A stretch of 64,000 nt of DNA from the NCBI GenBank assembly GCA_000383715.1, contig KB911840.1:1-64000 (forward strand). The letters run 5' to 3'. The translations under genes and the position numbers were made by a program. This document shows, piece by piece, positions 1 through 64,000 of the stretch (within the stretch, counting starts at the first letter, position 1; each line of letters starts with the position of its first letter). The notes beneath the pieces are model-generated. The model was not told the origin of the DNA, made no database searches, and saw only the letters and a program-made list of their open reading frames with translations. The DNA comes from Verrucomicrobia bacterium SCGC AAA164-E04. Its GTDB lineage: Bacteria > Verrucomicrobiota > Verrucomicrobiia > Limisphaerales > AAA164-E04.

Positions 1-230
1 TGAATGTGATGTTTTTGGTTGCGCATGAGCTGTGTTTGTTTGGCGATATGCTTACGATTATCATCTTTGTCGCAATTGAAATGTCAATCTTCTGTAGGGT
101 TGATTTTTTTACCACCCATGCCGACTCATCGGCACTAGAGGACACAGAGTTCTCGTAAGATTGAGAGGAGGGGAGTTGACGTTTTATTTCAGTCCGTTCT
201 GGCGAATGGACTGAAATAAAACGTAAAGCA
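1..230 (+). repeat. Dispersed repeat, copy 1, with long hairpin
   Basis: This stretch matches 6079-6256 with only seven differences over the first 179 bases, and it may continue past the left window edge. It contains a small hairpin (GCCGA/TCGGC, 120-133), a CTAGAGGACACAGAG box (135-149), a purine-rich spacer and a long hairpin whose 17-base arms (179-195 and 208-224) pair perfectly around the loop GTTCTGGCGAAT. A short GC-rich motif, GTCAGCCTACCGGCGG, follows. No gene of its own is visible. Confidence 0.85.
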
Positions 231-486
231 GTCAGCCTACCGGCGGTGTAAAGGTGCGTGTTGGTCGTCCCAGGTCAACATTGTCAGGGTAGAAATTAGG
301 GATGCTCTTGCAGTTGCGGATTGTCCCTCCAGTTGTGGTGTATACGTAACTTTTAGACTACGAGTATTTTTTGTTTTCTTTGGGATTATAGGTAGGATCT
401 CGAAGAAAACAAAAAGTCTCCCAGATCCTTCTATGCCTTCCTCTCTCAACCCTCTATGTCCTCTAGCGGAGCGGGCGGTTGAAAAA
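105..486. mobile_element. MITE-like unit 1 bounded by inverted box repeats
   Basis: The left end (105-149) reads TTTTTTACCACCC then CTAGAGGACACAGAG. The right end (452-486), read on the minus strand, gives TTTTTCAACCGCCCG then CTAGAGGACATAGAG, so the two ends are imperfect inverted repeats of one box. The 382-base interior holds the long hairpin and no convincing gene; the open frame at 237-647 on the minus strand has no recognisable product. A second unit lies at 6182-6585. That this is a non-autonomous mobile element is inferred from structure. I saw no clear target-site duplication. Confidence 0.5.
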
Positions 487-604
487 TTACCGGCATCCAC
501 ATTAGTTGTCCCGTCAACCCTAGGATGCTTTCTGGTAAGGTAAAACTGTTCTGAAAGTCCCGTGACTGCGGGATTGGTGAAAAAACTTTGCATATTGTGA
601 GTGC

Positions 605-925
605 TTATTCTCTCGTTTTTCTGGTAGTTCGCAATCGGTTGCGCCATTTATTGGGATCTTGTGAACAATGAAACACCGCATAGACCACTATTTTTTCATC
701 ATCAAACTCATAAAAAACTTCAAATGGGAAACGACGGATCGGTGCATGTCGAAACTCATTTAAGGCGACTGGAAAGAGGCGTGGATGACGCTGTATGATA
801 GAGAGGCATGCTTCAATGGAGCGCAGAAAATCCTCGCCTAAACCCGGTTCGCGACTTTCACACCAATCATACGAATCAGCGACATCCTCTTCCGCATCCG
901 GGATGTAGATGATTTTGTTAATCAT
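605..925 (-). CDS. RelE/ParE-type toxin, intact copy
   Basis: This encodes a compact toxin of about 106 residues of the RelE/ParE superfamily. Members of the superfamily either cleave mRNA at the ribosome or poison gyrase. Recognisable parts are the N-terminal DAEEDVADSYDW helix region, GLGEDFLRSIE, the RRFPFEVFYEF strand pair and a C-terminal VYAVFHCSQDP strand. The ATG at 925 is preferred over the one at 940 because in the second copy (5282) the same codon overlaps the end of the antitoxin frame. The antitoxin directly upstream (919-1167) is broken here, while the second copy at 5.2 kb has an intact antitoxin and a ruined toxin. Confidence 0.8.
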   Translation of the reverse strand: MINKIIYIPDAEEDVADSYDWCESREPGLGEDFLRSIEACLSIIQRHPRLFPVALNEFRHAPIRRFPFEVFYEFDDEKIVVYAVFHCSQDPNKWRNRLRTTRKTRE

Positions 926-1167
926 GCCGAGATCGCGCATGCTGCTTTACTTCTACTCATCTACGCTAGAGGAGGTATTTGAAAGGAATCGCTCCTCTCG
1001 GTGTCGTAGCGCTTCCCGTTGAGTGTTTAAGACAGGCAGCTTGAAATTCCTCCTGGGCGATGCTGTCTCATAGATACTCAACAAATTGAATCCGTTCAGC
1101 TCGTGAAAGTTTCATCAGAGGATCCAGTGCTGTGTCTATAGCTAAAACGTTATTGAGAGAAAGAGCA
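919..1167 (-). pseudogene. Broken antitoxin partner of the ParE-like toxin
   Basis: On the minus strand this aligns with the intact antitoxin at 5275-5496. Shared segments include LDPL.KL.RAERIQ, DSIA and the end KQHARSRHD. The conserved Trp codon in the LWDSIA motif is TGA here. Farther on there is a frameshift and further stop codons before the KQHARSRHD end, which overlaps the toxin start at 925. The reading frame cannot give a full-length protein, so the toxin would lack its cognate antitoxin in cis. The neighbouring 1168-1236 bases hold nothing recognised. Confidence 0.75.
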
Positions 1168-1236
1168 TGATTCAATAAGCGCTCTTGCAGCAAATTAGAA
1201 AGGTTGCCATTGGGTTTTTTCTTACTTTCGTAACAC

Positions 1237-1872
1237 TCAATTATCAAAGTTAGGAATCTTCAAACGCTTTGCTGGATTACCTATTACAGTTATAGCTTCT
1301 CTTACAGACGACAAAACAACAGAACCAGAGCCTACAGTGGAAGACTTTTTCACCTTTAGTCCATGTCTTACAGTAGAGCCAGAACCAATTAAAACACCTT
1401 CACCTATTGAGACAGTTCCACCAATTTGAGCACCAGGATTAACTTGAACGAAATTGTCAAAATTAACATCATGTCCAATACCACACATGAAGTTTATATA
1501 AACATGGTTGGCAAAGACTACATTTGAACCAATGACACAATTTGGAGAAATAATTACTCCTTCGCTATTAATGTCATTAATATTCGTGGCCGTAATAACG
1601 GACGAGTGAACCAAATTAGGAAATACAAAGCCTAACCTTTTAAGCTCCTCGGAAACTATTCTCTTTTTATGAGGATTTCCTATCGCCAGGGCTGCATATT
1701 TAGTTCCAACACTTTCTGGAGAAATTTCGGCACCGAAAAATTTTCCTTGTAGCGAGAATTCTTCAAATTCACTTATGTTAGTTGATGAGAACCCAACAAT
1801 CTTTACTTTTTTCGAAAAAAAAGCGTAAAATTCTCGTGCGAGCCCTCCAGTTCCAATAACGACTATATCCAT
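1237..1872 (-). CDS. NeuD/PglD-type sugar O- or N-acyltransferase
   Basis: The 211-residue protein has the NeuD/PglD layout: an N-terminal Rossmann-like half starting MDIVVIGTGGLAREF, then a left-handed parallel beta-helix of hexapeptide repeats from about residue 85 (ISPNCVIGSNVVFANHV, GAQIGGTVSIGEGVLIG). The His in GIGHDVNF matches the catalytic base position of the family. Known members acetylate sialic acids or UDP-amino sugars using acetyl-CoA. It is the last gene of a four-gene operon with an ACP, an SDR and an acyl-adenylating ligase (one base after the ligase stop). Its donor here may therefore be an ACP-bound acyl group, which is an inference. The DNA is AT-rich compared with most of the window, suggesting transfer. 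Confidence 0.8.
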   Translation of the reverse strand: MDIVVIGTGGLAREFYAFFSKKVKIVGFSSTNISEFEEFSLQGKFFGAEISPESVGTKYAALAIGNPHKKRIVSEELKRLGFVFPNLVHSSVITATNINDINSEGVIISPNCVIGSNVVFANHVYINFMCGIGHDVNFDNFVQVNPGAQIGGTVSIGEGVLIGSGSTVRHGLKVKKSSTVGSGSVVLSSVREAITVIGNPAKRLKIPNFDN

Positions 1873-1873
1873 G

Positions 1874-3172
1874 TTAAGCTCTCTTGAATCTATGACCGAT
1901 GCTAACTGAAGAAATTTTTAGACGTTTTGGCATCATGTGATTTGGTAAATGTTCGTTCAAAAATGCTTTCAAACCAGTTTTATCCATATCGTGTTCAGGC
2001 GCAAGCTGAACGGTTAACTCAACGTGCTGACCGGTGATAGGGTTTGGTTGAGCTTCCGCTTTGACAAGCTCAACATGCTCATACTGCAACGCGACTCGCT
2101 CAACTTCTGAAGCCATAAACTTCAAGCCTCCGACATTAATAACTTCACTAGTACGACCTGTTATTTTGTAGTGGCCGTTACGCTCTTCAACAATGTCTTT
2201 CGTATTGTACCAGCCATCTTTGTCGAATGGGCTATCGGCATTCAGGTAGCCCAGCATTCTTGTTGCAGAGCGAATTTCGAGTATACTATCCCTTACTCTC
2301 GTTTCCACGCCTTCACCACCGATTCTCATAAACAGACTGTTTCTTGCCTTACTTTTAACACGAACAATACCTAGCTCTGACATACCGAAAGTTTGTCTGA
2401 AGTCGACATTAGGTAGCAGCTCGCAAAGTGCATCTAGTGTCGGTTGATCCATACGTTCAGTTCCATAGGTGATTATGCGCAGCGTCTCTGGAAAACCTTT
2501 TGGAATTAGCCCACTCATTAACATCATACGAAGAAATGTCGGTGTTGTTGGTAACGCTTCAATTTTGTATTTCGCACAAGTGGCCAAAATATCCTCTACA
2601 CTGCGAGATTTTGGCGCCACCACTGTTCCTTTGTTGAAGAGAGTGTGAAGCAATGTATTCAGTCCGCCGATATGGTCAAACAACAAGAAATTGATTGTCT
2701 TTAACGTGGGACGTGGTGTTTCAAAGCGTTGCATGAAAAGTGTTAAATCATGTAATATTGCCTTAGGACGGCCCGTAGTCCCTGTCGAAAAAAGAACTAA
2801 ACCAGAGTGGCTTTTAAATCTCAGGTTTTCAATCAACTCATTTTTTAAGCTGTGATTGATACGTTTTACACTTTCACCTTCAATTACAACGTCGACTAAA
2901 GCAGTTTCAAAGAAATATTTGTGTTGTGCTCTTGTATCAACGGTGAGCGGAACAAGAATTACGTTTTTATCTATCAGCTGTAACAACGTCAGAATTGACC
3001 GAGGATCAAAATCGCCAATCAAGGCAACGACATCACCGCTGCTGACTTCAGATAAGTCTACAGTTTTTTGTTCAGCTATCTGCCTAAAACCCAACTCACC
3101 ACTTGAGTGAATGAGAAATGGATAATCTATCCCTTGCCATCGCTCTATTAGTTTTTCTAGTAAATTCATCAA
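1874..3172 (-). CDS. AMP-dependent acyl-CoA synthetase/ligase (ANL family)
   Basis: The 432-residue protein has the ANL adenylation signatures. They include the ATP-binding loop FSTGTTGRPKAI near residue 130, TFGMSELGI, the Asp of GWYNTKD, the hinge motif ITGRTSEVINVGGLK, and a C-terminal lysine region ending GHRFKRA. The family activates a carboxylic acid as acyl-AMP and passes it to CoA or a carrier thiol. At 432 residues it is somewhat short, with a compact N-terminal domain. It overlaps the SDR by four bases and sits in a run with a dedicated ACP, so loading an acyl group onto that ACP is the likely job. The substrate cannot be read from sequence. Confidence 0.85.
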   Translation of the reverse strand: MMNLLEKLIERWQGIDYPFLIHSSGELGFRQIAEQKTVDLSEVSSGDVVALIGDFDPRSILTLLQLIDKNVILVPLTVDTRAQHKYFFETALVDVVIEGESVKRINHSLKNELIENLRFKSHSGLVLFSTGTTGRPKAILHDLTLFMQRFETPRPTLKTINFLLFDHIGGLNTLLHTLFNKGTVVAPKSRSVEDILATCAKYKIEALPTTPTFLRMMLMSGLIPKGFPETLRIITYGTERMDQPTLDALCELLPNVDFRQTFGMSELGIVRVKSKARNSLFMRIGGEGVETRVRDSILEIRSATRMLGYLNADSPFDKDGWYNTKDIVEERNGHYKITGRTSEVINVGGLKFMASEVERVALQYEHVELVKAEAQPNPITGQHVELTVQLAPEHDMDKTGLKAFLNEHLPNHMMPKRLKISSVSIGHRFKRA

Positions 3173-3846
3173 ACACCGCCAACGCTTAGGATTTGTCCGC
3201 TTAATGATGCTGCTTTATCATCGATTAATAATTCGACAAGATCACATACATCTGACTTTTGGAACTGTTTATTAATAACCTGTTGAGAGGTGATTTTTTT
3301 GATTTGTGCATCGGTAATACCTCTCAATAAGTCCGTACGTATGGGGCCTGGCGCAATACAATTAACCCTGATATTGAAATCGGCCATTTCTCTCGCAAAG
3401 GTGCGAGAGAAAGACTCCACTCCAGCCTTAGATGCGGCATAAACAGACTCGCCTTTTAAAGCTAGCGCAACTGCAATGGTAGAGAAGTTGATGAAGCTAC
3501 CATGCTTCCGTCGTAACATAATAGGGGCAAACAGCTGACAACAATAAATTGTCCCGATTAGGTTTGTCTGTATCAATTTCTGAACAGTGGATTCATCGGT
3601 TGTCACTGCCATATTCATTGAGGCAACACCAGCAGCATTAATGAACGCCCTAACTGGTTTTTTCATTCGCTTTATTTCTCTGGATGCATTCTTGACTGAA
3701 GAGTAGTCGCTTACATCACATTCGATTGCACCAATACTCATTCCACTAACAGAGCGAGCGAGCCCTATTACATCTTCGCCTTTTTCAGTTAAACGTTCAG
3801 TTATCGCTTGACCTAGGCCTCGGCTAGCTCCAGTAACTACAATCAC
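3169..3846 (-). CDS. Short-chain dehydrogenase/reductase, FabG-like
   Basis: The 225-residue SDR has the cofactor-binding TGASRGLG at residues 5-12, an NAAG motif, the catalytic YAASK and the following PGPIRTDL segment. FabG-like SDRs reduce 3-oxoacyl-ACP with NADPH. Four-base overlaps with the ACP upstream and the ligase downstream show tight translational coupling. In this context it probably reduces an acyl group held on the neighbouring ACP, for example 3-oxo to 3-hydroxyacyl. That step is inferred. It could instead act on a nucleotide sugar. Confidence 0.85.
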   Translation of the reverse strand: MIVVTGASRGLGQAITERLTEKGEDVIGLARSVSGMSIGAIECDVSDYSSVKNASREIKRMKKPVRAFINAAGVASMNMAVTTDESTVQKLIQTNLIGTIYCCQLFAPIMLRRKHGSFINFSTIAVALALKGESVYAASKAGVESFSRTFAREMADFNIRVNCIAPGPIRTDLLRGITDAQIKKITSQQVINKQFQKSDVCDLVELLIDDKAASLSGQILSVGGV

Positions 3847-4136
3847 CCTCTAGCCTCCGATTGATTTGCAAATTCGTCAGCGAGCGCAGTAACACTGCGG
3901 AACATACTACGAGATTTCGACATTGCTGATGCTGATTTCCAATCGAACTCAAAGCCGTGCTCGTCAGCTAAATCTTCTAATGCTAGACAAACCTCTACCA
4001 GCTTCAATGAGTCAAGAAGCGATTCGCCCCCGATAAGCTCCATTTTTTCAGAAATCTCCACCTTTTCTTCTAATGCTTCGTTGATTGCAGATATGACAAT
4101 TTCTTTTGCTTGTTCTTTGTTCATTGATTTTTGCAT
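3843..4136 (-). CDS. Acyl carrier protein
   Basis: The 97-residue acidic protein is a small carrier with the phosphopantetheine site in GGESLLDSLKLVE; the Ser is at residue 43. It is a little longer than a typical housekeeping ACP and diverges in the C-terminal half. Two starts are possible, Met1 (4136) and Met5 (4124); neither has a strong Shine-Dalgarno site. It is the first gene of the ACP-SDR-ligase-acyltransferase operon. The AT-rich 150 bases upstream hold promoter-like sequence on the minus strand, but no box is clear enough to call. Confidence 0.85.
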   Translation of the reverse strand: MQKSMNKEQAKEIVISAINEALEEKVEISEKMELIGGESLLDSLKLVEVCLALEDLADEHGFEFDWKSASAMSKSRSMFRSVTALADEFANQSEARG

Positions 4137-4286
4137 TTAAAACAAATTGCTGTTTCTTCAGTGCCGATCCTTAGTTACCAAAATATGATAGTAAAAAGTA
4201 GTCTCTTTTTATAAAAATTTCATCACACTTATAAGTTACATATCTTACAACAGACCAACGATTCACACAAGACAAAACAATTCACT

Positions 4287-4306
4287 GAGGCGGACACCGG
4301 AAATCG
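4287..4306 (+). repeat. Probable left inverted repeat of an IS3-family element
   Basis: TGAGGCGGACACCGGAAATC begins with the TGA typical of IS3-family ends and lies about 60 bases before the frame at 4369 that encodes an OrfA-like protein. I did not find a convincing right end, in line with decay of the element. Confidence 0.45.
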
Positions 4307-4368
4307 GGTCAGGAGTTAGGTTATGATTGTGACCTGAGGGTGCGGGTGTTCAACCTAAGCGAAACTAC

Positions 4369-4653
4369 ATGAAATTAAAACGAAGAAGACACGACCCCGA
4401 ATTCAAAGCCCGAGCGGCCCTGGAAACGCTAAAGAGCGTTAAGACAATCCTGCAGATTGCCGAGGAATACAAAGTAAATCCCGTTCAGGTCTCAGAGTGG
4501 AATAAGATCATATTGGAGGACGCATCGGAGGCGTTTGGCCCCGGGAGTGGCAAGAGTTCAGGGGAGGATTTTGATCGAGAGCGCAAAAAGCTGCAGGTCA
4601 AGATTAGCGAACTGACGATCGACTTGGATTTCCTGTTGGAAAAATCAAAATAA
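4369..4653 (+). CDS. IS3-family transposase OrfA
   Basis: The 94-residue protein has the OrfA pattern: KRRRHDPEFKARAALETLK, a helix-turn-helix around ILQIAEEYKVNPVQVSEW, and a C-terminal coiled coil with leucines (KLQVKISELTIDLDFLLEK). OrfA supplies DNA binding for the OrfAB transposase. The frame is complete, but the OrfB catalytic part that should follow is unreadable, so the element cannot move by itself. Confidence 0.85.
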   Translation: MKLKRRRHDPEFKARAALETLKSVKTILQIAEEYKVNPVQVSEWNKIILEDASEAFGPGSGKSSGEDFDRERKKLQVKISELTIDLDFLLEKSK

Positions 4654-5180
4654 CTCGGACTACGAGGGAGCGCTTCGAGTTGTTAAAATAAGCGATCCCT
4701 AAGGTGAGCACGCGCAAAAAGCAACGATCCTGTTCATCAGGCTGCTTTGATGTCCCGTAAGCGTGGGTGCATTGTGTTGGTCGGTGTGGTTCGGCTGGAG
4801 CTTTCGCGAGCGGATTTCTACGAAAAGGAAATTAGATTTCAGGTGTAATGCATTTATGGGCTTGGACGATATGATGGTCAGTATGAGGATAAAGTGATCG
4901 ATTATCCTCTTCCTTATCTTCGGTGGAAGGAGCAGCGGAATTTCGAAGCCTTTCTTGAATTGCTTTCTCAAAAGACTCTGAATCTTGCCTCTCTCAGTAC
5001 GCATTGATTTGAGTTGAGGGATGCACTGAAAGCTTATGAAAAGGTGGGGAGAAAAGAGGGGATGGGAATTGTCATTCAATATCCATTTGATAATCGAAAA
5101 CTAGATTCCAATAGCTTGGTTCATTCGATTGACTTGAAAACCGAAGCGCGTTCATCCTTCGGTAAGGTTCATTGCAGCTT
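4654..5180 (+). pseudogene. Decayed IS3 orfB and an unidentified coding remnant
   Basis: Right after orfA a few words resembling an orfB start appear (AISDPKVSTRKKQ), but stops and frameshifts interrupt them and no DDE motif survives. Farther on, 4864-5007 reads open in one frame with the phrase YPLPYLRWKEQRNFEAF and ends at a TGA; a related-looking frame follows (5014-5208). I do not recognise this second piece. It may be a fragment of an unrelated gene trapped by IS decay. Confidence 0.5.
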
Positions 5181-5183
5181 TAT

Positions 5184-5282
5184 TGGAGCGCGGAAAATCC
5201 TCGCCTAAACCCGGTTCGCGACTTTTATACCAATCGGGACATCCTCTTCCGCATCTAGGATGTAGATAATTTTGCTAATCAT
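5184..5282 (-). pseudogene. Truncated RelE/ParE toxin, second copy
   Basis: Reading leftwards from the ATG at 5282 gives MISKIIYILDAEEDV, matching the start of the toxin at 605-925. A small deletion then shifts the frame, giving a stop at 5205. Similarity ends near 5184, next to the IS3 remnant. The start codon overlaps the stop of the antitoxin at 5275. Only the N-terminal third of the toxin is left. Confidence 0.75.
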
Positions 5283-5496
5283 GCCGAGAGCGCGCATGCT
5301 GCTTGACTTCTTCCCAAGTACGCCCCGAGTAGGGATGTGCAAGGAATCGCTCCTTTCGGCGTTGCAACTCTTCCCGGTGAGAGTCTAAGATAGGCAGTTC
5401 AGAATCCTCGCGGGCGATGCTGTCCCATAGATCCTCAACTAGTTGAATCCGTTCGGCTCGTGGAAGTTTCAGGAGAGGGTCCAATGTGGTGTTCAT
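5275..5496 (-). CDS. Antitoxin of the RelE/ParE module, intact copy
   Basis: The protein of about 73 residues matches the small addiction-module antitoxin type with the motif LLKLPRAERIQLVEDLWDSI near its start. An upstream Met would start it at 5532, but the Met at 5496 fits the family start better. The last codons (HD then TAG) overlap the toxin start at 5282. Because the adjoining toxin is truncated, this antitoxin has no partner in cis. It could still neutralise the related toxin at 605-925, an interaction I infer only from the close similarity of the two loci. Confidence 0.75.
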   Translation of the reverse strand: MNTTLDPLLKLPRAERIQLVEDLWDSIAREDSELPILDSHREELQRRKERFLAHPYSGRTWEEVKQHARSRHD

Positions 5497-5583
5497 TCGC
5501 GAAACGATATGGGAAGAAAGGACGTGATTCAAGTAGTAACAATGTCGAGACTCAGCATGAGATCTTAATTGTTCCTACTGCGC

Positions 5584-5640
5584 CTTCATTTGTCTTTTGC
5601 GTTACATCGAAATACTCCATTCTCCATGTGGCAGGTTCAA
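5584..5640 (+). repeat. Duplicated leader upstream of AbrB-type antitoxin, copy A
   Basis: This block (TTCATTTGTCTTTTGCGTTA onwards) is nearly identical to 10337-10395, and both lie about 50 bases before a duplicated AbrB-type gene. The similarity resumes at AAGGAATGA just ahead of each start codon. The leader and gene were evidently copied together. The block may hold the promoter or operator, but no box is certain. Confidence 0.7.
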
Positions 5641-5693
5641 GATGGCTGGTTTTTTGTTGGTTTAGCATTAAGGAATGAAGTAACGGCATTAAT

Positions 5694-5849
5694 ATGAAAG
5701 CGTCTATTACTTCTAAAGGGCAGCTTACGATTCCCAAGTCAATCAGGGATCGTATGGGGCTTAAGGCTGGCGATGTTTTAGAGTTTGATGAAAAGCGCAT
5801 GCGTTCGGTTGCGGGAGCGGTGGGGGAGCTTTTTGGGGGAAAGATTTGA
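5694..5849 (+). pseudogene. Truncated AbrB/MazE-type antitoxin
   Basis: The first 43 codons nearly match the gene at 10445 (KASITSKGQLT.PKSIRDR), the swapped-hairpin AbrB DNA-binding fold. After RSVAG the sequence diverges and the frame closes at 51 residues. No toxin follows. About 17 bases after the stop comes a copy of the dispersed CTAGAGG-type repeat (5866-5911), so loss of the 3' end and the toxin gene may be linked to that repeat. Confidence 0.7.
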
Positions 5850-5865
5850 AGTTTTCATGTGGTTT

Positions 5866-5911
5866 GTTTTTTCACCACCCGTTTTGCTGTGCGCGACTTG
5901 AGGACACAGAG
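5866..5911 (+). repeat. Dispersed repeat box, hairpin-less copy
   Basis: TTTTTTCACCACCCG is followed by ACTTGAGGACACAGAG, matching the left box of the repeats at 105, 6182, 9222 and 10129. The long hairpin that follows in those copies is not recognisable here; only a purine-rich stretch and a degenerate GAAGTAAAAT appear. Confidence 0.65.
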
Positions 5912-6078
5912 ATTTGGGAGAAGGAAGAGAAGAGCTCGAAGTAAAATCACAAGTATTCAGTCCTGTGGGTAGTGCATCGGTATTGGAAATTCTTTGAAAT
6001 AGTAATCTGCAGCGTTCGCGGGCTGTATCCAGTGCGGTGTCGAGCCGCCGCACTCCTGAGGGCGTTTGTGTTGTGCTG

Positions 6079-6325
6079 TGAATGTGATGTTTTTGGTTGC
6101 GCATGAGCTGTGTTTGTTTGGCGATATGCTTCCGACTATCATCTTTGTCGCAATTGAAATGTCAATCTTCTGTGGGGTTGATTTTTTTACCACCCGTGCC
6201 GACTCGTCGGCACTAGAGGACGCAGAGTTTTCGTAAGATTGAGAGGAGGGGAGTTGAGGTTTTATTTCACTGTGTTCTGGCGAAATCACTGAAATAAAAC
6301 CTCAAGCTGTCCGCCCTTCGGGTGG
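6079..6325 (+). repeat. Dispersed repeat, copy 2, with long hairpin
   Basis: This is nearly identical to 1-179. The hairpin arms (6254-6269 and 6290-6305) pair over 16 bases. The loop keeps GTTCTGGCGAA. The pair that is C180-G223 in copy 1 is G6258-C6301 here. A short second hairpin, CCGCCC/GGGTGG, follows the long one. Confidence 0.85.
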
Positions 6326-6585
6326 CTTTTGGTAGCTCATGACGTCCCTGGTCCGTGGATAGGAATTCTGACACCTCGGGACTGCCTTTCCATAAGCCCC
6401 AATCGATTTCAGCAACTTTTGGAGTAATTCAGAATCCATCTGCTTAAGAACCCTTTTTAGTCTGATCCCTTTGGGTTTTCTTTGGGCTTAAGGCCAGAAA
6501 TGTCAAAAAAACTCAAAATTCGTTCTTCTTTGTCTCTGTGTCCCTCTGTGCCCTCTAGTGACCGCAGGGAACGGGTGATGAAAAA
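6182..6585. mobile_element. MITE-like unit 2 bounded by inverted box repeats
   Basis: The left box (6182-6227) and an inverted right box (6544-6585) bound 404 bases with no recognisable gene. On the minus strand the right box reads TTTTTCATCACCCG then CTAGAGGGCACAGAG. The overall plan equals unit 1 at 105-486, although the interior right of the hairpin is quite different. Mobility is inferred. Confidence 0.5.
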
Positions 6586-6727
6586 TACCGCTTTTGAACG
6601 GCTAAGGCAGGACGACGACTTTCATTGGGAGTAAGGCTTGATCCGGTGTTAATAGCCATTCAGCTGTTGCTGTGCATGCTCTATGTCTTGTAGAAAATCA
6701 ATCAGATTGCAGGTGTAAAAACGGCTT

Positions 6728-6951
6728 TTATTGTGATGGCCATTCCTTGCGAAGATTTTCTTGATATGAGAGTCCGTCGTTGACCTTGTTTTTCCATAAA
6801 CCCAAGGATTGGTTGAGGTCCGATGTTTGGGTGTTTGGGTCTAAGAAGGCATCGATGGCTTCATGAATGATGGCGGCTCGGGAGCATTTTTTTCTCTGAC
6901 CAGATCGAGTTGGGTGAGCATGTGGTCTGGAACATCTATAATGGTTCTCAT
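6728..6951 (-). pseudogene. RHH/CopG-type antitoxin split by a frameshift in an A run
   Basis: From the ATG at 6951 the minus strand reads MRTIIDVPDHMLTQLDLVREK, a ribbon-helix-helix N terminus. The rest of the family-like protein, KCSRAAIIHEAIDAFL onwards to 6728, is in another frame. The switch falls exactly in a run of seven A (plus-strand T at 6887-6893); eight A would restore one protein of about 74 residues. It may be a mutation, a sequencing error or a slippery site. No intact toxin follows; 6600-6727 has only short unplaced fragments. Confidence 0.65.
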
Positions 6952-7025
6952 ATGACGTTATCAATTGGTGTCAATGAACAGCAAAGTCATGTTGACTTAG
7001 TTTGGGAAGAGATTAGACTAAGTTC

Positions 7026-7298
7026 ATAGCCAATATCAACATTCACGAGGCTAAGACACATCTTTCGAGGTATGCAAAAAGGGTGAAAGCAGGCGAGACA
7101 TTTATCCTATGTGACCGCATTGTACTTTTTGCTGAGCTGAGGCCATTGCCTGGAAACGAGGAATCCAAGGATTTCAAACGGCCGCTGGGTTTGGATGAAG
7201 GATCGATTCATTTTTCTGAGGATTGGGATTCTGTTGTAACTAACCAAGAAATAGCTGGAATGTTTGGATTGACCGATTCAGGAGATTCCAGTCATTGA
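7026..7298 (+). CDS. Phd/YefM-type antitoxin with no ordinary start codon
   Basis: The frame reads ANINIHEAKTHLSRYAKRV, the typical N terminus of Phd/YefM antitoxins, then a C-terminal toxin-binding tail, about 90 residues in all. Where an ATG is expected (7026) the codon is ATA, and a stop lies only four codons upstream. The first usual start, GTG at 7083, would remove the DNA-binding first 19 residues. So either ATA is used or the gene is crippled. Its stop overlaps the ATG of the VapC toxin (7298), as in working modules. Confidence 0.65.
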   Translation: MANINIHEAKTHLSRYAKRVKAGETFILCDRIVLFAELRPLPGNEESKDFKRPLGLDEGSIHFSEDWDSVVTNQEIAGMFGLTDSGDSSH

Positions 7299-7684
7299 TG
7301 AAGGCGCTTCTGGATACTCATACGGCTCTTTTCGCTTGGGGGGCTCGCTCCAGATTGTCAAAACCTGCTCTACAATTCATCGAAGCAAAGGAGAACCAGC
7401 TTGTTTTTAGTCAGGTTTCAACCATCGAAATCGCGCTAAAACACAAAATGGGTAAACTTGATTTACCAATTGCCCCTGTAGATTGTGTATTGTCTCGTGT
7501 GCAATGGTTAGGTTTTGAATATGTCACCATAGACGAAATGGATATTGCTGTTATTGGGAAGCTTCCTCCCCCACATCGTGATCCTTTTGATTGGTTGTTG
7601 CTGGCCACTGCACGTCGCCTTAGGTTGCCCATTATAAGCTGTGATAAAGCTTTTGAGAAATATCCTGTTGAACTGATTTGGTAG
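7298..7684 (+). CDS. VapC-type PIN-domain toxin
   Basis: The 128-residue PIN domain has the acidic residues expected of these Mg-dependent RNases: Asp in KALLDTHTALFAW, Glu in STIEIALKHKMGK, and Asp residues in HRDPFDWLLLATA and ISCDKAFEKY. The ATG at 7298 is preferred to a TTG one codon earlier because it overlaps the antitoxin stop (TGATG). This is the best-preserved TA pair of the window, with doubt only about the antitoxin start. A decayed relative lies at 15026-15345. Confidence 0.85.
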   Translation: MKALLDTHTALFAWGARSRLSKPALQFIEAKENQLVFSQVSTIEIALKHKMGKLDLPIAPVDCVLSRVQWLGFEYVTIDEMDIAVIGKLPPPHRDPFDWLLLATARRLRLPIISCDKAFEKYPVELIW

Positions 7685-7726
7685 CGGTTGAGCCAAACCA
7701 AATGATTAATCATTTATTATAGAAAA

Positions 7727-8818
7727 ATGCCAATTATTGATATCATCGCGGGGGCTCGGCCCAATTTTATGAAGATCGCGCCGATTATTCGGGCGATCAA
7801 GCAATCTCAGTCTTCTGGTGGAAAGCTGGGCCATCGCCTCGTGCATACGGGGCAACATTATGACGAGCGCATGTCCTCGAGTTTTTTCAAGCAATTGGGG
7901 ATTCCTGATCCGGATATCAACCTTGAGGTGGGTTCAGGCACTCAGGCGGAACAGACGGCAAAGATCATGATGCGTTACGAGGCGTTGCTTTTGGAGAACC
8001 CTTCCAAGCTTTGCCTGGTGGTAGGGGATGTGACGAGTACCATGGCCTGTGCGATTGCTGCTCAGAAGCTGTGTATTCCGGTGGCGCATGTGGAGGCAGG
8101 GATTCGATCGGGTGATTGGTCCATGCCGGAGGAGATCAATCGCATGGTGACGGATTCGATCACCAATTACTTTTTCACCACCAGTCAATACGCGAATAAC
8201 AACCTCAAGGCATCCGGTGTTTCCGATGACAGAATCTTTTTCGTCGGGAATACGATGATCGATACCCTGTTGCATGAGATGGATCGGTTATCGGCTCCGG
8301 ATTGTTTTGAGTCTTTGGGGTTGGAGAATGGGAATTATATCGTGCTAACCCTGCATCGTCCCGCCAATGTGGATGCCGAACAAGATCTGAGCGTAACCTT
8401 GGAGGCGATCATGCAGCATGCGGGTTCTCTGCCGGTTGTCTTTCCGGTTCATCCTCGTACGGCAAAGCAGTTGGAACATATCCACACGGCATGGGACCAT
8501 TTACATTGTGTAGAGCCTTTGCCCTACCTTCAGTTTAATTATTTGGTGAAGCATGCTAAAGCCGTTATCACGGACTCCGGAGGGATCACCGAGGAGACGA
8601 CGGTGATGGGGATTCCTTGCATGACCTTGCGCGATTCTACCGAGCGACCTGAAACCGTGGACGTTGGAACCAACGAATTGATCGGGACCAACCCTGAACG
8701 CATTCCGCCAGCCATGGAACGGCTGCTTTCCGGGCAGTGGAAGAAGGGGGCGATTCCTGAAAAGTGGGATGGCAAGGCGGCGGAACGCATTGTGGAAGTG
8801 CTTGAGAGGTGTGTTTGA
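7727..8818 (+). CDS. wecB: UDP-N-acetylglucosamine 2-epimerase (non-hydrolysing)
   Basis: The 363-residue enzyme interconverts UDP-GlcNAc and UDP-ManNAc for cell-surface glycans. The family signatures are all present: GARPNFMK, TGQHYDERM, GDVTSTMACA, HVEAGIRSG, PEEINR, TLHRPANVD, FPVHPRT and TDSGGITEE. Its length is normal. It stands among TA debris, 40 bases after the VapC gene, with no other wec gene next to it. A GxxExxY gene follows after 25 bases and may be co-transcribed. Confidence 0.95.
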   Translation: MPIIDIIAGARPNFMKIAPIIRAIKQSQSSGGKLGHRLVHTGQHYDERMSSSFFKQLGIPDPDINLEVGSGTQAEQTAKIMMRYEALLLENPSKLCLVVGDVTSTMACAIAAQKLCIPVAHVEAGIRSGDWSMPEEINRMVTDSITNYFFTTSQYANNNLKASGVSDDRIFFVGNTMIDTLLHEMDRLSAPDCFESLGLENGNYIVLTLHRPANVDAEQDLSVTLEAIMQHAGSLPVVFPVHPRTAKQLEHIHTAWDHLHCVEPLPYLQFNYLVKHAKAVITDSGGITEETTVMGIPCMTLRDSTERPETVDVGTNELIGTNPERIPPAMERLLSGQWKKGAIPEKWDGKAAERIVEVLERCV

Positions 8819-8843
8819 GTGTGAAGATCTGAGCAACATAAGC

Positions 8844-9215
8844 ATGACGGATCGAGAACTAACCGAGAAAGTCATTGGTTGCGCGATTGAAGTTCATCGG
8901 GTTTTGGGCCCAGGTTTGTTGGAGTCGACTTATCAACATTGCCTGGCACATGAACTGAGTCTCCATGGGATTTTGTTTGATGTGGAAGCGGTTTTGCCTG
9001 TCGATTATAAGGGCAAGAAACTGGATTGTGGGTATCGTTTGGATTTGGTGATGTACGATCGGTTGATTGTTGAGTTAAAGGCAGTTGATGAGGTAACGGG
9101 TTTGCATCGGGCTCAATTGATGACTTATTTGAAGTTGGCCAAAATCGAGGTGGGTTTACTCATTAATTTCAATGTCACTCGCTTGGTGGATGGGGTTTGT
9201 CGTATTCGGGTTTGA
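8844..9215 (+). CDS. GxxExxY family protein (PDDEXK-like)
   Basis: The 123-residue protein has the hallmark GPGLLESTYQHCLAHEL (GxxExxY), then a DCGYRLDLVM strand and IVELKAV, which fit a PDDEXK-nuclease-like core (D...E.K). The function of the family is unknown. The start at 8844 is chosen because the open frame before it lies within wecB. A dispersed repeat begins seven bases after the stop. Confidence 0.85.
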   Translation: MTDRELTEKVIGCAIEVHRVLGPGLLESTYQHCLAHELSLHGILFDVEAVLPVDYKGKKLDCGYRLDLVMYDRLIVELKAVDEVTGLHRAQLMTYLKLAKIEVGLLINFNVTRLVDGVCRIRV

Positions 9216-9221
9216 TTTTTG

Positions 9222-9350
9222 TTTTCACCACCCGTCCCGCTGCACGTGACTAGAGGACACAGAGGTTCGAGAGAGAAAGAAGGGGAGTTGATGTATTATT
9301 TCAGCTCATTTTTCAAATGTTCTGAAATAATACATCAAAGTGTCAGCCTG
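9222..9350 (+). repeat. Dispersed repeat, copy 3, with long hairpin
   Basis: The left box (9222-9264) is followed by a hairpin with 17-base perfect arms, 9288-9304 and 9322-9338. The arm sequence differs from copies 1 and 2 at two positions, and both changes are matched on the other arm: T9292-A9334 and A9295-T9331. The GTTCTGGCGAA loop is replaced. GTGTCAGCCTGCCG follows. No inverted right box was found. Confidence 0.8.
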
Positions 9351-9411
9351 CCGTTACCAAGGTGGTTTTGGAGATTATCGAGACTTCAGATCCAATGGGC
9401 CATGATGAGTT

Positions 9412-9492
9412 TTGAGTGCTTCGGTCGCTTTTTTCGAGGTTGGATACGGAGATGAGGAACCGGATTATTCCAATGAGGGCAAGCCTCTCTGA
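9412..9492 (+). pseudogene. Remnant of an antitoxin before the MazF-type toxin
   Basis: The frame ending at 9492, five bases before the toxin start, reads FFEVGYGDEEPDYSNEGKPL. This acidic tail resembles the end of an antitoxin, but stop codons close the frame upstream at 9406 and no DNA-binding domain is present. The dispersed repeat (9222-9350) sits where the N-terminal part would be expected. The assignment rests mainly on position. Confidence 0.35.
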
Positions 9493-9497
9493 ATCCT

Positions 9498-9857
9498 ATG
9501 GTCGCGGAGGGGGATATCATTCTTGCATCACTGCCGCAGTCTGATGGAACGTTGAAACTGCGTCCTGTGCTACTTTTGCGGAGACTGCCAGGGTTTGGCG
9601 ATTTTCTTGTTTGTGGTATTAGTTCACAATTACGACAAGCCGTTGAGGATTTTGATTTGGTTCTGATGGAGTCTTCACCTGATTTTCAAGTTACTGGGCT
9701 GAAGGTTGCGTCGTTTTTTAGGCTCACCCACCTGGCGGTCTTGCCCTCCGAACGCATGAAGAGGCTGTTGGGGGTCCTTTCGTCAGATTACGTGCAAATG
9801 CTGCAAACCCGATTGTCATCCTATCTAATTCAAAAAAACTCCCATATGCTTGATTAA
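9498..9857 (+). CDS. MazF/PemK-type mRNA interferase toxin
   Basis: The 119-residue protein has the MazF/PemK plan: EGDIILASLPQSDGTLKLRPVL at the start with the RP.L element, then CGISSQL and a strand with LKVASFFRLTHLAVL. The family cleaves mRNA at short sequences. The frame is complete but the antitoxin before it is reduced to a short tail (9412-9492), so it is either unchecked, inactive or controlled in trans. Confidence 0.8.
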   Translation: MVAEGDIILASLPQSDGTLKLRPVLLLRRLPGFGDFLVCGISSQLRQAVEDFDLVLMESSPDFQVTGLKVASFFRLTHLAVLPSERMKRLLGVLSSDYVQMLQTRLSSYLIQKNSHMLD

Positions 9858-9859
9858 CT

Positions 9860-10002
9860 TGGCGCTCAGTAGCAAGTATTTTACCAAAGGTTCGTGTCAT
9901 GGTGGTTGTCCCTGCTTGACTTGATCCGAGCAAGGCAAGCATAGGACAATCCACCAAGCGCTTCTTTATACGGTCTTGATATTCTTCTCTTGGCAGGATC
10001 AC
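9860..10002 (-). pseudogene. N-terminal fragment of an AAA-family ATPase
   Basis: Reading from 10002, MILPREEYQDRIKKRL and MLALLGSSQAGTTTM resemble the start of AAA ATPases of the DUF4143-associated type, whose P-loop is normally G(P)RQ.GKTTL. Here the P-loop Lys is Thr. Similarity fades near 9860, at the 3' end of the MazF-type gene, and nothing of the rest of the protein is present. This is a dead fragment. The bases from 10003 to 10128 hold nothing recognised. Confidence 0.55.
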
Positions 10003-10128
10003 TACATTGAAAATCTAAAGTGTGAGTTTAGGATTTCCATGTAATTGCTTTGTCTGTAACAGGGAGAGCTTTTTCTCAGGCCAAGATACCTCGAGATTTT
10101 TGGGGTAGTCCGGATCATCGCTAGTCTT

Positions 10129-10280
10129 GTTTTGATGAACCACCCGCTGCGCTAGAGGACATAGAGAAGTTAGAGAGGGAGAAGAAGGATTAAGAATGAG
10201 GGGGGAGTCGAAGTTTTATTACAGCCAGTTCTGGCGAACAAACTGAAATAAAACTTCAAGCTATCAGCCTGCCGGCAGCT
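10129..10280 (+). repeat. Dispersed repeat, copy 4, with long hairpin
   Basis: The box (10129-10166) is followed by a hairpin with core arms near 10210-10220 and 10247-10257, one internal mismatch and the loop GTTCTGGCGAA. The test pair is A10212-T10255, so all four copies differ at this position yet stay paired. The short palindrome GCCTGCCGGCAGC follows. No inverted right box was found. Confidence 0.8.
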
Positions 10281-10336
10281 TAAAAGTAGATGTTGGATGT
10301 TCTTGGCCAACTCAGTCCTGATGAAAATTTGGGACG

Positions 10337-10395
10337 CTTCATTTGTCTTTTGCGTTACATCGAAATACTCCATTCTCCATGTGGCAGGTTCAAGA
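10337..10395 (+). repeat. Duplicated leader upstream of AbrB-type antitoxin, copy B
   Basis: Nearly identical to 5584-5640. It lies 50 bases ahead of the AbrB-type gene at 10445 and probably belongs to the duplicated control region of this TA module. Confidence 0.7.
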
Positions 10396-10444
10396 AAGGC
10401 ATTTTTTGTGGATCAGTGGTAAGGAATGAGGTAATGACATTAAC

Positions 10445-10642
10445 ATGAAAGCGTCGATTACTTCTAAAGGGCAGCTTACGGTTCCCAAGTCAATCAGGGA
10501 TCGTATGGGGCACAGGGCTGGCGATGTTTTAGAGTTTGATGAAAAGCGCATGCGTTCGGTTGCGGGCAGAGGTCGCAAGGACAACGCTCTTTTAAGCAAA
10601 GAACTTCTCGATGACATGCGAGGGCCAGTGGAATTACCATGA
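10445..10642 (+). CDS. AbrB/MazE-type antitoxin
   Basis: The 65-residue protein has the AbrB swapped-hairpin fold signature KASITSKGQLTVPKSIRDRM and the GDVLEFDE strand. Such proteins bind their own promoter and neutralise a partner toxin. The stop overlaps the start of a VapC-like frame by four bases (ATGA, 10639-10642), the usual coupling. That toxin is cut short. A truncated sister gene is at 5694. Confidence 0.8.
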   Translation: MKASITSKGQLTVPKSIRDRMGHRAGDVLEFDEKRMRSVAGRGRKDNALLSKELLDDMRGPVELP

Positions 10643-10752
10643 TCACGGCCATTGATTCGTCTGCATTGATCGCCGTCTCTCTTGGAGAAGACGGCTTCCG
10701 ATGCGTGGATGGACTTGCTGGTGCAGTTGCGTCAGGAAGGAAGCTCAGCTAA
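10639..10752 (+). pseudogene. Truncated VapC-type toxin
   Basis: The frame starts MITAIDSSALIAVSLGE, the usual PIN-domain N terminus with its first catalytic Asp, but after about 18 residues it loses similarity and stops at 37 residues; a full PIN toxin has 120-140. The end lies five bases from the 3' end of priA, which suggests a deletion that joined the island to the priA gene. Confidence 0.75.
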
Positions 10753-10757
10753 ATGTC

Positions 10758-12992
10758 TCAATGCATGCTGACCGGATCTATGTCAATGATGGTCTGGACA
10801 CCCTCGGGTAGTTTGGTTGATTGATGGATGTCTGCCAGACGGCGGCTGAGTTGCGACATGCTTTTTGTTTTCAGCATGATCTGATAGCGGAAAAAGTTTT
10901 CCGCTCTTTCCAAGGGGGCGGGTGAGGGGCCGGCAAGTGCCAGATCCTTGATCTCCTCCCTGATAGCTTCAATCACCGATTTCAGGTGAGTGCCGCTCAT
11001 TTTGAGTTTTTCTTCATTCTTCCCCTTTAAGGTAATCATTGCCATGCGAGAGGTGGGTGGATATTCGGTATCTTTTCTGAATTCCATTTCCTGCTCGTAA
11101 AATCCCAGGTAGTCGTGGCGCCTTGCATATTGTATGGCGGCATGAAATGGCGTGAATGATTGCACAAATACATCTCCTTCCACTTCCCCGCGTCCTGCGC
11201 GTCCTGCGACTTGTGTGAGCAATTGGAAGGTTCGTTCTCCCGCTCGAAAATCCGGCATGTGTAGGCTCAGGTCGGCATAGATAATCCCCACCAAAGTGAC
11301 ATTGGGAAAATGGAGCCCTTTGGCAATCATTTGTGTGCCAATTAAGACGTCGATTTTCCCCAGCCTGAATGCGGTCAGGATCTTCTTGTAATCTTCCTTT
11401 TTCTTCAGCGTGTCCGAATCCATTCTTTGAATCCCTGCCTTTGGGAACAATAACTTCAAGGTGTCCTCCACCTTTTCCGTTCCAATGCCCGCATACCTGA
11501 TTTCGTAGCTCCGGCATGTTTCCACCGGGCAGCATTTGGGTGCTCTTTGATCGTGACCGCAAATGTGACAGCGGAGTCGCTGATCGCGTCGGTGGTAGGT
11601 CATCGAGATGCTGCAATTGGGGCACCCGGCTACATAACCACATGTGGGACACTGCATGGAAGAGGCATAACCACGGCGATTGAGGAAGAGCATGGTTTGT
11701 TCGCCTTTTTCAATGCGCTGCTGGATGGCTTCTCTCAATTGCTGTGAAAGGATGGGAATGCCTTTTTCTTTGCTGGCTTCGCTCCGCATGTCAATGACCC
11801 GAACCCATGGCATGGTCTTGTTGTCGGCGCGAGTCGGCATTTCCAGAAGACGGTATTTGCCTTTTTGAGTATTGTAATAAGTTTCCATGGAAGGCGTGGC
11901 GGATCCCAGGATGACAACCGCCTTCTCCCGCTGTGCACGCACCACGGCCACATCTCTGGCGTGATACCGGGGTGCTTCCTCCTGTTTGTAGGAGTGTTCG
12001 TGTTCCTCGTCTACAATGATGAGCCCCAAGGGGTCGATGGGGGCGAAGACCGCGCTGCGTGCCCCGATAACGATGCGAGCTCGTCCTTCCTTGATCTTGT
12101 GCCATTCATCGTGTCGCTCACCTTCAGACAGATGACTGTGCAGCACGGCTACCAGGGTTTGGTATTTTCCGGATGAAAAGCGTGCCTTGAATCGTTCGAC
12201 GGTTTGCGGGGTCAGAGAGATTTCGGGGACAAGGACAATGGCTCCTTTCCCTTGTTCAAGGGCGTGCTGAATGGCCTGAAGATAAACTTCTGTTTTTCCA
12301 CTGCCGGTGACACCATGGAGCAGGAACACGTTGGATTGCTTGGCGGCTTCCTCATAATTCATCGCCTTCAGAACGGCATCCATGGAGGTTTTCTGTTCCT
12401 GATTCAGTTCCAGAGGTTCGGTGGGGACGATGTGTTCGTGGGCATAGGGATCGCGCTCGATGACCTCACGGCTGATCAGTGCCACGCCCGCACTTTCGAG
12501 TTTCTTGACGGTGGCTTGGGTGGATTGAGTCATTTTCAGGAATTCCTGAAGTGGCAGTTCCTTCCATTCCCTGAGCACCGCATTCAATTCTTCCTGACGT
12601 TTTGTGAGCTTTGAAGGAGAACCCACGGGTTCAATGGAGCGGACATAGAGTTGCTTTTTCCATCCCTCCTTTTCTTTCCGAACAGAAACAGGCAGCACAC
12701 TCTTGAGTGCCGTTTCCACAGGGCAGCAGTAATAACCGGCCATCCACCGTGCCAATTCAAGGACTTTGGGAGTGACGAAACTCCCTTTACCAACCACGCC
12801 CAGGATGGGTTTGAGCTTGGCATGCTCCGACTGCGCAGGAAGACCGGTGACCACCCCCATCACCTTGCGAGGGCCAAAGGGCACCTTCACGCGCGAACCT
12901 ATCTCGACACGGTCCTGGAATTCTTCGGGCACGAGGTAATCAAACTCCTTGCGAAGTGCGATTTCCAGCGTGACGCGTGCGATCATGGACAT
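10758..12992 (-). CDS. priA: Primosomal protein N', replication restart helicase
   Basis: The 744-residue PriA reloads the replicative helicase at stalled forks. It has an N-terminal DNA-binding domain (RVTLEIALRKEFDYLVPEEF), Walker A HGVTGSGKTEVYL, the Walker B box DEEHEHSYK, two zinc-binding clusters of CxxC pairs around CPTCGYVAGCPNC and CHICGH, and the helicase motif VAGRAGRGEVEGD. The length is typical. Its 3' end lies directly at the edge of the TA island. CGCAGAGACGCAGAGACGC, a simple repeat seen in many bacteria, lies just upstream of the start (13001-13019). Confidence 0.96.
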   Translation of the reverse strand: MSMIARVTLEIALRKEFDYLVPEEFQDRVEIGSRVKVPFGPRKVMGVVTGLPAQSEHAKLKPILGVVGKGSFVTPKVLELARWMAGYYCCPVETALKSVLPVSVRKEKEGWKKQLYVRSIEPVGSPSKLTKRQEELNAVLREWKELPLQEFLKMTQSTQATVKKLESAGVALISREVIERDPYAHEHIVPTEPLELNQEQKTSMDAVLKAMNYEEAAKQSNVFLLHGVTGSGKTEVYLQAIQHALEQGKGAIVLVPEISLTPQTVERFKARFSSGKYQTLVAVLHSHLSEGERHDEWHKIKEGRARIVIGARSAVFAPIDPLGLIIVDEEHEHSYKQEEAPRYHARDVAVVRAQREKAVVILGSATPSMETYYNTQKGKYRLLEMPTRADNKTMPWVRVIDMRSEASKEKGIPILSQQLREAIQQRIEKGEQTMLFLNRRGYASSMQCPTCGYVAGCPNCSISMTYHRRDQRLRCHICGHDQRAPKCCPVETCRSYEIRYAGIGTEKVEDTLKLLFPKAGIQRMDSDTLKKKEDYKKILTAFRLGKIDVLIGTQMIAKGLHFPNVTLVGIIYADLSLHMPDFRAGERTFQLLTQVAGRAGRGEVEGDVFVQSFTPFHAAIQYARRHDYLGFYEQEMEFRKDTEYPPTSRMAMITLKGKNEEKLKMSGTHLKSVIEAIREEIKDLALAGPSPAPLERAENFFRYQIMLKTKSMSQLSRRLADIHQSTKLPEGVQTIIDIDPVSMH

Positions 12993-13147
12993 GTTTTCTC
13001 ACGCAGAGACGCAGAGACGCAAAGGTTTTCTTTCCGTAGGGAAAGTTTAGCTTCGAAGTTATTGCCATAAATTTAACTTGTCTGCTTGACCTTTTTCATA
13101 AAGTTTGCAGACTACGCTGCCCTACTGCAGGGTCAAATCTCATTTGT

Positions 13148-14977
13148 ATGAAGCAAAACATTCGTAACATCGCCATCATCGCTCACGTGGATCATGGAAA
13201 AACAACTCTAGTAGACTGTCTATTAAGGCAGTCCGGACTCTTCCGTGATAACCAGGTGGTTGAGGAACGCATGATGGACAGTATGGACCTTGAGCGTGAG
13301 AAGGGAATCACCATCAAGGCGAAGAATGCTTCATATACTTATGGCGATTATCACGTCAATATAGTCGATACTCCCGGCCACGCTGATTTCGGTGGTGAGG
13401 TGGAACGCATCATGAACATGATTGATGGCGTGGTCCTTGTTGTTGATTCCGTGGAAGGTCCGCAGGCTCAGACGCGCTTCGTGCTTCGCAAGGCTCTGGA
13501 ATCGGGTGCCAAGCCCATTGTGGTCATCAACAAGATCGATCGTGAAGGTGCTGTCCCTCATGAAGTGCTGGACAAGCTGTTCGACCTCTTCCTGTCACTC
13601 AATGCGACCGATGATCAATTGGATTTTCCAGTGATCTATGCCAGTGCCAAACAGGGCATTGCGATGAAGGAGCTGGATGATGAGGGCAAGGACATGAAGC
13701 CATTGTTCGAGGCGATCGTGCAGCATACGCCCGCACCGAGGATTCAGCAGTCCGATGATTTCAAACTCCTGATTGCCAATCTCGATTATTCCGATTACCT
13801 CGGCAGGATCGCCTTTGGAAAGATCATCTCCGGCAAGATCACTCTTGGAACCAAGATGATTCGAATTCAAGGCGATGGAACCCGAACAGCCGGCAAGGCC
13901 AGTGCTATTTTCAGTTTTGAAGGGATGAAGCGAATCCAGGTGGAAGAAGCCGGTGCGGGAGATATCATCGGTTTGACTGGCTTCGAAAATGTGGAAATTG
14001 GAGAGACCATCACCGACAATGAGGAAGCGGAGCCGTTACCTTTTGTCCCGGTCGATCCTCCCACCATCTGCATGCAATTCGCGGTCAATGACGGACCTTT
14101 TGCAGGCAAGGATGGAAAATTAGTGACTGCGCGCCACATCAGAGAGCGACTGGTGCGAGAAACACGTACGAATATTTCATTGCGCGTCAACGAAACGGAC
14201 GCTCCCAATATCTTTGATGTGACTGCTCGCGGTGAGATGCAGATTTCCGTCTTGGTCGAGCAGATGCGGCGTGAGGGCTTCGAAGTGCTCGTATCTCGTC
14301 CCGAAGTCATCTACCAACGTTCGCCCGAGGGCAAACTGCTTGAGCCGATCGAAAAGCTTTTTGTCGAGACACCTCAGGAATTCATGGGGCCTGTCCTGGA
14401 GAGTATGGCAAACCGTAAAGGTGACATTACCAACATGGAGCACCGGGCCGACACCATCATTGTCGAAGCCTTGATTCCCATGCGCGGTCTGATTGGTTTT
14501 GAATCCGACCTGGTGAACATGACGCGCGGCATGGGTATTATCAGTCATCTTTTCCATGAATACGATGAAGATCGCGGCGATATCCTGACCCGAAAAACCG
14601 GATCCCTGATCAGCACTGAAACGGGAGAATCCACCGCCTACGCGCTGGACATGGCTCAGCAACGTGGGAAACTTTTGATTGGGCCTGGTGAACAGGTGTA
14701 TGCAGGAATGGTGGTTGGCGAGAATGCCAGGGATCAGGACTTACCGATCAATCCATGCAGGATCAAGAAATTAACCAACTTCCGTTCTTCAGGCGATGGC
14801 AAGGGCGTTCAACTCGAACCTCCCATGCTCCTGAGTCTCGAAAAGGCCATCGAATTCATTGGGCAGGATGAATACGTAGAGGCGACGCCAAATAACTTGC
14901 GTCTCCGTAAGAAAATTCTCTGTGAGCACGCTCGCAAGCGATCCGAATCGACACGTCAGGTCAAGGTGATGGCCTGA
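13148..14977 (+). CDS. typA: Ribosome-associated GTPase TypA/BipA
   Basis: The 609-residue translational GTPase aids ribosome assembly and stress adaptation. G1 is AHVDHGKTTLVD, G2/G3 REKGITIKAKN and DTPGHADFGGEV, and G4 INKIDR. These are followed by EF-G-like domains and the BipA-specific C-terminal domain (GMGIISHLF, RKKILCEHARKR). The length matches the family. It is divergent from priA. Confidence 0.96.
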   Translation: MKQNIRNIAIIAHVDHGKTTLVDCLLRQSGLFRDNQVVEERMMDSMDLEREKGITIKAKNASYTYGDYHVNIVDTPGHADFGGEVERIMNMIDGVVLVVDSVEGPQAQTRFVLRKALESGAKPIVVINKIDREGAVPHEVLDKLFDLFLSLNATDDQLDFPVIYASAKQGIAMKELDDEGKDMKPLFEAIVQHTPAPRIQQSDDFKLLIANLDYSDYLGRIAFGKIISGKITLGTKMIRIQGDGTRTAGKASAIFSFEGMKRIQVEEAGAGDIIGLTGFENVEIGETITDNEEAEPLPFVPVDPPTICMQFAVNDGPFAGKDGKLVTARHIRERLVRETRTNISLRVNETDAPNIFDVTARGEMQISVLVEQMRREGFEVLVSRPEVIYQRSPEGKLLEPIEKLFVETPQEFMGPVLESMANRKGDITNMEHRADTIIVEALIPMRGLIGFESDLVNMTRGMGIISHLFHEYDEDRGDILTRKTGSLISTETGESTAYALDMAQQRGKLLIGPGEQVYAGMVVGENARDQDLPINPCRIKKLTNFRSSGDGKGVQLEPPMLLSLEKAIEFIGQDEYVEATPNNLRLRKKILCEHARKRSESTRQVKVMA

Positions 14978-15025
14978 GCCAGTCTTTTGCCTGCGCTTGA
15001 GGCAGCTACCATTTGTTTTTGTCAT

Positions 15026-15345
15026 TACCAGATAAGATCGATTGGGTACTGCCTGAAGGCTTCGTCTTTTCCGAGTAAAGGAACATTGAGTGTCATCGCT
15101 GTGCATCATGTGTCCATCAAAGGGGGCTCCACGGTGTCGAGGGAGATCGCATAGCTTTAATATGGCTTCATCTTCCAGATAGACGTAGCTGAACCCAAAT
15201 AATTGTACCTTTAAACGGACGTATTCCACCGGTGAAGACTGAAGTTCCATTTTCCCGATCCTGAATTTCAAACCAATTTCCAATGTTGAAATATGGCTGA
15301 GATAGATCGTATGTTCACGATTCAGCAGGATACTTCTTTTCTGTC
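15026..15345 (-). pseudogene. Decayed VapC-type PIN toxin
   Basis: In pieces, the minus strand follows the VapC of 7298-7684: HTIYLSHISTLEIGLKFRIG, then VQLFGFSYVYLEDEAI, and in another frame GKDEAFRQYPIDLIW before a TAA at 15026. The N-terminal Asp region is missing and at least one frameshift lies in the middle. No antitoxin remains. It sits between typA and an unrelated gene, outside the main TA island. Confidence 0.65.
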
Positions 15346-15432
15346 TTTGAATTATTCTTTCCTTTGACGTTCATTTTGCCACACTTTCAGAAAATCAACC
15401 TCGTTTCTACTTTACGGAATGACAGGATACTC

Positions 15433-16398
15433 ATGAAAACCATTTTGACCGTTTTTAGATTGTTAGGATGCTGGGTGCTGATCGCATGCGCGTCGGCAAT
15501 GCCCGTTCTTGATGCAGGCACCTTATCACTACTTGAATCTCCCCAGACCATTGAGATACGCGATGGCGATCAAGTCATGCTGGTTTACCACAAGACTCCC
15601 GTTCCTCAACCCGAGGGTCAAGATCCTGTCTATGCCCGCAGCGGTTTCATTCATCCCTTGAAATCACCGTCGGGTGGAGTGGTGACCAGTATTCATGCGG
15701 ATGACCACATTCATCACATGGGACTATGGCATGCATGGGTCAAAACAGAACACAAAGGCAGGCATTTTGATTTCTGGAATCTGGGAGGTAAAACCGGTAA
15801 AGTAAGGTTTGTTCGTACGATCAGTTCTTTCAGTGAAAGTGATCTGGTGGGTTTCACCGTGCAACAGGAGCAGGTCGGTATGACGGAGGAAGGAACGCAG
15901 GAAGAAGTCATCCTCGATGAAACGTTGACCGTCAAAGTCCGTCAATCAGGCGACAGCTATCTGGTGGATTATGACACGCATCAAACCAATGTCACTGACA
16001 CCTCCCTTGTCCTTCCTGCCTATCGTTACGGTGGATGCATTGCTTATCGTGCACCTTATCATTGGAACAAGGAAAACAGCAACTACCTGACTTCCGAAGG
16101 CAAGGACCGATCCAACGGCCACACGACACGCGGACGATGGTGTGCGATGTTTGGCCCGACTGAGCAGGGGGATGCGACCTTGGCCATTCTGTGTCATCCG
16201 GAGAACCGCGACGCACCGCAGCGGATGCGGGTCTGGCCGGATGGAAAGGTGTTCTTCAACTACGTGCCGATTCAGGAAACGGGTTGGGAGTTGAAGCCTG
16301 AAGAACCATCCACCATGCGTTATCGCGTGGTGATTTCGAATGGCAAGGCGGATGCCGAACATTTGAATTCACTTTGGAATCAATACGCTGCAAATTAA
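15433..16398 (+). CDS. Secreted DUF6807 (PmoA-like) protein
   Basis: The protein of about 321 residues has an N-terminal signal (KTILTVFRLLGCWVLIACAS) and the DUF6807 hallmark HADDHIHHMGLWHAW, followed by a beta-rich fold. The name PmoA-like is historical and does not imply methane oxidation. Members occur in Verrucomicrobiota, Planctomycetota and Bacteroidota near sugar-catabolic genes. The ATG at 15433 is chosen over 15364 because it begins the signal peptide. It leads a run with the beta-propeller gene 29 bases downstream and the FGE-like lipoprotein. Confidence 0.8.
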   Translation: MKTILTVFRLLGCWVLIACASAMPVLDAGTLSLLESPQTIEIRDGDQVMLVYHKTPVPQPEGQDPVYARSGFIHPLKSPSGGVVTSIHADDHIHHMGLWHAWVKTEHKGRHFDFWNLGGKTGKVRFVRTISSFSESDLVGFTVQQEQVGMTEEGTQEEVILDETLTVKVRQSGDSYLVDYDTHQTNVTDTSLVLPAYRYGGCIAYRAPYHWNKENSNYLTSEGKDRSNGHTTRGRWCAMFGPTEQGDATLAILCHPENRDAPQRMRVWPDGKVFFNYVPIQETGWELKPEEPSTMRYRVVISNGKADAEHLNSLWNQYAAN

Positions 16399-16427
16399 CC
16401 TATTAAGAACAACTATATTTTACGAAC

Positions 16428-17477
16428 ATGATGATCCCAAAAACTTCGTTCTATTTCGCTTTGAGTGCCCTGTTTACCATTTGTGTGGAGAGTTCGGCAG
16501 AAACAGTCAAAGAACGTTTGGCGGCGACCCCATATCACCTGGTCTACGAGAAATACGCAGACAACAATTGGGAACTTTTCGTTTCCAAAGCGGACGGGAC
16601 GGGAGAACGCAATCTCACCAACACACCCGATCAACACGAGCTGTATCCCCAGGTGTCACCCGATGGAAAACGTCTCTGCTTTGTTTCAGACAAGGGCTCC
16701 GGACGCAATACAGTGCGCAGCGTTTATGTCATGAATATGGATGGTTCGGATCGCAAGTGGGTGGCCGACGAAGCCCGCCAACCATGTTGGACCAATAACA
16801 GCAATACCATCCTTTACCTGCCGCAGGAATACTCCAAATGGAATGTCGTGGATTACTTCACGAAGGGGCTTGTCTACTACAACGTGGAGACAGGAGTAAA
16901 ACGCAGACACCCCAACAGTGACAAACTCCATCATCTTTACAACCCAAGTATGTCTCCTGACGGGAAATGGATCGTATCAACGGTTCACGCCGGCATGGGA
17001 TTCAAACATGCCATCCTTTTGATCGAAGCCGAAGGCGATGGCATTCATAGTCTGGATATTCCCGGATGTCGCCCGACGTTTAGTCCCAATGGAAAATACG
17101 TTGCCTGGGGGCCTGGTGATCATGAAATCGCAGTGGGAGAGATCGATTGGGAAGCCAACCCCCCAAGAGTCAAAAAGAAATGGTTGTCCGTGAAGGACAA
17201 AGTCAACAAGGTCTACCATGTCGATTGGTCGCCAAACAGCGCCTTCCTGAGCATCAGCCGGGGCGTCAAGAGCGACGGTGATTTATCCAAACCCGGCACA
17301 CACCAATCAGCCTGCGAAATCGTCGGCGTATACGCCAAAGACTGGAATCTCATAACAGTGCCACTCGATCAGGGACCTGAAATCGATCTTTCCAAAGCAA
17401 GTGCAGACCAATTCCATCAAATCACCCAAGACGGCAGCAGCAACAAAGAATCCGACTGGTTTACATCCGCTCAATAA
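16428..17477 (+). CDS. Secreted TolB-like beta-propeller protein (PD40 repeats)
   Basis: The 349-residue protein has a signal peptide (SFYFALSALFTICVESSA) and repeated PD40 blades: YPQVSPDGKRLCFVSD, NPSMSPDGKWIVST, RPTFSPNGKYVAWG and HVDWSPNSAFLSIS. Such propellers bind proteins or glycans in the periplasm; no catalytic function can be assigned. The next gene begins four bases after its stop, so the two are very likely co-transcribed. Confidence 0.8.
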   Translation: MMIPKTSFYFALSALFTICVESSAETVKERLAATPYHLVYEKYADNNWELFVSKADGTGERNLTNTPDQHELYPQVSPDGKRLCFVSDKGSGRNTVRSVYVMNMDGSDRKWVADEARQPCWTNNSNTILYLPQEYSKWNVVDYFTKGLVYYNVETGVKRRHPNSDKLHHLYNPSMSPDGKWIVSTVHAGMGFKHAILLIEAEGDGIHSLDIPGCRPTFSPNGKYVAWGPGDHEIAVGEIDWEANPPRVKKKWLSVKDKVNKVYHVDWSPNSAFLSISRGVKSDGDLSKPGTHQSACEIVGVYAKDWNLITVPLDQGPEIDLSKASADQFHQITQDGSSNKESDWFTSAQ

Positions 17478-17481
17478 GGTC

Positions 17482-18414
17482 ATGAATCATTGGCAACATA
17501 TTTTTGTCGGCCTGTGCGGTGGCATGGGATTGCTGGCGCTTGCCGGCTGTGGTCCTTCGACATCGAATGAGCAAACCTCTGGATCCACAAGTGCATCTTC
17601 AGGCATGATGTCGTTTCCAGTGAAAACTGCTTCCGGTATTGAGATGATCTTTTTGGGTGGCGGAACTTTTACGATGGGAAGTGATCAGGAAAGCTCCGAC
17701 GAAGGTCCTGCCCACAAGGTCACTTTGAGCCCATTCCTGATCGATCAGTATGAGGTCACGCATGAACAATTTGCAAAAGTTCAAATCCCCAACCCCTCCC
17801 ACTGGCAGGACGATCCGCGCAAGCCCGTGGAACAATTACGATGGCGCGATGCTAAACTCTATTGCAACGAACGCTCTTTACTGGAGGGTTTAACGCCCTG
17901 CTATGACGAGGCGAAGGAAGGTTGGCCCTGCAACTACGAAGCGAATGGCTACCGCCTGCCTTCTGAAGCCGAATGGGAATTTGCGGCGCGCGCTGGGTCA
18001 AAGGATCGTTATCCAGTTGGCAAACGTGCCCTCAATCAGTCGGCTTGGTTCGGGGATAACGCGGGTAAACGAACGCATTTCGTCGGCACGCGTCGTCCCA
18101 ATGATTGGGGCATTCACGATATGTATGGCAACGTGTCCGAGTGGTGTCAGGACGCCTATGAGGAAGAATACTATGCTTCCAGCCCTGAGAAGAATCCACG
18201 TGGACCTGAGGACACTGCTGAAAATAATCGTAGAGTCATGCGCGGTGGTTCCTGGAAATCGAGTGTCGACATGTGCCGTGTGACCTTTCGGCAGGGTCAG
18301 CAGACAGGCGATTCGGATGCCTGCTTTTACACGGACTTCTGTGGTTTTCGATGTGTGCGATCCATCAGTGAGGAAGATGCGAAGAAGTTAGTAAGTGACA
18401 CCTCATCGGAATGA
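17482..18414 (+). CDS. FGE/SUMF1-domain lipoprotein, probably non-catalytic
   Basis: The protein of about 310 residues begins with a lipoprotein signal with lipobox LAGC and then carries a formylglycine-generating-enzyme-like domain: GGGTFTMGSDQESSDEGP, YEVTHEQF, RLPSEAEWEFAARAG, DMYGNVSEWCQDAY and RRVMRGGSW. In true FGE two cysteines lie in the RGGSF-x-C segment. Here the first is Ser (RGGSWKSSVDMC) and only the second remains, so sulfatase activation is unlikely. The ATG at 17482 was chosen because it starts the lipoprotein signal; longer frames overlap the previous gene. Confidence 0.8.
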   Translation: MNHWQHIFVGLCGGMGLLALAGCGPSTSNEQTSGSTSASSGMMSFPVKTASGIEMIFLGGGTFTMGSDQESSDEGPAHKVTLSPFLIDQYEVTHEQFAKVQIPNPSHWQDDPRKPVEQLRWRDAKLYCNERSLLEGLTPCYDEAKEGWPCNYEANGYRLPSEAEWEFAARAGSKDRYPVGKRALNQSAWFGDNAGKRTHFVGTRRPNDWGIHDMYGNVSEWCQDAYEEEYYASSPEKNPRGPEDTAENNRRVMRGGSWKSSVDMCRVTFRQGQQTGDSDACFYTDFCGFRCVRSISEEDAKKLVSDTSSE

Positions 18415-18586
18415 GCGGGATAACCTCTATCGGCACCTGAAGACTAAGTGAGCTCATTCATTATCCACATATTTCAGCGATACCAAGGTGACATGAAAAC
18501 GGAGGAAGCAGTATCTGAGGGTTGTGAGGTATGGATGCCGCGACCTGCCGTTCGCAATCTGCAAAATGAAAAGGTGAGCAGTTGAC

Positions 18587-20197
18587 ATGTTGTTTCATAC
18601 CTGGACCTTCCTCATCTTTTTTCCCATTGTTTTCCTGGGCTACCTTGCCTTCAAGAAAACCTCTCTTCGCGTGCCCTGGCTTCTGGCCGCTTCTTATGTT
18701 TTTTATGGCTCCTGGAACCCTTTCTATTTATTGCTGATCATCTACTCCACGGCCCTGGATTACTGGGTGGTCGCCTGGATGGAAGCTTGTGGTTCTTCGA
18801 AAAGCGCGCATTCAAGCAGCAGGCGTTGGGCCTCGTTGCTCCAGTGGCGTTCACCTGTCCGTTCCCTGAGAGTGGCGGCATGGATCGGTCGAGTGGGTTT
18901 GTTGTTGAGTCTTGGATTGGGCTTGATGGGTCCTGCAGGCTCCCAAGCGGTTGCCTGTCTGCTGGGGGTTCTCTCCTTGACCATGATGTTTGCCGCGTCC
19001 ATGCAGAGCCGCAAAGCCTGGCTTGGGGTAAGCATGATCAACAACCTTTCCTTCCTGCTTTATTTCAAATACGCCGATTTCTTCATCGAAAACGCGAATC
19101 AATTATTTGTTCGATTGGGTTTCAATATCCAATGGCCGGAGGCTGCCACACTGATGCCCTTCGGCTGGGAGTATCTGCTTCCGGTAGGGATTTCATTTTA
19201 TACCTTTCAATCGATGAGCTACACCCTCGATTTTTATTTCGGTAAACTTCCACGAGAAAAAAAGTTCCTGAACTTTGCGACATATGTTGCCTTTTTTCCG
19301 CAATTGGTGGCAGGCCCCATTGAACGCGCCGCCTCCTTGTTGCCGCAGTTCGAGAAAGCGCCCAGGATCCGTATCAAGGATATCACAGACGGAGCCTCCT
19401 TGTTCCTGATAGGCTTGTTCAAGAAGTTGGCACTGGCCAATTACCTTTCCTATTACGTGGAACGGGTATATGGCATGCCGGATGAATTCGGTGGCGCTGC
19501 TCTGGCTCTGGCAACGCTGGCGTTTGCGTGGCAGATTTATTTTGATTTCAGTGGTTACACCGACATGGCGCGGGGTATTGCATTGATGATGGGATACAAA
19601 TTGATGCTGAATTTCAATCGCCCCTATCTGGCGACCAGCCTTGGGGATTTCTGGTCACGCTGGCACATCAGTTTGTCCACCTGGTTCAGGGATTATGTTT
19701 ACATTCCATTGGGAGGAAACCGTCACGGTGCCAAGAAAGCCTATCTTTATCTAGGGATCACATTTTTACTTTCAGCCATCTGGCATGGTGCCGCCTGGAC
19801 GTTCATCATATGGGGTTTGCTGCATGCCGTTGGAACCATGGCAACGCGCGAACTGGAGAGCCAGGCATGGTATCATGATCGAGTGCCCATCGCGTTGAAG
19901 CGACTGTTCGTTTTTCTTTTTGTGAGTTTTGCATGGATATTTTTCCGTGCCGAAACGGTGAGTGATGCGTGGTTGATCGTGAGTCGCATTGCTGGAAGTG
20001 CCTGGACCGATCCCGCCATGCCTCTGCTGATGGTGGGCTTGATCGTTTTGATGTGGGCCTACCAATGGTTGCAGGAAACACGATTCAGAATCTGGACCGA
20101 AGCAGCGTGGTTCAAGGTCATGGGAGCGGTGTTCATGTTGATATGGCTTTGCTTTTTCAGCTCTTCGGGGGGGGCATTCATTTATTTCCAATTCTAA
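18587..20197 (+). CDS. MBOAT-family O-acyltransferase, AlgI-like
   Basis: The 536-residue, multi-membrane-segment protein has MBOAT features: QSMSYTLDFYFGKLP, FFPQLVAGPIERA, FDFSGYTDMARGIALMMGY, RWHISLSTWFRDYVYIPLGG, and the catalytic His in SAIWHGAAWTF. AlgI-like members pass acyl groups across the membrane for polysaccharide O-acylation. An SGNH-type gene follows after three bases, the usual pair. No alginate or cellulose genes are nearby, so the target polymer is unknown. Confidence 0.93.
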   Translation: MLFHTWTFLIFFPIVFLGYLAFKKTSLRVPWLLAASYVFYGSWNPFYLLLIIYSTALDYWVVAWMEACGSSKSAHSSSRRWASLLQWRSPVRSLRVAAWIGRVGLLLSLGLGLMGPAGSQAVACLLGVLSLTMMFAASMQSRKAWLGVSMINNLSFLLYFKYADFFIENANQLFVRLGFNIQWPEAATLMPFGWEYLLPVGISFYTFQSMSYTLDFYFGKLPREKKFLNFATYVAFFPQLVAGPIERAASLLPQFEKAPRIRIKDITDGASLFLIGLFKKLALANYLSYYVERVYGMPDEFGGAALALATLAFAWQIYFDFSGYTDMARGIALMMGYKLMLNFNRPYLATSLGDFWSRWHISLSTWFRDYVYIPLGGNRHGAKKAYLYLGITFLLSAIWHGAAWTFIIWGLLHAVGTMATRELESQAWYHDRVPIALKRLFVFLFVSFAWIFFRAETVSDAWLIVSRIAGSAWTDPAMPLLMVGLIVLMWAYQWLQETRFRIWTEAAWFKVMGAVFMLIWLCFFSSSGGAFIYFQF

Positions 20198-20200
20198 ACT

Positions 20201-21385
20201 ATGAAGCAGGAAATTTCCAAACCGAGCCAAAGCCAGCGCGGCTCTGTGCGCAAATCACAAAAGGCTCTGCCTCATGCGTTTCTCTTATCCGTTCCTCAGT
20301 GGATCGGGGTGCTGGCTGTTTTTCTCGCACTGGTGCTTTTCTTGCCAACGGCATGGGAAGCATGGGAGTCCTTTGATCCCGAACTCAACTATCGTGTGCC
20401 CTATGAAACGAGCCAGGATTACTGGCAATACGAACGACACCTGAAGCAGCGCACACAAGAGAACGACATTTTCTTCGTGGGTGATTCGGTCGTCTGGGGG
20501 GAATACGTCACTGCTGATGCGACCTGGTCCGCTTTTTTAAATGAACAGGCTGCGGGAGAATACCAGTTTGTGAACCTGGCTTTGAATGGTCTTTATCCGC
20601 TGGCATTGGAGGGGCTCGTGCGACATTACGGAAGTGATTTAAGGCATGGCAAGGTCATGCTTCATTGTAACCTGCTCTGGATGAGCAGCCCTTCCGCTGA
20701 TCTTTCACAATCGAAGGAACAAGTGTTCAATCATCCCACCCTTGTCCCTCAGTTCCGGGTTTCCATTCCAAGTTATCGTGCCACTCTGGATACGCGTCTC
20801 GGCAGGGCCATCGGTCATCAATGGAGTTTTCTAGCCTGGGTGCGCCATTTGCAGATTCAGTATTGGGAACAAAAAGATCCTTACGCCTGGACCCTGGCTG
20901 ACAATGGCAAATACCCACCTGCGTATCCCAACTCCTATACGATGCCATGGTCGGTTGTGGATGGGCGTTTGATCTCCGAGCCTGATATGGATCCTGATCG
21001 AGGCATGCAGAGCACCAGGCACAAGCCATGGTCTGATGAGGGAGTGGGTACGCAGCGATTTGACTGGGTCCCTCTCGATGATTCACTTCAATGGCAGGCG
21101 TTCCAACGATTGTGCCAAGTGCTACAAGATCGAGGGAATGATTTGATCGTCGTCCTCGGGCCGTTCAACCAGCACATCATGACAGTGGATAATCGAGCCA
21201 AATTCAAAGCTATTGAAAACGAAGTGAAGCAATGGCTGGAGTCACGCTCCATTGTCTACAGCGCGCCCAAGCTTCTTAATAGTTCACTTTATGGAGATGC
21301 CAGCCACCCGCTGACGCAGGGGTATCGGCAACTGGCAGAATCCTTGTGGAATGACTTGGATTTCAAAGCGTGGCTGTCTCGGTAA
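20201..21385 (+). CDS. SGNH/GDSL-type protein, partner of the MBOAT acyltransferase
   Basis: The 394-residue protein has one N-terminal membrane anchor (about residues 32-50, WIGVLAVFLALVLFLPTAW) and a periplasmic SGNH hydrolase-like domain: FFVGDSVVWGEYV carries the nucleophile Ser, and DASHPLTQGYRQLAESLW gives the Asp-His pair. Such AlgJ/AlgX-like proteins complete O-acetylation of exported polysaccharide with their MBOAT partner. The three-base gap indicates one operon. Confidence 0.8.
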   Translation: MKQEISKPSQSQRGSVRKSQKALPHAFLLSVPQWIGVLAVFLALVLFLPTAWEAWESFDPELNYRVPYETSQDYWQYERHLKQRTQENDIFFVGDSVVWGEYVTADATWSAFLNEQAAGEYQFVNLALNGLYPLALEGLVRHYGSDLRHGKVMLHCNLLWMSSPSADLSQSKEQVFNHPTLVPQFRVSIPSYRATLDTRLGRAIGHQWSFLAWVRHLQIQYWEQKDPYAWTLADNGKYPPAYPNSYTMPWSVVDGRLISEPDMDPDRGMQSTRHKPWSDEGVGTQRFDWVPLDDSLQWQAFQRLCQVLQDRGNDLIVVLGPFNQHIMTVDNRAKFKAIENEVKQWLESRSIVYSAPKLLNSSLYGDASHPLTQGYRQLAESLWNDLDFKAWLSR

Positions 21386-21730
21386 AAGTGATTTTGTGTA
21401 GCTTATGTTGGAAACAATAAGAAGCAGATACGAATCATTCTTTCTTAAAAGTGAAGCCATTACTTACATGAAATCAGGATCTTTTTGAAATCGAAAACGC
21501 ATGCATTCCCCTGATCAGAATTGGATTTACCATCAAAGAGTTGGATGATCCAAGGCAATTCTAAGATCAGATCAGGCAAAGAAAAAATCGGAGTTTCAGA
21601 TGCCTGGGGCTTGTGCAGATGCGCGGGCTTCAAAGCCCGGTAACAACGAATCAGAAGAAAGCTTTTCTCCAGCAAAAGCCATGCAGCGCTTTAAGGGTGG
21701 CATTTTCTTGGTGCCAGAACATGATAGAAC
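21386..21730. other. Intergenic stretch of 345 bases, no gene found
   Basis: This lies between two genes that converge. The only structure I see is a small hairpin, CGGGCT/AGCCCG with loop TCAA (near 21630), without a following U run. The short open frames here have no recognisable product. Confidence 0.5.
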
Positions 21731-22924
21731 TTACCTTTCCAGTTCCATTCCTTCAACAAACGTGTCCTTTACCTCAAGTATTGAATCAAGCAGGATAAAA
21801 TCAGCTCTTTTTCCAACTTCCAGACTTCCGATCTCATCATCCATCCCAACTCGTTCAGCGGGGGTGAGGGTGGCCATGCGGATGGCTTCGTGGATTTCTG
21901 CGGAGGTGTTTTCATACATGTTGCGCACCATGGTATCCATGCCTACCACTGAACTTGCCAGCGATTCCCTTGAAACAAACCCGACCTTGCCATCGCTTTC
22001 GAACCATGCGCCTTCATCGTTTGGACCAAATCGATATTTTCCAGGAGGCATGCCCATGGCACGGTTGGCGTCGGTGACCAGGCAGAGTCGATCGGGTCCA
22101 ATCATACGGTAGGCAAACTCAAGTAATTCGGGCGATAGGTGTTCTCCATCTGCAATGACCTCCGTGCTCATTTCCGGTTCCATGAGGACGAACTGTTCCA
22201 TGCTCCCTTGCATCGGGAATCCGTACTGTTTGCGTATTCCCGAGATGGAACTCATCGCGCACCAGAAATGATCCACATGCCGCATGCCCGCTTCAAACGC
22301 ACTGGCCATTTCATTCCAGGTGGCATTGGAATGGCCGCAGGTCACCAGGTAACCCCGTTGGCTAGCTTCCCTGTAAAAGGCTTCGGCACCGGGAAGCTCC
22401 GCTGCGCAGGTTGCCACTTGAATAATGCCCAAATCGAAACATCGTATGTATTCGTCAGGATCAGGGTCGCGGCGTCCATCCAACGAATGACAGCCGACTT
22501 TATCGGGTGCAAAGAAAGGTCCGTAGTAATGCACCCCTCCGATACGTGCGCCATCGCTGATTTGATGATTTTCCTGAACCGAGAGACAGGCGTGGAGCAT
22601 TCGATCCAACTGGTCGGGGGTCCCGGTCGTCGTGGTTGGAAAGAGGGTAGTGGTTCCGTGTCTGGCATGGATGCGATTGGCGATGCGAACCGCTTCAGTG
22701 GTGCCATCCATATAGTCCGCATTTTCGCCTCCGTGCACGTGGATGTCGACGTAACCAGGAGCGATCCATCCATCCTTGATATGCCTTACCGCTTGTTGCT
22801 CCTCCACTGGACAAGTATCCCATGGACCGACGTACTCAATGAGACCGTCGCCTGTGACGAGGCAGCCATCCTGAAGTATTTGATCCGGAAGCACCAGATT
22901 TCCTCTGAAGACGGAGTGATTCAT
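21731..22924 (-). CDS. NagA-like amidohydrolase (GlcNAc-6-phosphate deacetylase family)
   Basis: The 397-residue protein belongs to the NagA branch of the amidohydrolases: YVDIHVHGGENADYMDG, CGHSNATWNEM, HVDHFWCAMS and LVTDANRAMGMPPG, then a C-terminal composite beta domain (VGKRADFILLD). In ordinary NagA the metal-binding Glu lies in HLEGPF. Here that site reads HYYGPFF, and the family's FNAM segment reads WCAM. Either metal binding or the substrate is changed, so I do not give the symbol nagA. It follows the BI-1 gene on the same strand, 35 bases away. Confidence 0.8.
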   Translation of the reverse strand: MNHSVFRGNLVLPDQILQDGCLVTGDGLIEYVGPWDTCPVEEQQAVRHIKDGWIAPGYVDIHVHGGENADYMDGTTEAVRIANRIHARHGTTTLFPTTTTGTPDQLDRMLHACLSVQENHQISDGARIGGVHYYGPFFAPDKVGCHSLDGRRDPDPDEYIRCFDLGIIQVATCAAELPGAEAFYREASQRGYLVTCGHSNATWNEMASAFEAGMRHVDHFWCAMSSISGIRKQYGFPMQGSMEQFVLMEPEMSTEVIADGEHLSPELLEFAYRMIGPDRLCLVTDANRAMGMPPGKYRFGPNDEGAWFESDGKVGFVSRESLASSVVGMDTMVRNMYENTSAEIHEAIRMATLTPAERVGMDDEIGSLEVGKRADFILLDSILEVKDTFVEGMELER

Positions 22925-22959
22925 TGGATTGCGCTGCGATGCTGCTGGTGCAAACGGAA

Positions 22960-23697
22960 TTAGCGTCTATTCTGAAGTTTGGAAAGCAAGCGTAGGATTT
23001 CAATATAGAGCCAGACAAGTGTGACCATCAAACCGAGAGCTCCGACCCATTCCATGTATTTGGGAGCGCCTGCTTCGGCGCCGTTTTCGATGAAATCAAA
23101 ATCAAGGACCAGATTGAGTGCGGCGATGACAACAACCCCCAGACTGAAAATAATACCAAACGTGCCGGAGCTATGGATGAAGGAAAGTCCTGAACCGAAA
23201 AAACTCATGATAAAACTCAGCAGGTAAACCATCCCTACGGCTCCTGTCGCGGCAAACACACCCAGCTTGAAATTCTCGGTGGCCTTGATGAAGCCCGTTT
23301 GATAGGCGAAGAGAAGACTGAACAAGGTTCCGAATGTCAGGCAGATTGCATTGAACACCAGCCCCGGGTATTGCATTTCAAAAATAGCTGAGATCGCACC
23401 AAGGAATAATCCTTCCAGCAATGCGTAAAGCGGTGCTGTGAATCCTGCCCACGTTGGTTTGAACATGGTTGCAAGCACCAAAACAAATCCTCCAATGGCC
23501 CCGCCAATCGCCAATGGCATTGGATTTCCTTCCTGAGATGCCATGCGCCAGGTCAGAGACGCACTGAAAACGGCGAGCAACAGCATGATCGCTGTTTTGA
23601 CCACTGTTCCTTGAATGGTCATGGTGTTGGAGCCTGCGTACCCACCCAGGCGGGTGAAGGTGCGATCGTTTAAAACAGGATTGGCAGTGCGCATCAT
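22960..23697 (-). CDS. Bax inhibitor-1/YccA family membrane protein
   Basis: The protein of about 245 residues has seven predicted membrane segments and the BI-1 pattern: GYAGSNTMTIQGTVVKTA at the start, TFGTLFSLL, LGVVVIAALNLVLDFDFIEN and the end LVWLYIEILRLLSKLQ. Relatives include YccA, YbhL and calcium-leak channels. The ATG at 23697 (or the next codon) fits better than 23715. The function in bacteria is unclear. Confidence 0.88.
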   Translation of the reverse strand: MMRTANPVLNDRTFTRLGGYAGSNTMTIQGTVVKTAIMLLLAVFSASLTWRMASQEGNPMPLAIGGAIGGFVLVLATMFKPTWAGFTAPLYALLEGLFLGAISAIFEMQYPGLVFNAICLTFGTLFSLLFAYQTGFIKATENFKLGVFAATGAVGMVYLLSFIMSFFGSGLSFIHSSGTFGIIFSLGVVVIAALNLVLDFDFIENGAEAGAPKYMEWVGALGLMVTLVWLYIEILRLLSKLQNRR

Positions 23698-24082
23698 ATC
23701 AATACGAAAATACACCTTTATGGGCTTGGGTGCAAGCGCCTCAGAAGTCTATTCTCCCGATCATTCCTCCAGACAAGTTTTTGCTGCAATGTTTGCGTAT
23801 CTGAACGGTAAAACCGCAAGGGCTGAACCTACTTTTCAATCGTTTAAATCTGGTAGCTGGTATTGGTTCAAGGTGCTGCAGAAGAAATACCCACATGTAG
23901 ATCGTCCAGGCCTTCTTTGTTTGATTATGCCTGGGCCTTTGAATCAGCAGGGATCGGGTAGTGTTACCTCCCTTTTTCTGGAAGCAAAAGATCAGCATCC
24001 TCCCACCGGTTTTACTTGACCATCCACAGTCAGGAAACCATCGTGACAAGTATCCCTTGAGAAACAACTGCGGATCATTGTC
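23698..24082. other. Intergenic stretch of 385 bases, no gene found
   Basis: This lies between the divergent BI-1 and prepilin-like genes. Open frames on both strands give no recognisable product. Promoters for both genes would lie here, but no clear -35/-10 pair was found. Confidence 0.4.
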
Positions 24083-24847
24083 ATGAAAAATTTGTCTTTC
24101 AGAAGTTTGTCCCTCAGAACTGCCTCCCCTTATCTGTCCGGCTTTACCTTGATTGAGCTGCTGGTCGTTATTGCCATCATTGCCATTCTGGCAGGCATGC
24201 TGTTACCTGCACTCAGCAAGGCCAAGGGAAAGGCAAAGGCCATCAAATGCGTCAACAACAAGCGGCAGCTGGGGTTTGCCATGTTGATGTACAAGGATGA
24301 CAACGAAGAAACATTGATCAATCTCGCCGTCAAAGATACCAACGCTTCCGACAAGGTAGTGACAGATGATCGACAGGGAGGCATTCGCTGGTGGCCGGAT
24401 TTATTAAAAAATTACAGTGTGGAACGAGCTGTCAATCAGTGCCCTTCAGTCAAACCCCAGGATGGTTTCGGCATTGGTCTCAATTATCACGAGCTCAGTC
24501 TCTGGTTGCCGGATCCCGGTCGATCCATCAAGGCAACCACGGTGAAGCGTCCGGTGGAAACCATCCACCTTGCTGACTCTGCCGTGATCGAAAATCCCAC
24601 CGAAAAGAATGCTGACCTCTGGAAGCCCACCACGAATCCCAGCAAGCAATGGTCGGTCTTTCGCACGGTGTTTTTTCGTACTCCCAACAATGGTGCTTAC
24701 AACAGTCTTCCGTCTCGTGTTGTCAATCGACATGGTGGTCGTGCCACCATGTTATTTGTGGATGGTCATGCAGACACCAAGCGCTCCGGAGAAGCAGGAT
24801 GGGAATTTGAGCGGGGACATGCATCTGTGCTTTGGGACCGGGAGTAG
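24083..24847 (+). CDS. Prepilin-like protein with H-X9-DG motif
   Basis: The 254-residue protein starts with a type IV prepilin signal: [20 protein letters not shown], cut after Gly and before Phe by prepilin peptidase, followed by the hydrophobic helix. The C-terminal part has His, nine residues, Asp-Gly ([12 protein letters not shown]). The pattern is typical of large pseudopilin families in Verrucomicrobiota and Planctomycetota, which are often found in many copies. The role is unknown. It stands alone. Confidence 0.88.
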
Positions 24848-24966
24848 CGTTTTTTTTCACGCCTTTCCAATGTTGTCTGAATCAAGCCGGGGTGGGGCGG
24901 ATGCAAGGCAAGGACCTGAATTTCAATAAACATTGCGTCATTGGCGCTCTGGGGAAACCTCTCTGC

Positions 24967-25857
24967 TCAAATCCGGAAGCGCCAGTAGGGAAAGATGATT
25001 TCAAGGGCGGTTACAATCAGAAAGATGAGACTGATCATGGCATTGAGTCGAAAGAAGGAATAATTGATCCACTTGAGACTGCGTTTGCGGGCCAGCCAAT
25101 GTTCCATCACCAATGCGATGAGGATCAGGGACAATCCTGCGATATAGGCGAGCCTAAAGGATTGAAGAAAACCGAAAATCGCAAGGATTCCCCACATGAT
25201 CATATGGCTCAGAAACGCAGTCTGAAGCGCGTTTTTGACGCCCCAGCCCACCACGACCGAATGAAGTCCGTGTTTGCGATCGAATTCGTGGTCCTGCATT
25301 GCGTAGATAATATCAAAGCCAATCAGCCAGAAAACGACGGCGATGCTCAACAGGACTGGGGCAAGACTCAGTGATTCTGTCACTGCCAGCCACGCTCCGA
25401 TGGGGGCAAGGCCAAGCGCAATCCCCAAATAGACATGCGTATAGTCCGTGAACCGCTTGGTAAGAGAATAGAAGCATACAACAAACAGGGCGACGGGCGA
25501 CAGGTAGAAGCAGATGGAGTTGATGTGATACGCGATGTAGAGGAATGCCGCACCGCTGGTGATCAACAGGAGTTTGGCGCTGAACAGAGAAATGGAACCT
25601 GCAGGGAGATGGCGGTTAGCTGTTCTTGGGTTCAGCTTGTCGAAGTGACGGTCCACAATTCGATTGAAGGTCATTGCGCAGGTTCGAGCGGTGACCATGG
25701 CGCCGAGAATGAGAAAGAAAAGACGCCAACCGGGCCAGCCTCGATTTTCCCTTGCAGCCAACAGCATCGATGCCAGCGCAAAGGGCAGGGCGAAGACCGT
25801 GTGGGAAATTTTTACAAATCCTCCCCATTTCGCTATTTCCTGAAAAATCCCTTTCAT
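24967..25857 (-). CDS. mqnP: UbiA-family prenyltransferase, probable MqnP
   Basis: The 296-residue polytopic protein has the first Asp-rich motif FNRIVDRHFDKLNPRTANR and the second DIIYAMQDHEFDRKHGL. The NPRTANRHLPAG phrase is typical of the UbiA-like enzymes assigned to the futalosine menaquinone pathway (MqnP); classical UbiA of ubiquinone synthesis is close. No other mqn gene is in the window, so the pathway is inferred. A rhodanese gene lies just upstream on the same strand (five bases). Confidence 0.8.
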   Translation of the reverse strand: MKGIFQEIAKWGGFVKISHTVFALPFALASMLLAARENRGWPGWRLFFLILGAMVTARTCAMTFNRIVDRHFDKLNPRTANRHLPAGSISLFSAKLLLITSGAAFLYIAYHINSICFYLSPVALFVVCFYSLTKRFTDYTHVYLGIALGLAPIGAWLAVTESLSLAPVLLSIAVVFWLIGFDIIYAMQDHEFDRKHGLHSVVVGWGVKNALQTAFLSHMIMWGILAIFGFLQSFRLAYIAGLSLILIALVMEHWLARKRSLKWINYSFFRLNAMISLIFLIVTALEIIFPYWRFRI

Positions 25858-25862
25858 CTACT

Positions 25863-26246
25863 TCACTTGCCGGTGCCTGATTTGTTCATGGGCCACTCAG
25901 CCTCCAGCAACGCTTTGTATCCTCCCGCCAGAGAATGTATATTTTTGTAACCCATGCGCTGGGCCACTTCCGCGGTCAAGGCAGAGCGGTAACCTCCTCC
26001 GCAATACATGATCAATTCGGTGGATTTGTCAGGAAACATGTTTTCGATGTCTCTTTCCAATACTCCTTTTCCAAGATGAACGGCTTCGCAGGCATGCTGC
26101 TTGTCCCATTCCCTGTCTTCTCGCACATCGACAAGTGCCACATGCTTTCCTGTCTTCAATCGCTCGCGGGCCTGATCAACGGAGACTTCGCTGATCTTTT
26201 CTCTGACCTCATTAACTATGGCTAAAAATTTTGGTGAGTGTTCCAT
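25863..26246 (-). CDS. Rhodanese-like domain protein
   Basis: The 127-residue single rhodanese domain has the strand LVDVREDREWDKQHA and an active-site loop MYCGGGYRSAL, with the persulfide-accepting Cys. Such proteins move sulfane sulfur or act as accessory carriers. It likely shares a transcript with the prenyltransferase gene. Confidence 0.88.
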   Translation of the reverse strand: MEHSPKFLAIVNEVREKISEVSVDQARERLKTGKHVALVDVREDREWDKQHACEAVHLGKGVLERDIENMFPDKSTELIMYCGGGYRSALTAEVAQRMGYKNIHSLAGGYKALLEAEWPMNKSGTGK

Positions 26247-26314
26247 CTGGGGTAGGTGATTTAATATTTAAAAAAAGATTACATGCAAAAAGGATGATGT
26301 TCTCATCTCAATTA

Positions 26315-28168
26315 TCATCGTATTGTATTCAAAGTATCCCAAGTCTCCAAGTAGAACAACTTGTCATCTGGAAGCAATTTATCAACATCAACCTTCAGGC
26401 CATACTCGCGTGCCGTGTCGAAGTCCTTTTTACGGTAAGCAATTTCAAACCAGGCCATATTGTAACCCGGGACAAGCTCTGCGGATAGTGTGTCACTTGG
26501 TATTTTTTTCATGTATTCCACTGCCTCAACAAATCTTCGATTGAGTGCAAGGGCCAGTGCATGATTGATGACCGACGCGATATTGACGTTTTTGTCACGA
26601 TTCATGAGTTCATAAGTGAGCGATACGGCTGTCTCTGGTTTCCTGCGTTCACTCACCAGCAAGGCTGCATAATTGTTCGTGTAAGCCCAATTGTCGGGAT
26701 CCATTCGATAGAGGTTTTCAGCTGCATCGAAAAGGGGTTCTCCCATGCCGCTGCTTGAAGCTAGTGTGAAGATGGTTTCCCAATAATCGGTGCTATCTTT
26801 GTAAGTGGATTTCAGAGGAGTGAGAATCGAAAGAGCTTGTGCAGGAAATCCCATATTGCCCAATTCCTGACCTATGAAATATCCAGTTGGAGCAAATGCA
26901 TACTTGTGCTGGACGACTTGACCTATGAGTTGCTCCGCTGCAAGTTGCCTGCTTTCTCCAACAGCAGCGCGTGCTTCCATGAATTGGCTGAAACCTGTCA
27001 ATGCATCGGTCACATGTCGGCTGTTTCTAATAATGAGAGCTGCCCTTCGAAGCTCAGGCCATTTTTTCATACCTGTGAGCAGCCGCGCATACACATGCCA
27101 AACGGTTTCATGATAGCCGTATTGCGGTGCATAGGTGGAAAGGAATTGAAGGGCGAGATCTTTCTCTCCCAATGAGGAAGCTACTTCTCCAAAATAGGCT
27201 ACCTCTATTGCGTTCCTGGGTGGGGAGTTGTAGCGCTGCAGTTGTTGTAAGGCTTCTGGCTTTCTTCCTTCTTGAATGAGCATGCCCCAGTAATTCAAAT
27301 GATGCATTAACGTGTCCTTGCCAACGCTGATCAGGAAATCCAGGGATTGTTTGTAATGATGTACTTCGGAACGAGCCTGACTTATTTGAATGTTCAGGAT
27401 ATGGGCCAATGCACCAGACTCCTTATCTTCCAATTTGGATCTCATGAACTCCAAATTGTCCAAAGCGGTTTCAGGCGGTCCCCATCCGGCAAGGTATGCA
27501 GCGCGATATAGTTTTAATTCGGGGTCAGAACCAATGTCTTCCGAGCTTAATTTGCTCAAATGTTCTCTGAAATCTTCTGCAGCTCCAGCACGGAACAGGG
27601 TTTTCACATACTTCTTCTCAAGATCGACTGATAAATCGCTTTCGAGTGTATTCAAAATGTAGTGGTTGTAAGTATGTAGATCGTAAAAATCAAAAACTTC
27701 CGCGAGTAATTGAACGTCTGTTCTATTGGTTTGACTGATTCTCAAAAACCACATGCCGTTCTGTGCAGCATCCTTGCTCTTGCTTCTGCGAAGATCATGT
27801 TCCATCAGGAAACGGAAGTATTCCCGCATGTATTCCAAGTTGCCGGGGTGGTTTGCAATGGAGGAATGCCAGGCGTGAACGGAATCATCGAACTTGTCCT
27901 CTGCCATCATTTTCAACGCGCTGCGTCTCAGGGACCAGGATTGGATGACATCCAGAAAACTAATTTTTACAGCCGGTTTGAATCCGTCTGGAGTGACCCG
28001 GTGGTATTTAATCAATGATATCGGCAATGAGAGAATCATCAGAAGCATGAGTAACAGACCCCACTTGAACCAGCGTGTGTAGAGCAGCAAGCGAGTCAAC
28101 GGCACGTCACGGTCTCGGACAAATTTTTCAATTTTCTGACGTCTGTCTAATGCCTCATTGTCTCTCAT
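26315..28168 (-). CDS. TPR-like membrane-anchored protein, function unknown
   Basis: The 617-residue protein has one membrane segment at about residues 35-52 (WGLLLMLLMILSLPISLI) and a long helical part made of degenerate TPR-like pairs (WHSSIANHPGNLEYMREYF, GMLIQEGRKPEALQQL). No catalytic motif was found. The helical part would face the periplasm if the N terminus is cytoplasmic. It lies 50 bases after mpl on the same strand. Confidence 0.75.
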   Translation of the reverse strand: MRDNEALDRRQKIEKFVRDRDVPLTRLLLYTRWFKWGLLLMLLMILSLPISLIKYHRVTPDGFKPAVKISFLDVIQSWSLRRSALKMMAEDKFDDSVHAWHSSIANHPGNLEYMREYFRFLMEHDLRRSKSKDAAQNGMWFLRISQTNRTDVQLLAEVFDFYDLHTYNHYILNTLESDLSVDLEKKYVKTLFRAGAAEDFREHLSKLSSEDIGSDPELKLYRAAYLAGWGPPETALDNLEFMRSKLEDKESGALAHILNIQISQARSEVHHYKQSLDFLISVGKDTLMHHLNYWGMLIQEGRKPEALQQLQRYNSPPRNAIEVAYFGEVASSLGEKDLALQFLSTYAPQYGYHETVWHVYARLLTGMKKWPELRRAALIIRNSRHVTDALTGFSQFMEARAAVGESRQLAAEQLIGQVVQHKYAFAPTGYFIGQELGNMGFPAQALSILTPLKSTYKDSTDYWETIFTLASSSGMGEPLFDAAENLYRMDPDNWAYTNNYAALLVSERRKPETAVSLTYELMNRDKNVNIASVINHALALALNRRFVEAVEYMKKIPSDTLSAELVPGYNMAWFEIAYRKKDFDTAREYGLKVDVDKLLPDDKLFYLETWDTLNTIR

Positions 28169-28218
28169 TTAGATCATTACAACAGTCCTCATACTCCCCC
28201 GGTCGAGCCCACCAAAAG

Positions 28219-29620
28219 CTATGCAATGGTGTCGGAAAGCGCAACCAAGACTTTTTCGTGGACCCCTCCGAACCCTCCATTGCTCAAGATCGCCACGACA
28301 TCGCCTGATCGTGCCTCTGCGGCGACTGCGGCGGCCATATCATCGGGATCGGCAATGACTTTTGCTTCTTTGCCCTGGCTCTGAATGGAATTCACTATGT
28401 CTGTTAAATTCAGGCGATCTTCCGGTTTCAGTAGCTCTGCTCTGGCAACTTCCCCAAAGAGTGACACATCGGCTTCTGAAAATGCATCCATCAGCTCTGT
28501 CTGAAAGACGCTGCGGCGGGTGGTATTGCTACGAGGTTCAAACAGCACCCAGAGGCGTCCCTCAGGATAAGCTTGTTTCAAGGTTTGAACGATTTTTTTA
28601 ATGGCTGTGGGATGGTGCGCAAAGTCATCAATGACAGTGATTCCTCCCGTGGTTCCGATGATCTCCAGTCTCCGTTTGACGCCCTTGAAAGTCCGGATGG
28701 CCTCCTGAATGATTGCCGGAGAAATACCGCATTGATGTGCACACGCAATGGCTGCCGCAGCATTTTCCAGATTATGCTCTCCTATCATGGGTAATTGGTA
28801 TGCATCCCCATTGACAGTGAAGTGCAGCGTGCCTTTGTCCGTGTGGTTGGAGGTGACCAGAAAGTCCTGATCTCCACTCAACCCAAATCGTTGGACCGGG
28901 CAAAAATCAACATCCAGCAGCGGAGCTAAATTTGCGTCTGTTCCATTGGCGAGTAGAAGTCCATTGGAAGGCACCAGACGAATCAGATGGGAGAAGGTTT
29001 TTTGAACTGCCTGAAGGTTTTCAAAGATATCCGCATGATCAAATTCCAGATTGTTGATGACTGCGATTTCCGGAAGATAATGAACAAATTTGCTGCGCTT
29101 GTCGAAAAAAGCGGTGTCATACTCGTCTCCCTCCAGCACGATCCAGTCGCTGTCGGTTAATCGGGCTCCATGCTGAAAATTACCGGGTAAACCGCCGATC
29201 AGAAAGGAAGGATGCAGGCCGGCACATTCCAGAATCCAGGTGATCATTGAGGTCGTTGTGGTCTTACCATGGGTTCCTGCGACAACAATAGATCGTTTTT
29301 CGCGAATGAAGCATTCCTTCAATAGCTCCGGCAATGAGCAATAGCGCCATTTTTCAGCGAGCACATGCTCGACTTCAGGATTGCCCCGCGAAAGTGCGTT
29401 GCCGATCACGATGCAGTCCGGCCTCTCGTCCAAATGAGCGGGATCAAATCCTTCATGCACCTGAATGCCTGCCTGAGCCAAAAAGGTGGACATGGGGGGG
29501 GTAAACGTTGGCATCCGAGCCGGATATGCGATAGCCCTGCGACTTAAGTGCAGCCGCAGTCGAGGCCATTGCGGTGCCGCAGATGCCTACAAAGTAAATA
29601 TGATCTCCGTCTTGAACCAC
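28219..29620 (-). pseudogene. mpl: Murein peptide ligase Mpl with a frameshift in a C run
   Basis: Mpl joins recycled murein tripeptide to UDP-MurNAc. The main frame (to 29514) has the ATP-binding VAGTHGKTTTTSMITW, DEYDTAFFDKRSKFVHY, NNLEFDHADIF and VIDDFAHHPTA. Its N-terminal part is in another frame: from a GTG at 29620 it reads IYFVGICGTAMASTAAA and GSDANVYPP. The frames meet in a run of eight C (plus-strand G at 29494-29501); seven C would give one protein of about 466 residues, with YPPMST as in known Mpl. So this copy is frameshifted, phase-variable or misread. Translation from 29514 alone would lack the dinucleotide-like domain's first strand. Confidence 0.85.
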
Positions 29621-29865
29621 TCCGACAGCATGACTTAAACCTCACCCAAAAACCAAGTAGGATTTGTTGATCCACCAAAAAATTCCTGCCTCGGCCTTGT
29701 TTTTTCAACGGTTTCCTTCTTTCCAAGAATGAAAAAGTTTGTTCGAAAGCTTCTCAGTAGCTTTTTCTTCCTTGATTTGGGGCTGAAGGCACCTGTTAAT
29801 TCTTTTGCCTCTGGTTTGCATCGTTGATGAACAATGCTGAGACCTAATGAGGCGACACACACATC

Positions 29866-30693
29866 ATGGACCAGCAGCTGAACCAGAAAGAACTCAACAA
29901 GGCACTTGCCGTCGCTCAAGAGGCCGCGCAGGCGGCTGGCAAATTAATGAGCCAAAACCTTCGTAAAACAAAGAAACGGCAGGAGGAATCTCAGCATGAT
30001 ATCAAACTGGAACTGGATGTGCGCTGTCAGAAGGTCATCGAAAAAGTGCTCAAGGATTATCGCCCATCCATTCCTGTGCTGGGTGAGGAAGGATTTACTG
30101 GCGACGTGAACGAGCCGGTTCGCTGGATCGTCGATCCCATTGATGGAACTGTCAATTATACCTACGGCCTTCCCCATGCATGTGTGAGCATTGCCCTGCA
30201 AGGCGTCTCCAACAAAGCAGGGAAACGCAAATCCAAGCCTGAAACGATCCTTGGTGTGGTTTATGATCCGTTTCTGGATGAGATGTGGGCTGCCGTGAGA
30301 GATAAACCCGCACGCATGAATGGTCGCCTGATCCAGCCCAACAAGCACAAAAAACTGGAAGAATCCGTGCTTGCGATTGGTTTTTCCAAATCCAAAGGCG
30401 CCCTGGATGAAATGTTGCCTGCATTCAATGCTCTGGTTTACCGCGTGCGCAAGGTCAGGATTCTTGGAGCCGCCGCGCTTTCCCTGGCATGGATAGCCGA
30501 TGGCCGGCTTGACGCCTTCATGGAAAAAGGGGTCCGCATCTGGGACATCGTCGCTGGCGGATTTATCCTGGAACAAGCCGGCGGGGATTTTTATCATCAG
30601 GCAATCGACGACGAACACCGCTACTCCATGATCGCTAACAACGGATGCCTGCGCCGCAAACTGCAGCCTTTCATGCCCAAACACAAATCCTGA
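29866..30693 (+). CDS. Inositol monophosphatase family protein
   Basis: The 275-residue Li-sensitive phosphatase family member has the metal-binding motifs GEEGFTGD, WIVDPIDGTVNYTYG and the C-terminal WDIVAGGFILEQAGG. The family includes SuhB, inositol-1-phosphatase and CysQ; the substrate cannot be told. gatB follows after 33 bases and may be read through. Confidence 0.9.
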   Translation: MDQQLNQKELNKALAVAQEAAQAAGKLMSQNLRKTKKRQEESQHDIKLELDVRCQKVIEKVLKDYRPSIPVLGEEGFTGDVNEPVRWIVDPIDGTVNYTYGLPHACVSIALQGVSNKAGKRKSKPETILGVVYDPFLDEMWAAVRDKPARMNGRLIQPNKHKKLEESVLAIGFSKSKGALDEMLPAFNALVYRVRKVRILGAAALSLAWIADGRLDAFMEKGVRIWDIVAGGFILEQAGGDFYHQAIDDEHRYSMIANNGCLRRKLQPFMPKHKS

Positions 30694-30726
30694 ATCATTT
30701 TCCAAGCATAACCCAACACAGCAATC

Positions 30727-32151
30727 ATGGAATACGAACCCATTATCGGCCTGGAAACCCACGTCCAACTGAAAACCAAATCCAAAATGTGGTGCGGTTG
30801 TCCCAATCAGTATGGCGCTGATCCAAACACACAAGTTTGCCCTGTCTGCCTTGGCATGCCGGGTGTGTTGCCTGTTGCGAACGAAGAAGCGTTACGATTA
30901 ACCGCCTTGACGGGTTACCTGTTGAACTGCGATCTACCACGGCATGCCCGCTTTGATCGGAAAAATTATTTTTACCCTGATGTGGCTAAAAACTATCAGA
31001 TCACCCAGCTTGCATTGCCCTCCACCATCAATGGTCATGTGGACTTTGAGCTGAACGGCAAAACGGAGCGGGTACAGTTGACACGTGCGCATCTGGAAGA
31101 AGATGTGGGTAAAAGTTTTCACTATGATCGCCAGAGTGGAGTGGACTTCAACCGCGGTGGGGTTCCTTTGCTCGAAATCATCACGGAACCCTGCATTACC
31201 ACTGCGGACATGGCACATGCCTACCTCAACGCCTTGAAGGATATCCTGACGTACGCCGGGATCAGTGATTGCGACATGGAGAAGGGGATGGTGCGCTGTG
31301 ATGTCAATATCAGTGTGCGTCCCAAGGGAACGACCGAGCTGGGTGCCAAAGTGGAAATCAAGAACATGAACAGCTTCAGTGGGGTCCGTCGTGCCTTGCA
31401 GTATGAAATACCGCGTCAGATAGAAGCGATTCAGAACAACGAAACCATCGCTCAGGAAACCCGCCGATGGGACGACGTGGCCGGGATCACTGAAAGCATG
31501 CGCAACAAAGAAAATGCTCATGATTACCGTTATTTCCCTGATCCTGACCTCATGGCGTTCGAACCCTCTGAGGCCTGGCTTGAGGAAGTCAAAAAGGGTG
31601 TCGTCGAACTTCCACTCGCTCGGAAGAGACGTTTCATGGAACAATACAAATTGCCTGATGGAGATGCAGACGTATTCGTCAACGATGTTGCGCTGGGCGA
31701 TTATTTTGAGCAAATTGCCGTCAAGGTGGAGCAGCCAAAAGCCCTTGCCAACTGGGTCATCAACAACCTTCAAGCCAAACTGACGGAATCCGAGACAAGC
31801 TTGCAGGAGCTTAAATTTGACTCCTCTGCATTGCTGGAATTGATCAAGCTGGTGGATTCAGGAAAAATCAGCACCAAGATTGCGCAGTCCGTTTTTGTTG
31901 AAATGTTTGATACCGGTAAATCTCCAGCTGCGATTGTAGAAGAGAAAGGGCTTGTTCAAGTTTCAGACTCAGGTGCGATCGAGACCTTCTGTCAACAGGC
32001 CATTGAAGCCAACCCTGGTCCTGCAGATGATTTCCGTAAAGGCAAGGAAGCGGCATTGAATTTCCTGAAAGGTCAGGTAATGAAACTCAGCCGCGGCAAG
32101 GCCAATCCCGCTCTTGTCGGTGAAGTGCTGAAACGTATCCTAAACGGTTGA
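30727..32151 (+). CDS. gatB: Aspartyl/glutamyl-tRNA amidotransferase subunit B
   Basis: The 474-residue GatB amidates Glu-tRNA(Gln) or Asp-tRNA(Asn) together with GatA and GatC. It shows EPIIGLETHVQLKTKSKMWC, CPVCLGMPGVLPV, the kinase-like FDRKNYFYPDVAKNYQI, GGVPLLEIITEP and a C-terminal YqeY-like tail region (GKEAALNFLKGQVMK). The length is normal. gatA and gatC are not in the window. Confidence 0.97.
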   Translation: MEYEPIIGLETHVQLKTKSKMWCGCPNQYGADPNTQVCPVCLGMPGVLPVANEEALRLTALTGYLLNCDLPRHARFDRKNYFYPDVAKNYQITQLALPSTINGHVDFELNGKTERVQLTRAHLEEDVGKSFHYDRQSGVDFNRGGVPLLEIITEPCITTADMAHAYLNALKDILTYAGISDCDMEKGMVRCDVNISVRPKGTTELGAKVEIKNMNSFSGVRRALQYEIPRQIEAIQNNETIAQETRRWDDVAGITESMRNKENAHDYRYFPDPDLMAFEPSEAWLEEVKKGVVELPLARKRRFMEQYKLPDGDADVFVNDVALGDYFEQIAVKVEQPKALANWVINNLQAKLTESETSLQELKFDSSALLELIKLVDSGKISTKIAQSVFVEMFDTGKSPAAIVEEKGLVQVSDSGAIETFCQQAIEANPGPADDFRKGKEAALNFLKGQVMKLSRGKANPALVGEVLKRILNG

Positions 32152-32420
32152 CCCAGACTCAATATGGCAGTGTCCACCTGATTCCTGAGGCTACCTTTTT
32201 CAGGTTGATAGTATGTCTTGAGGCAAATTCGCGATACTATATCGCCTATCTTTGGCGTATCACCGCTACACCTGTAAACGATCGAAGAGAATTCAAAATC
32301 TCTCCGAACACTTCAGTTCCATTCTAATGGACACCGTCAAAATGGCGGCATCGTTACTGGTTTGCATCGACTCAGGTTGAAGTTGATTCCTGAGCGCCTT
32401 CACCATAGTATTGCTGGATC

Positions 32421-34835
32421 ATGACTCAACTTTCACATTGGTTCAGAAGCAATCGTTTTGGTTCTTTGTTTTTTACGACGAAGTGGGCATCGTCTTTTTT
32501 CATACTGATCGCTTGCACCTCAGTGAGTGCCGCTGAGTTCGGGGAAACCAAATTCCGTCAGCTTGAGGAAGTGCTTCCAACACCCAACAGCTATCGAACC
32601 GCTTCAGGTGCGCCGGGAAATGCATACTGGCAGCAGCGTGCGGATTACGACATCCGTGTGGAACTGGATGATGAGCGCCAACGCATCATTGGATCCGAGA
32701 AAATTCATTACACCAACAACAGTCCGGATGCGCTTGATTATCTTTGGGTACAAATCGATGCCAATCTCTTTGCCAAAGATTCCGACGGACATATTACAAG
32801 CTCAGCTCCTGACATCAAGCGACTGCAGTTCAAGTCGCTTCGAGGATTGCTCGAACGGGAGTCGTTTGATGGCAAGGCACGTATCCATTCGGTCAAGGAT
32901 GCTTCGGGAGCTGACCTGAGCCATACCATCGTCAAAACCATGATGCGCATTGATCTGCCGTTTCCTTTGAAACCCGGCAAATCGATGCATTTTTCCGTTG
33001 CCTGGTCCTATAACATCATCGATGCCCAATTGATTCGTGCTCGCAGCGGTTATGAGTATTTCCCCGAAGATGATAATTTCATTTATGAAATGGCTCAGTG
33101 GTTTCCTCGCATGGCTGCCTACACCGACGATCGTGGCTGGCATCACAAACAATTTCTGGGTCGCGGAGAATTCACGCTCGAGTTTGGAGACTACCGGGTT
33201 GCCATTACGGTGCCTGATGATCATGTTGTGGCCGCCACGGGTGAACTTCAAAATGGCAAGGAAGTATTGACGAACGAGCAATGGACGCGATTCCAGCAGG
33301 CAGCAAGCTCTGAAACACCCGTATTCATCATCACTCCCGAGGAGGCAAAAGAAAATGAATCCACAGATCCCTCGGGCAAGAAGACATGGGTATTTGAAGC
33401 TGAAAATGTAAGAGATTTTGCGTTCGCCAGTTCCCGCAAATTCATCTGGGATGCCATGCATCACCTGTCCGGAAAAAACAACGTGTTGGCCATGTCTTTT
33501 TATCCAAATGAAGCCGAGCCACTGTGGAGCAAATACTCGACGCACGCCGTTGCGCACACCATGGATGTCTACTCCAAGTTCTCCTTTGATTACCCCTACC
33601 CTGTAGCCATTTCCGTGAATGGCCCTGTCGGTGGCATGGAGTATCCCATGATCTGTTTCAATGCGCCACGACCACTGGCTGACGGTACTTATTGGGGTAA
33701 GCCGGCCAATGGTGAGCAATGGGTGCATTCCAAATATGGTTTGATTTCCGTGATCATTCATGAGGTAGGGCACAATTATTTCCCGATGATCGTGAACAGT
33801 GATGAGAGGCAATGGACCTGGATGGACGAGGGCTTGAACACTTTCCTTCAATACCTTGCCGAACAGGAATGGGAGGAGGACTATCCAGCGCGAAGAGGTG
33901 AACCCAAGGACATGGTTTCCTACATGAAATCTTCGCAGCAGGTTGCGATCATGAGTAATTCAGAGTCGATTCTTCAGTTCGGAAACAACGCCTACGGCAA
34001 ACCAGCAACGGCGTTGAACATTTTAAGAGAAACCATTCTGGGTCGCGAAGTGTTTGATTTTGCGTTCCGCACCTACTCGCAGCGGTGGATGTTCAAGCGT
34101 CCGCAGCCCGCGGACTTGTTCCGTTCTCTGGAGGATGCATCGGGCATCGATCTGGATTGGTTCTGGCGTGGTTGGTTTTACTCGACCGATCATGTCGATC
34201 TGGGGATTTCCAACGTCACCGAATATCAAATGGATACGCTGGACCCCGTCGTTGACAACGAGCGCCTCAAGCAGGATCGCGAGGAGGAGCCCGTTTCCAT
34301 TTCCAAATTACGCAACAAAAACCTGAAGCTGCTTGTGGATCAATTTTCTGAGCTGGTTGATTTCTACAATGATTACGATCCTCTGGATGTCATCGATGAA
34401 GATCGAGAAAAAGATCAGAAAGCGATCGATGAACTCGAACCCGTTGACAGGGATCTGCTGAAACTGGAGCGTCATTTTTATGTCGTCGATTTTGAAAATG
34501 TAGGCGGCCTTGTGATGCCTATCATTCTGGAAATCGAATATTTCAACGGTAGCAAGGAAACGCGTCATTACCCCGCAGAAATCTGGAGGCAACACAGCGA
34601 TCAGGTCAGTAAACTCCTGATCACACGTGAACCCATCCGTGCCATGCGAGTGGATCCCCATCTTCAGACGGCTGATGTCAACCTTGCGAACAACGTGTAT
34701 CCCCCTGAAATTCAGAAAGCTCGTTTCAAGCTTTCTCAGGAAAAACTGGACAAGAACCCGATGCAGAAAGCGGGTCTGGGTCAGTCTGATGATATTGAAG
34801 AGTCCGACGACGAGGCGAGTGAATCCACCGAGTAG
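32421..34835 (+). CDS. Secreted M1-family metallopeptidase
   Basis: The 804-residue protein has a signal region (WASSFFILIACTSVSAA), an N-terminal beta domain, and the zinc motif HEVGH (His447, His451) followed 18 residues later by the third ligand Glu470 in WMDEGLN. The GAMEN-like exopeptidase loop reads GGMEYP. The C-terminal 200 residues are rich in charged amino acids and end acidic. It is probably a periplasmic aminopeptidase. The 269 bases before it hold no gene I can recognise. Confidence 0.88.
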   Translation: MTQLSHWFRSNRFGSLFFTTKWASSFFILIACTSVSAAEFGETKFRQLEEVLPTPNSYRTASGAPGNAYWQQRADYDIRVELDDERQRIIGSEKIHYTNNSPDALDYLWVQIDANLFAKDSDGHITSSAPDIKRLQFKSLRGLLERESFDGKARIHSVKDASGADLSHTIVKTMMRIDLPFPLKPGKSMHFSVAWSYNIIDAQLIRARSGYEYFPEDDNFIYEMAQWFPRMAAYTDDRGWHHKQFLGRGEFTLEFGDYRVAITVPDDHVVAATGELQNGKEVLTNEQWTRFQQAASSETPVFIITPEEAKENESTDPSGKKTWVFEAENVRDFAFASSRKFIWDAMHHLSGKNNVLAMSFYPNEAEPLWSKYSTHAVAHTMDVYSKFSFDYPYPVAISVNGPVGGMEYPMICFNAPRPLADGTYWGKPANGEQWVHSKYGLISVIIHEVGHNYFPMIVNSDERQWTWMDEGLNTFLQYLAEQEWEEDYPARRGEPKDMVSYMKSSQQVAIMSNSESILQFGNNAYGKPATALNILRETILGREVFDFAFRTYSQRWMFKRPQPADLFRSLEDASGIDLDWFWRGWFYSTDHVDLGISNVTEYQMDTLDPVVDNERLKQDREEEPVSISKLRNKNLKLLVDQFSELVDFYNDYDPLDVIDEDREKDQKAIDELEPVDRDLLKLERHFYVVDFENVGGLVMPIILEIEYFNGSKETRHYPAEIWRQHSDQVSKLLITREPIRAMRVDPHLQTADVNLANNVYPPEIQKARFKLSQEKLDKNPMQKAGLGQSDDIEESDDEASESTE

Positions 34836-34843
34836 TGATTCGT

Positions 34844-36274
34844 TCAAATAGTCGCAGATCCGAGTACCTTTTCAATGGCTCTGGTCAAAGCGCGTGTCAT
34901 TTTGTGCACCTGGGTTTCAGAGCAGCAGTAGGGAGGCATGAGGACAATCACGTTCCCAATGGGGCGGGTGAGCACACCGAGTGCCGCCATTTCCCTGCAG
35001 ATTTGAATGCCGACCTGTTTCTGAATGGGCCAGGGTTTGCGCGTGCGCCAGTCCTCGACCAGTTCGATACCTGCGACCAGACCCGATTGACGGATATCTC
35101 CCACGAAGGGTGATTTCCAGAGAGGGGCGAGGGATTGCTTCAAGTGTTGCTGCAGCTTGCGTCTGCCAGGAGCACTGCCTGTTTTTTTCAAAAGTCCCAG
35201 ACTAGCCAATGCCGCAGAAGCGCCCAGTTGATTTCCGGTGTAGCTATGTCCGTGGAAAAAACTTTTGAACGAGTCATAGGGCCCAAGAAAGTTTTCATAC
35301 ACAGCTTGAGTCGTCAGTGTCGCCGCCATGGGGAGATAACCGCCCGTCAGACCCTTGGCCAGACACAGAAAATCGGGCTGTACCCCTTCTTGATGCGTAG
35401 CAAATATGGAACCTGTTCTCCCGAAACCTGTCATGACTTCATCCGCGATCAATGGCACGTTTGCTTCTCGTGCCAGAGTGGCCACGCGTTTGAGCCATCC
35501 CTCGGGTTGGCCGACCATTCCTGCGACTCCCTGGACAACGGGTTCAAAAACAAATCCTGCGTAATTTGTTTTTTTCTTTTGTCCTGCCTCAAAATGTTGA
35601 CCTACTTTTCCGACGCATTCCCAATTGCATTTTCGATAGTCCCTGGCGTCTGCCCGTTCAGGCTTTGCCTTGTTGAACGGACAACGATAGCAATAAGGCG
35701 ACATGGCTTTGTCTGATGAAAATAACAAGCCTGAGAACGATTTGTGAAATAAATCGACCTGACCAATGCTGACGGCACCAATCGTGTCTCCGTGATAGGC
35801 ATGATCAATGGAAAGAAATTTTGGGCGATGACCTTTTCCTGATCTTCTGGCATGCTCGTAAGCCAGTTTAAGAGCCACTTCCAGCGCGGTGGAGCCATCG
35901 TCTGAAAAGAAAACTTTACTCAGCTTAGGGTTTTTAAACCCACTCCTGGCATCTTTGAACAATACAGGGCGGTTGGCTGTTTTTACCAACTGCTCTGCCA
36001 GAAGCGAGGCCGGTTCATTCGCAAAACCAAGAGCGGAGGAATGGGCAATCTTTTTCAGCTGGTTATGGATCGCCTTGTCAAGGGCCGGATGACGGTGCCC
36101 GTGAAGGTTGGTCCATATCGATGCATTGGCATCGAGATAGCTTCGATTGTGTTGATCCTTCAAAACGGCGCCTTTTCCGGACTTGATGACGATGGGCTCT
36201 TCTTTCGCCCAATCCTGCATTTGGGTAAATGGGTGCCAAACGTAGTTGAGATCTTTTTGTGCAAGAGGATGCAT
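34844..36274 (-). CDS. bioA: Adenosylmethionine-8-amino-7-oxononanoate aminotransferase
   Basis: The 476-residue PLP enzyme makes 7,8-diaminopelargonate in biotin synthesis. It shows YVWHPFTQMQDW, SDDGSTALEVALKLAY, DEVMTGFGRTGS, the PLP-binding Lys in LAKGLTGGYLPM, and GHSYTGNQLG. A Cys-rich insert (CYRCPFNKAKPE and later CNWEC) is seen in some BioA branches. It lies four bases after bioF. Confidence 0.93.
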   Translation of the reverse strand: MHPLAQKDLNYVWHPFTQMQDWAKEEPIVIKSGKGAVLKDQHNRSYLDANASIWTNLHGHRHPALDKAIHNQLKKIAHSSALGFANEPASLLAEQLVKTANRPVLFKDARSGFKNPKLSKVFFSDDGSTALEVALKLAYEHARRSGKGHRPKFLSIDHAYHGDTIGAVSIGQVDLFHKSFSGLLFSSDKAMSPYCYRCPFNKAKPERADARDYRKCNWECVGKVGQHFEAGQKKKTNYAGFVFEPVVQGVAGMVGQPEGWLKRVATLAREANVPLIADEVMTGFGRTGSIFATHQEGVQPDFLCLAKGLTGGYLPMAATLTTQAVYENFLGPYDSFKSFFHGHSYTGNQLGASAALASLGLLKKTGSAPGRRKLQQHLKQSLAPLWKSPFVGDIRQSGLVAGIELVEDWRTRKPWPIQKQVGIQICREMAALGVLTRPIGNVIVLMPPYCCSETQVHKMTRALTRAIEKVLGSATI

Positions 36275-36278
36275 AGAT

Positions 36279-37529
36279 TCAGGAACTAGGGTTCAGCTGC
36301 TCGTGGCAATGAACCAATTGTTTCACAAGGTTTTCAACAGCGGCGCTTGAATGAGAAGCGCTGAGGGTGATGCGTAGTCGAGACGTGTTGGGAGGAACCG
36401 TTGGATACCTTATGGCAGGTACGAACAATCCTCGATCCATGAGAGCCTGAGATAATCGAACGGCTTTTTCGGCATCACCCACCCACCAGGGAAGGATGGG
36501 AGAAGTCAATCCGGCTGTTTGATGCAGTCCAGGTGCCGTGCCTCCATTTGGGTTTCTCCATGGATCGCCCACAGCCTCATGGAAGGTCTGAATACGATCG
36601 AACAGATTTTTGCGCAAATGGTCACCTTCTTCAGATGTTGTGACATGAAGGGAAGCCAGTGCGGCTGCGCTTACCATGGGAGAAAGTGCGGTGGAGTATA
36701 TAAACGAGCGTGCTTTGTTGATCAGAAAGTCCACCAATAACTTTGAGCCCGCGATGAATCCACCCGAACATCCAAGCGCTTTTCCAAGTGTGCCCATCTG
36801 AATATCCACTTGTCCGGATAACCCTTGTTCCTGAATCAATCCTCCTCCGTGTTTTCCAAATAATCCGGTTGAGTGGGCTTCATCAATCATGAGCCATGCC
36901 CCATAAGCATGCTTCAATGCCGCGATTTGCTTGAGCGGTGCGTGGTCGCCGTCCATCGAATAAACACTTTCTGCGATGATCCCGATGTGATTGCCATCTT
37001 TCGTTCCGGGTGTGGTTGATTGTGACGCTGCCCACTTTAATTTTTTTTCAAGATCGACTGTATCATTGTGACGGAAAACCCTTAGCTTGGCTCCACTTCT
37101 GCGAGCCCCGTCAATCAACGAAGCATGGCATAGTTTATCAATGATCAGGATATCCGTGGGCCCAAAAAGAGCCGGTATGGTTCCCACTGCAGTGCAGTAA
37201 CCGGAATGGAAAACCAATGCCGACTCTGCACCTTTCAGATCGGCCAGTGCCATTTGAAGTTCATTCAGGGGTGTTTGAAAACCCGAGATGAGAGGAGAGG
37301 CACCTGCTCCTGTGCCAAAGGTTTCCATGGTCTGTAATGCCTTCTCCTTTATCCCATGATGATTGGCTAATCCGAGATAATCATTGGATGAGAAATTCTG
37401 ATACTCCCGGCCATTGATTTGGACAACAGAGGATTGAGGAGATTCAATGAGCCGCAGCTGGCGCTTGAGTCCTTCCAGTTGAACCGCATCCAATGATCGC
37501 TGGCAGAATTGATTGAGCGTTTCGGACAT
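36279..37529 (-). CDS. bioF: 8-amino-7-oxononanoate synthase
   Basis: The 416-residue alpha-oxoamine synthase condenses pimeloyl thioester with alanine. It has YLGLANHHGIKEKA, HSGYCTAVGTIPAL, DEAHSTGLFGKHGGG and the PLP Lys in GTLGKALGCSGGF. It is followed by bioA and preceded (28 bases) by the CNNM gene. bioB and bioD are not in the window. Confidence 0.93.
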   Translation of the reverse strand: MSETLNQFCQRSLDAVQLEGLKRQLRLIESPQSSVVQINGREYQNFSSNDYLGLANHHGIKEKALQTMETFGTGAGASPLISGFQTPLNELQMALADLKGAESALVFHSGYCTAVGTIPALFGPTDILIIDKLCHASLIDGARRSGAKLRVFRHNDTVDLEKKLKWAASQSTTPGTKDGNHIGIIAESVYSMDGDHAPLKQIAALKHAYGAWLMIDEAHSTGLFGKHGGGLIQEQGLSGQVDIQMGTLGKALGCSGGFIAGSKLLVDFLINKARSFIYSTALSPMVSAAALASLHVTTSEEGDHLRKNLFDRIQTFHEAVGDPWRNPNGGTAPGLHQTAGLTSPILPWWVGDAEKAVRLSQALMDRGLFVPAIRYPTVPPNTSRLRITLSASHSSAAVENLVKQLVHCHEQLNPSS

Positions 37530-37557
37530 AAATAGTTTTTTGCACAGGTGTCTGCCT

Positions 37558-38904
37558 TTAGGGGGAATCCTTGTCCTGTCCGTCTGAAGGAGAGCACATG
37601 GAACTCCGGATGATCCTTAATTTGTCCACTCTGTTGCGGTCCATCTCCACGACTTCCAACCAGAAATCATCCCATGGTATGCGGTCGCCTTCATTGGGAA
37701 TGCGACCCAGAACGGCAATGAGCATGCCGCCTATGGTATGAAATTTTCCGGAGGGCACGCTGAGTGGATTCTCCGGTTCAATCGCACGGGCTACCTCGTC
37801 AATATCAGCCAAACCATCGACAAGCCATTCACCGTCACGCAGCTGATGAGGAGAAGCCAGTCGAGCCTCATCATGATTTGCGAAGTCACCTGCGATGGCC
37901 TCCATCACATCCATCAACGAGACCATGCCTGTTATCTCGCCATATTCGTCTGCCACCAGAGCGGCGTGCCACACGGATCGTTTGAATGCTTCCAGTAATT
38001 TGACGACATGCGTGGATTCTGGAACGATCAGCGGCGTGCTTGCAATGGATTCGAGCGAGATTTCGGAGGGGCATTTCCCTCCGAAATTCAACCAGAGCTC
38101 CCTCAAGGAAATGAGTCCCATGATCTGTCCGTCGGCTGCATTTCGAAGAGGGAAGTAGGAGCGGCCTGCTTGCTTGATTTTCTGGTTAATGGTTTCCGCT
38201 TGATCGGTGGTTTTCAGACAGCTTACTTGAGCGATAGGAATCATGATATCGTGAATCCGGGTCTCATCGAGCCGCATGACTCCAGCGACCAGTTCAATCT
38301 CTGCCTTGTGAAATATCCCTGCATGCGAACCCTGTTCCACCATGACACGGATATCCTCCTCATTGACCGAGGAATCTGCGTTGGGCTTCACCCCCAGTAA
38401 CTTCAGTGCAATCTCAATGACCCACCCGACAAACCCTACAAAAGGTGATGCGATGACTGACAATCGATGCATCATGGGAGCCAAAGCGGAAGCAATGCGC
38501 TCGCCCTGCGCCAGGGCCAGTCTTTTGGGAAGTATTTCCCCAAAGATCAAGGAACCTAGGGTGATAAAGACAACAACGATACCAAATCCGATTTGATCTG
38601 CATGCAGGGCAAGGGAAGGGGCCATTGCCACCCAGCTTGAAACCGTGCGTGCAATGGTTGCCCCGCCGAATGCACCCGCCAGAATGCCGATCAATGTGAT
38701 GCCGAATTGAACCGTTGAAAGAAAGCGATTTGGAGAGGCTGCCAGATCCAGCGCTATCTGTGCCCGTTTGTCTCCATCTCTGGCTCTGCGTCGCAATCTT
38801 GATTTACGGGCAGAGACGATGGCCATTTCTGCCATGGCAAACACACCATTGGCAGAAATCAGTAGGCAAATAATTGCCAATTCCAATCCAAAATGACTCT
38901 TCAT
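37558..38904 (-). CDS. CNNM/CorC-type (DUF21-CBS) membrane protein
   Basis: The protein of about 448 residues has the N-terminal DUF21 membrane domain (ELAIICLLISANGVFAMAEMA, FGEILPKRLAL), a CBS pair (IMIPIAQVSCLKTTD, LVADEYGEITGMVSLMDVME) and a C-terminal CorC/HlyC domain. Such proteins are linked to Mg or Na/Mg transport or haemolysin-like activity. The ATG at 38904 begins the first membrane segment; an upstream one at 38979 would add 25 residues with no match. Confidence 0.88.
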   Translation of the reverse strand: MKSHFGLELAIICLLISANGVFAMAEMAIVSARKSRLRRRARDGDKRAQIALDLAASPNRFLSTVQFGITLIGILAGAFGGATIARTVSSWVAMAPSLALHADQIGFGIVVVFITLGSLIFGEILPKRLALAQGERIASALAPMMHRLSVIASPFVGFVGWVIEIALKLLGVKPNADSSVNEEDIRVMVEQGSHAGIFHKAEIELVAGVMRLDETRIHDIMIPIAQVSCLKTTDQAETINQKIKQAGRSYFPLRNAADGQIMGLISLRELWLNFGGKCPSEISLESIASTPLIVPESTHVVKLLEAFKRSVWHAALVADEYGEITGMVSLMDVMEAIAGDFANHDEARLASPHQLRDGEWLVDGLADIDEVARAIEPENPLSVPSGKFHTIGGMLIAVLGRIPNEGDRIPWDDFWLEVVEMDRNRVDKLRIIRSSMCSPSDGQDKDSP

Positions 38905-39014
38905 GATCGTATGCAGGACATGTTGAGGTTTTTTTCGGCGAATGAAAACCAAATAACCTTTTGGAAAAGGGATCGTCATTTGATTTCTCCATCGCCTGAG
39001 TTAAGCTCTGCCCG

Positions 39015-40094
39015 GTGATAAAGAATATCATATTCGACTGGTGCGGCACTTTGATGGACGACCTTCCTGCCGTTTGGAAGGCGACGTGTCAGGTTTTTGT
39101 AAAAGCAGGCGTATCCCCGCTTTCGCTCGAGGAATTTCGAAAGGAGTTTGAGTTGCCTTTTACCAAGTTCTACGACCGATACATCCCGGATGTGCCCATT
39201 GACCAGTTGGAGCGCTGTTTTCATGACGCTTTCAGCAGAGAACAGCACTCCGTGTCTCCCATGCCACACGCTGCATCTTTTCTGGATTTTTGCTCGGAGA
39301 ATCAGATCCGATCATTTGTGTTGAGCGCCATTCATCCACAGTATTTCCAAGTGCATGATCAAAAGTCAGGATTTGGATCTCATTTTGAAAAAATTTACAC
39401 CGGTGTATGGGATAAGCGGGAGAAGATTCATGCAATCATTTCAGCGCACGGATTGACTCCCGAGGAGACTCTTTACATAGGCGATATGGAGCATGACATT
39501 GAAACAGCGCATCATGGAGGCATGGCGGGCTGCGCCGTGCTGACCGGTTTCAAGGGTTTGGAGGCTCTCAAGCAGAGTCAACCGGAATTGATTGTAGAAC
39601 ATCTGGGAGAACTCAAGAGCCTTTTGGAAAAGACGTCCTTTGATCCGTTTAAAAAGGAGCAATCTCTGGTAAATATTTCCAACTCACCCTTTCCAATTCC
39701 AACCGTAGGCGCTTTGATTTTCAACCAGAACGATGAAGCGCTCATGATCCGTACGCACAAATGGTCGGACAAATGGGGGATTCCAGGAGGCAAGATTCAC
39801 ACAGGGGAATCCAGTCCAGACGCCCTGCGCCGTGAAATTCGCGAAGAAACCGCGCTGGAGGTGGATGATATCAAGTTCATTCTTGTTCAGGATGCCATTT
39901 CCCCCAGTGAATTCTATCGAGATGCCCATTTCCTGCTGTTGAATTACACCTGCCGGTGTCGGGGGGCGACTCCCAAGGTTGTTTTGAATGATGAAGCTCA
40001 GGAATGGTGCTGGGTCACCCTAGAGGATGCATTGCATCTGGATCTCAATCAACCGACCCAGATACTGGTTGAAGCTGTCTTAAACGAAAAATAA
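39015..40094 (+). CDS. HAD hydrolase-Nudix fusion protein
   Basis: The 359-residue protein joins two enzymes. Residues 1-205 are a HAD-type hydrolase: FDWCGTL (motif I), FVLSAIH (motif II) and YIGDMEHDIETA (motif IV). In motif I the usual second Asp is Cys (DWCGT). Residues about 225-359 are a Nudix hydrolase with the box G259-x5-E265-x7-R273-E274-x2-E277-E278, changed only in the final Gly (Ala280). It starts with GTG. folB begins 17 bases after the stop, so the two are probably one operon. Nudix and phosphatase activities are the two steps that turn dihydroneopterin triphosphate into dihydroneopterin, FolB's substrate. That role is inferred, not shown. Confidence 0.85.
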   Translation: MIKNIIFDWCGTLMDDLPAVWKATCQVFVKAGVSPLSLEEFRKEFELPFTKFYDRYIPDVPIDQLERCFHDAFSREQHSVSPMPHAASFLDFCSENQIRSFVLSAIHPQYFQVHDQKSGFGSHFEKIYTGVWDKREKIHAIISAHGLTPEETLYIGDMEHDIETAHHGGMAGCAVLTGFKGLEALKQSQPELIVEHLGELKSLLEKTSFDPFKKEQSLVNISNSPFPIPTVGALIFNQNDEALMIRTHKWSDKWGIPGGKIHTGESSPDALRREIREETALEVDDIKFILVQDAISPSEFYRDAHFLLLNYTCRCRGATPKVVLNDEAQEWCWVTLEDALHLDLNQPTQILVEAVLNEK

Positions 40095-40111
40095 TTCATT
40101 TTATCAAAGGC

Positions 40112-40465
40112 ATGAATGACATGATCGAAATCAATGACCTTGAAGTGCACTTCAAAGTCGGTGTTCCGGATGAAGAACGTGCAGTGGCTCAAAAACTGCT
40201 GATCACGATTCGATTATATCTGGATTTTGAGCAAGCTGCTTCCACGGATGATTTAAATCATACCATCGATTACTATCGCTTGACCCGTGATCTGGTTGAA
40301 TGGGGAAGCCATCGCGAGTGGAAGCTCATTGAGACACTGGCCTCTCATATTGCCGACTGGGTGCTGCGGGATTTTCAGCCTGCCAAGGTAGACATTCAGA
40401 TCAAGAAGTTCATCCTCCCGGACACCCAATTTGTGGGGGTCAGCATAGAGCGCGTGCGCAAATAG
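40112..40465 (+). CDS. folB: Dihydroneopterin aldolase
   Basis: The 117-residue FolB splits 7,8-dihydroneopterin into 6-hydroxymethyldihydropterin and glycolaldehyde for folate. It shows GVPDEERAVAQKLL, DYYRLTRDL, LIETLASHIADWVL and the catalytic Lys region IKKFILPDTQFVGV. ATGs at 40112 and 40121 are both possible. It follows the HAD-Nudix gene. No folP or folK was found in the window. Confidence 0.92.
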   Translation: MNDMIEINDLEVHFKVGVPDEERAVAQKLLITIRLYLDFEQAASTDDLNHTIDYYRLTRDLVEWGSHREWKLIETLASHIADWVLRDFQPAKVDIQIKKFILPDTQFVGVSIERVRK

Positions 40466-40675
40466 TTCCAAATCCCGACCCGAATTCATCATTCACGTGC
40501 CTGAGGTTTTCAGATGCGCATCTCAGAATCGTAACTCCATCGCGTCTGCATCGAGTATTATTTGATCGGATCGAATCACAATCCGGCTCCTCCGATCAGC
40601 CAGTTATTCTTTGACCTCTGTCTTGTGGGTCTATAGCATTTTTTCAGCTTTGGAATCTGTTCTTCATCCAACTCA

Positions 40676-42142
40676 ATGAATTACAAAAATATTTTCAAGA
40701 TCATCGGTTTTCTACTGATGGTCCTTTGCTTTTTGGAGCTGCTTTGCCTGGCTTATTGTGGTCGCAGTGGTGTGTTGGAAAGTAGCGCTGCGCGTGCTTT
40801 TTCCATCTCAGCGATGGTAAGTGGATTTGCTGCTTTGATCTGCTTTGTATTCGGAGGTCGCAACAAGCAGGACTTGTTGCGCAAGGAAGCCATCGCGGTG
40901 GTCGGGCTTGGGTGGATCATATGTTCGATCTTTGGTGCCATGCCTTACATGTTCTGTGAACCGGGGCTGAGTCCTGTGGACAGCTTTTTTGAATCCATGT
41001 CTGGATTCACGACCACCGGGGCTTCTGTCATGGCTGATCTTTCGATCTATCCCAAGGAACTATTGCTCTGGCGATCACTTACTCAATGGTTGGGCGGGAT
41101 GGGTATTCTTGTATTATTCGTTGCCTTACTTTCTTCTTTCAGGATCGGTAGTCGAGCGATCTTCCTGCATGAATCCTCTGCCAAAGAAATTGGTGGCGTC
41201 GCCAATCGTACAGGCAAAATTGCCACAAAGTTATGGTCCCTTTATTTGACCGTGACTGTTATCTGCTTTGTGGGATTCAAAATTTTGGGCATGTCATGGT
41301 ATGACGCCGTCTGTCATACTTTTTCCACAGTTTCAACGGGTGGGTTCAGTCCTCACAGTGAAAGCATCGCATATTTCAACAGCCCTGCGATCGAAACCTG
41401 GACCATTGTCATGATGGTCGCCTGCAGTATCAATTTCATCCTCTACGCATGGTTGATCCGCGGTCGCTGGGATCGGTGGAAAGATGATGAAGAATCCAAG
41501 GTGTTTCTCATTATACTGATGGTTGCGACGGTTGTGGTGGGTGTGAACCTTTCCATGTTTGAGCTGGAGGATTCATGGTTACGTTCTTTCCGTGTCGCCG
41601 CGTTCCAAGTTGTTGCCCTCATGTCGGGAACGGGATTTGTCACTGCGGATTTCGATGCATGGCCGCCACTATCCAGGGTCTTGTTGCTGTTGTTAATGAT
41701 CTGTGGTGGATGTGCGGGTTCCACTTCTGGAGGGGTTAAATTGAGTCGATGGATCTTGTTCATCAAAAGTATCAAAGCTCAGGTAAATGCTGAATTTCGT
41801 CCCAATTTGGTTACCCATCTCAAACTCAATGGTCGGCCGGTGAGTGATGCGCTTCGCATTGGTACTTTATTTTTCGTCGGGCTTTCCGGGATCACAGTTC
41901 TTCTGGCCACTTTGACGGTGACCCTGCTGGAGCCACAGATGGATTTTGTTTCCAGTATTTCAGCGGTATTGGCGACCTTGTTCAATATTGGACCCGGGCT
42001 GGGCACGGTGGGTCCAACGAGTAATTTCTCCAGTCTGGCACCTTACACAAAACTACTTTTGAGTTTCCTCATGGCCGTGGGCCGTCTTGAGTTTTATGCC
42101 ATATTCGTTTTGTTTTTCCCATCGCTCTGGAAAAAGTATTGA
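40676..42142 (+). CDS. trkH: TrkH/KtrB-type potassium transporter
   Basis: The 488-residue polytopic membrane protein has four P-loop repeats, clearest in SMSGFTTTGASVM, TFSTVSTGGFSPHSESI, SGTGFVTADF and NIGPGLGTVG. These line the ion filter of Trk/Ktr K+ channels. The regulatory NAD-binding TrkA partner is not in the window. It converges with uvrA, whose stop lies two bases downstream. Confidence 0.9.
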   Translation: MNYKNIFKIIGFLLMVLCFLELLCLAYCGRSGVLESSAARAFSISAMVSGFAALICFVFGGRNKQDLLRKEAIAVVGLGWIICSIFGAMPYMFCEPGLSPVDSFFESMSGFTTTGASVMADLSIYPKELLLWRSLTQWLGGMGILVLFVALLSSFRIGSRAIFLHESSAKEIGGVANRTGKIATKLWSLYLTVTVICFVGFKILGMSWYDAVCHTFSTVSTGGFSPHSESIAYFNSPAIETWTIVMMVACSINFILYAWLIRGRWDRWKDDEESKVFLIILMVATVVVGVNLSMFELEDSWLRSFRVAAFQVVALMSGTGFVTADFDAWPPLSRVLLLLLMICGGCAGSTSGGVKLSRWILFIKSIKAQVNAEFRPNLVTHLKLNGRPVSDALRIGTLFFVGLSGITVLLATLTVTLLEPQMDFVSSISAVLATLFNIGPGLGTVGPTSNFSSLAPYTKLLLSFLMAVGRLEFYAIFVLFFPSLWKKY

Positions 42143-42144
42143 GT

Positions 42145-44871
42145 TCACTGGTCGAACAAGCGTTTCAAAAATCTCCCGGTGTGACTGCGCTTACATGCCG
42201 CAATTTTTTCTGGTGGTCCTTGCACCAGAATTTCACCTCCGTTCTCACCGCCTTCCGGACCCATGTCAATGACCCAGTCAGCTTCTGCGATCAATTCCAT
42301 GTGATGTTCAATCACAATCACGGTATGCCCACCATCCACGAGTCGGTGAAGGACTTCAACCAAACGCCTTACATCCGCATGATGGAGTCCGATGGTGGGC
42401 TCTTCCAGGACGAATAGTTTGGCGTTATGACGGGAGCGCAAGGAATCCTTGCCGGGCTTTAATCCAGTCAGTAAATGGGTGACAAGTTTCAAGCGCTGTG
42501 CCTCGCCCCCACTGAGAGTGGGGCTGGTCTGGCCTAGGCTGAGGTAATCGAGTCCGGTATCCTGCAGCGCTTCAAGTGCTCGACGTACTTTGGGGACAGG
42601 TTGAAAAAAAACGATGGCCTCAGCGACACTCAGATCCAGAACCTCAGCAATGTTTTTTCCCCCGTATTCAACATCCAGTGTCTGTTGATTGAACCGGCTT
42701 CCGTCACAAAGTTCACAGTGGGTATACGATGGCGGCAAAAAGTTCATTTCCATCTTAATGGCTCCCATACCCTCACATTCCGGACAGCGCCCCGCCTTGC
42801 TGTTGAACGAAAACCTTCCCGGTAAATATCCACGCATGCGTGCCTCCGGCGTACTCGAAAATAATTTGCGTATTTCATCAAAAAAACCCACATAGGTGCC
42901 GGGAGTCGAGCGAGGTGTGCGCCCGATGGGGGATTGATCCACCTCGTGTATCGCGTTGAAAACATCGATGCCTGCCAGTTTCATGGTACCCAGCTCAGCG
43001 ATACCGTTTTTGTTGATCGCCTCTTTTGCAAGTGGTACGAGGCAATCACGTATCAAGCTGCTTTTTCCGGAACCACTGACACCTGTGACCAGGATGAATC
43101 GATTCACCGGAAATTGAACTGTTAAATGCTTCAGGTTGTTCAAGCAGGCGTTGCTCAAGGTGATACTTGGCGTTACTTCTTTTTTTGGATTTGACTTTTT
43201 CCTTGCTCCCTTGCTTGCCTTTACTGCTGGCATCCGAACGGGACGTGGTGACCCATGCATCGGGTAATTGCGTCTTTCCTTGAGGGCGTTACCAGTGATC
43301 GACGCTGGATTTCTGCAAAGTTGGTTCAAAGTGCCGCTCGCCACAATCTCCCCTCCATACACCCCTGCTTTTGGACCTAGATCGATGATGTAATCAGCCG
43401 CACGCATTGTGTCTTCGTCATGCTCGACAACAACCAATGAATTGCCTCGTGCTCTTAGCTGTTTGAGCGCCTTTAAAAGTTGTTCATTGTCTCTGGCGTG
43501 CAGTCCGATGGTGGGTTCATCGAGGACGTACAAGACGCCCGAAAGTGTGGAGCCTAATTGAGCGGCCAGTCGAATCCTCTGGTTTTCTCCTCCGGAGAGG
43601 GTCGTCACACTCCGGCCAAGCTGCATGTAATCCAGCCCTACTTCCTTGAGAAAGAAAAGTCGTTCACGGATTTCCGGCAGGATGTCGCGAGCGATGTCCC
43701 TTTCTCTGCCTTCCAGTTGAATTCCATCAAAGAGGTTCAAGGCGTCTTTCACGACCAGATTCGAAAAGGCATCTATGTTGGGTGCTTTTTCATGAAAATC
43801 ATATCCGCTCATTTCCGGAAGTGACGAAGGATACCCGCGCAAGGAGAGTCGCACTGACCTGGCCAGTTGATTGAGTCGTGATCCATGACAGGAAGGACAA
43901 GGCTCTCGCTTCCCTTCCTGACGGTGAAACCACGATTCCTCAACCGCATCCACCCCTGAGTCCTTCTCCTTTTCAGGGACGTAAAACAACTCCCCGAAAC
44001 CACGGCATTCTGGACACCATCCACGAGAAGAGTGATAGGAAAAAAGCTTGGGATCCAGAGGAGGCGTTGAATACCCACATGAAGGACAGGCCTGTTGTGT
44101 TGAATGCATCGACACCTCTCCTTGATCATCCACTGCAAACAAAATCCCTTTTCCGATTTCCAAGGCAGTCTCCACCAGCGACTGTGTATGCTGAGTTGCG
44201 GAGAAATCAGTTTTCTTCAGCAAGCCCACTTCAACCTCAACGTCGTGTTCCTTGTAACGATCGAGCTTGAAGGGTTGATCAACCTGATACCATTCTCCAT
44301 CCGCTCTCATCCGCTGGTATCCATGCTTCAACGCCCACTCCGCGATATCGCTGTGGAACCCTTTGCGGTTCCGAATCATGGGAGCTAGAATATTCAGCGT
44401 TCCACGCTTCCTCACTTGCGAGGTGAGTGATTGAACGATGGCATCCGTCGTTTGCCCTTGAACAGGTAAGTTGCATTCCGGGCAATAAGGAGTGCCCAGT
44501 CTGGCAAAGAGAAGTCTGAGGAATTGATGAATCTCAGTTACAGTGCCCACAGTGCTTTTGCCACCACCTTGTGAATTGCGCTGCTCGATGCTGACAGTTG
44601 GGGGTAGGCCGATGATGCGATCAACATCTGGCCGTGCCATCTGTTCTACAAATTGACGCGCGTATGCGTTCATCGAATCCAGGAACCGCCGTTGCCCTTC
44701 AGAGAACAGGATATCAAATGCCAGAGTGCTTTTACCTGATCCGCTCACACCGGTGATGACCACAAATTGATCTCTCGGAATGTTCAGCGAGACATTTTTC
44801 AAATTATGCTCACGCGCGCCGATAATTTCTATCTGATCGGTGTGAGTGATCCAAGGTTGAGGCTTAGGCAT
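42145..44871 (-). CDS. uvrA: Excinuclease ABC subunit A
   Basis: The 908-residue UvrA recognises DNA lesions for nucleotide excision repair. It has two ABC units, with Walker A GVSGSGKSTLAFD and GVSGSGKSSLIRD, signatures LSGGENQRIRLA and LSGGEAQRLKLV, and zinc-binding CxxC pairs in CPECNL, CPSCGYS and CPECEGMG. It is slightly shorter than E. coli UvrA (about 940). A GTTCGAAC palindrome lies 62 bases upstream of the start (44933-44940); I cannot say if it is an SOS operator. Confidence 0.93.
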   Translation of the reverse strand: MPKPQPWITHTDQIEIIGAREHNLKNVSLNIPRDQFVVITGVSGSGKSTLAFDILFSEGQRRFLDSMNAYARQFVEQMARPDVDRIIGLPPTVSIEQRNSQGGGKSTVGTVTEIHQFLRLLFARLGTPYCPECNLPVQGQTTDAIVQSLTSQVRKRGTLNILAPMIRNRKGFHSDIAEWALKHGYQRMRADGEWYQVDQPFKLDRYKEHDVEVEVGLLKKTDFSATQHTQSLVETALEIGKGILFAVDDQGEVSMHSTQQACPSCGYSTPPLDPKLFSYHSSRGWCPECRGFGELFYVPEKEKDSGVDAVEESWFHRQEGKREPCPSCHGSRLNQLARSVRLSLRGYPSSLPEMSGYDFHEKAPNIDAFSNLVVKDALNLFDGIQLEGRERDIARDILPEIRERLFFLKEVGLDYMQLGRSVTTLSGGENQRIRLAAQLGSTLSGVLYVLDEPTIGLHARDNEQLLKALKQLRARGNSLVVVEHDEDTMRAADYIIDLGPKAGVYGGEIVASGTLNQLCRNPASITGNALKERRNYPMHGSPRPVRMPAVKASKGARKKSNPKKEVTPSITLSNACLNNLKHLTVQFPVNRFILVTGVSGSGKSSLIRDCLVPLAKEAINKNGIAELGTMKLAGIDVFNAIHEVDQSPIGRTPRSTPGTYVGFFDEIRKLFSSTPEARMRGYLPGRFSFNSKAGRCPECEGMGAIKMEMNFLPPSYTHCELCDGSRFNQQTLDVEYGGKNIAEVLDLSVAEAIVFFQPVPKVRRALEALQDTGLDYLSLGQTSPTLSGGEAQRLKLVTHLLTGLKPGKDSLRSRHNAKLFVLEEPTIGLHHADVRRLVEVLHRLVDGGHTVIVIEHHMELIAEADWVIDMGPEGGENGGEILVQGPPEKIAACKRSHTGRFLKRLFDQ

Positions 44872-45304
44872 GAGATTTATATGACATTTTCGGATGAATC
44901 AAATGATGGAATCAGTTATCTTCTGGTCTTCTGTTCGAACGGTGTCGAGATCTTGACAAAATGCACCGGGCACATGCTATGCACTGTCTTTCAAATATGC
45001 CCAAAAGCAACCCCGAATCTTGATCGGAAACAGTTTCCTACTGTTTCATAAAGGCGTCCCACGGCCAACGAGAAAAACGAAGCCTCAGGCGTCATGTCGA
45101 TAAAGTGGGGAATTGTCCCAATCTTGGGCATTTTAAATGGTTCGCATGAGAGCATCTTTCAGGTTGAAATCAAATGATAGATCGCAGTGGAGTTTCTTTT
45201 CCGATAGAAGTGAGCAGGAATCCTTTTTGAATTTTTAATCAAAAGCCCGAACCCTTTGCTTTATCGTAACCAATACCCCCAATGGACGGTCTTTATCAAA
45301 TAAA
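44872..45304. other. Intergenic stretch of 433 bases between divergent genes
   Basis: It must hold the promoters of uvrA (leftward) and the CotH-type gene (rightward). Visible are the GTTCGAAC palindrome at 44933-44940 and a TTGACA at 44953-44958 without a convincing -10. No gene was recognised in the short open frame at 44767-45051. Confidence 0.4.
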
Positions 45305-48256
45305 ATGACTAATAACAACAATTTACATCTCAGAATAGATGCCGTTTGGCCCGACATACTCCGCTGTGAGGACTTTCGAATCCATAGGCTTTATCTTCCA
45401 TTAGTCTTCGGCTTTATCCTCTTTGCATCTCAATCCTTGACGGCGGACAAGGTTGTGATCAACGAAATCATGTATCGGGCCCCTGATGATTTCAAGCAAT
45501 TGGAATACGTAGAGCTGTGGAACACCGGTAGCGAGTCTGTCAACATCGGGGGATGGCGCGTGAAGGGTATCGGGCTTGATATTGCCACCGGGTTCGTGCT
45601 TCGTCCTGATGCATTTTTTGTTGCTGCCAGAGACGCTTATCTTTTCGAACGCATTTACAGTCAGCGACCCGATGGAGTATTTACTAAATCCCTGAATAAT
45701 GGAGGCGAACGACTCTCATTAATCAATGCTCAAGGAGAGGTCCTGGAAACGGTCGAATATGACGACAAGGGCCCATGGCCGCAAAGCGCCGATGGCAAAT
45801 CTGCCTCGCTGGAAAGGATCTCTCCATCAGCGCCCTCAGTGGATGCGCACAATTGGGCTCCATCCAACCTCACTGCGACCTTCGATCAAACACCTTCGGG
45901 CACACCGGGTAAATTGAACTCGGTCTATCAAAAAAAATTGCCTCCAGTCATGAATCAAGTTGATGAAATACCTTTCATCTCAAAGGCTGGAACCGAGATT
46001 GATCTCTCCCTTGAAGTCCAGGGAGAGATCAATCTGGCGGAAGTGTGGGTCTCAGTGATCCAGCCAGAGCAGTCTTCCCGGGATTTTACCATTGAAATGA
46101 AGCGAACCCTGGAGGGCCAATATCACGCAACGATTCCCGGACAAGCAAGCGATAGCATCATACGGTATCGATACAAGGTCGCTGGAACGAACGGAACCAC
46201 CGGCTGGCTGCCTCATCCGAATGCATTGCGCCCCACTTTTTCAACCTATATACCAGGGGATCTACCTGACTCTGAGATACCGATCATGCATTTCATAAGC
46301 ACCACTGATTCCGTTGCTTCAAATTTTGAGGCTTATCGCACCCAAAGTGGGCGTCGATTTGGGCGAGGTAGATTTGGCTTCGGTCCGCCCCCGGATGAAT
46401 CCGAGGATGAAATCCTGCGGGGAGAGTTGCTGCGCCGCTTGGGCAATGAAGGATTAAAAAATGAATGGGTCCGCCTCACGCTCAACAAGGATCTAAGCGC
46501 TCAGCAACTGATTCAAATATCCAATGCTTTTCGAACTGCAAATGGTCTGCTGGATGGCTTGCGTGTTGAAATAACAGAGGCGACAGACCTTTCTTCCTTA
46601 CGGGAACGATTGGATGCACAGCTGCAGCAAATGGTGACGGCCTTGACGACTGCTTGTCGTGCATATTTCACAGCGGAGCAAATCAACATTTTATCGGACG
46701 CTTTACTGAACCAAGGCATGGAAGAGAGGCGCCGTCGAGGCTTCGATCCCAAGCGGCTCGTCCATGCAATCTTCAATATCGAGACGGTCTGGTTTGATCG
46801 TGGGGTGCTTCAGGAGATCACAGAAACACAAATCGGGGGGTTGCACCGAATTCTGTCCAACGCTTTCAGGCAGCGAGAGCAAATTTCGGACAGGTTGGAG
46901 AAACAAGAGGCAGAGCCTGATCTTCCAGCTATTCTGGCTGAAGTCAGGAATGCCAGTATGAGTCTCAATGAAAAGGTAATTGGCATCATGGGTGATGTTG
47001 TGTCACAAGGACGTCAGGGGCGCATTGAACGGGAAGAGCCGCGTGGTGGAGGCGACCGGTTCAGGGGAGGGCGTGGTTTCGGCCGTGGTAATGTTTCTAT
47101 CCCAGTGCCTCCACAGGGTCCGTCTGCGTTGGTCTATCGTGCCCCCGGTGCAAAGACGATTCAGTTCTTTGATCACATCAATATTCTGCCTCGAAAAAGT
47201 GGATATAAAGTGCGGCTGAACAAAGATCGTCCACTCAATGGCATGACGACTTTGAATGTGCTCTTTGAGCCAGGCGACGCTTCCACTATCAATGAAATAC
47301 TGGCATATCCAAGTTACGAACTCTTTGGAAACCCCACCGTATACTCCGGGGCCGCACGCGTCCTGATGAACGGAAAGGCTGTCGGGTATCACCTTTGGTT
47401 TGAACAACCCAATGGTCGTTTCTTCAAGAGGAATGGATTGAATGCCGATGGAAACGTTTACAAGGTGATTTGGCAGAGATCCAACCGTCCAAGTTCCTTC
47501 ACCCCCGAATCCAAACAGACCGAGCGAGATGACATTGAGGCTCGCTGGGAAAAGGTCACCCATCCACATGAAGGTTACGGCGATCTGGTGAACTTGATCG
47601 AGACACTTGAGCAAGCAAAAGGTGATGACGTTGCCATGTGGAAAGCCATTGAAACGCACTTTGATGTGGAACAGGTGATCACTTATTACGCGACCAATCT
47701 GTTGCTTTCGCACTGGGATGGTTATTTCAATAATTACTTTCTCCATCATGATACCGATAAGGGTGGGAAATGGAGCATGCTCCCGTGGGATCAGGATTCG
47801 ACCTGGAGCCTACGGGGTGGATCTCCAGATTCGCTCTCAAAAATGCCCCTCAATTATGGTGGTGAAGGAGCTCGCCCTCCCGGTGCGCCCGAAGAAAGTG
47901 GAGAGCGTAGCCGGTTTGGTGGTCGGGGTTTTGGGGGTTTTGGTGGATTCGGGAGAGGTTTTGGCTGGTGGCGTGATGGAGATGTGATTTCAAAATCATT
48001 GATTGGCAATCCAACGTTCTATGGAAAATACAAGGCGCGCATCAAAAGTTTGCTTGAAAATAAGTTTACGGCCGAAGTGTTCGAGCCTGTTTTTGATGAT
48101 TTGAGGAAGAAGTTGACACCTGAGGTAAAACTAAGGGCCACGTTAAATGAAATGGATCCCGATGAGGAGACGCAGAGATTTCATGAGCTTTTTGACACAC
48201 TGAGCGAACACCTCAACTTGCGTCGGAAATTCTTGATCAATGAAATCAACCAATAG
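45305..48256 (+). CDS. Secreted LTD/CotH-kinase-like protein
   Basis: The 983-residue protein has an N-terminal signal (LYLPLVFGFILFASQSLTA) after about 28 extra residues, then a lamin-tail domain (VVINEIMYRAPDD, YVELWNTGSESVNIGGW), a mid helical part, and a CotH-like domain from about residue 600 (GYHLWFEQPNGRFFKR, TYYATNLLLSHWDGYFNNY, MLPWDQDSTWSL). CotH proteins are kinase-like and phosphorylate secreted proteins in spore formers; here a role in the periplasm or outside is inferred. Gly-Phe-Arg-rich stretches (RGFGGFGGFGRGFGWW) lie within the CotH part. Confidence 0.82.
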   Translation: MTNNNNLHLRIDAVWPDILRCEDFRIHRLYLPLVFGFILFASQSLTADKVVINEIMYRAPDDFKQLEYVELWNTGSESVNIGGWRVKGIGLDIATGFVLRPDAFFVAARDAYLFERIYSQRPDGVFTKSLNNGGERLSLINAQGEVLETVEYDDKGPWPQSADGKSASLERISPSAPSVDAHNWAPSNLTATFDQTPSGTPGKLNSVYQKKLPPVMNQVDEIPFISKAGTEIDLSLEVQGEINLAEVWVSVIQPEQSSRDFTIEMKRTLEGQYHATIPGQASDSIIRYRYKVAGTNGTTGWLPHPNALRPTFSTYIPGDLPDSEIPIMHFISTTDSVASNFEAYRTQSGRRFGRGRFGFGPPPDESEDEILRGELLRRLGNEGLKNEWVRLTLNKDLSAQQLIQISNAFRTANGLLDGLRVEITEATDLSSLRERLDAQLQQMVTALTTACRAYFTAEQINILSDALLNQGMEERRRRGFDPKRLVHAIFNIETVWFDRGVLQEITETQIGGLHRILSNAFRQREQISDRLEKQEAEPDLPAILAEVRNASMSLNEKVIGIMGDVVSQGRQGRIEREEPRGGGDRFRGGRGFGRGNVSIPVPPQGPSALVYRAPGAKTIQFFDHINILPRKSGYKVRLNKDRPLNGMTTLNVLFEPGDASTINEILAYPSYELFGNPTVYSGAARVLMNGKAVGYHLWFEQPNGRFFKRNGLNADGNVYKVIWQRSNRPSSFTPESKQTERDDIEARWEKVTHPHEGYGDLVNLIETLEQAKGDDVAMWKAIETHFDVEQVITYYATNLLLSHWDGYFNNYFLHHDTDKGGKWSMLPWDQDSTWSLRGGSPDSLSKMPLNYGGEGARPPGAPEESGERSRFGGRGFGGFGGFGRGFGWWRDGDVISKSLIGNPTFYGKYKARIKSLLENKFTAEVFEPVFDDLRKKLTPEVKLRATLNEMDPDEETQRFHELFDTLSEHLNLRRKFLINEINQ

Positions 48257-48427
48257 TGTATAAAAAGAGATGCGCCTTGTGGAACTACGATTTTATTTGA
48301 AATTACTTGTTTCTACAGAGATAAGAAAATGTCATAGCGATGTCGTTGCCAAGTGTGACAATACCTTAAAACCTTTTGCTGTCATCCCTGTGGAAGAATG
48401 ACCCTGAAAGAGGTCTCCAAATCGGTA

Positions 48428-49156
48428 TCAATCATCCTTCACCAAATCGTAGACGACCACATCAATGGACCTTGAGAAAAGAACAGAGGGGTGCATGTCT
48501 CCGATGGGCATGCCGTTCAGAAAGGTGTTTTTTCTGATTTCAATGGACGCGCATTGAAGCGGCCAGCGTTTGTGATGGATGTCTCCCCTGAACAGCCTGC
48601 CCTGCGAGTTAACGGAATAAAGACAATATCGTTCAGTGGACCAGCTTTCAAACGAGTTACCTGTTGCATCGATGAATTTCTCAGGGATGTAAGTTCCATC
48701 AAATTCGACTTCGTTTCTCACGGAGTGGTAGTTTACCTGGTGCGCATGCTCAGTCGTTTTGATACGAGCATTGTAATAGGGGAGATGAAAAAAGGTGCGT
48801 GCGGCCCAGACCGCTAGTGCATTGGGCACATCCAGACTGAAAAACCAAACCCCTTTTTTCCCTTTTCTGGTGACATATGTCCTTAAATTGATTTCGGGAA
48901 AGTCGCACAGAAACCTGGGTGCAGGACAACCTCGTAAAGTGACCCCTTTCATTGAAAAAGGGACAATACCGATCCACGCCTGTCCATCATACAGGTCCAG
49001 TTCAAGGCCGCTCGGTAATTGTTTTTGCAGCCAATCCTTGTCGATGCTCCAATGAATGAAAACCAGATTTTGCCACTGCTGACACCACCTCCAATTCTTC
49101 TCCGGCAACGGCCATGGACGATGTTCAGTGCATTTCAATGAGGGATGTTGCTTCAT
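48428..49156 (-). CDS. DUF2071 (YqjF-like) protein
   Basis: The 242-residue protein matches the DUF2071 pattern: an early WQNLVFIHW strand, LPSGLELDLYDGQAWIGIVPF, EINLRTYV, GVWFFSLDV and the late YCLYS and IHHKRWPLQ. The family is widespread and of unknown biochemistry. It stands apart from its neighbours. Confidence 0.82.
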   Translation of the reverse strand: MKQHPSLKCTEHRPWPLPEKNWRWCQQWQNLVFIHWSIDKDWLQKQLPSGLELDLYDGQAWIGIVPFSMKGVTLRGCPAPRFLCDFPEINLRTYVTRKGKKGVWFFSLDVPNALAVWAARTFFHLPYYNARIKTTEHAHQVNYHSVRNEVEFDGTYIPEKFIDATGNSFESWSTERYCLYSVNSQGRLFRGDIHHKRWPLQCASIEIRKNTFLNGMPIGDMHPSVLFSRSIDVVVYDLVKDD

Positions 49157-49273
49157 ATTCCTTCGTTCATCATGAAGCGTATCTTGCTTTTTTCAGGCAG
49201 CGATGGTTGTCGCGTTGCGTTAACATGGTGAAACTTGCCAGCCTTCTGACTCAAGTCATCTGCTTTTTTATCA

Positions 49274-50722
49274 TTATTTTGAGGGAGCCAGCTTTATGGA
49301 AATTTTCTCCTGCCTCATTCTGCCCTGGAGTCGCTTTTGTATTTTTTCAAGATCAGTCGCATAGGCTGCATTTGCAGCCAGGTTGCTTAGTTGAAGTGGA
49401 TCCTTCTTCATATCATAAAGTTCATTGCTTCCATCCGAGTAACGCATGAGCGCGAATTGATCTTCACGCAATGCGATGCCCCGATGAAAAGAAAGTGCGC
49501 CTGTTTTTACAGATACAGAGGGGTTTCTCAGCACAGGAACGAAGCTATTGCCCTGCACTTCTGCTGGAACCTTCAGTCCAGCCAATTCAGCCAGACTGGG
49601 GTAAATATCAACCAGTTCTGTGATGGCGTTCGTCTTACCGGGTTGGATCCCCGGAACAGAAACGATCAACGGTACGCGCACGACTTCTTCATGGAGATTG
49701 GATTTTTGCCAGAAAGTGTGTTCACCCAAATGGTAACCATGGTCGCTCAAAAAAACGATGGCGGTGCTTTCGCGTAGCTTCAGCCTTTCCAGCTCGTCGA
49801 TGATCCGCCCTACCTGTGCGTCCATGTAGGTCACCGTGGCGTAGTAGGCTGCCCACATCCGTTTCTGGTTATCGGGATATTTCCCGATCGGGTTGTTTGA
49901 GTTCATGGTCGCAGGGCGACCCAGTTTGGGTATGTCCTCAATATCGTTTTCAATACCATCCGGCAGCTCCATGTCCTGCCAGCGATAGTTTTCGAAATAC
50001 TGTTTGGGTGCCACATTCGGGTAATGAGGGCGGATCAATCCCACGGCCAGGAAAAAAGATTCATCCTTATGTTCCTTCAACAATTTCATGGCCTTGCTGG
50101 CGGTTTGATGATCGGGCTGATCCGAACCATCTCCCTGATAGCTCACCGAAACAAACATGCGGTTAGGCATGGCCGTTGATTCGCGTCCTTCGAGTTCCCG
50201 AGTGAAAATATTCAGGTTCAGGCAGGCATAGTCTCCCGGCGTGTGTGCTTCTCTTCCAGGAGAATTGAAACGCTCGGTCCAGGAACTTTCGACGTCGAGT
50301 CCATTGGTTCCGGCAATGATGTCGCCTGGTACCCGCATATGATAGATCTTTCCAACACGTGCCGTGTAATATCCGTTGTTCTTGAAATGCTCACCTAGAT
50401 TCGTTCCTCGTGTGTCCAGATATCGACTGAACATGAATGATTTTCGTGAAGGAGCGCATGCCATTCCCTGACAGTAAGCACGGTTAAACACCATGCCTCC
50501 GCGGGCCAGCCTATCGATGTTGGGTGTGCGGCAAACCTTGTTGCCGTAACATCCCAGCGCGCTTGCCTTCAGATCATCAGAGACGATGAACAGCACATTC
50601 CTGATCTTCCTGTTGAGTCCATCAGAAGGGACTTCTCCATGGATGTTCTGAGCTGTCGTCAGCGTGATGGCTGATGCTGCAATCATTGTCCAAAAAGATA
50701 TTTGTTGAATCAGGTTTTTCAT
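49274..50722 (-). CDS. Sulfatase, iduronate-2-sulfatase-like
   Basis: The protein of about 482 residues has a signal region (FWTMIAASAITLTTAQ) and an alkaline-phosphatase-fold sulfatase domain: VLFIVSDDLKASALGCYGN binds calcium, and CAPSRKSFM is the Cys-x-Pro-Ser-Arg site whose Cys becomes formylglycine. Later VFLSDHGYHLGEHTFWQKSN gives the DxGxxxGxH calcium site. It resembles iduronate-2-sulfatases. The nearest FGE-like gene (17482) lacks an FGE Cys and is unlikely to activate it, so a real FGE should be elsewhere. Confidence 0.9.
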   Translation of the reverse strand: MKNLIQQISFWTMIAASAITLTTAQNIHGEVPSDGLNRKIRNVLFIVSDDLKASALGCYGNKVCRTPNIDRLARGGMVFNRAYCQGMACAPSRKSFMFSRYLDTRGTNLGEHFKNNGYYTARVGKIYHMRVPGDIIAGTNGLDVESSWTERFNSPGREAHTPGDYACLNLNIFTRELEGRESTAMPNRMFVSVSYQGDGSDQPDHQTASKAMKLLKEHKDESFFLAVGLIRPHYPNVAPKQYFENYRWQDMELPDGIENDIEDIPKLGRPATMNSNNPIGKYPDNQKRMWAAYYATVTYMDAQVGRIIDELERLKLRESTAIVFLSDHGYHLGEHTFWQKSNLHEEVVRVPLIVSVPGIQPGKTNAITELVDIYPSLAELAGLKVPAEVQGNSFVPVLRNPSVSVKTGALSFHRGIALREDQFALMRYSDGSNELYDMKKDPLQLSNLAANAAYATDLEKIQKRLQGRMRQEKISIKLAPSK

Positions 50723-50780
50723 AGGGCTCCCCCATTGCTTGTCATCTTCAATGTACATTGGACCCGCCGCGTGAATGCAG

Positions 50781-51263
50781 TCAGTGATCTACCGCGGGCG
50801 CATGATTAGATTTTTCTGATACTTTCGAAGTTTGGTTAATGAGGAATCGTAGCAGGGCATGATTAGCAAATGACAGCACAAAAAAAGCCCAGAACGGTGG
50901 CATGGTTAGTAAACCAAATACATAGGCCAGCATGCTTTGAATCACCACGGCAAATCCGTTTCGATTCGGGATGTCTCGCATCGCATCCACCAGCCCAACG
51001 CAAAGACCGAACAGCGCCACGGCGACAATCGTGCTGACAATCGCGGTTGAAAACAGCACCCAGCGAGGCTTTTCGTATGTCCAGCGACTGCCGCGAAGCA
51101 CGGCAATACCTATTGGAATGCCGAGCGGTACCGCAAACCATACATGCGCGCCGACCACTTTTTGGCTGAAGGAGGCTCCCATCAGTCCCCAGATAAGCCC
51201 CGACAAGCCAGCCAACAACGTAGGATTATTCTTCATGAGTCGTGCGAAAGACATATCCGACAC
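50781..51263 (-). CDS. Small membrane protein, function unknown
   Basis: The 160-residue protein has about four hydrophobic segments (LLAGLSGLIWGLMGA, WFAVPLGIPIGIAVL, VLFSTAIVSTIVAVALFGL, SMLAYVFGLLTMPPFWAFFV). I do not recognise the family. It is upstream of the sulfatase on the same strand. Confidence 0.65.
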   Translation of the reverse strand: MSDMSFARLMKNNPTLLAGLSGLIWGLMGASFSQKVVGAHVWFAVPLGIPIGIAVLRGSRWTYEKPRWVLFSTAIVSTIVAVALFGLCVGLVDAMRDIPNRNGFAVVIQSMLAYVFGLLTMPPFWAFFVLSFANHALLRFLINQTSKVSEKSNHAPAVDH

Positions 51264-51454
51264 TAACCCATGCCCCGGGTTGGAATCAATGACTTGGAAA
51301 CTTTGGTATCATGAAGGAATGATCCCTCCGAGATTTGAACGGGTCTTCAGGCTTGGTGGATCTGTAATTCATAGAACATTGCCCCTGAATGTCCATTGGA
51401 TGTTCACTTGTCATGATCATTATTGCTTGTGCTTCAAGAGATCTTCGCTTCCTC

Positions 51455-52423
51455 TTAATTTTTCTGCTCCTCGATCCGCAGGACGATCTCAGCGACCAGT
51501 CGGGCTGCCTCAGGAGAGAGGGGCTCACGATGTTTTCGGGCGTTCTCGATGTGTTTCCGCGCACTTGTATGATCATTCGAAACCGCAGTCCGCAATGCGT
51601 GCAGAACCTCACACAGCTGGAGGTAGTGCACATAGTCACGATAACGCCCCGTTCCAGCCTCGGGACCATAATCCAGACTGCCTTTGGGATTGTGAGTGTG
51701 ATTGATGGATACTTTCTGATGGAGTAAGTTGATGCGTTTCTGGGCTTGCTCATCGTTTCCGCTGCGAATCAGAGCCAGTGCGTATGTTAATTGCACGTCC
51801 CAACCCAGAGGCTCCGTTGGCTGGCCGAGTCGCGACAGCAAGTCATAGAAGTTGATGCCTTTCTGCGGCTTGATCAGTTGTGCCATGAAGTTGGCTTGCC
51901 TGGGTGTCGGCTTGCCTTCGCTCAGCAGCGGCCAGAGGGCTCGGGCCAGAAATGATTTCTCCTGACGATAACGTTCCGTGAAGCGACTGCCTGTCGTGTC
52001 CTTCAAAACGGTTTTGATCTCCCCACAAACAATCGATACCTCCCCGGAGTGCTCCGGCAGATTCAGCCATTGATTCAAGAGTGCAGCGATTAATGCATGA
52101 GCTGATGCGATCGACTCTCTGTAGTCTTTCCCATAATCTCTGGTTTTGCGAAAGGTAGCGCGTGCTTCATGATACTCCAGGCGGAGCTGCTCGAGGGATG
52201 CTTCGGCGCGCATTCCTTCTGATAATACCATGAAGAACATCAAGGCTGCCAGGGCGTGCCTGACCACACCGAATCGTTTTGATCTGCTCAACAGGAGTGG
52301 CGGTATGTTAACGCTGGAAACTGTTATGTGGGTATTATTCATATTTGTTTTTGGTTTCTTTTCCATGCGCAGCGTCAAATTTGAATCGTTGTTTACTTGT
52401 GGTGGTCTTGCAACGCTCATCAC
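51455..52423 (-). CDS. Hypothetical helical protein with signal anchor
   Basis: The 322-residue frame has a hydrophobic segment at about residues 54-68 (VRHALAALMFFMVLSEGM), then helix-rich sequence with TPR-like spacing (LTYALALIRSGNDEQAQKRI, YVHYLQLCEVLHALR). No family was recognised. Met20 or Met28 could be the true start. Confidence 0.6.
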   Translation of the reverse strand: MMSVARPPQVNNDSNLTLRMEKKPKTNMNNTHITVSSVNIPPLLLSRSKRFGVVRHALAALMFFMVLSEGMRAEASLEQLRLEYHEARATFRKTRDYGKDYRESIASAHALIAALLNQWLNLPEHSGEVSIVCGEIKTVLKDTTGSRFTERYRQEKSFLARALWPLLSEGKPTPRQANFMAQLIKPQKGINFYDLLSRLGQPTEPLGWDVQLTYALALIRSGNDEQAQKRINLLHQKVSINHTHNPKGSLDYGPEAGTGRYRDYVHYLQLCEVLHALRTAVSNDHTSARKHIENARKHREPLSPEAARLVAEIVLRIEEQKN

Positions 52424-52471
52424 GCTGAACTGCTGACCAATATTCGGATGTCATCCTTAAAGCAGGCTTTG

Positions 52472-52735
52472 CTATCGCTTGTGAAGCATCAGCTGCCTGA
52501 AGATCGAACCAGCTCCGACAAGGGCCAATATTAAATAGGCACTTGTCCATGGTATTGACTGTCCTTCACCCCACGCGTGCAATGCTCCCGGCAAGGCAGC
52601 CATTATCGTCAAAGCACCTGCGAGGGCACAGCCGATGGACCTGTCCTTGTTGAACAGTCCTCGAATGCTGCTCACGATGGTGATGCATACCGCTGTTAAT
52701 AGGATGATTCCTGTGATTGTCATGATATTCTCCAT
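52472..52735 (-). CDS. Small three-segment membrane protein
   Basis: From the ATG at 52735 the frame gives 87 residues: MENIMTITGIILLTAVC, then ALAGALTIMAALPG and SAYLILALVGAGSIF, three hydrophobic helices. The open frame continues upstream to 52873, but that part looks non-coding. No family was recognised. Confidence 0.55.
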   Translation of the reverse strand: MENIMTITGIILLTAVCITIVSSIRGLFNKDRSIGCALAGALTIMAALPGALHAWGEGQSIPWTSAYLILALVGAGSIFRQLMLHKR

Positions 52736-52996
52736 CTTTCGTATATGCCCGTCCTCGGGTGTTGTAATCCTAAATGCAAATTGAATGCCAAAGTGCTTCA
52801 AATTCGTTAACATACACGACTGGAGATAGAAGTGAAAAATGGAGGGCGAATTCAATTTCTTGAAAATAAACAATTAATGTATTCATGCATACAAAATATG
52901 CTCAATCATCCTATTCTGGGTTGGGTGCTTTACGTCCGTATCCTGCCTTTCGGGAGCGTGCGTTTTATGGATGATTGTATTTGTCTGCCTACCCCG

Positions 52997-53380
52997 TCAT
53001 TCGATTACCTGCAGCATTTTGCGCATCAATTGACGCGGTTTGGTGGATAAAGCTCGGTAGACAAGGACAGGTGGGAAGATCAGCCAGCAGCACACCACAC
53101 TGACAAAAAACAGCCAAATCCTGATGATTCCATAGACCTCAATTTCGTAGTCAATTTGTGTACCCTGTTCGCTTGGTTGAATCATGATGCGACCTCGCTT
53201 TGGGAATTGACCTTTCTTTGGAAAGGATGGCGCACTCGAGGAAAAAAAAGCTCCATGTCGAAAACGGATCTCATTTGATGAAGATTCAAGGATTTCAAAA
53301 TGTTCAGCAGCCATGACGGTCTTCAGGCGGTCAAGAACTTCGGCCGGGGACAAATGGGATTTTGTGGAGTCGGTGATCAT
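52997..53380 (-). CDS. Hypothetical protein with C-terminal membrane segment
   Basis: The 127-residue protein has a mixed alpha-beta soluble half (LSPAEVLDRLKTVMAAEHFEI, GTQIDYEIEVYG) and one hydrophobic stretch at about residues 87-108 (IWLFFVSVVCCWLIFPPVLV). No family was recognised. Confidence 0.6.
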   Translation of the reverse strand: MITDSTKSHLSPAEVLDRLKTVMAAEHFEILESSSNEIRFRHGAFFSSSAPSFPKKGQFPKRGRIMIQPSEQGTQIDYEIEVYGIIRIWLFFVSVVCCWLIFPPVLVYRALSTKPRQLMRKMLQVIE

Positions 53381-53525
53381 CTGTCTTTATCAAAGAGCAA
53401 ACCTAGCCCGACGGTATCCATGAGAGCAAGACAATGAGCGCGGTGACTCCGAATAATCGTTCTAATCATTTCGCGTTCTTTCAGAGAGCTTTCCCATCAA
53501 TGGATGCATCCCTCGATGCCGGATG

Positions 53526-54458
53526 TTATTCGCGAGGTGCGTCCTCTGGGATTCCGTCTTCAGGTGATTGCAATGTTTCCTGCGGTGAACGTTTCATCAG
53601 AGTCATGATGTGCTGGCTCAACTTCAAGTAAGCCTTGCTGCTCAGGTGGCCGTTCTGATCAGTCCATGCCCATGCCTGAAAATTTTCTTCGTTGGACCCA
53701 AGGTCCAGATCGAGCAGATATGCGTTGGGATCCTCATCGGTAATCCTGATCTGCGCTTCGATGATCGGCATGAAATCAAGTTTGTCGTGTTGAAAGAGAT
53801 GTTTCCGCACGAAAATGGGCAGTGCATGTGCCCTGCAATCTCTGCGCAATGCCGCGAACAAAGCGCGCAGATTACCGTGGTAATTGAATGCCTGTGCACG
53901 GTCTGACTCGCCCTGGTCCCAATAGAGCCCGAGGATCTGAATGTTGCGGTAACGCTTTTCTAATGCGGCCATCGCATCATCGAACTGGTCCTTGAAGTGC
54001 CTGTAGTCCGGTCCCTGACCCGCCTTCCATTGAGTGTGCAAGTTGTGCCCTCCCGGGCCGTGTTTGATGAAAAACTTGTCAGCATCCGGATACTGTTTTT
54101 CCAGCAGCATCGCCATCGGTAGTTCGATGCCGTGACGGTTGGGATCATTGTATCCACCTTTCAGATTCTTGCCTGGTGTCAGCCGCTCAAAGTCCTTCCC
54201 CCATATGTAGCTTCCAGGGTATGCCTCCATGGTGGTCGGGATGCCGACCTCTTTCGCCGTTGATCCCGGAAGGGTCGGGTGCTTCTCCGCCATACCGGAT
54301 TGCTCGTTGGTTTCTGGTGAGAAAGCTGCCACACCGCCGGCGTTGGATTGACCTGCGATAAGAAATATGAGCGCCTGGCGGTCTTTTGGAGAATTTTGAA
54401 TTTCCTGAGTGAGCGAGGAAATGGATATAAGAGTCAAACAAAGTAAGACGATTCTCAT
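53526..54458 (-). CDS. SASA-domain carbohydrate acetylesterase
   Basis: The 310-residue protein has a short signal (MRIVLLCLTLISISSL) and a SASA (sialate O-acetylesterase/CE6-like) domain: FLIAGQSNAGGVAAF carries the nucleophile Ser, and GLYWDQGESDRAQ a second conserved block. It removes acetyl groups from glycans. Its start overlaps the previous gene's stop by four bases, placing it third in an operon with the helical protein and the CE1-like esterase. Confidence 0.85.
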   Translation of the reverse strand: MRIVLLCLTLISISSLTQEIQNSPKDRQALIFLIAGQSNAGGVAAFSPETNEQSGMAEKHPTLPGSTAKEVGIPTTMEAYPGSYIWGKDFERLTPGKNLKGGYNDPNRHGIELPMAMLLEKQYPDADKFFIKHGPGGHNLHTQWKAGQGPDYRHFKDQFDDAMAALEKRYRNIQILGLYWDQGESDRAQAFNYHGNLRALFAALRRDCRAHALPIFVRKHLFQHDKLDFMPIIEAQIRITDEDPNAYLLDLDLGSNEENFQAWAWTDQNGHLSSKAYLKLSQHIMTLMKRSPQETLQSPEDGIPEDAPRE

Positions 54459-56686
54459 GGTTTTTCGGAGCCAGATGTGAGTGGATTCAATTTGCTGCGC
54501 GGGGTCATGGCGAATGCGAGCTTCTCGACCTTCACCGCGCCGGGCACTGTGCTCTTGAGATCCAATCGCCGGATGAAGCGCTTCTCCGGTGAGTCGCAGG
54601 GGACGAGTGCGTTTGTCCCGGGCTTCAGGGTCACGGTCTGCTCCTTTGTCTCCCGATCATCCCAGCTGTCGTGCAGCTGGACAGTCACGGTCACGGTCGC
54701 TGTCTCTTTCCCATGGTTGACCAGCAACAGACCGGCCTTGTCCAAAACGTCCTTGAACCCGCCGTATTCGGCCGTGCTCGGCTCGCGGTGCGTACCGGAA
54801 AACTTGCGACGGTATTTTCCATTGAAGGGTTTGACCTCTTCAAGAGTCGGAAAAGCATTGACCCAATCCGAGACGATCAGCTCAAGGCCATCGACCGGCA
54901 GGCCCTTGGCTGCGAAGCCCTCCTTACGGCGGGACAGAAACAGCTCCCTCTCGCCGTCCTTGCCGTAGCTCAGGCGAACGCTTGCCGTAGGCTTTTTCAG
55001 CTCAGTGCAATTCCAGATACCTCCCTGTTTTTCTACCAGAGCGGCTGTCATCGCTTTCTGCCATGTTTCCGATGACACGCCGGAGATGGGAACGCTTGTA
55101 AGGGTTGCCGGATTCTGGCGTGTGCTTATGGGGGCAGGTTGAGGGCCCTTTCTCTTATGCGCCGCAAGCCGCTCGTGCAGATCCAGAATGGCCAGCATCC
55201 ACAGGTCGGTCGAGGGACGGGTCACGGACTCGATCTCGTAGAAATCGTCGTGACTGGTGAATTTTGGCAACGGCGACGCTTCGTCGACGAACAGCTCGAC
55301 CGCCAGCCGGCCGAAATGATCGGCGCGGTGCAGGTAGGCGGGGTTGTCAGTCAATGCGTGCGCCACTAGCATCAGCTCGATGGCGTGAGACATGTTGACG
55401 CCCCACACCGACCACTGGACTTCCGGGTTGACGCTCATGTAAACCTCGGCGATATCGAGCACGGCCTGGTGGTAGCGCCTGCGCAGCGCGGGTGAGTCAT
55501 TGCGCTTCATACGCTCATGCAGCAGCAGTCCCTTCATGGCATAGTGCTTGCGGTCCTGCCATGGGCCGCCAAGGATATCGAGACGCTCCGGGTTGTAGCC
55601 GCCGGTGGCCCGCAGGTAGCTCATCACGGGGCCTACGCGCTTGATGTCCAGCAGATTGTCGGCGACCTTCACATAGTTCGCATCGCACTTGCAGCCGTAG
55701 TCGCGCATGCGCTTCGCCAGCTCCGGCTCTTTGTCCTTGATGCGTTCGGCCCAGTCATCCAGACGGTTGGCGGCGATCATGTATCCATGGTACCAGGCCC
55801 ACTCGCCGTATTGGCTGCACGGGGCAAGGTGACCTTCTTCATCGCGCAGGCTCTCCCAGCGTTTCAGGACGGTGGTAATGGCGCGAACGTACTCTGAATC
55901 AGGTTCGGCGAGGTAGGCTTCGGCCCAGGTGGCAATCATGGCCGATCCGGGCCATGGAAACTCCATGCCACTGCCCGGCGCGTGCTTGTGGGAATGCGCG
56001 TGGCGGTTGAAGTCTCCGGATTCCTTGTCGCGAATGTAGTGATTCCAAAGTCCCGCGGCATATTTCTGCAAGGCTTCGTGATGTTGCCCCCAGTACGGCC
56101 ACACATGGTTGAACTCGAAACGTCCGGATCCACTGTCTGTGTCGACGTTCCAATACGTATGACTACCCCATGGATAGAGACCGATGGGTGATTGAGCATT
56201 CTCCATCCACCAGCCTGCGCTTTTGTTGGCTGCAGCGGCGTATTTTCTGTCGCCGGTAATGTTCGTCAGCCGGTGCATCAGCTTCAGTAAAGTCAGCTGG
56301 TCGAGCGGATCGGCCTGACCGTAGTTTCTATCCGATCCGCGCAGTTCGCGATCACGTTCCCAGCCGGGCATGAATGGTTTGCGTTTCACGTGCGCGAAGG
56401 GAGGGGAGATTTTCTTGCCGGTCTGGCGATTCATACCGGTCACAAACAAAGGTGTGTGTTTTTGACCGTAGACATCTTGTCCGTGTTCGATCATGAAGTC
56501 GGCATAGGCCCGAGCTATACCAATGTAATCATATGCGGCAAGGGTCTCACGCCACCGTTGCTGCGCTGCGACCGTCAAAACCGATCGCGCACTGGAAGTA
56601 TCTCCTGCTGATACTGGAAAGAGACAATTCAGCAAAGCGAGGACGGTGTAGATACATCCAGTGCGCATGATCTGCAGGTTCATCAT
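54455..56686 (-). CDS. Secreted helical (alpha/alpha-barrel-like) protein, probable glycan enzyme
   Basis: The protein of about 743 residues has a signal (GCIYTVLALLNCLFPVSAG) and a large helical part with many Trp and His, for example GWWMENAQSPIGLYPWGSH, SQYGEWAWYHGY and VQWSVWGVNMSHAIELMLVA, then a beta-rich C terminus from about residue 560. The look is that of glycan lyases or hydrolases with alpha/alpha barrels, but no family motif is certain. An AAGGA site 8 bases before the ATG at 56686 and the signal peptide favour this start over 56812, which directly follows the previous stop. Its neighbours are two deacylating enzymes. Confidence 0.7.
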   Translation of the reverse strand: MMNLQIMRTGCIYTVLALLNCLFPVSAGDTSSARSVLTVAAQQRWRETLAAYDYIGIARAYADFMIEHGQDVYGQKHTPLFVTGMNRQTGKKISPPFAHVKRKPFMPGWERDRELRGSDRNYGQADPLDQLTLLKLMHRLTNITGDRKYAAAANKSAGWWMENAQSPIGLYPWGSHTYWNVDTDSGSGRFEFNHVWPYWGQHHEALQKYAAGLWNHYIRDKESGDFNRHAHSHKHAPGSGMEFPWPGSAMIATWAEAYLAEPDSEYVRAITTVLKRWESLRDEEGHLAPCSQYGEWAWYHGYMIAANRLDDWAERIKDKEPELAKRMRDYGCKCDANYVKVADNLLDIKRVGPVMSYLRATGGYNPERLDILGGPWQDRKHYAMKGLLLHERMKRNDSPALRRRYHQAVLDIAEVYMSVNPEVQWSVWGVNMSHAIELMLVAHALTDNPAYLHRADHFGRLAVELFVDEASPLPKFTSHDDFYEIESVTRPSTDLWMLAILDLHERLAAHKRKGPQPAPISTRQNPATLTSVPISGVSSETWQKAMTAALVEKQGGIWNCTELKKPTASVRLSYGKDGERELFLSRRKEGFAAKGLPVDGLELIVSDWVNAFPTLEEVKPFNGKYRRKFSGTHREPSTAEYGGFKDVLDKAGLLLVNHGKETATVTVTVQLHDSWDDRETKEQTVTLKPGTNALVPCDSPEKRFIRRLDLKSTVPGAVKVEKLAFAMTPRSKLNPLTSGSEKP

Positions 56687-56814
56687 CGCCGTCCTTCTGC
56701 CTTGCGTGATCAAGTGGCGTTGCCATTTATGAAAGGCGCCGCCGCTTGGACAGTCCAGTGCACAGCGTCGTTTTTTCACATCATCTTTCATTATGAACGC
56801 CCTCGGGAACATCC

Positions 56815-57687
56815 TTAATATTTACTGAAAAACTGCCAAACAACTTCGAAGGCGGTGTTCCCCAACACGTTTGCACCCGGGATCCGGTGTCCAAATCCCT
56901 TGACCTTGTAATGCCAGACTTCGTGATCATTGGTTCCCTTCCGATAGTAGTGCGCGGTTGTCCTGTCTGAAATCTGGACGACTTCCGCTGTGCGGGTCTT
57001 GTTGAGTTCGGTCCAGAAATTGATGATTATCCCCTGGTCTGGTGCTCCACCCCAGCCACCTGATCGAGACATGCTCCCATCATAGGGGACGATCTCATCA
57101 TCCATGCCGGAAATCTGTAAAATGGGTACCGGTTGGATTTGAGACCTGTGCTTCCATGTGTATCCACTCATGGTGCCGATCACTGAAGCTGCCGCTTTGA
57201 ATACATCCGGCCTTTCCGCTACCAAGGTATAGCTCATGAACCCGCCATTCGAAACGCCGCTGACAAAAGTTCTGGAAGGATCCAGGCGGTGAGATTGTTG
57301 CAGTTGGATGGCCAGCTTGGAAAGGAAGTCAATGTCATCCGTCCTACTGATTTTAAGACGGGCGTTCCAGTGGGGTATGCCTTCGACATCTCTGGCTCCC
57401 TGAGGAACGCAAAGCGCGAATCCGTTCTCATCGGCGATGCGCTTGACTCCCAGCTCGGCCATGTAATCTCTCGCATCCCCTCGATAGCCATGTAGCATGA
57501 AAACGAGTGGTGCCTTTTCAGGAAGCTCCTCTGGAAGATGAAGTAAATATTTTCTCTCCTCGCCCGCGTGCGTGAACGTAAGGAATTTACCGGAGCTTGA
57601 CTGATCAGCCGCTGCAACATTGCTGGTTCCGCTAGAGCTGGACATAATGGCGATCAGGAAAAGGAATACAAATCTCCTGCCAGGCAT
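56815..57687 (-). CDS. CE1-like esterase (PHB-depolymerase/feruloyl esterase type)
   Basis: The protein of about 290 residues has a signal (RRFVFLFLIAIMSSSSG) and an alpha/beta-hydrolase fold: PLVFMLHGYRGDARDYM forms the oxyanion side, and SGVSNGGFMSYTLVAERPD the GxSxG nucleophile elbow. The motif IPILQISGMDDEIVPYDG carries the Asp and a late His follows in GFGHRIPGA. It is the first gene of the polysaccharide operon. An upstream start at 57765 is possible. Confidence 0.85.
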   Translation of the reverse strand: MPGRRFVFLFLIAIMSSSSGTSNVAAADQSSSGKFLTFTHAGEERKYLLHLPEELPEKAPLVFMLHGYRGDARDYMAELGVKRIADENGFALCVPQGARDVEGIPHWNARLKISRTDDIDFLSKLAIQLQQSHRLDPSRTFVSGVSNGGFMSYTLVAERPDVFKAAASVIGTMSGYTWKHRSQIQPVPILQISGMDDEIVPYDGSMSRSGGWGGAPDQGIIINFWTELNKTRTAEVVQISDRTTAHYYRKGTNDHEVWHYKVKGFGHRIPGANVLGNTAFEVVWQFFSKY

Positions 57688-57980
57688 GCGTCTTTTTATC
57701 CAAGAAGACGCATGTGCATTGGCGGATTCAGAAGTTTCTAACTCACTTTGCTTAAACACAGACACAAGCTACCCGTATGGCCAATGGCGTGCAACACGGA
57801 TTCGTCTCCCACTCCTCAGTCTTCTTGTTCAGTGTGTGGATGAAAAGTCATGTGTCTGGTCTGAACACATTGCTGAAGTCTTACTGGCTATGCCGTGCTT
57901 GGGGCCATGTATGGTAGGGCGGACGGATGCACGTTTAAAAAATCCCATAGAAGTCATATTTTGAGGAACCAGAATGGCGT

Positions 57981-58700
57981 TTATTTCCTGTTTGGCTCAG
58001 GTTCGCTGAAATGGCCACTTTTCAAAAAATGAATGACTTCAGAAATCACTTTTCGATTCTTCATGATATAGGGGTGGGTGACATGAAAAACGCGGTGATG
58101 CTTGACGCCTTCACATTGGGACCGGGCAACGGATACCTTCCCATCATCCTTGCCTGGAATCAGCAGACTGTTGATCCAGTTGATGGACCGATCTCCTGTG
58201 ATCACACCACATTCAAAATGAATCTTTCCCAGGGCATGAGGAGGGGAATCCAGTTTTGTGTTCAGCTGCCTTCCCGCTGGGCCATTGATCCAGCGAAAAA
58301 GTCGCCAGGATCCGATCTTGTCCACTACTTCACTTCCTTGATTGGGAGGAGCCAGCATCACGACCCTTCCCAGGCGACTTTCTTTTCTCTTTGAGAAGTA
58401 ACTTCTGACCAGAATCCCCCCCATGGAATGCGTCACAAAGTGAATCTTTGAGCAATCCTGCATTTGTTTGCTTTTGATGGCGGAACCGATCGCCTGCTCG
58501 GCAAGGTCTCTTATTGCTGCTGTCCGCGAGGGGTAATCAACATTCTTAACTACATAACCTGCTTGTTGAAGTGCGTTTGCCATTCTCTCCATGCTTGCCG
58601 AAGATCTACAAAGGCCATGCAATAAGATGACACCCTCCTTTGCGGATAGTTCTCCGGTCAGCGCTATTACCGTCGTCAATATCACTAGTAATTTTTTCAT
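57981..58700 (-). CDS. Secreted lipase-like alpha/beta hydrolase
   Basis: The 239-residue protein has a signal (KKLLVILTTVIALTGELSA) and short-lipase motifs: GVILLHGLCRSSASM, FVTHSMGGILVRSYF with the nucleophile Ser, and a late FHVTHPYIM with a candidate His. The substrate is unknown. The 215 bases between it and the esterase operon hold nothing recognised. Confidence 0.85.
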   Translation of the reverse strand: MKKLLVILTTVIALTGELSAKEGVILLHGLCRSSASMERMANALQQAGYVVKNVDYPSRTAAIRDLAEQAIGSAIKSKQMQDCSKIHFVTHSMGGILVRSYFSKRKESRLGRVVMLAPPNQGSEVVDKIGSWRLFRWINGPAGRQLNTKLDSPPHALGKIHFECGVITGDRSINWINSLLIPGKDDGKVSVARSQCEGVKHHRVFHVTHPYIMKNRKVISEVIHFLKSGHFSEPEPNRK

Positions 58701-58912
58701 TGGAGCAAATTACGCACAATCATCTCTTAACCTAACCCTGATTTTAAGGCCAGTTTTAGTCTGTGGCGAACGAAGAGTCATGGCTGCACGCACCACTCTT
58801 TGATTTATAAAAATCATTCAAGCGTCCATAAAGCATGTTTTATGATCACCATTCAGTGATGTCCTCTCTCTTGACTTATGATCTATTTCTCTCAACAGTG
58901 ATCCATGTCCGT

Positions 58913-61900
58913 ATGAATATGCTAACCTTGAGATCTTCATTTTTTTGGATCCTCAACTATGTGGATTCACTCTTGTGGGGGATAGTGAATTGGAATATTG
59001 GATGCCTGCTACTCAGTTTTTTCCTTTTAACGGTCAAATTGGCGGCGCAACCTTTTGTCCTGTCAGAATTCATGGCATCGAATCAGTCTGGAATGATCGA
59101 CGAGGATGGGGATCGGAGTGACTGGATCGAGATCTACAATACGGGAACTGAGCCTGCATCCTTGAATGGTTGGTATCTGAGCGATGACGCCTCAGATCTG
59201 ACGAAATGGCGGTTCCCTGATCAGTTCATCCCCATGCAATCCTCCCTCATTGTTTTTGCTTCAGGAAAGGGCCGGGCAGTGGTCGGGGCCGAGCTTCATA
59301 CTAATTTCAAGTTGAGTAGCAAGGGTGGATTTCTGGGGCTGATACAACCTGATGGCAGGACTATTGCACATGCCTATGATCCACCATATCCAACCCAGCT
59401 TCCTGATATCTCCTATGGCATTACCATACGAAACGAAAGGACTGTTTTTGTATCCCACGACGCGGTTGGAAACATTCATTTTCCTAAAGATAACTCCATG
59501 GCCCTGGCATGGACTATGCCTGATTTTGACGACTCTCAATGGAGAGAGGTTTATTTTGGAATCGGGTATCAGCAAAGTGTAGAGGGGAATAATGCTGATC
59601 CAGAAAATCCAGTGGAGGACCCCTTGGTGTTGGGTGATGTAACGAGGGCTTTCGATCCTATTGACCCAAGCTCTGATTTTTCACCTGTCGGAGAGATGGT
59701 GGACGCTGCCCTAGACAACAACACGGCCACAAAATATCTGAACTTTGACAAATTGAACACCGGCTTCACGGTGAAGTTGTCTCTTGGGCCTACCGCGGTG
59801 AGCGGGCTGCGGCTGACTTCGGCCAATGATGCTCCCGATCGGGATCCAAGCCAATTCGTCCTTTCAGGATCGAACGATGGAATCAACTTTGTTGAAATTG
59901 CCAAAGGAGCCATTCCTGTATTTGAAAATCGTTTTGAAACCATTCAGATCGATTTTCAAAACACCTTGAAAAATGCCTACTATCGTCTTGTATTTCCTAC
60001 CGTTCGCAACGAAAGGGTGGCCGTCGCGATGCAAATAGCTGAAGTCGAATTGCTCGGCTGGTTACCAGAATCGAGCGTTTCGAATTCGGGGGAAACGTCC
60101 ACACCGATTTTAATCGACGTGGCGGGGCTTGAAGACATTTCAATGCCCGATGATGATATCGATCCAAGTTCCTCCAATTCTCCTTTTGGCGAGGAAGTCT
60201 GGCGTGCCATTGACAACGATCCCCAAACCAAATACTTGAATTTTGACGGGACGGGTTCGGGTTTCACCTTGAAACCGGGGCACGGTCCGACGGTGGTCAA
60301 TGGGTTGCGGTTGACATCGGCCAATGATGCTGAAGGCCGGGATCCGACGGCTTACCGGTTGGAGGGTTCATCAGGTGGGGGCGTTTTTGAACTCATTGCG
60401 CAAGGGCCTCTTCCTTTATTCGAGGATAGATTTTCCACTGTTGAGGTGGCATTCTCCAACGATTTGCCTTTCGGTATGTATCGACTTGTTTTTCCTTCAC
60501 TGCGAGGGAGTGGTGGACAAATCATGCAGATTGCAGAAGTTGAATTTCTGGGGGAAATAGGATTGCCTCCGCCAGCATTCATGGACTTGATCCAGACGGA
60601 TATAAAGACCTCCATGTATGCTCAACATGCTTCGGCCTATGCGCGCCTTCCGTTCTTTGCCGGTGAGGAGCCAGATCTTGAGGGGTTGTCGCTCAATGTG
60701 CGTTTCGATGATGGTTTCATTGCCTATATCAATGGCGTTGAGGTTGCTCGCGCCAATGCTCCAAACAAATTGGGCTTTGATTCTGTCGCAGAATCGGACA
60801 GAGGGGCAGAAGTCGCGGCGATAGTAAAACACTTTGATCTTCGACCCTTTGAATCCCTTATCGAACCAGGTGAAAATTTTCTGGCGATCCATGCTCTGAA
60901 CGACAGTGTTTACAGTTCGGATTTTCTGCTTGAAACTCAACTTGAGAAAGGAGCGATTCGGACCGTACTTTCTGATGTGGGTTACTTCGAGATACCTTCT
61001 CCCGGTCTATTGAACACCGATATGAAGTTGGGACTGGTTCCGGTTCCTATCATCGATGTTGGAAGCGGATTCATGAAAGATGCTTTTGAAGTAGAGATCC
61101 TCTCTGATCTGGAGGGCGTCAGTATCTATTATACGACAGATGGAAGCATTCCTGATGCGTTGTCCGGCCACCCATACACAAGTCCAATACAGATACGGAA
61201 AACCACCGTGCTGCGTGCAGTTGGATTGCGCGATGGGTGGATTCCCTCGCCGGTATTGACCCGAAGCTATTTATTCACTTCCGATATTGCTCTGCAGGAT
61301 CAGTCATCAGCATTGGAAACTGGTTTTCCAACACGATGGGGCTCCCAGACAGCTGACTACGGCCTGGACACACGGGTTGTCGGTAATCAAGGTCGGGATA
61401 GTTTTGGGGGGCGATATCAAAAAACGATTCAGGACGACCTGCTCTCTCTTCCTTCGATGTCTCTTGTCATGGATGCGGACACGCTATTTGGACTCAGGGG
61501 TATCTATGCCAATTCAGGTAGTCGGGGTGAAGCTTGGGAAAAGCCGGTTTCTGTTGAGTTGATTTATCCGGAAGGTGGACGCAAGGGATTCCAGGAGAAT
61601 GCAGGGCTGAGAATACAGGGAGGTGCTTTCAGAAAATTTAATCTGACTTTGAAGAAATCCTTTCGGCTGGTATTTCGGGGTCAATATGGCGCTTCCCAGC
61701 TGGATTTCCCTCTATTCGGCCCCGATGCAACGGATTCATTTGACAATGTTGTTCTTCGAGCCAATGGGAATGATGGCTGGCCATACGGTGGAGCGCAGGC
61801 CCTTTACATGCGTGACGCTTTTGCAATGGAAACAGCAAGAGCGATGGGTATCAAGGCTCCTCACACAAACTTCGTTCACCTTTATCTGAATGGTATCTAT

Positions 61901-64000
61901 TGGGGGCTTTATAATCTCGTGGAACGTCCGGATGCAGCCTTTTCCTCAAGCTATTACGGAGGCGACAAGGAAAACTGGGACGCCCTGAATCAGGATTCTG
62001 TTCCTGATGGAAACAGGGACGCCTGGAATCGATTGCTTGGTATCCTGGACTCAGGAATAGACTCGAAAGAGCTGTTCAACAGGATTCAGGGTAAAGGTCC
62101 CGATGGAATCAGGGATCTTTCGATGGAAAATCTGCTGGATGTCAGAAACCTCATCGATTACTGCATTTTGAATTTTTACATGGGGAATCAGGATTGGCCG
62201 GGCCGTAATTTCTGGGTCGGTCGGGATCGAGAAGGTGATGAAGGTTTCAAGTTTTATCCATGGGATACAGAAACATCCATGGGCCTGGGTTCCGACCTGA
62301 ATACAGATCGAACAGGGGTGGACTCCTCGGTGGCCCGACCTTATGCAGTCTTGAAAAAAAATCCAGATTTTCGTCTTTGGTTCGCCGACAGGGTTCAGCA
62401 TCACTTTTTCAATGGTGGTAGCTTTTTCGTCCATCCAGACAAACCACAATGGTCCGTGGTAAAGCCTGAAAACAACGTTCCTGCATCAAGGTTTGCGCAA
62501 CTTGCAGCCCAGATTGAAAGGTCGATTGTGGGCGAGTCAGCCCGCTGGGGTGATCAGTTGGTCAACAGACCTTTTACCTGGGATGATTGGAGTCGAGAAC
62601 GCGATAATTTACTTACCCATTATTTCCCACGAAGATCAGCAATCGTTTTGGATCAATTACGTCGAGCAGGCCTCTACCCAAGGATAGAGGCCCCTGCGTT
62701 CAACCATGCCGGTGGGAACGTGGATGTTGATTTCAGTTTGTCAATGAGCGCACAAGGTGGAACAATTTTCTATACACTGGATGGGAGCGATCCTCGCAGT
62801 CGATTACAGTCGAAAGAAATAAGCCGCTTCGACTTGTTTGATAGTGCCACCCAAAAACGCGTCCTTGTGCCAAGCGCGGATAATGGTGGTGATGCATTCG
62901 GTTCTGATTGGTATGAGGATGTGGGTTTTGCTGATGATGCATGGATGTTCGGGGTGGGAGGCATTGGCTACGACACCGGGAATGACTATGAGAAATTCAT
63001 TGGAATGGACGTGACGGATTCCATGCAGGGTCAAAACGGTTCGGTTTTTATCCGCATCCAATTTGAAACAGGATCCCGGATCAATGAAGAGACAAACCTG
63101 ATGGTGTTAAGGATGCGTTATGACGATGGATTCGAGGCTTTCCTCAATGGCGTCCATATCGCCTCTTCCAATGCTCCCGAGATCTTGAAATGGGACTCTT
63201 TTGCCACTGGGACGCATGAGGACTCTGTCGCTGTTCAGTTTCAGGATTTTGATATCAGTGGATTCATTTCTCATTTGCATGCAGGAACCAATTTATTAGC
63301 CATTCAAGGGCTCAATGTTTCCAGCGTGAGTTCGGATTTCCTGATCGATGCGGAGTTGATGGTCGGTCAGCAGGAAATTATTGGAGAGCAACCTACCTCG
63401 CGCATTTATGAAACTCCGATCATTCTCCGTGATCTGACGACGATCAAAGCCAGGACACTTTCAGGTTCGGAATGGAGTGCCTTGAGTGAGGCGACTTATG
63501 TGGTTGGCAACCCGCGCGTCATGGTGAGTGAATTACACTTTCACCCCGAGGATCCTTCTTTCGAGGAAATGGCATTCGGATATCTAGATGCAGATGAATT
63601 TGAATTTATTGAAATTCATAACCCGAGAACAACGACATTTACATTGGACGGCCTACGGTTTGTCGATGGTGTGGATTTTGATTTTACCCGATCGTCAATA
63701 AGGCGTCTTTCGCCCGGAGCTTCGCTGTTGTTGGTGAAAAACCGTGTTGCTTTTGAGATGCGTTACGGAAAAGGGTTGCCCATCGCGGGCGAATTCACCG
63801 GTAATTTTTCGAATAGTGGAGAAAGGGTTGCATTGGCGGATAGTGATAATCAGGTTTTGATTGAATTTTCTTATGACGATGGCGAGCCAGTTTTTAAGAG
63901 TGGTGATGGATCAGGTTATACCTTGATTGCAGTGGAGGATGCGGACAATCCCAATGAAGAAACTTATTGGAAAACAAGTGAGGCAATGGGTGGTACACCG
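58913..64000 (+). CDS. Giant secreted LTD/discoidin-like/CotH protein, partial at 3' end
   Basis: The frame is open for 1696 codons up to the window edge. It begins with a hydrophobic segment (GCLLLSFFLLTVKLAA), then a lamin-tail domain (residues about 52-160), two tandem F5/8-type-like modules (about 230-382 and 405-548) sharing SGLRLTSAND/NGLRLTSAND, a DDGF.AY.NG module near 596 and again near 1403, YYTTDGSIPD and FYTLDGSDPR chitobiase-like strands near 740 and 1286, a CotH-like domain (about 880-1165, FKFYPWDTETSMGLG), and a second lamin-tail domain from about 1533. The ATG at 58913 is in frame and precedes the hydrophobic segment. Likely an extracellular or cell-surface scaffold; the enzymatic role of its CotH part is unknown. 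Confidence 0.85.
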   Translation, partial: MNMLTLRSSFFWILNYVDSLLWGIVNWNIGCLLLSFFLLTVKLAAQPFVLSEFMASNQSGMIDEDGDRSDWIEIYNTGTEPASLNGWYLSDDASDLTKWRFPDQFIPMQSSLIVFASGKGRAVVGAELHTNFKLSSKGGFLGLIQPDGRTIAHAYDPPYPTQLPDISYGITIRNERTVFVSHDAVGNIHFPKDNSMALAWTMPDFDDSQWREVYFGIGYQQSVEGNNADPENPVEDPLVLGDVTRAFDPIDPSSDFSPVGEMVDAALDNNTATKYLNFDKLNTGFTVKLSLGPTAVSGLRLTSANDAPDRDPSQFVLSGSNDGINFVEIAKGAIPVFENRFETIQIDFQNTLKNAYYRLVFPTVRNERVAVAMQIAEVELLGWLPESSVSNSGETSTPILIDVAGLEDISMPDDDIDPSSSNSPFGEEVWRAIDNDPQTKYLNFDGTGSGFTLKPGHGPTVVNGLRLTSANDAEGRDPTAYRLEGSSGGGVFELIAQGPLPLFEDRFSTVEVAFSNDLPFGMYRLVFPSLRGSGGQIMQIAEVEFLGEIGLPPPAFMDLIQTDIKTSMYAQHASAYARLPFFAGEEPDLEGLSLNVRFDDGFIAYINGVEVARANAPNKLGFDSVAESDRGAEVAAIVKHFDLRPFESLIEPGENFLAIHALNDSVYSSDFLLETQLEKGAIRTVLSDVGYFEIPSPGLLNTDMKLGLVPVPIIDVGSGFMKDAFEVEILSDLEGVSIYYTTDGSIPDALSGHPYTSPIQIRKTTVLRAVGLRDGWIPSPVLTRSYLFTSDIALQDQSSALETGFPTRWGSQTADYGLDTRVVGNQGRDSFGGRYQKTIQDDLLSLPSMSLVMDADTLFGLRGIYANSGSRGEAWEKPVSVELIYPEGGRKGFQENAGLRIQGGAFRKFNLTLKKSFRLVFRGQYGASQLDFPLFGPDATDSFDNVVLRANGNDGWPYGGAQALYMRDAFAMETARAMGIKAPHTNFVHLYLNGIYWGLYNLVERPDAAFSSSYYGGDKENWDALNQDSVPDGNRDAWNRLLGILDSGIDSKELFNRIQGKGPDGIRDLSMENLLDVRNLIDYCILNFYMGNQDWPGRNFWVGRDREGDEGFKFYPWDTETSMGLGSDLNTDRTGVDSSVARPYAVLKKNPDFRLWFADRVQHHFFNGGSFFVHPDKPQWSVVKPENNVPASRFAQLAAQIERSIVGESARWGDQLVNRPFTWDDWSRERDNLLTHYFPRRSAIVLDQLRRAGLYPRIEAPAFNHAGGNVDVDFSLSMSAQGGTIFYTLDGSDPRSRLQSKEISRFDLFDSATQKRVLVPSADNGGDAFGSDWYEDVGFADDAWMFGVGGIGYDTGNDYEKFIGMDVTDSMQGQNGSVFIRIQFETGSRINEETNLMVLRMRYDDGFEAFLNGVHIASSNAPEILKWDSFATGTHEDSVAVQFQDFDISGFISHLHAGTNLLAIQGLNVSSVSSDFLIDAELMVGQQEIIGEQPTSRIYETPIILRDLTTIKARTLSGSEWSALSEATYVVGNPRVMVSELHFHPEDPSFEEMAFGYLDADEFEFIEIHNPRTTTFTLDGLRFVDGVDFDFTRSSIRRLSPGASLLLVKNRVAFEMRYGKGLPIAGEFTGNFSNSGERVALADSDNQVLIEFSYDDGEPVFKSGDGSGYTLIAVEDADNPNEETYWKTSEAMGGTP

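Follow-up and report, generated by a model that had tools for sequence, protein, structure and literature searches.

A HAD-Nudix fusion protein encoded next to folB in Verrucomicrobiota: a candidate for the two dephosphorylations ahead of dihydroneopterin aldolase

In bacterial folate synthesis, no part of the route is less well assigned than the two dephosphorylations that separate GTP cyclohydrolase I from FolB. The gene for the pyrophosphatase acting on 7,8-dihydroneopterin triphosphate (DHNTP) has been described as missing from most genomes, and removal of the last phosphate is usually credited to a non-specific phosphatase (PMC1971073, PMC6451014). That a matching phosphatase gap is a live question in riboflavin synthesis is evident from a 2025 study (PMC12051542). 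In the literature searched, which covered few subscription papers, no description of a HAD-Nudix or HAD-FolB protein in folate synthesis was found.

The fusion gene and its proposed function

The window, i.e. the whole stretch of 64,000 nucleotides that was analysed, is located on contig C3 of a 3.95 Mb genome bin (G000, 75% complete); of the named relatives, Pedosphaera and other Verrucomicrobia MAGs are closest to it. All data presented here come from one phylum, Verrucomicrobiota. The features of the locus are as follows.

39015-40094, + strand: HAD-Nudix fusion ORF with a GTG start, 359 aa
39015-39629, + strand: HAD domain, aa 1-205, candidate dihydroneopterin monophosphate phosphatase; HAD_2 fold according to Pfam, the AlphaFold2 model and the alignment
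39036-39050, + strand: HAD motif I, D8-W-C-G-T12, with the nucleophile D8 and with Cys at D+2, where most homologues have Ser
39414-39416, + strand: HAD motif III lysine K134, invariant (134/134)
39480-39497, + strand: HAD motif IV, G156-D-M-E-H160-D161 (GDMxHD); D157, H160 and D161 invariant (134/134)
39630-39692, + strand: variable linker between HAD and Nudix (alignment; low model confidence at aa 214-223)
39693-40091, + strand: Nudix domain, aa 227-359, candidate DHNTP pyrophosphohydrolase (Pfam; nearest structures NudI)
39789-39857, + strand: Nudix box, G259-L281; E265, R273, E274, E277 and E278 invariant in 100/100 homologous Nudix domains
40092-40094, + strand: stop codon of the fusion gene
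40112-40465, + strand: folB, dihydroneopterin aldolase, 117 aa, 17 bp past the fusion gene (PF02152 and TIGR00525)

The initial annotation, which had reported a 359-aa protein composed of a HAD and a Nudix domain with folB following after 17 bp, was confirmed by Pfam, since HAD_2 (PF13419, 78.4 bits, aa 5-174), NUDIX (PF00293, 79.9 bits against a cut-off of 21.1, aa 229-346) and, for the neighbouring gene product, FolB (PF02152, 92.0 bits) all exceeded their cut-offs. The window FolB also passed the NCBIfam equivalog model TIGR00525 (77.8 against 72.15). The Nudix box (GGKIHTGESSPDALRREIREETAL), described as nearly complete, indeed matches the consensus GX5EX7REUXEEXGU with its catalytic residues, the only deviation being A280 in place of the last Gly, a position that is variable. 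It had been overlooked that motif I of the HAD domain reads DWCGT and thus is devoid of the second Asp (D+2). Upstream of the fusion gene, genes for CNNM, bioF and bioA lie on the opposite strand, while trkH starts approximately 210 bp past folB. Due to this arrangement, the fusion gene and folB look like a two-gene unit.

According to the proposed mechanism, FolE2 would form DHNTP, which the Nudix domain would cleave to dihydroneopterin monophosphate and pyrophosphate. The HAD domain would strip off the last phosphate via a phospho-Asp8, and the resulting dihydroneopterin would be passed on to FolB, the second product of the two-gene unit. Judging from the comparative data, it is quite likely that the Nudix domain is a DHNTP pyrophosphohydrolase and, with slightly less assurance, that the HAD domain is a dihydroneopterin monophosphatase. 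The combined statement, that the fusion gene codes for a bifunctional enzyme of folate synthesis, a pterin phosphohydrolase performing both dephosphorylations ahead of FolB, is probable as well, if a shade less so. The domains, the catalytic residues (intact in Nudix, mostly so in HAD), the conserved order HAD-(Nudix)-FolB and the recurrent fusion are seen in the sequences; what we infer from them is the nature of the substrates, which reaction comes first, any channelling and HAD catalysis with Ser or Cys at D+2. The two domains are strong candidates for two poorly assigned folate steps.

Linkage of the HAD family to FolB

In a scan of GTDB contigs with patterns reaching close relatives only, folB was located directly after the fusion gene in all 14 relatives detected (46-97% identity). 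A sample of 289 Verrucomicrobiota genomes contained 44 strong carriers (E < 1e-60), each of which also possessed FolB. In 36 of the 44, the HAD domain was fused to FolB or FolB followed on the same strand. At the level of the class, the family was present in 245 of 384 genomes and in 104 of 172 genera. Further loci were fetched, mostly one per genus, and 89 of them were classified: HAD-Nudix followed by folB (65), HAD followed by folB (7), HAD-FolB fused (3), HAD-Nudix-FolB fused (1) and loci without folB close by (13). Two loci of the last group stop at a contig end and one is a second copy. Duplication was also seen in G536, where one copy is HAD-Nudix with folB and the second a HAD alone (L197, L268). 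At a few of the downstream loci, one gene separates the family member from folB, with gaps of about 450-906 bp. Pooling of these loci with the earlier ones gave 113 of 134 members with FolB fused in frame or located on the same strand at most ~1 kb downstream, but since the pooled loci are not random (best-scoring ones plus one per genus), the phylum sample with its 36/44 provides a fairer estimate.

Across the 24 loci compared, HAD and FolB were the only constant elements, and no other gene cluster was found in more than nine related loci. Several neighbouring genes belong to Pfam families of unrelated function, and the neighbours vary between lineages. The 21 of 134 members without FolB nearby include those of a family with small genomes (f4, 2.2-2.5 Mb), in which a LOG-family gene neighbours the solitary HAD homologue, folB being located elsewhere. 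In three of four f4 genomes inspected, folB is part of an open frame of more than 300 aa, one of which was identified by Pfam as a cpYpsA-FolB fusion. There (L124:4276-5184, - strand), FolB is preceded by a circularly permuted YpsA SLOG domain (cpYpsA, 183.9 bits); a similar ORF of 303 aa is present on L125.

In one genus of family f3, presumably Akkermansia (genomes of 2.2-3.5 Mb), HAD and FolB form a single protein of about 330 aa. Genus g42 and f112 share this architecture. A quick maximum-likelihood search with 142 HAD domains gave a tree containing many open forks, on which the HAD-FolB label has to change four times, and at least three of these changes are forced by well-supported branches. 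Genus g245 comprises one genome with HAD-Nudix and folB and two with HAD-FolB, as if the Nudix domain had been lost in place. The Nudix domain is missing repeatedly among the HAD-FolB carriers. From the sequences compared, the constant partner of FolB is thus the HAD domain, the Nudix domain having apparently been lost repeatedly. The most complete form is encoded in the window's own family by G474 (L273), a 523-aa protein with HAD_2 (94.8 bits), NUDIX (78.3 bits) and FolB (71.6 bits) in that order, all over cut-off. Because this relative encodes the whole HAD-Nudix-FolB chain, the two-gene unit of the window can be regarded as a split form of that protein. Taken together, it is very likely that the family works with FolB.

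These data bear out the earlier expectation that the fusion is not distributed randomly with respect to fol genes, given the 113/134 members linked to FolB and the existence of in-frame HAD-FolB and HAD-Nudix-FolB proteins. The idea that two consecutive dephosphorylations feed FolB was right in outline, but it had to be modified in so far as HAD-FolB is the constant unit, the Nudix domain is optional and the HAD motif is non-canonical. Likewise, the term 'all-in-one' supplier holds for part of the clade only, since the HAD domain is the conserved partner of FolB and the Nudix domain is absent from many HAD-FolB carriers.

Active sites and structural relationships

The AlphaFold2 model of the fusion protein has a mean pLDDT of 89.6; its pTM of 0.59 leaves the relative placement of the domains uncertain. 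The best structural match of the HAD part was 2ah5 (Z 25.4, rmsd 2.1 over 204 residues), and the Nudix part is closest to the NudI structures 3oga and 6dt3 (27-29% identity). The HAD domain possesses the hallmarks of the HAD_2 superfamily, namely the Rossmann-like fold, the nucleophile D8, S/T104 of motif II, K134, D157 and D161. D8 and T12 are, like the motif III and IV residues listed above, invariant in all 134 members, and position 104 is Ser or Thr. By contrast, the Asp at D+2 expected for a canonical HAD phosphatase is lacking. Motif I of the family is DW[S/C]GT with Ser in 125, Cys in nine and Asp in none of the 134 members. In canonical HAD phosphatases, this second Asp of the DxD motif is the general acid/base, and the phosphatase activity of the HAD domain is therefore putative. 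D16 and H160, the His of motif IV, are also invariant, and both are retained in a sister group with the motif DWNGT. The sister HADs, found in other Verrucomicrobiota (L109-L116, e.g. L113:5296-5994), combine DWNGT with GD[TS]xHD and likewise have no Asp at D+2; a link to folB was not seen for them at these loci.

Among the HADs in hand, the motif IV His accompanied Ser, Cys or Asn at D+2 in 62 of 62 cases and Asp at D+2 in none of 12, a co-occurrence that may go back to a single event since these HADs form one larger clade. Phosphoserine phosphatase and P-type ATPases have Asn at the corresponding position of motif IV (GDGxND), and the latter, with DKTGT, also lack the Asp at D+2. In view of this precedent, phosphoryl-Asp chemistry would be possible in the present HAD, too, and the motif IV His perhaps takes over acid/base catalysis or phosphate binding.

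It is conceivable, although unlikely, that only the Nudix domain performs the proposed chemistry, and that the HAD domain, catalytically dead or weak, serves as a scaffold or as a pterin-binding partner tethering the enzymes to FolB, while a non-specific phosphatase takes the last phosphate. The Ser or Cys at D+2 in 134/134 members, which would abolish the usual acid/base, fits this assumption. However, the invariance of D8, T12, K134, D157 and D161 is unusual for a dead domain, and it is the HAD and not the Nudix domain which is kept and fused to FolB. Moreover, in the HADs sampled, a substituted D+2 comes with a His in motif IV, which looks like a re-tooled site.

With still lower probability, FolB might act on dihydroneopterin monophosphate, and the HAD domain might clean up a by-product, glycolaldehyde phosphate or a related two-carbon phosphate. 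HAD-FolB proteins without Nudix do exist, and the HAD domain resembles phosphoglycolate phosphatases. The structural neighbours of the HAD domain include phosphonoacetaldehyde hydrolase (Z about 21), whose motif I is DWAGT. On the other hand, these structural matches are at the level of the fold only: the HAD domain scored 20.2 bits with the phosphonoacetaldehyde hydrolase model TIGR01422 (cut-off 220) and 40.2 bits with phosphoglycolate phosphatase models such as NF009695 (cut-off 225), both far under the cut-offs, and FolB passes the ordinary equivalog model.

The folate pathway in carrier genomes

FolE2 (PF02649) was detected in 24 of 25 genomes tested, FolE (GTP cyclohydrolase IA, PF01227) in one only, and FolE2 presumably makes the substrate in nearly all of them. 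The latter genome is the carrier G241 (L136), with FolE1 in place of FolE2. FolK was present in 24 of the 25 genomes, the exception being the incomplete window genome. Two genomes, G113 and G197, are without HAD and FolB, yet have kept FolE2 and FolK; in the remaining members of their genus, HAD is fused to FolB. That both are absent together despite FolE2 indicates that the HAD domain goes with FolB rather than with FolE. G235 has kept FolB (L129:4636-5007) without a HAD gene, from which it can be concluded that another phosphatase can serve in some genomes.

The pyrophosphatase step is less uniform. None of the 25 genomes contained a NudB over the NCBIfam cut-off, but as only one of 14 control genomes passed this cut-off, the absence is weak evidence. 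Matches to the NudB model below the cut-off occurred in all genomes, several being RppH-like or the fusion itself, which scored 22.9 bits with the NudB equivalog NF006961 (cut-off 103). A Nudix gene beside folK in G188 was considered as the missing DHNTP pyrophosphatase and discarded, its sequence being RppH-like (WQFPQGGIDDGE). No orthologue of the Nudix domain was found in the genomes with HAD-FolB fusions. Since the Nudix domain is missing in many HAD-FolB carriers, another enzyme must do the pyrophosphate step there. Outside the fusion, a Nudix orthologue was found in G190 only. It is flanked by a queE-like gene and, directly downstream, by a DHPS-like Pterin_bind gene, which is followed by a second Nudix gene (L108:4724-7310, - strand).

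Nudix domains are often sanitising enzymes. The pair might serve pterin or nucleotide housekeeping near folate synthesis, e.g. the hydrolysis of oxidised or damaged pterin or guanine nucleotides, instead of a main step, a reading in keeping with NudI as the nearest structure, with carriers away from folB and with G235. Nonetheless, a stoichiometric pathway role agrees better with the fact that G113 and G197 lack FolB together with HAD and that in-frame fusion has recurred specifically with FolB, so that housekeeping appears rather improbable. An adjacency merely inherited by descent is hardly credible: all sampled members belong to one class and many loci are therefore not independent, but HAD-FolB persists while other neighbours change, and at least three origins of in-frame fusions plus the triple fusion already disfavour this explanation.

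Returning to the pathway role, we tentatively suggest that the DW[S/C]GT/GDMxHD HAD family may be a dedicated dihydroneopterin monophosphate phosphatase, which would be the first for this step, that the motif IV His might replace the D+2 Asp, and that the HAD-Nudix-FolB polypeptide might run from DHNTP to 6-hydroxymethyl-dihydropterin in part of Verrucomicrobiota. Through its repeated fusion to FolB, the family makes the pathway gap accessible to cloning and assay. Besides a candidate for a natural trifunctional enzyme, it provides a HAD active site in which the acid/base is arranged differently, and it is relevant to how folate is made in a class rich in gut, soil and marine bacteria.

Of the known systems, NudB/FolQ shares the Nudix fold and box with the window protein, and the same reaction, DHNTP to the monophosphate, is proposed. 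The fol-gene neighbourhood is also common to the FolQ of L. lactis (PMC1971073). What separates the window Nudix domain from NudB/FolQ is its fusion behind a HAD domain and its closest structural relationship to NudI and not to NudB. The HAD domain has the fold (Z about 25), the nucleophile Asp, the motif III Lys and the motif IV acidic pair in common with HAD_2/phosphoglycolate-phosphatase-like HADs (2ah5, 3mc1), from which it differs by Ser or Cys at D+2, the invariant motif IV His and the fusion to Nudix and/or FolB. Non-specific HADs such as YigB have likewise been proposed for an unassigned phosphatase step in a GTP-derived vitamin pathway, riboflavin synthesis (PMC12051542). For those enzymes, however, neither fusion nor a dedicated role in the pathway is described, while the present HAD has a physical connection to the next enzyme. 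FolB of the window is an ordinary dihydroneopterin aldolase by the equivalog model, whereas in relatives, FolB forms the C-terminal part of HAD-FolB or HAD-Nudix-FolB proteins.
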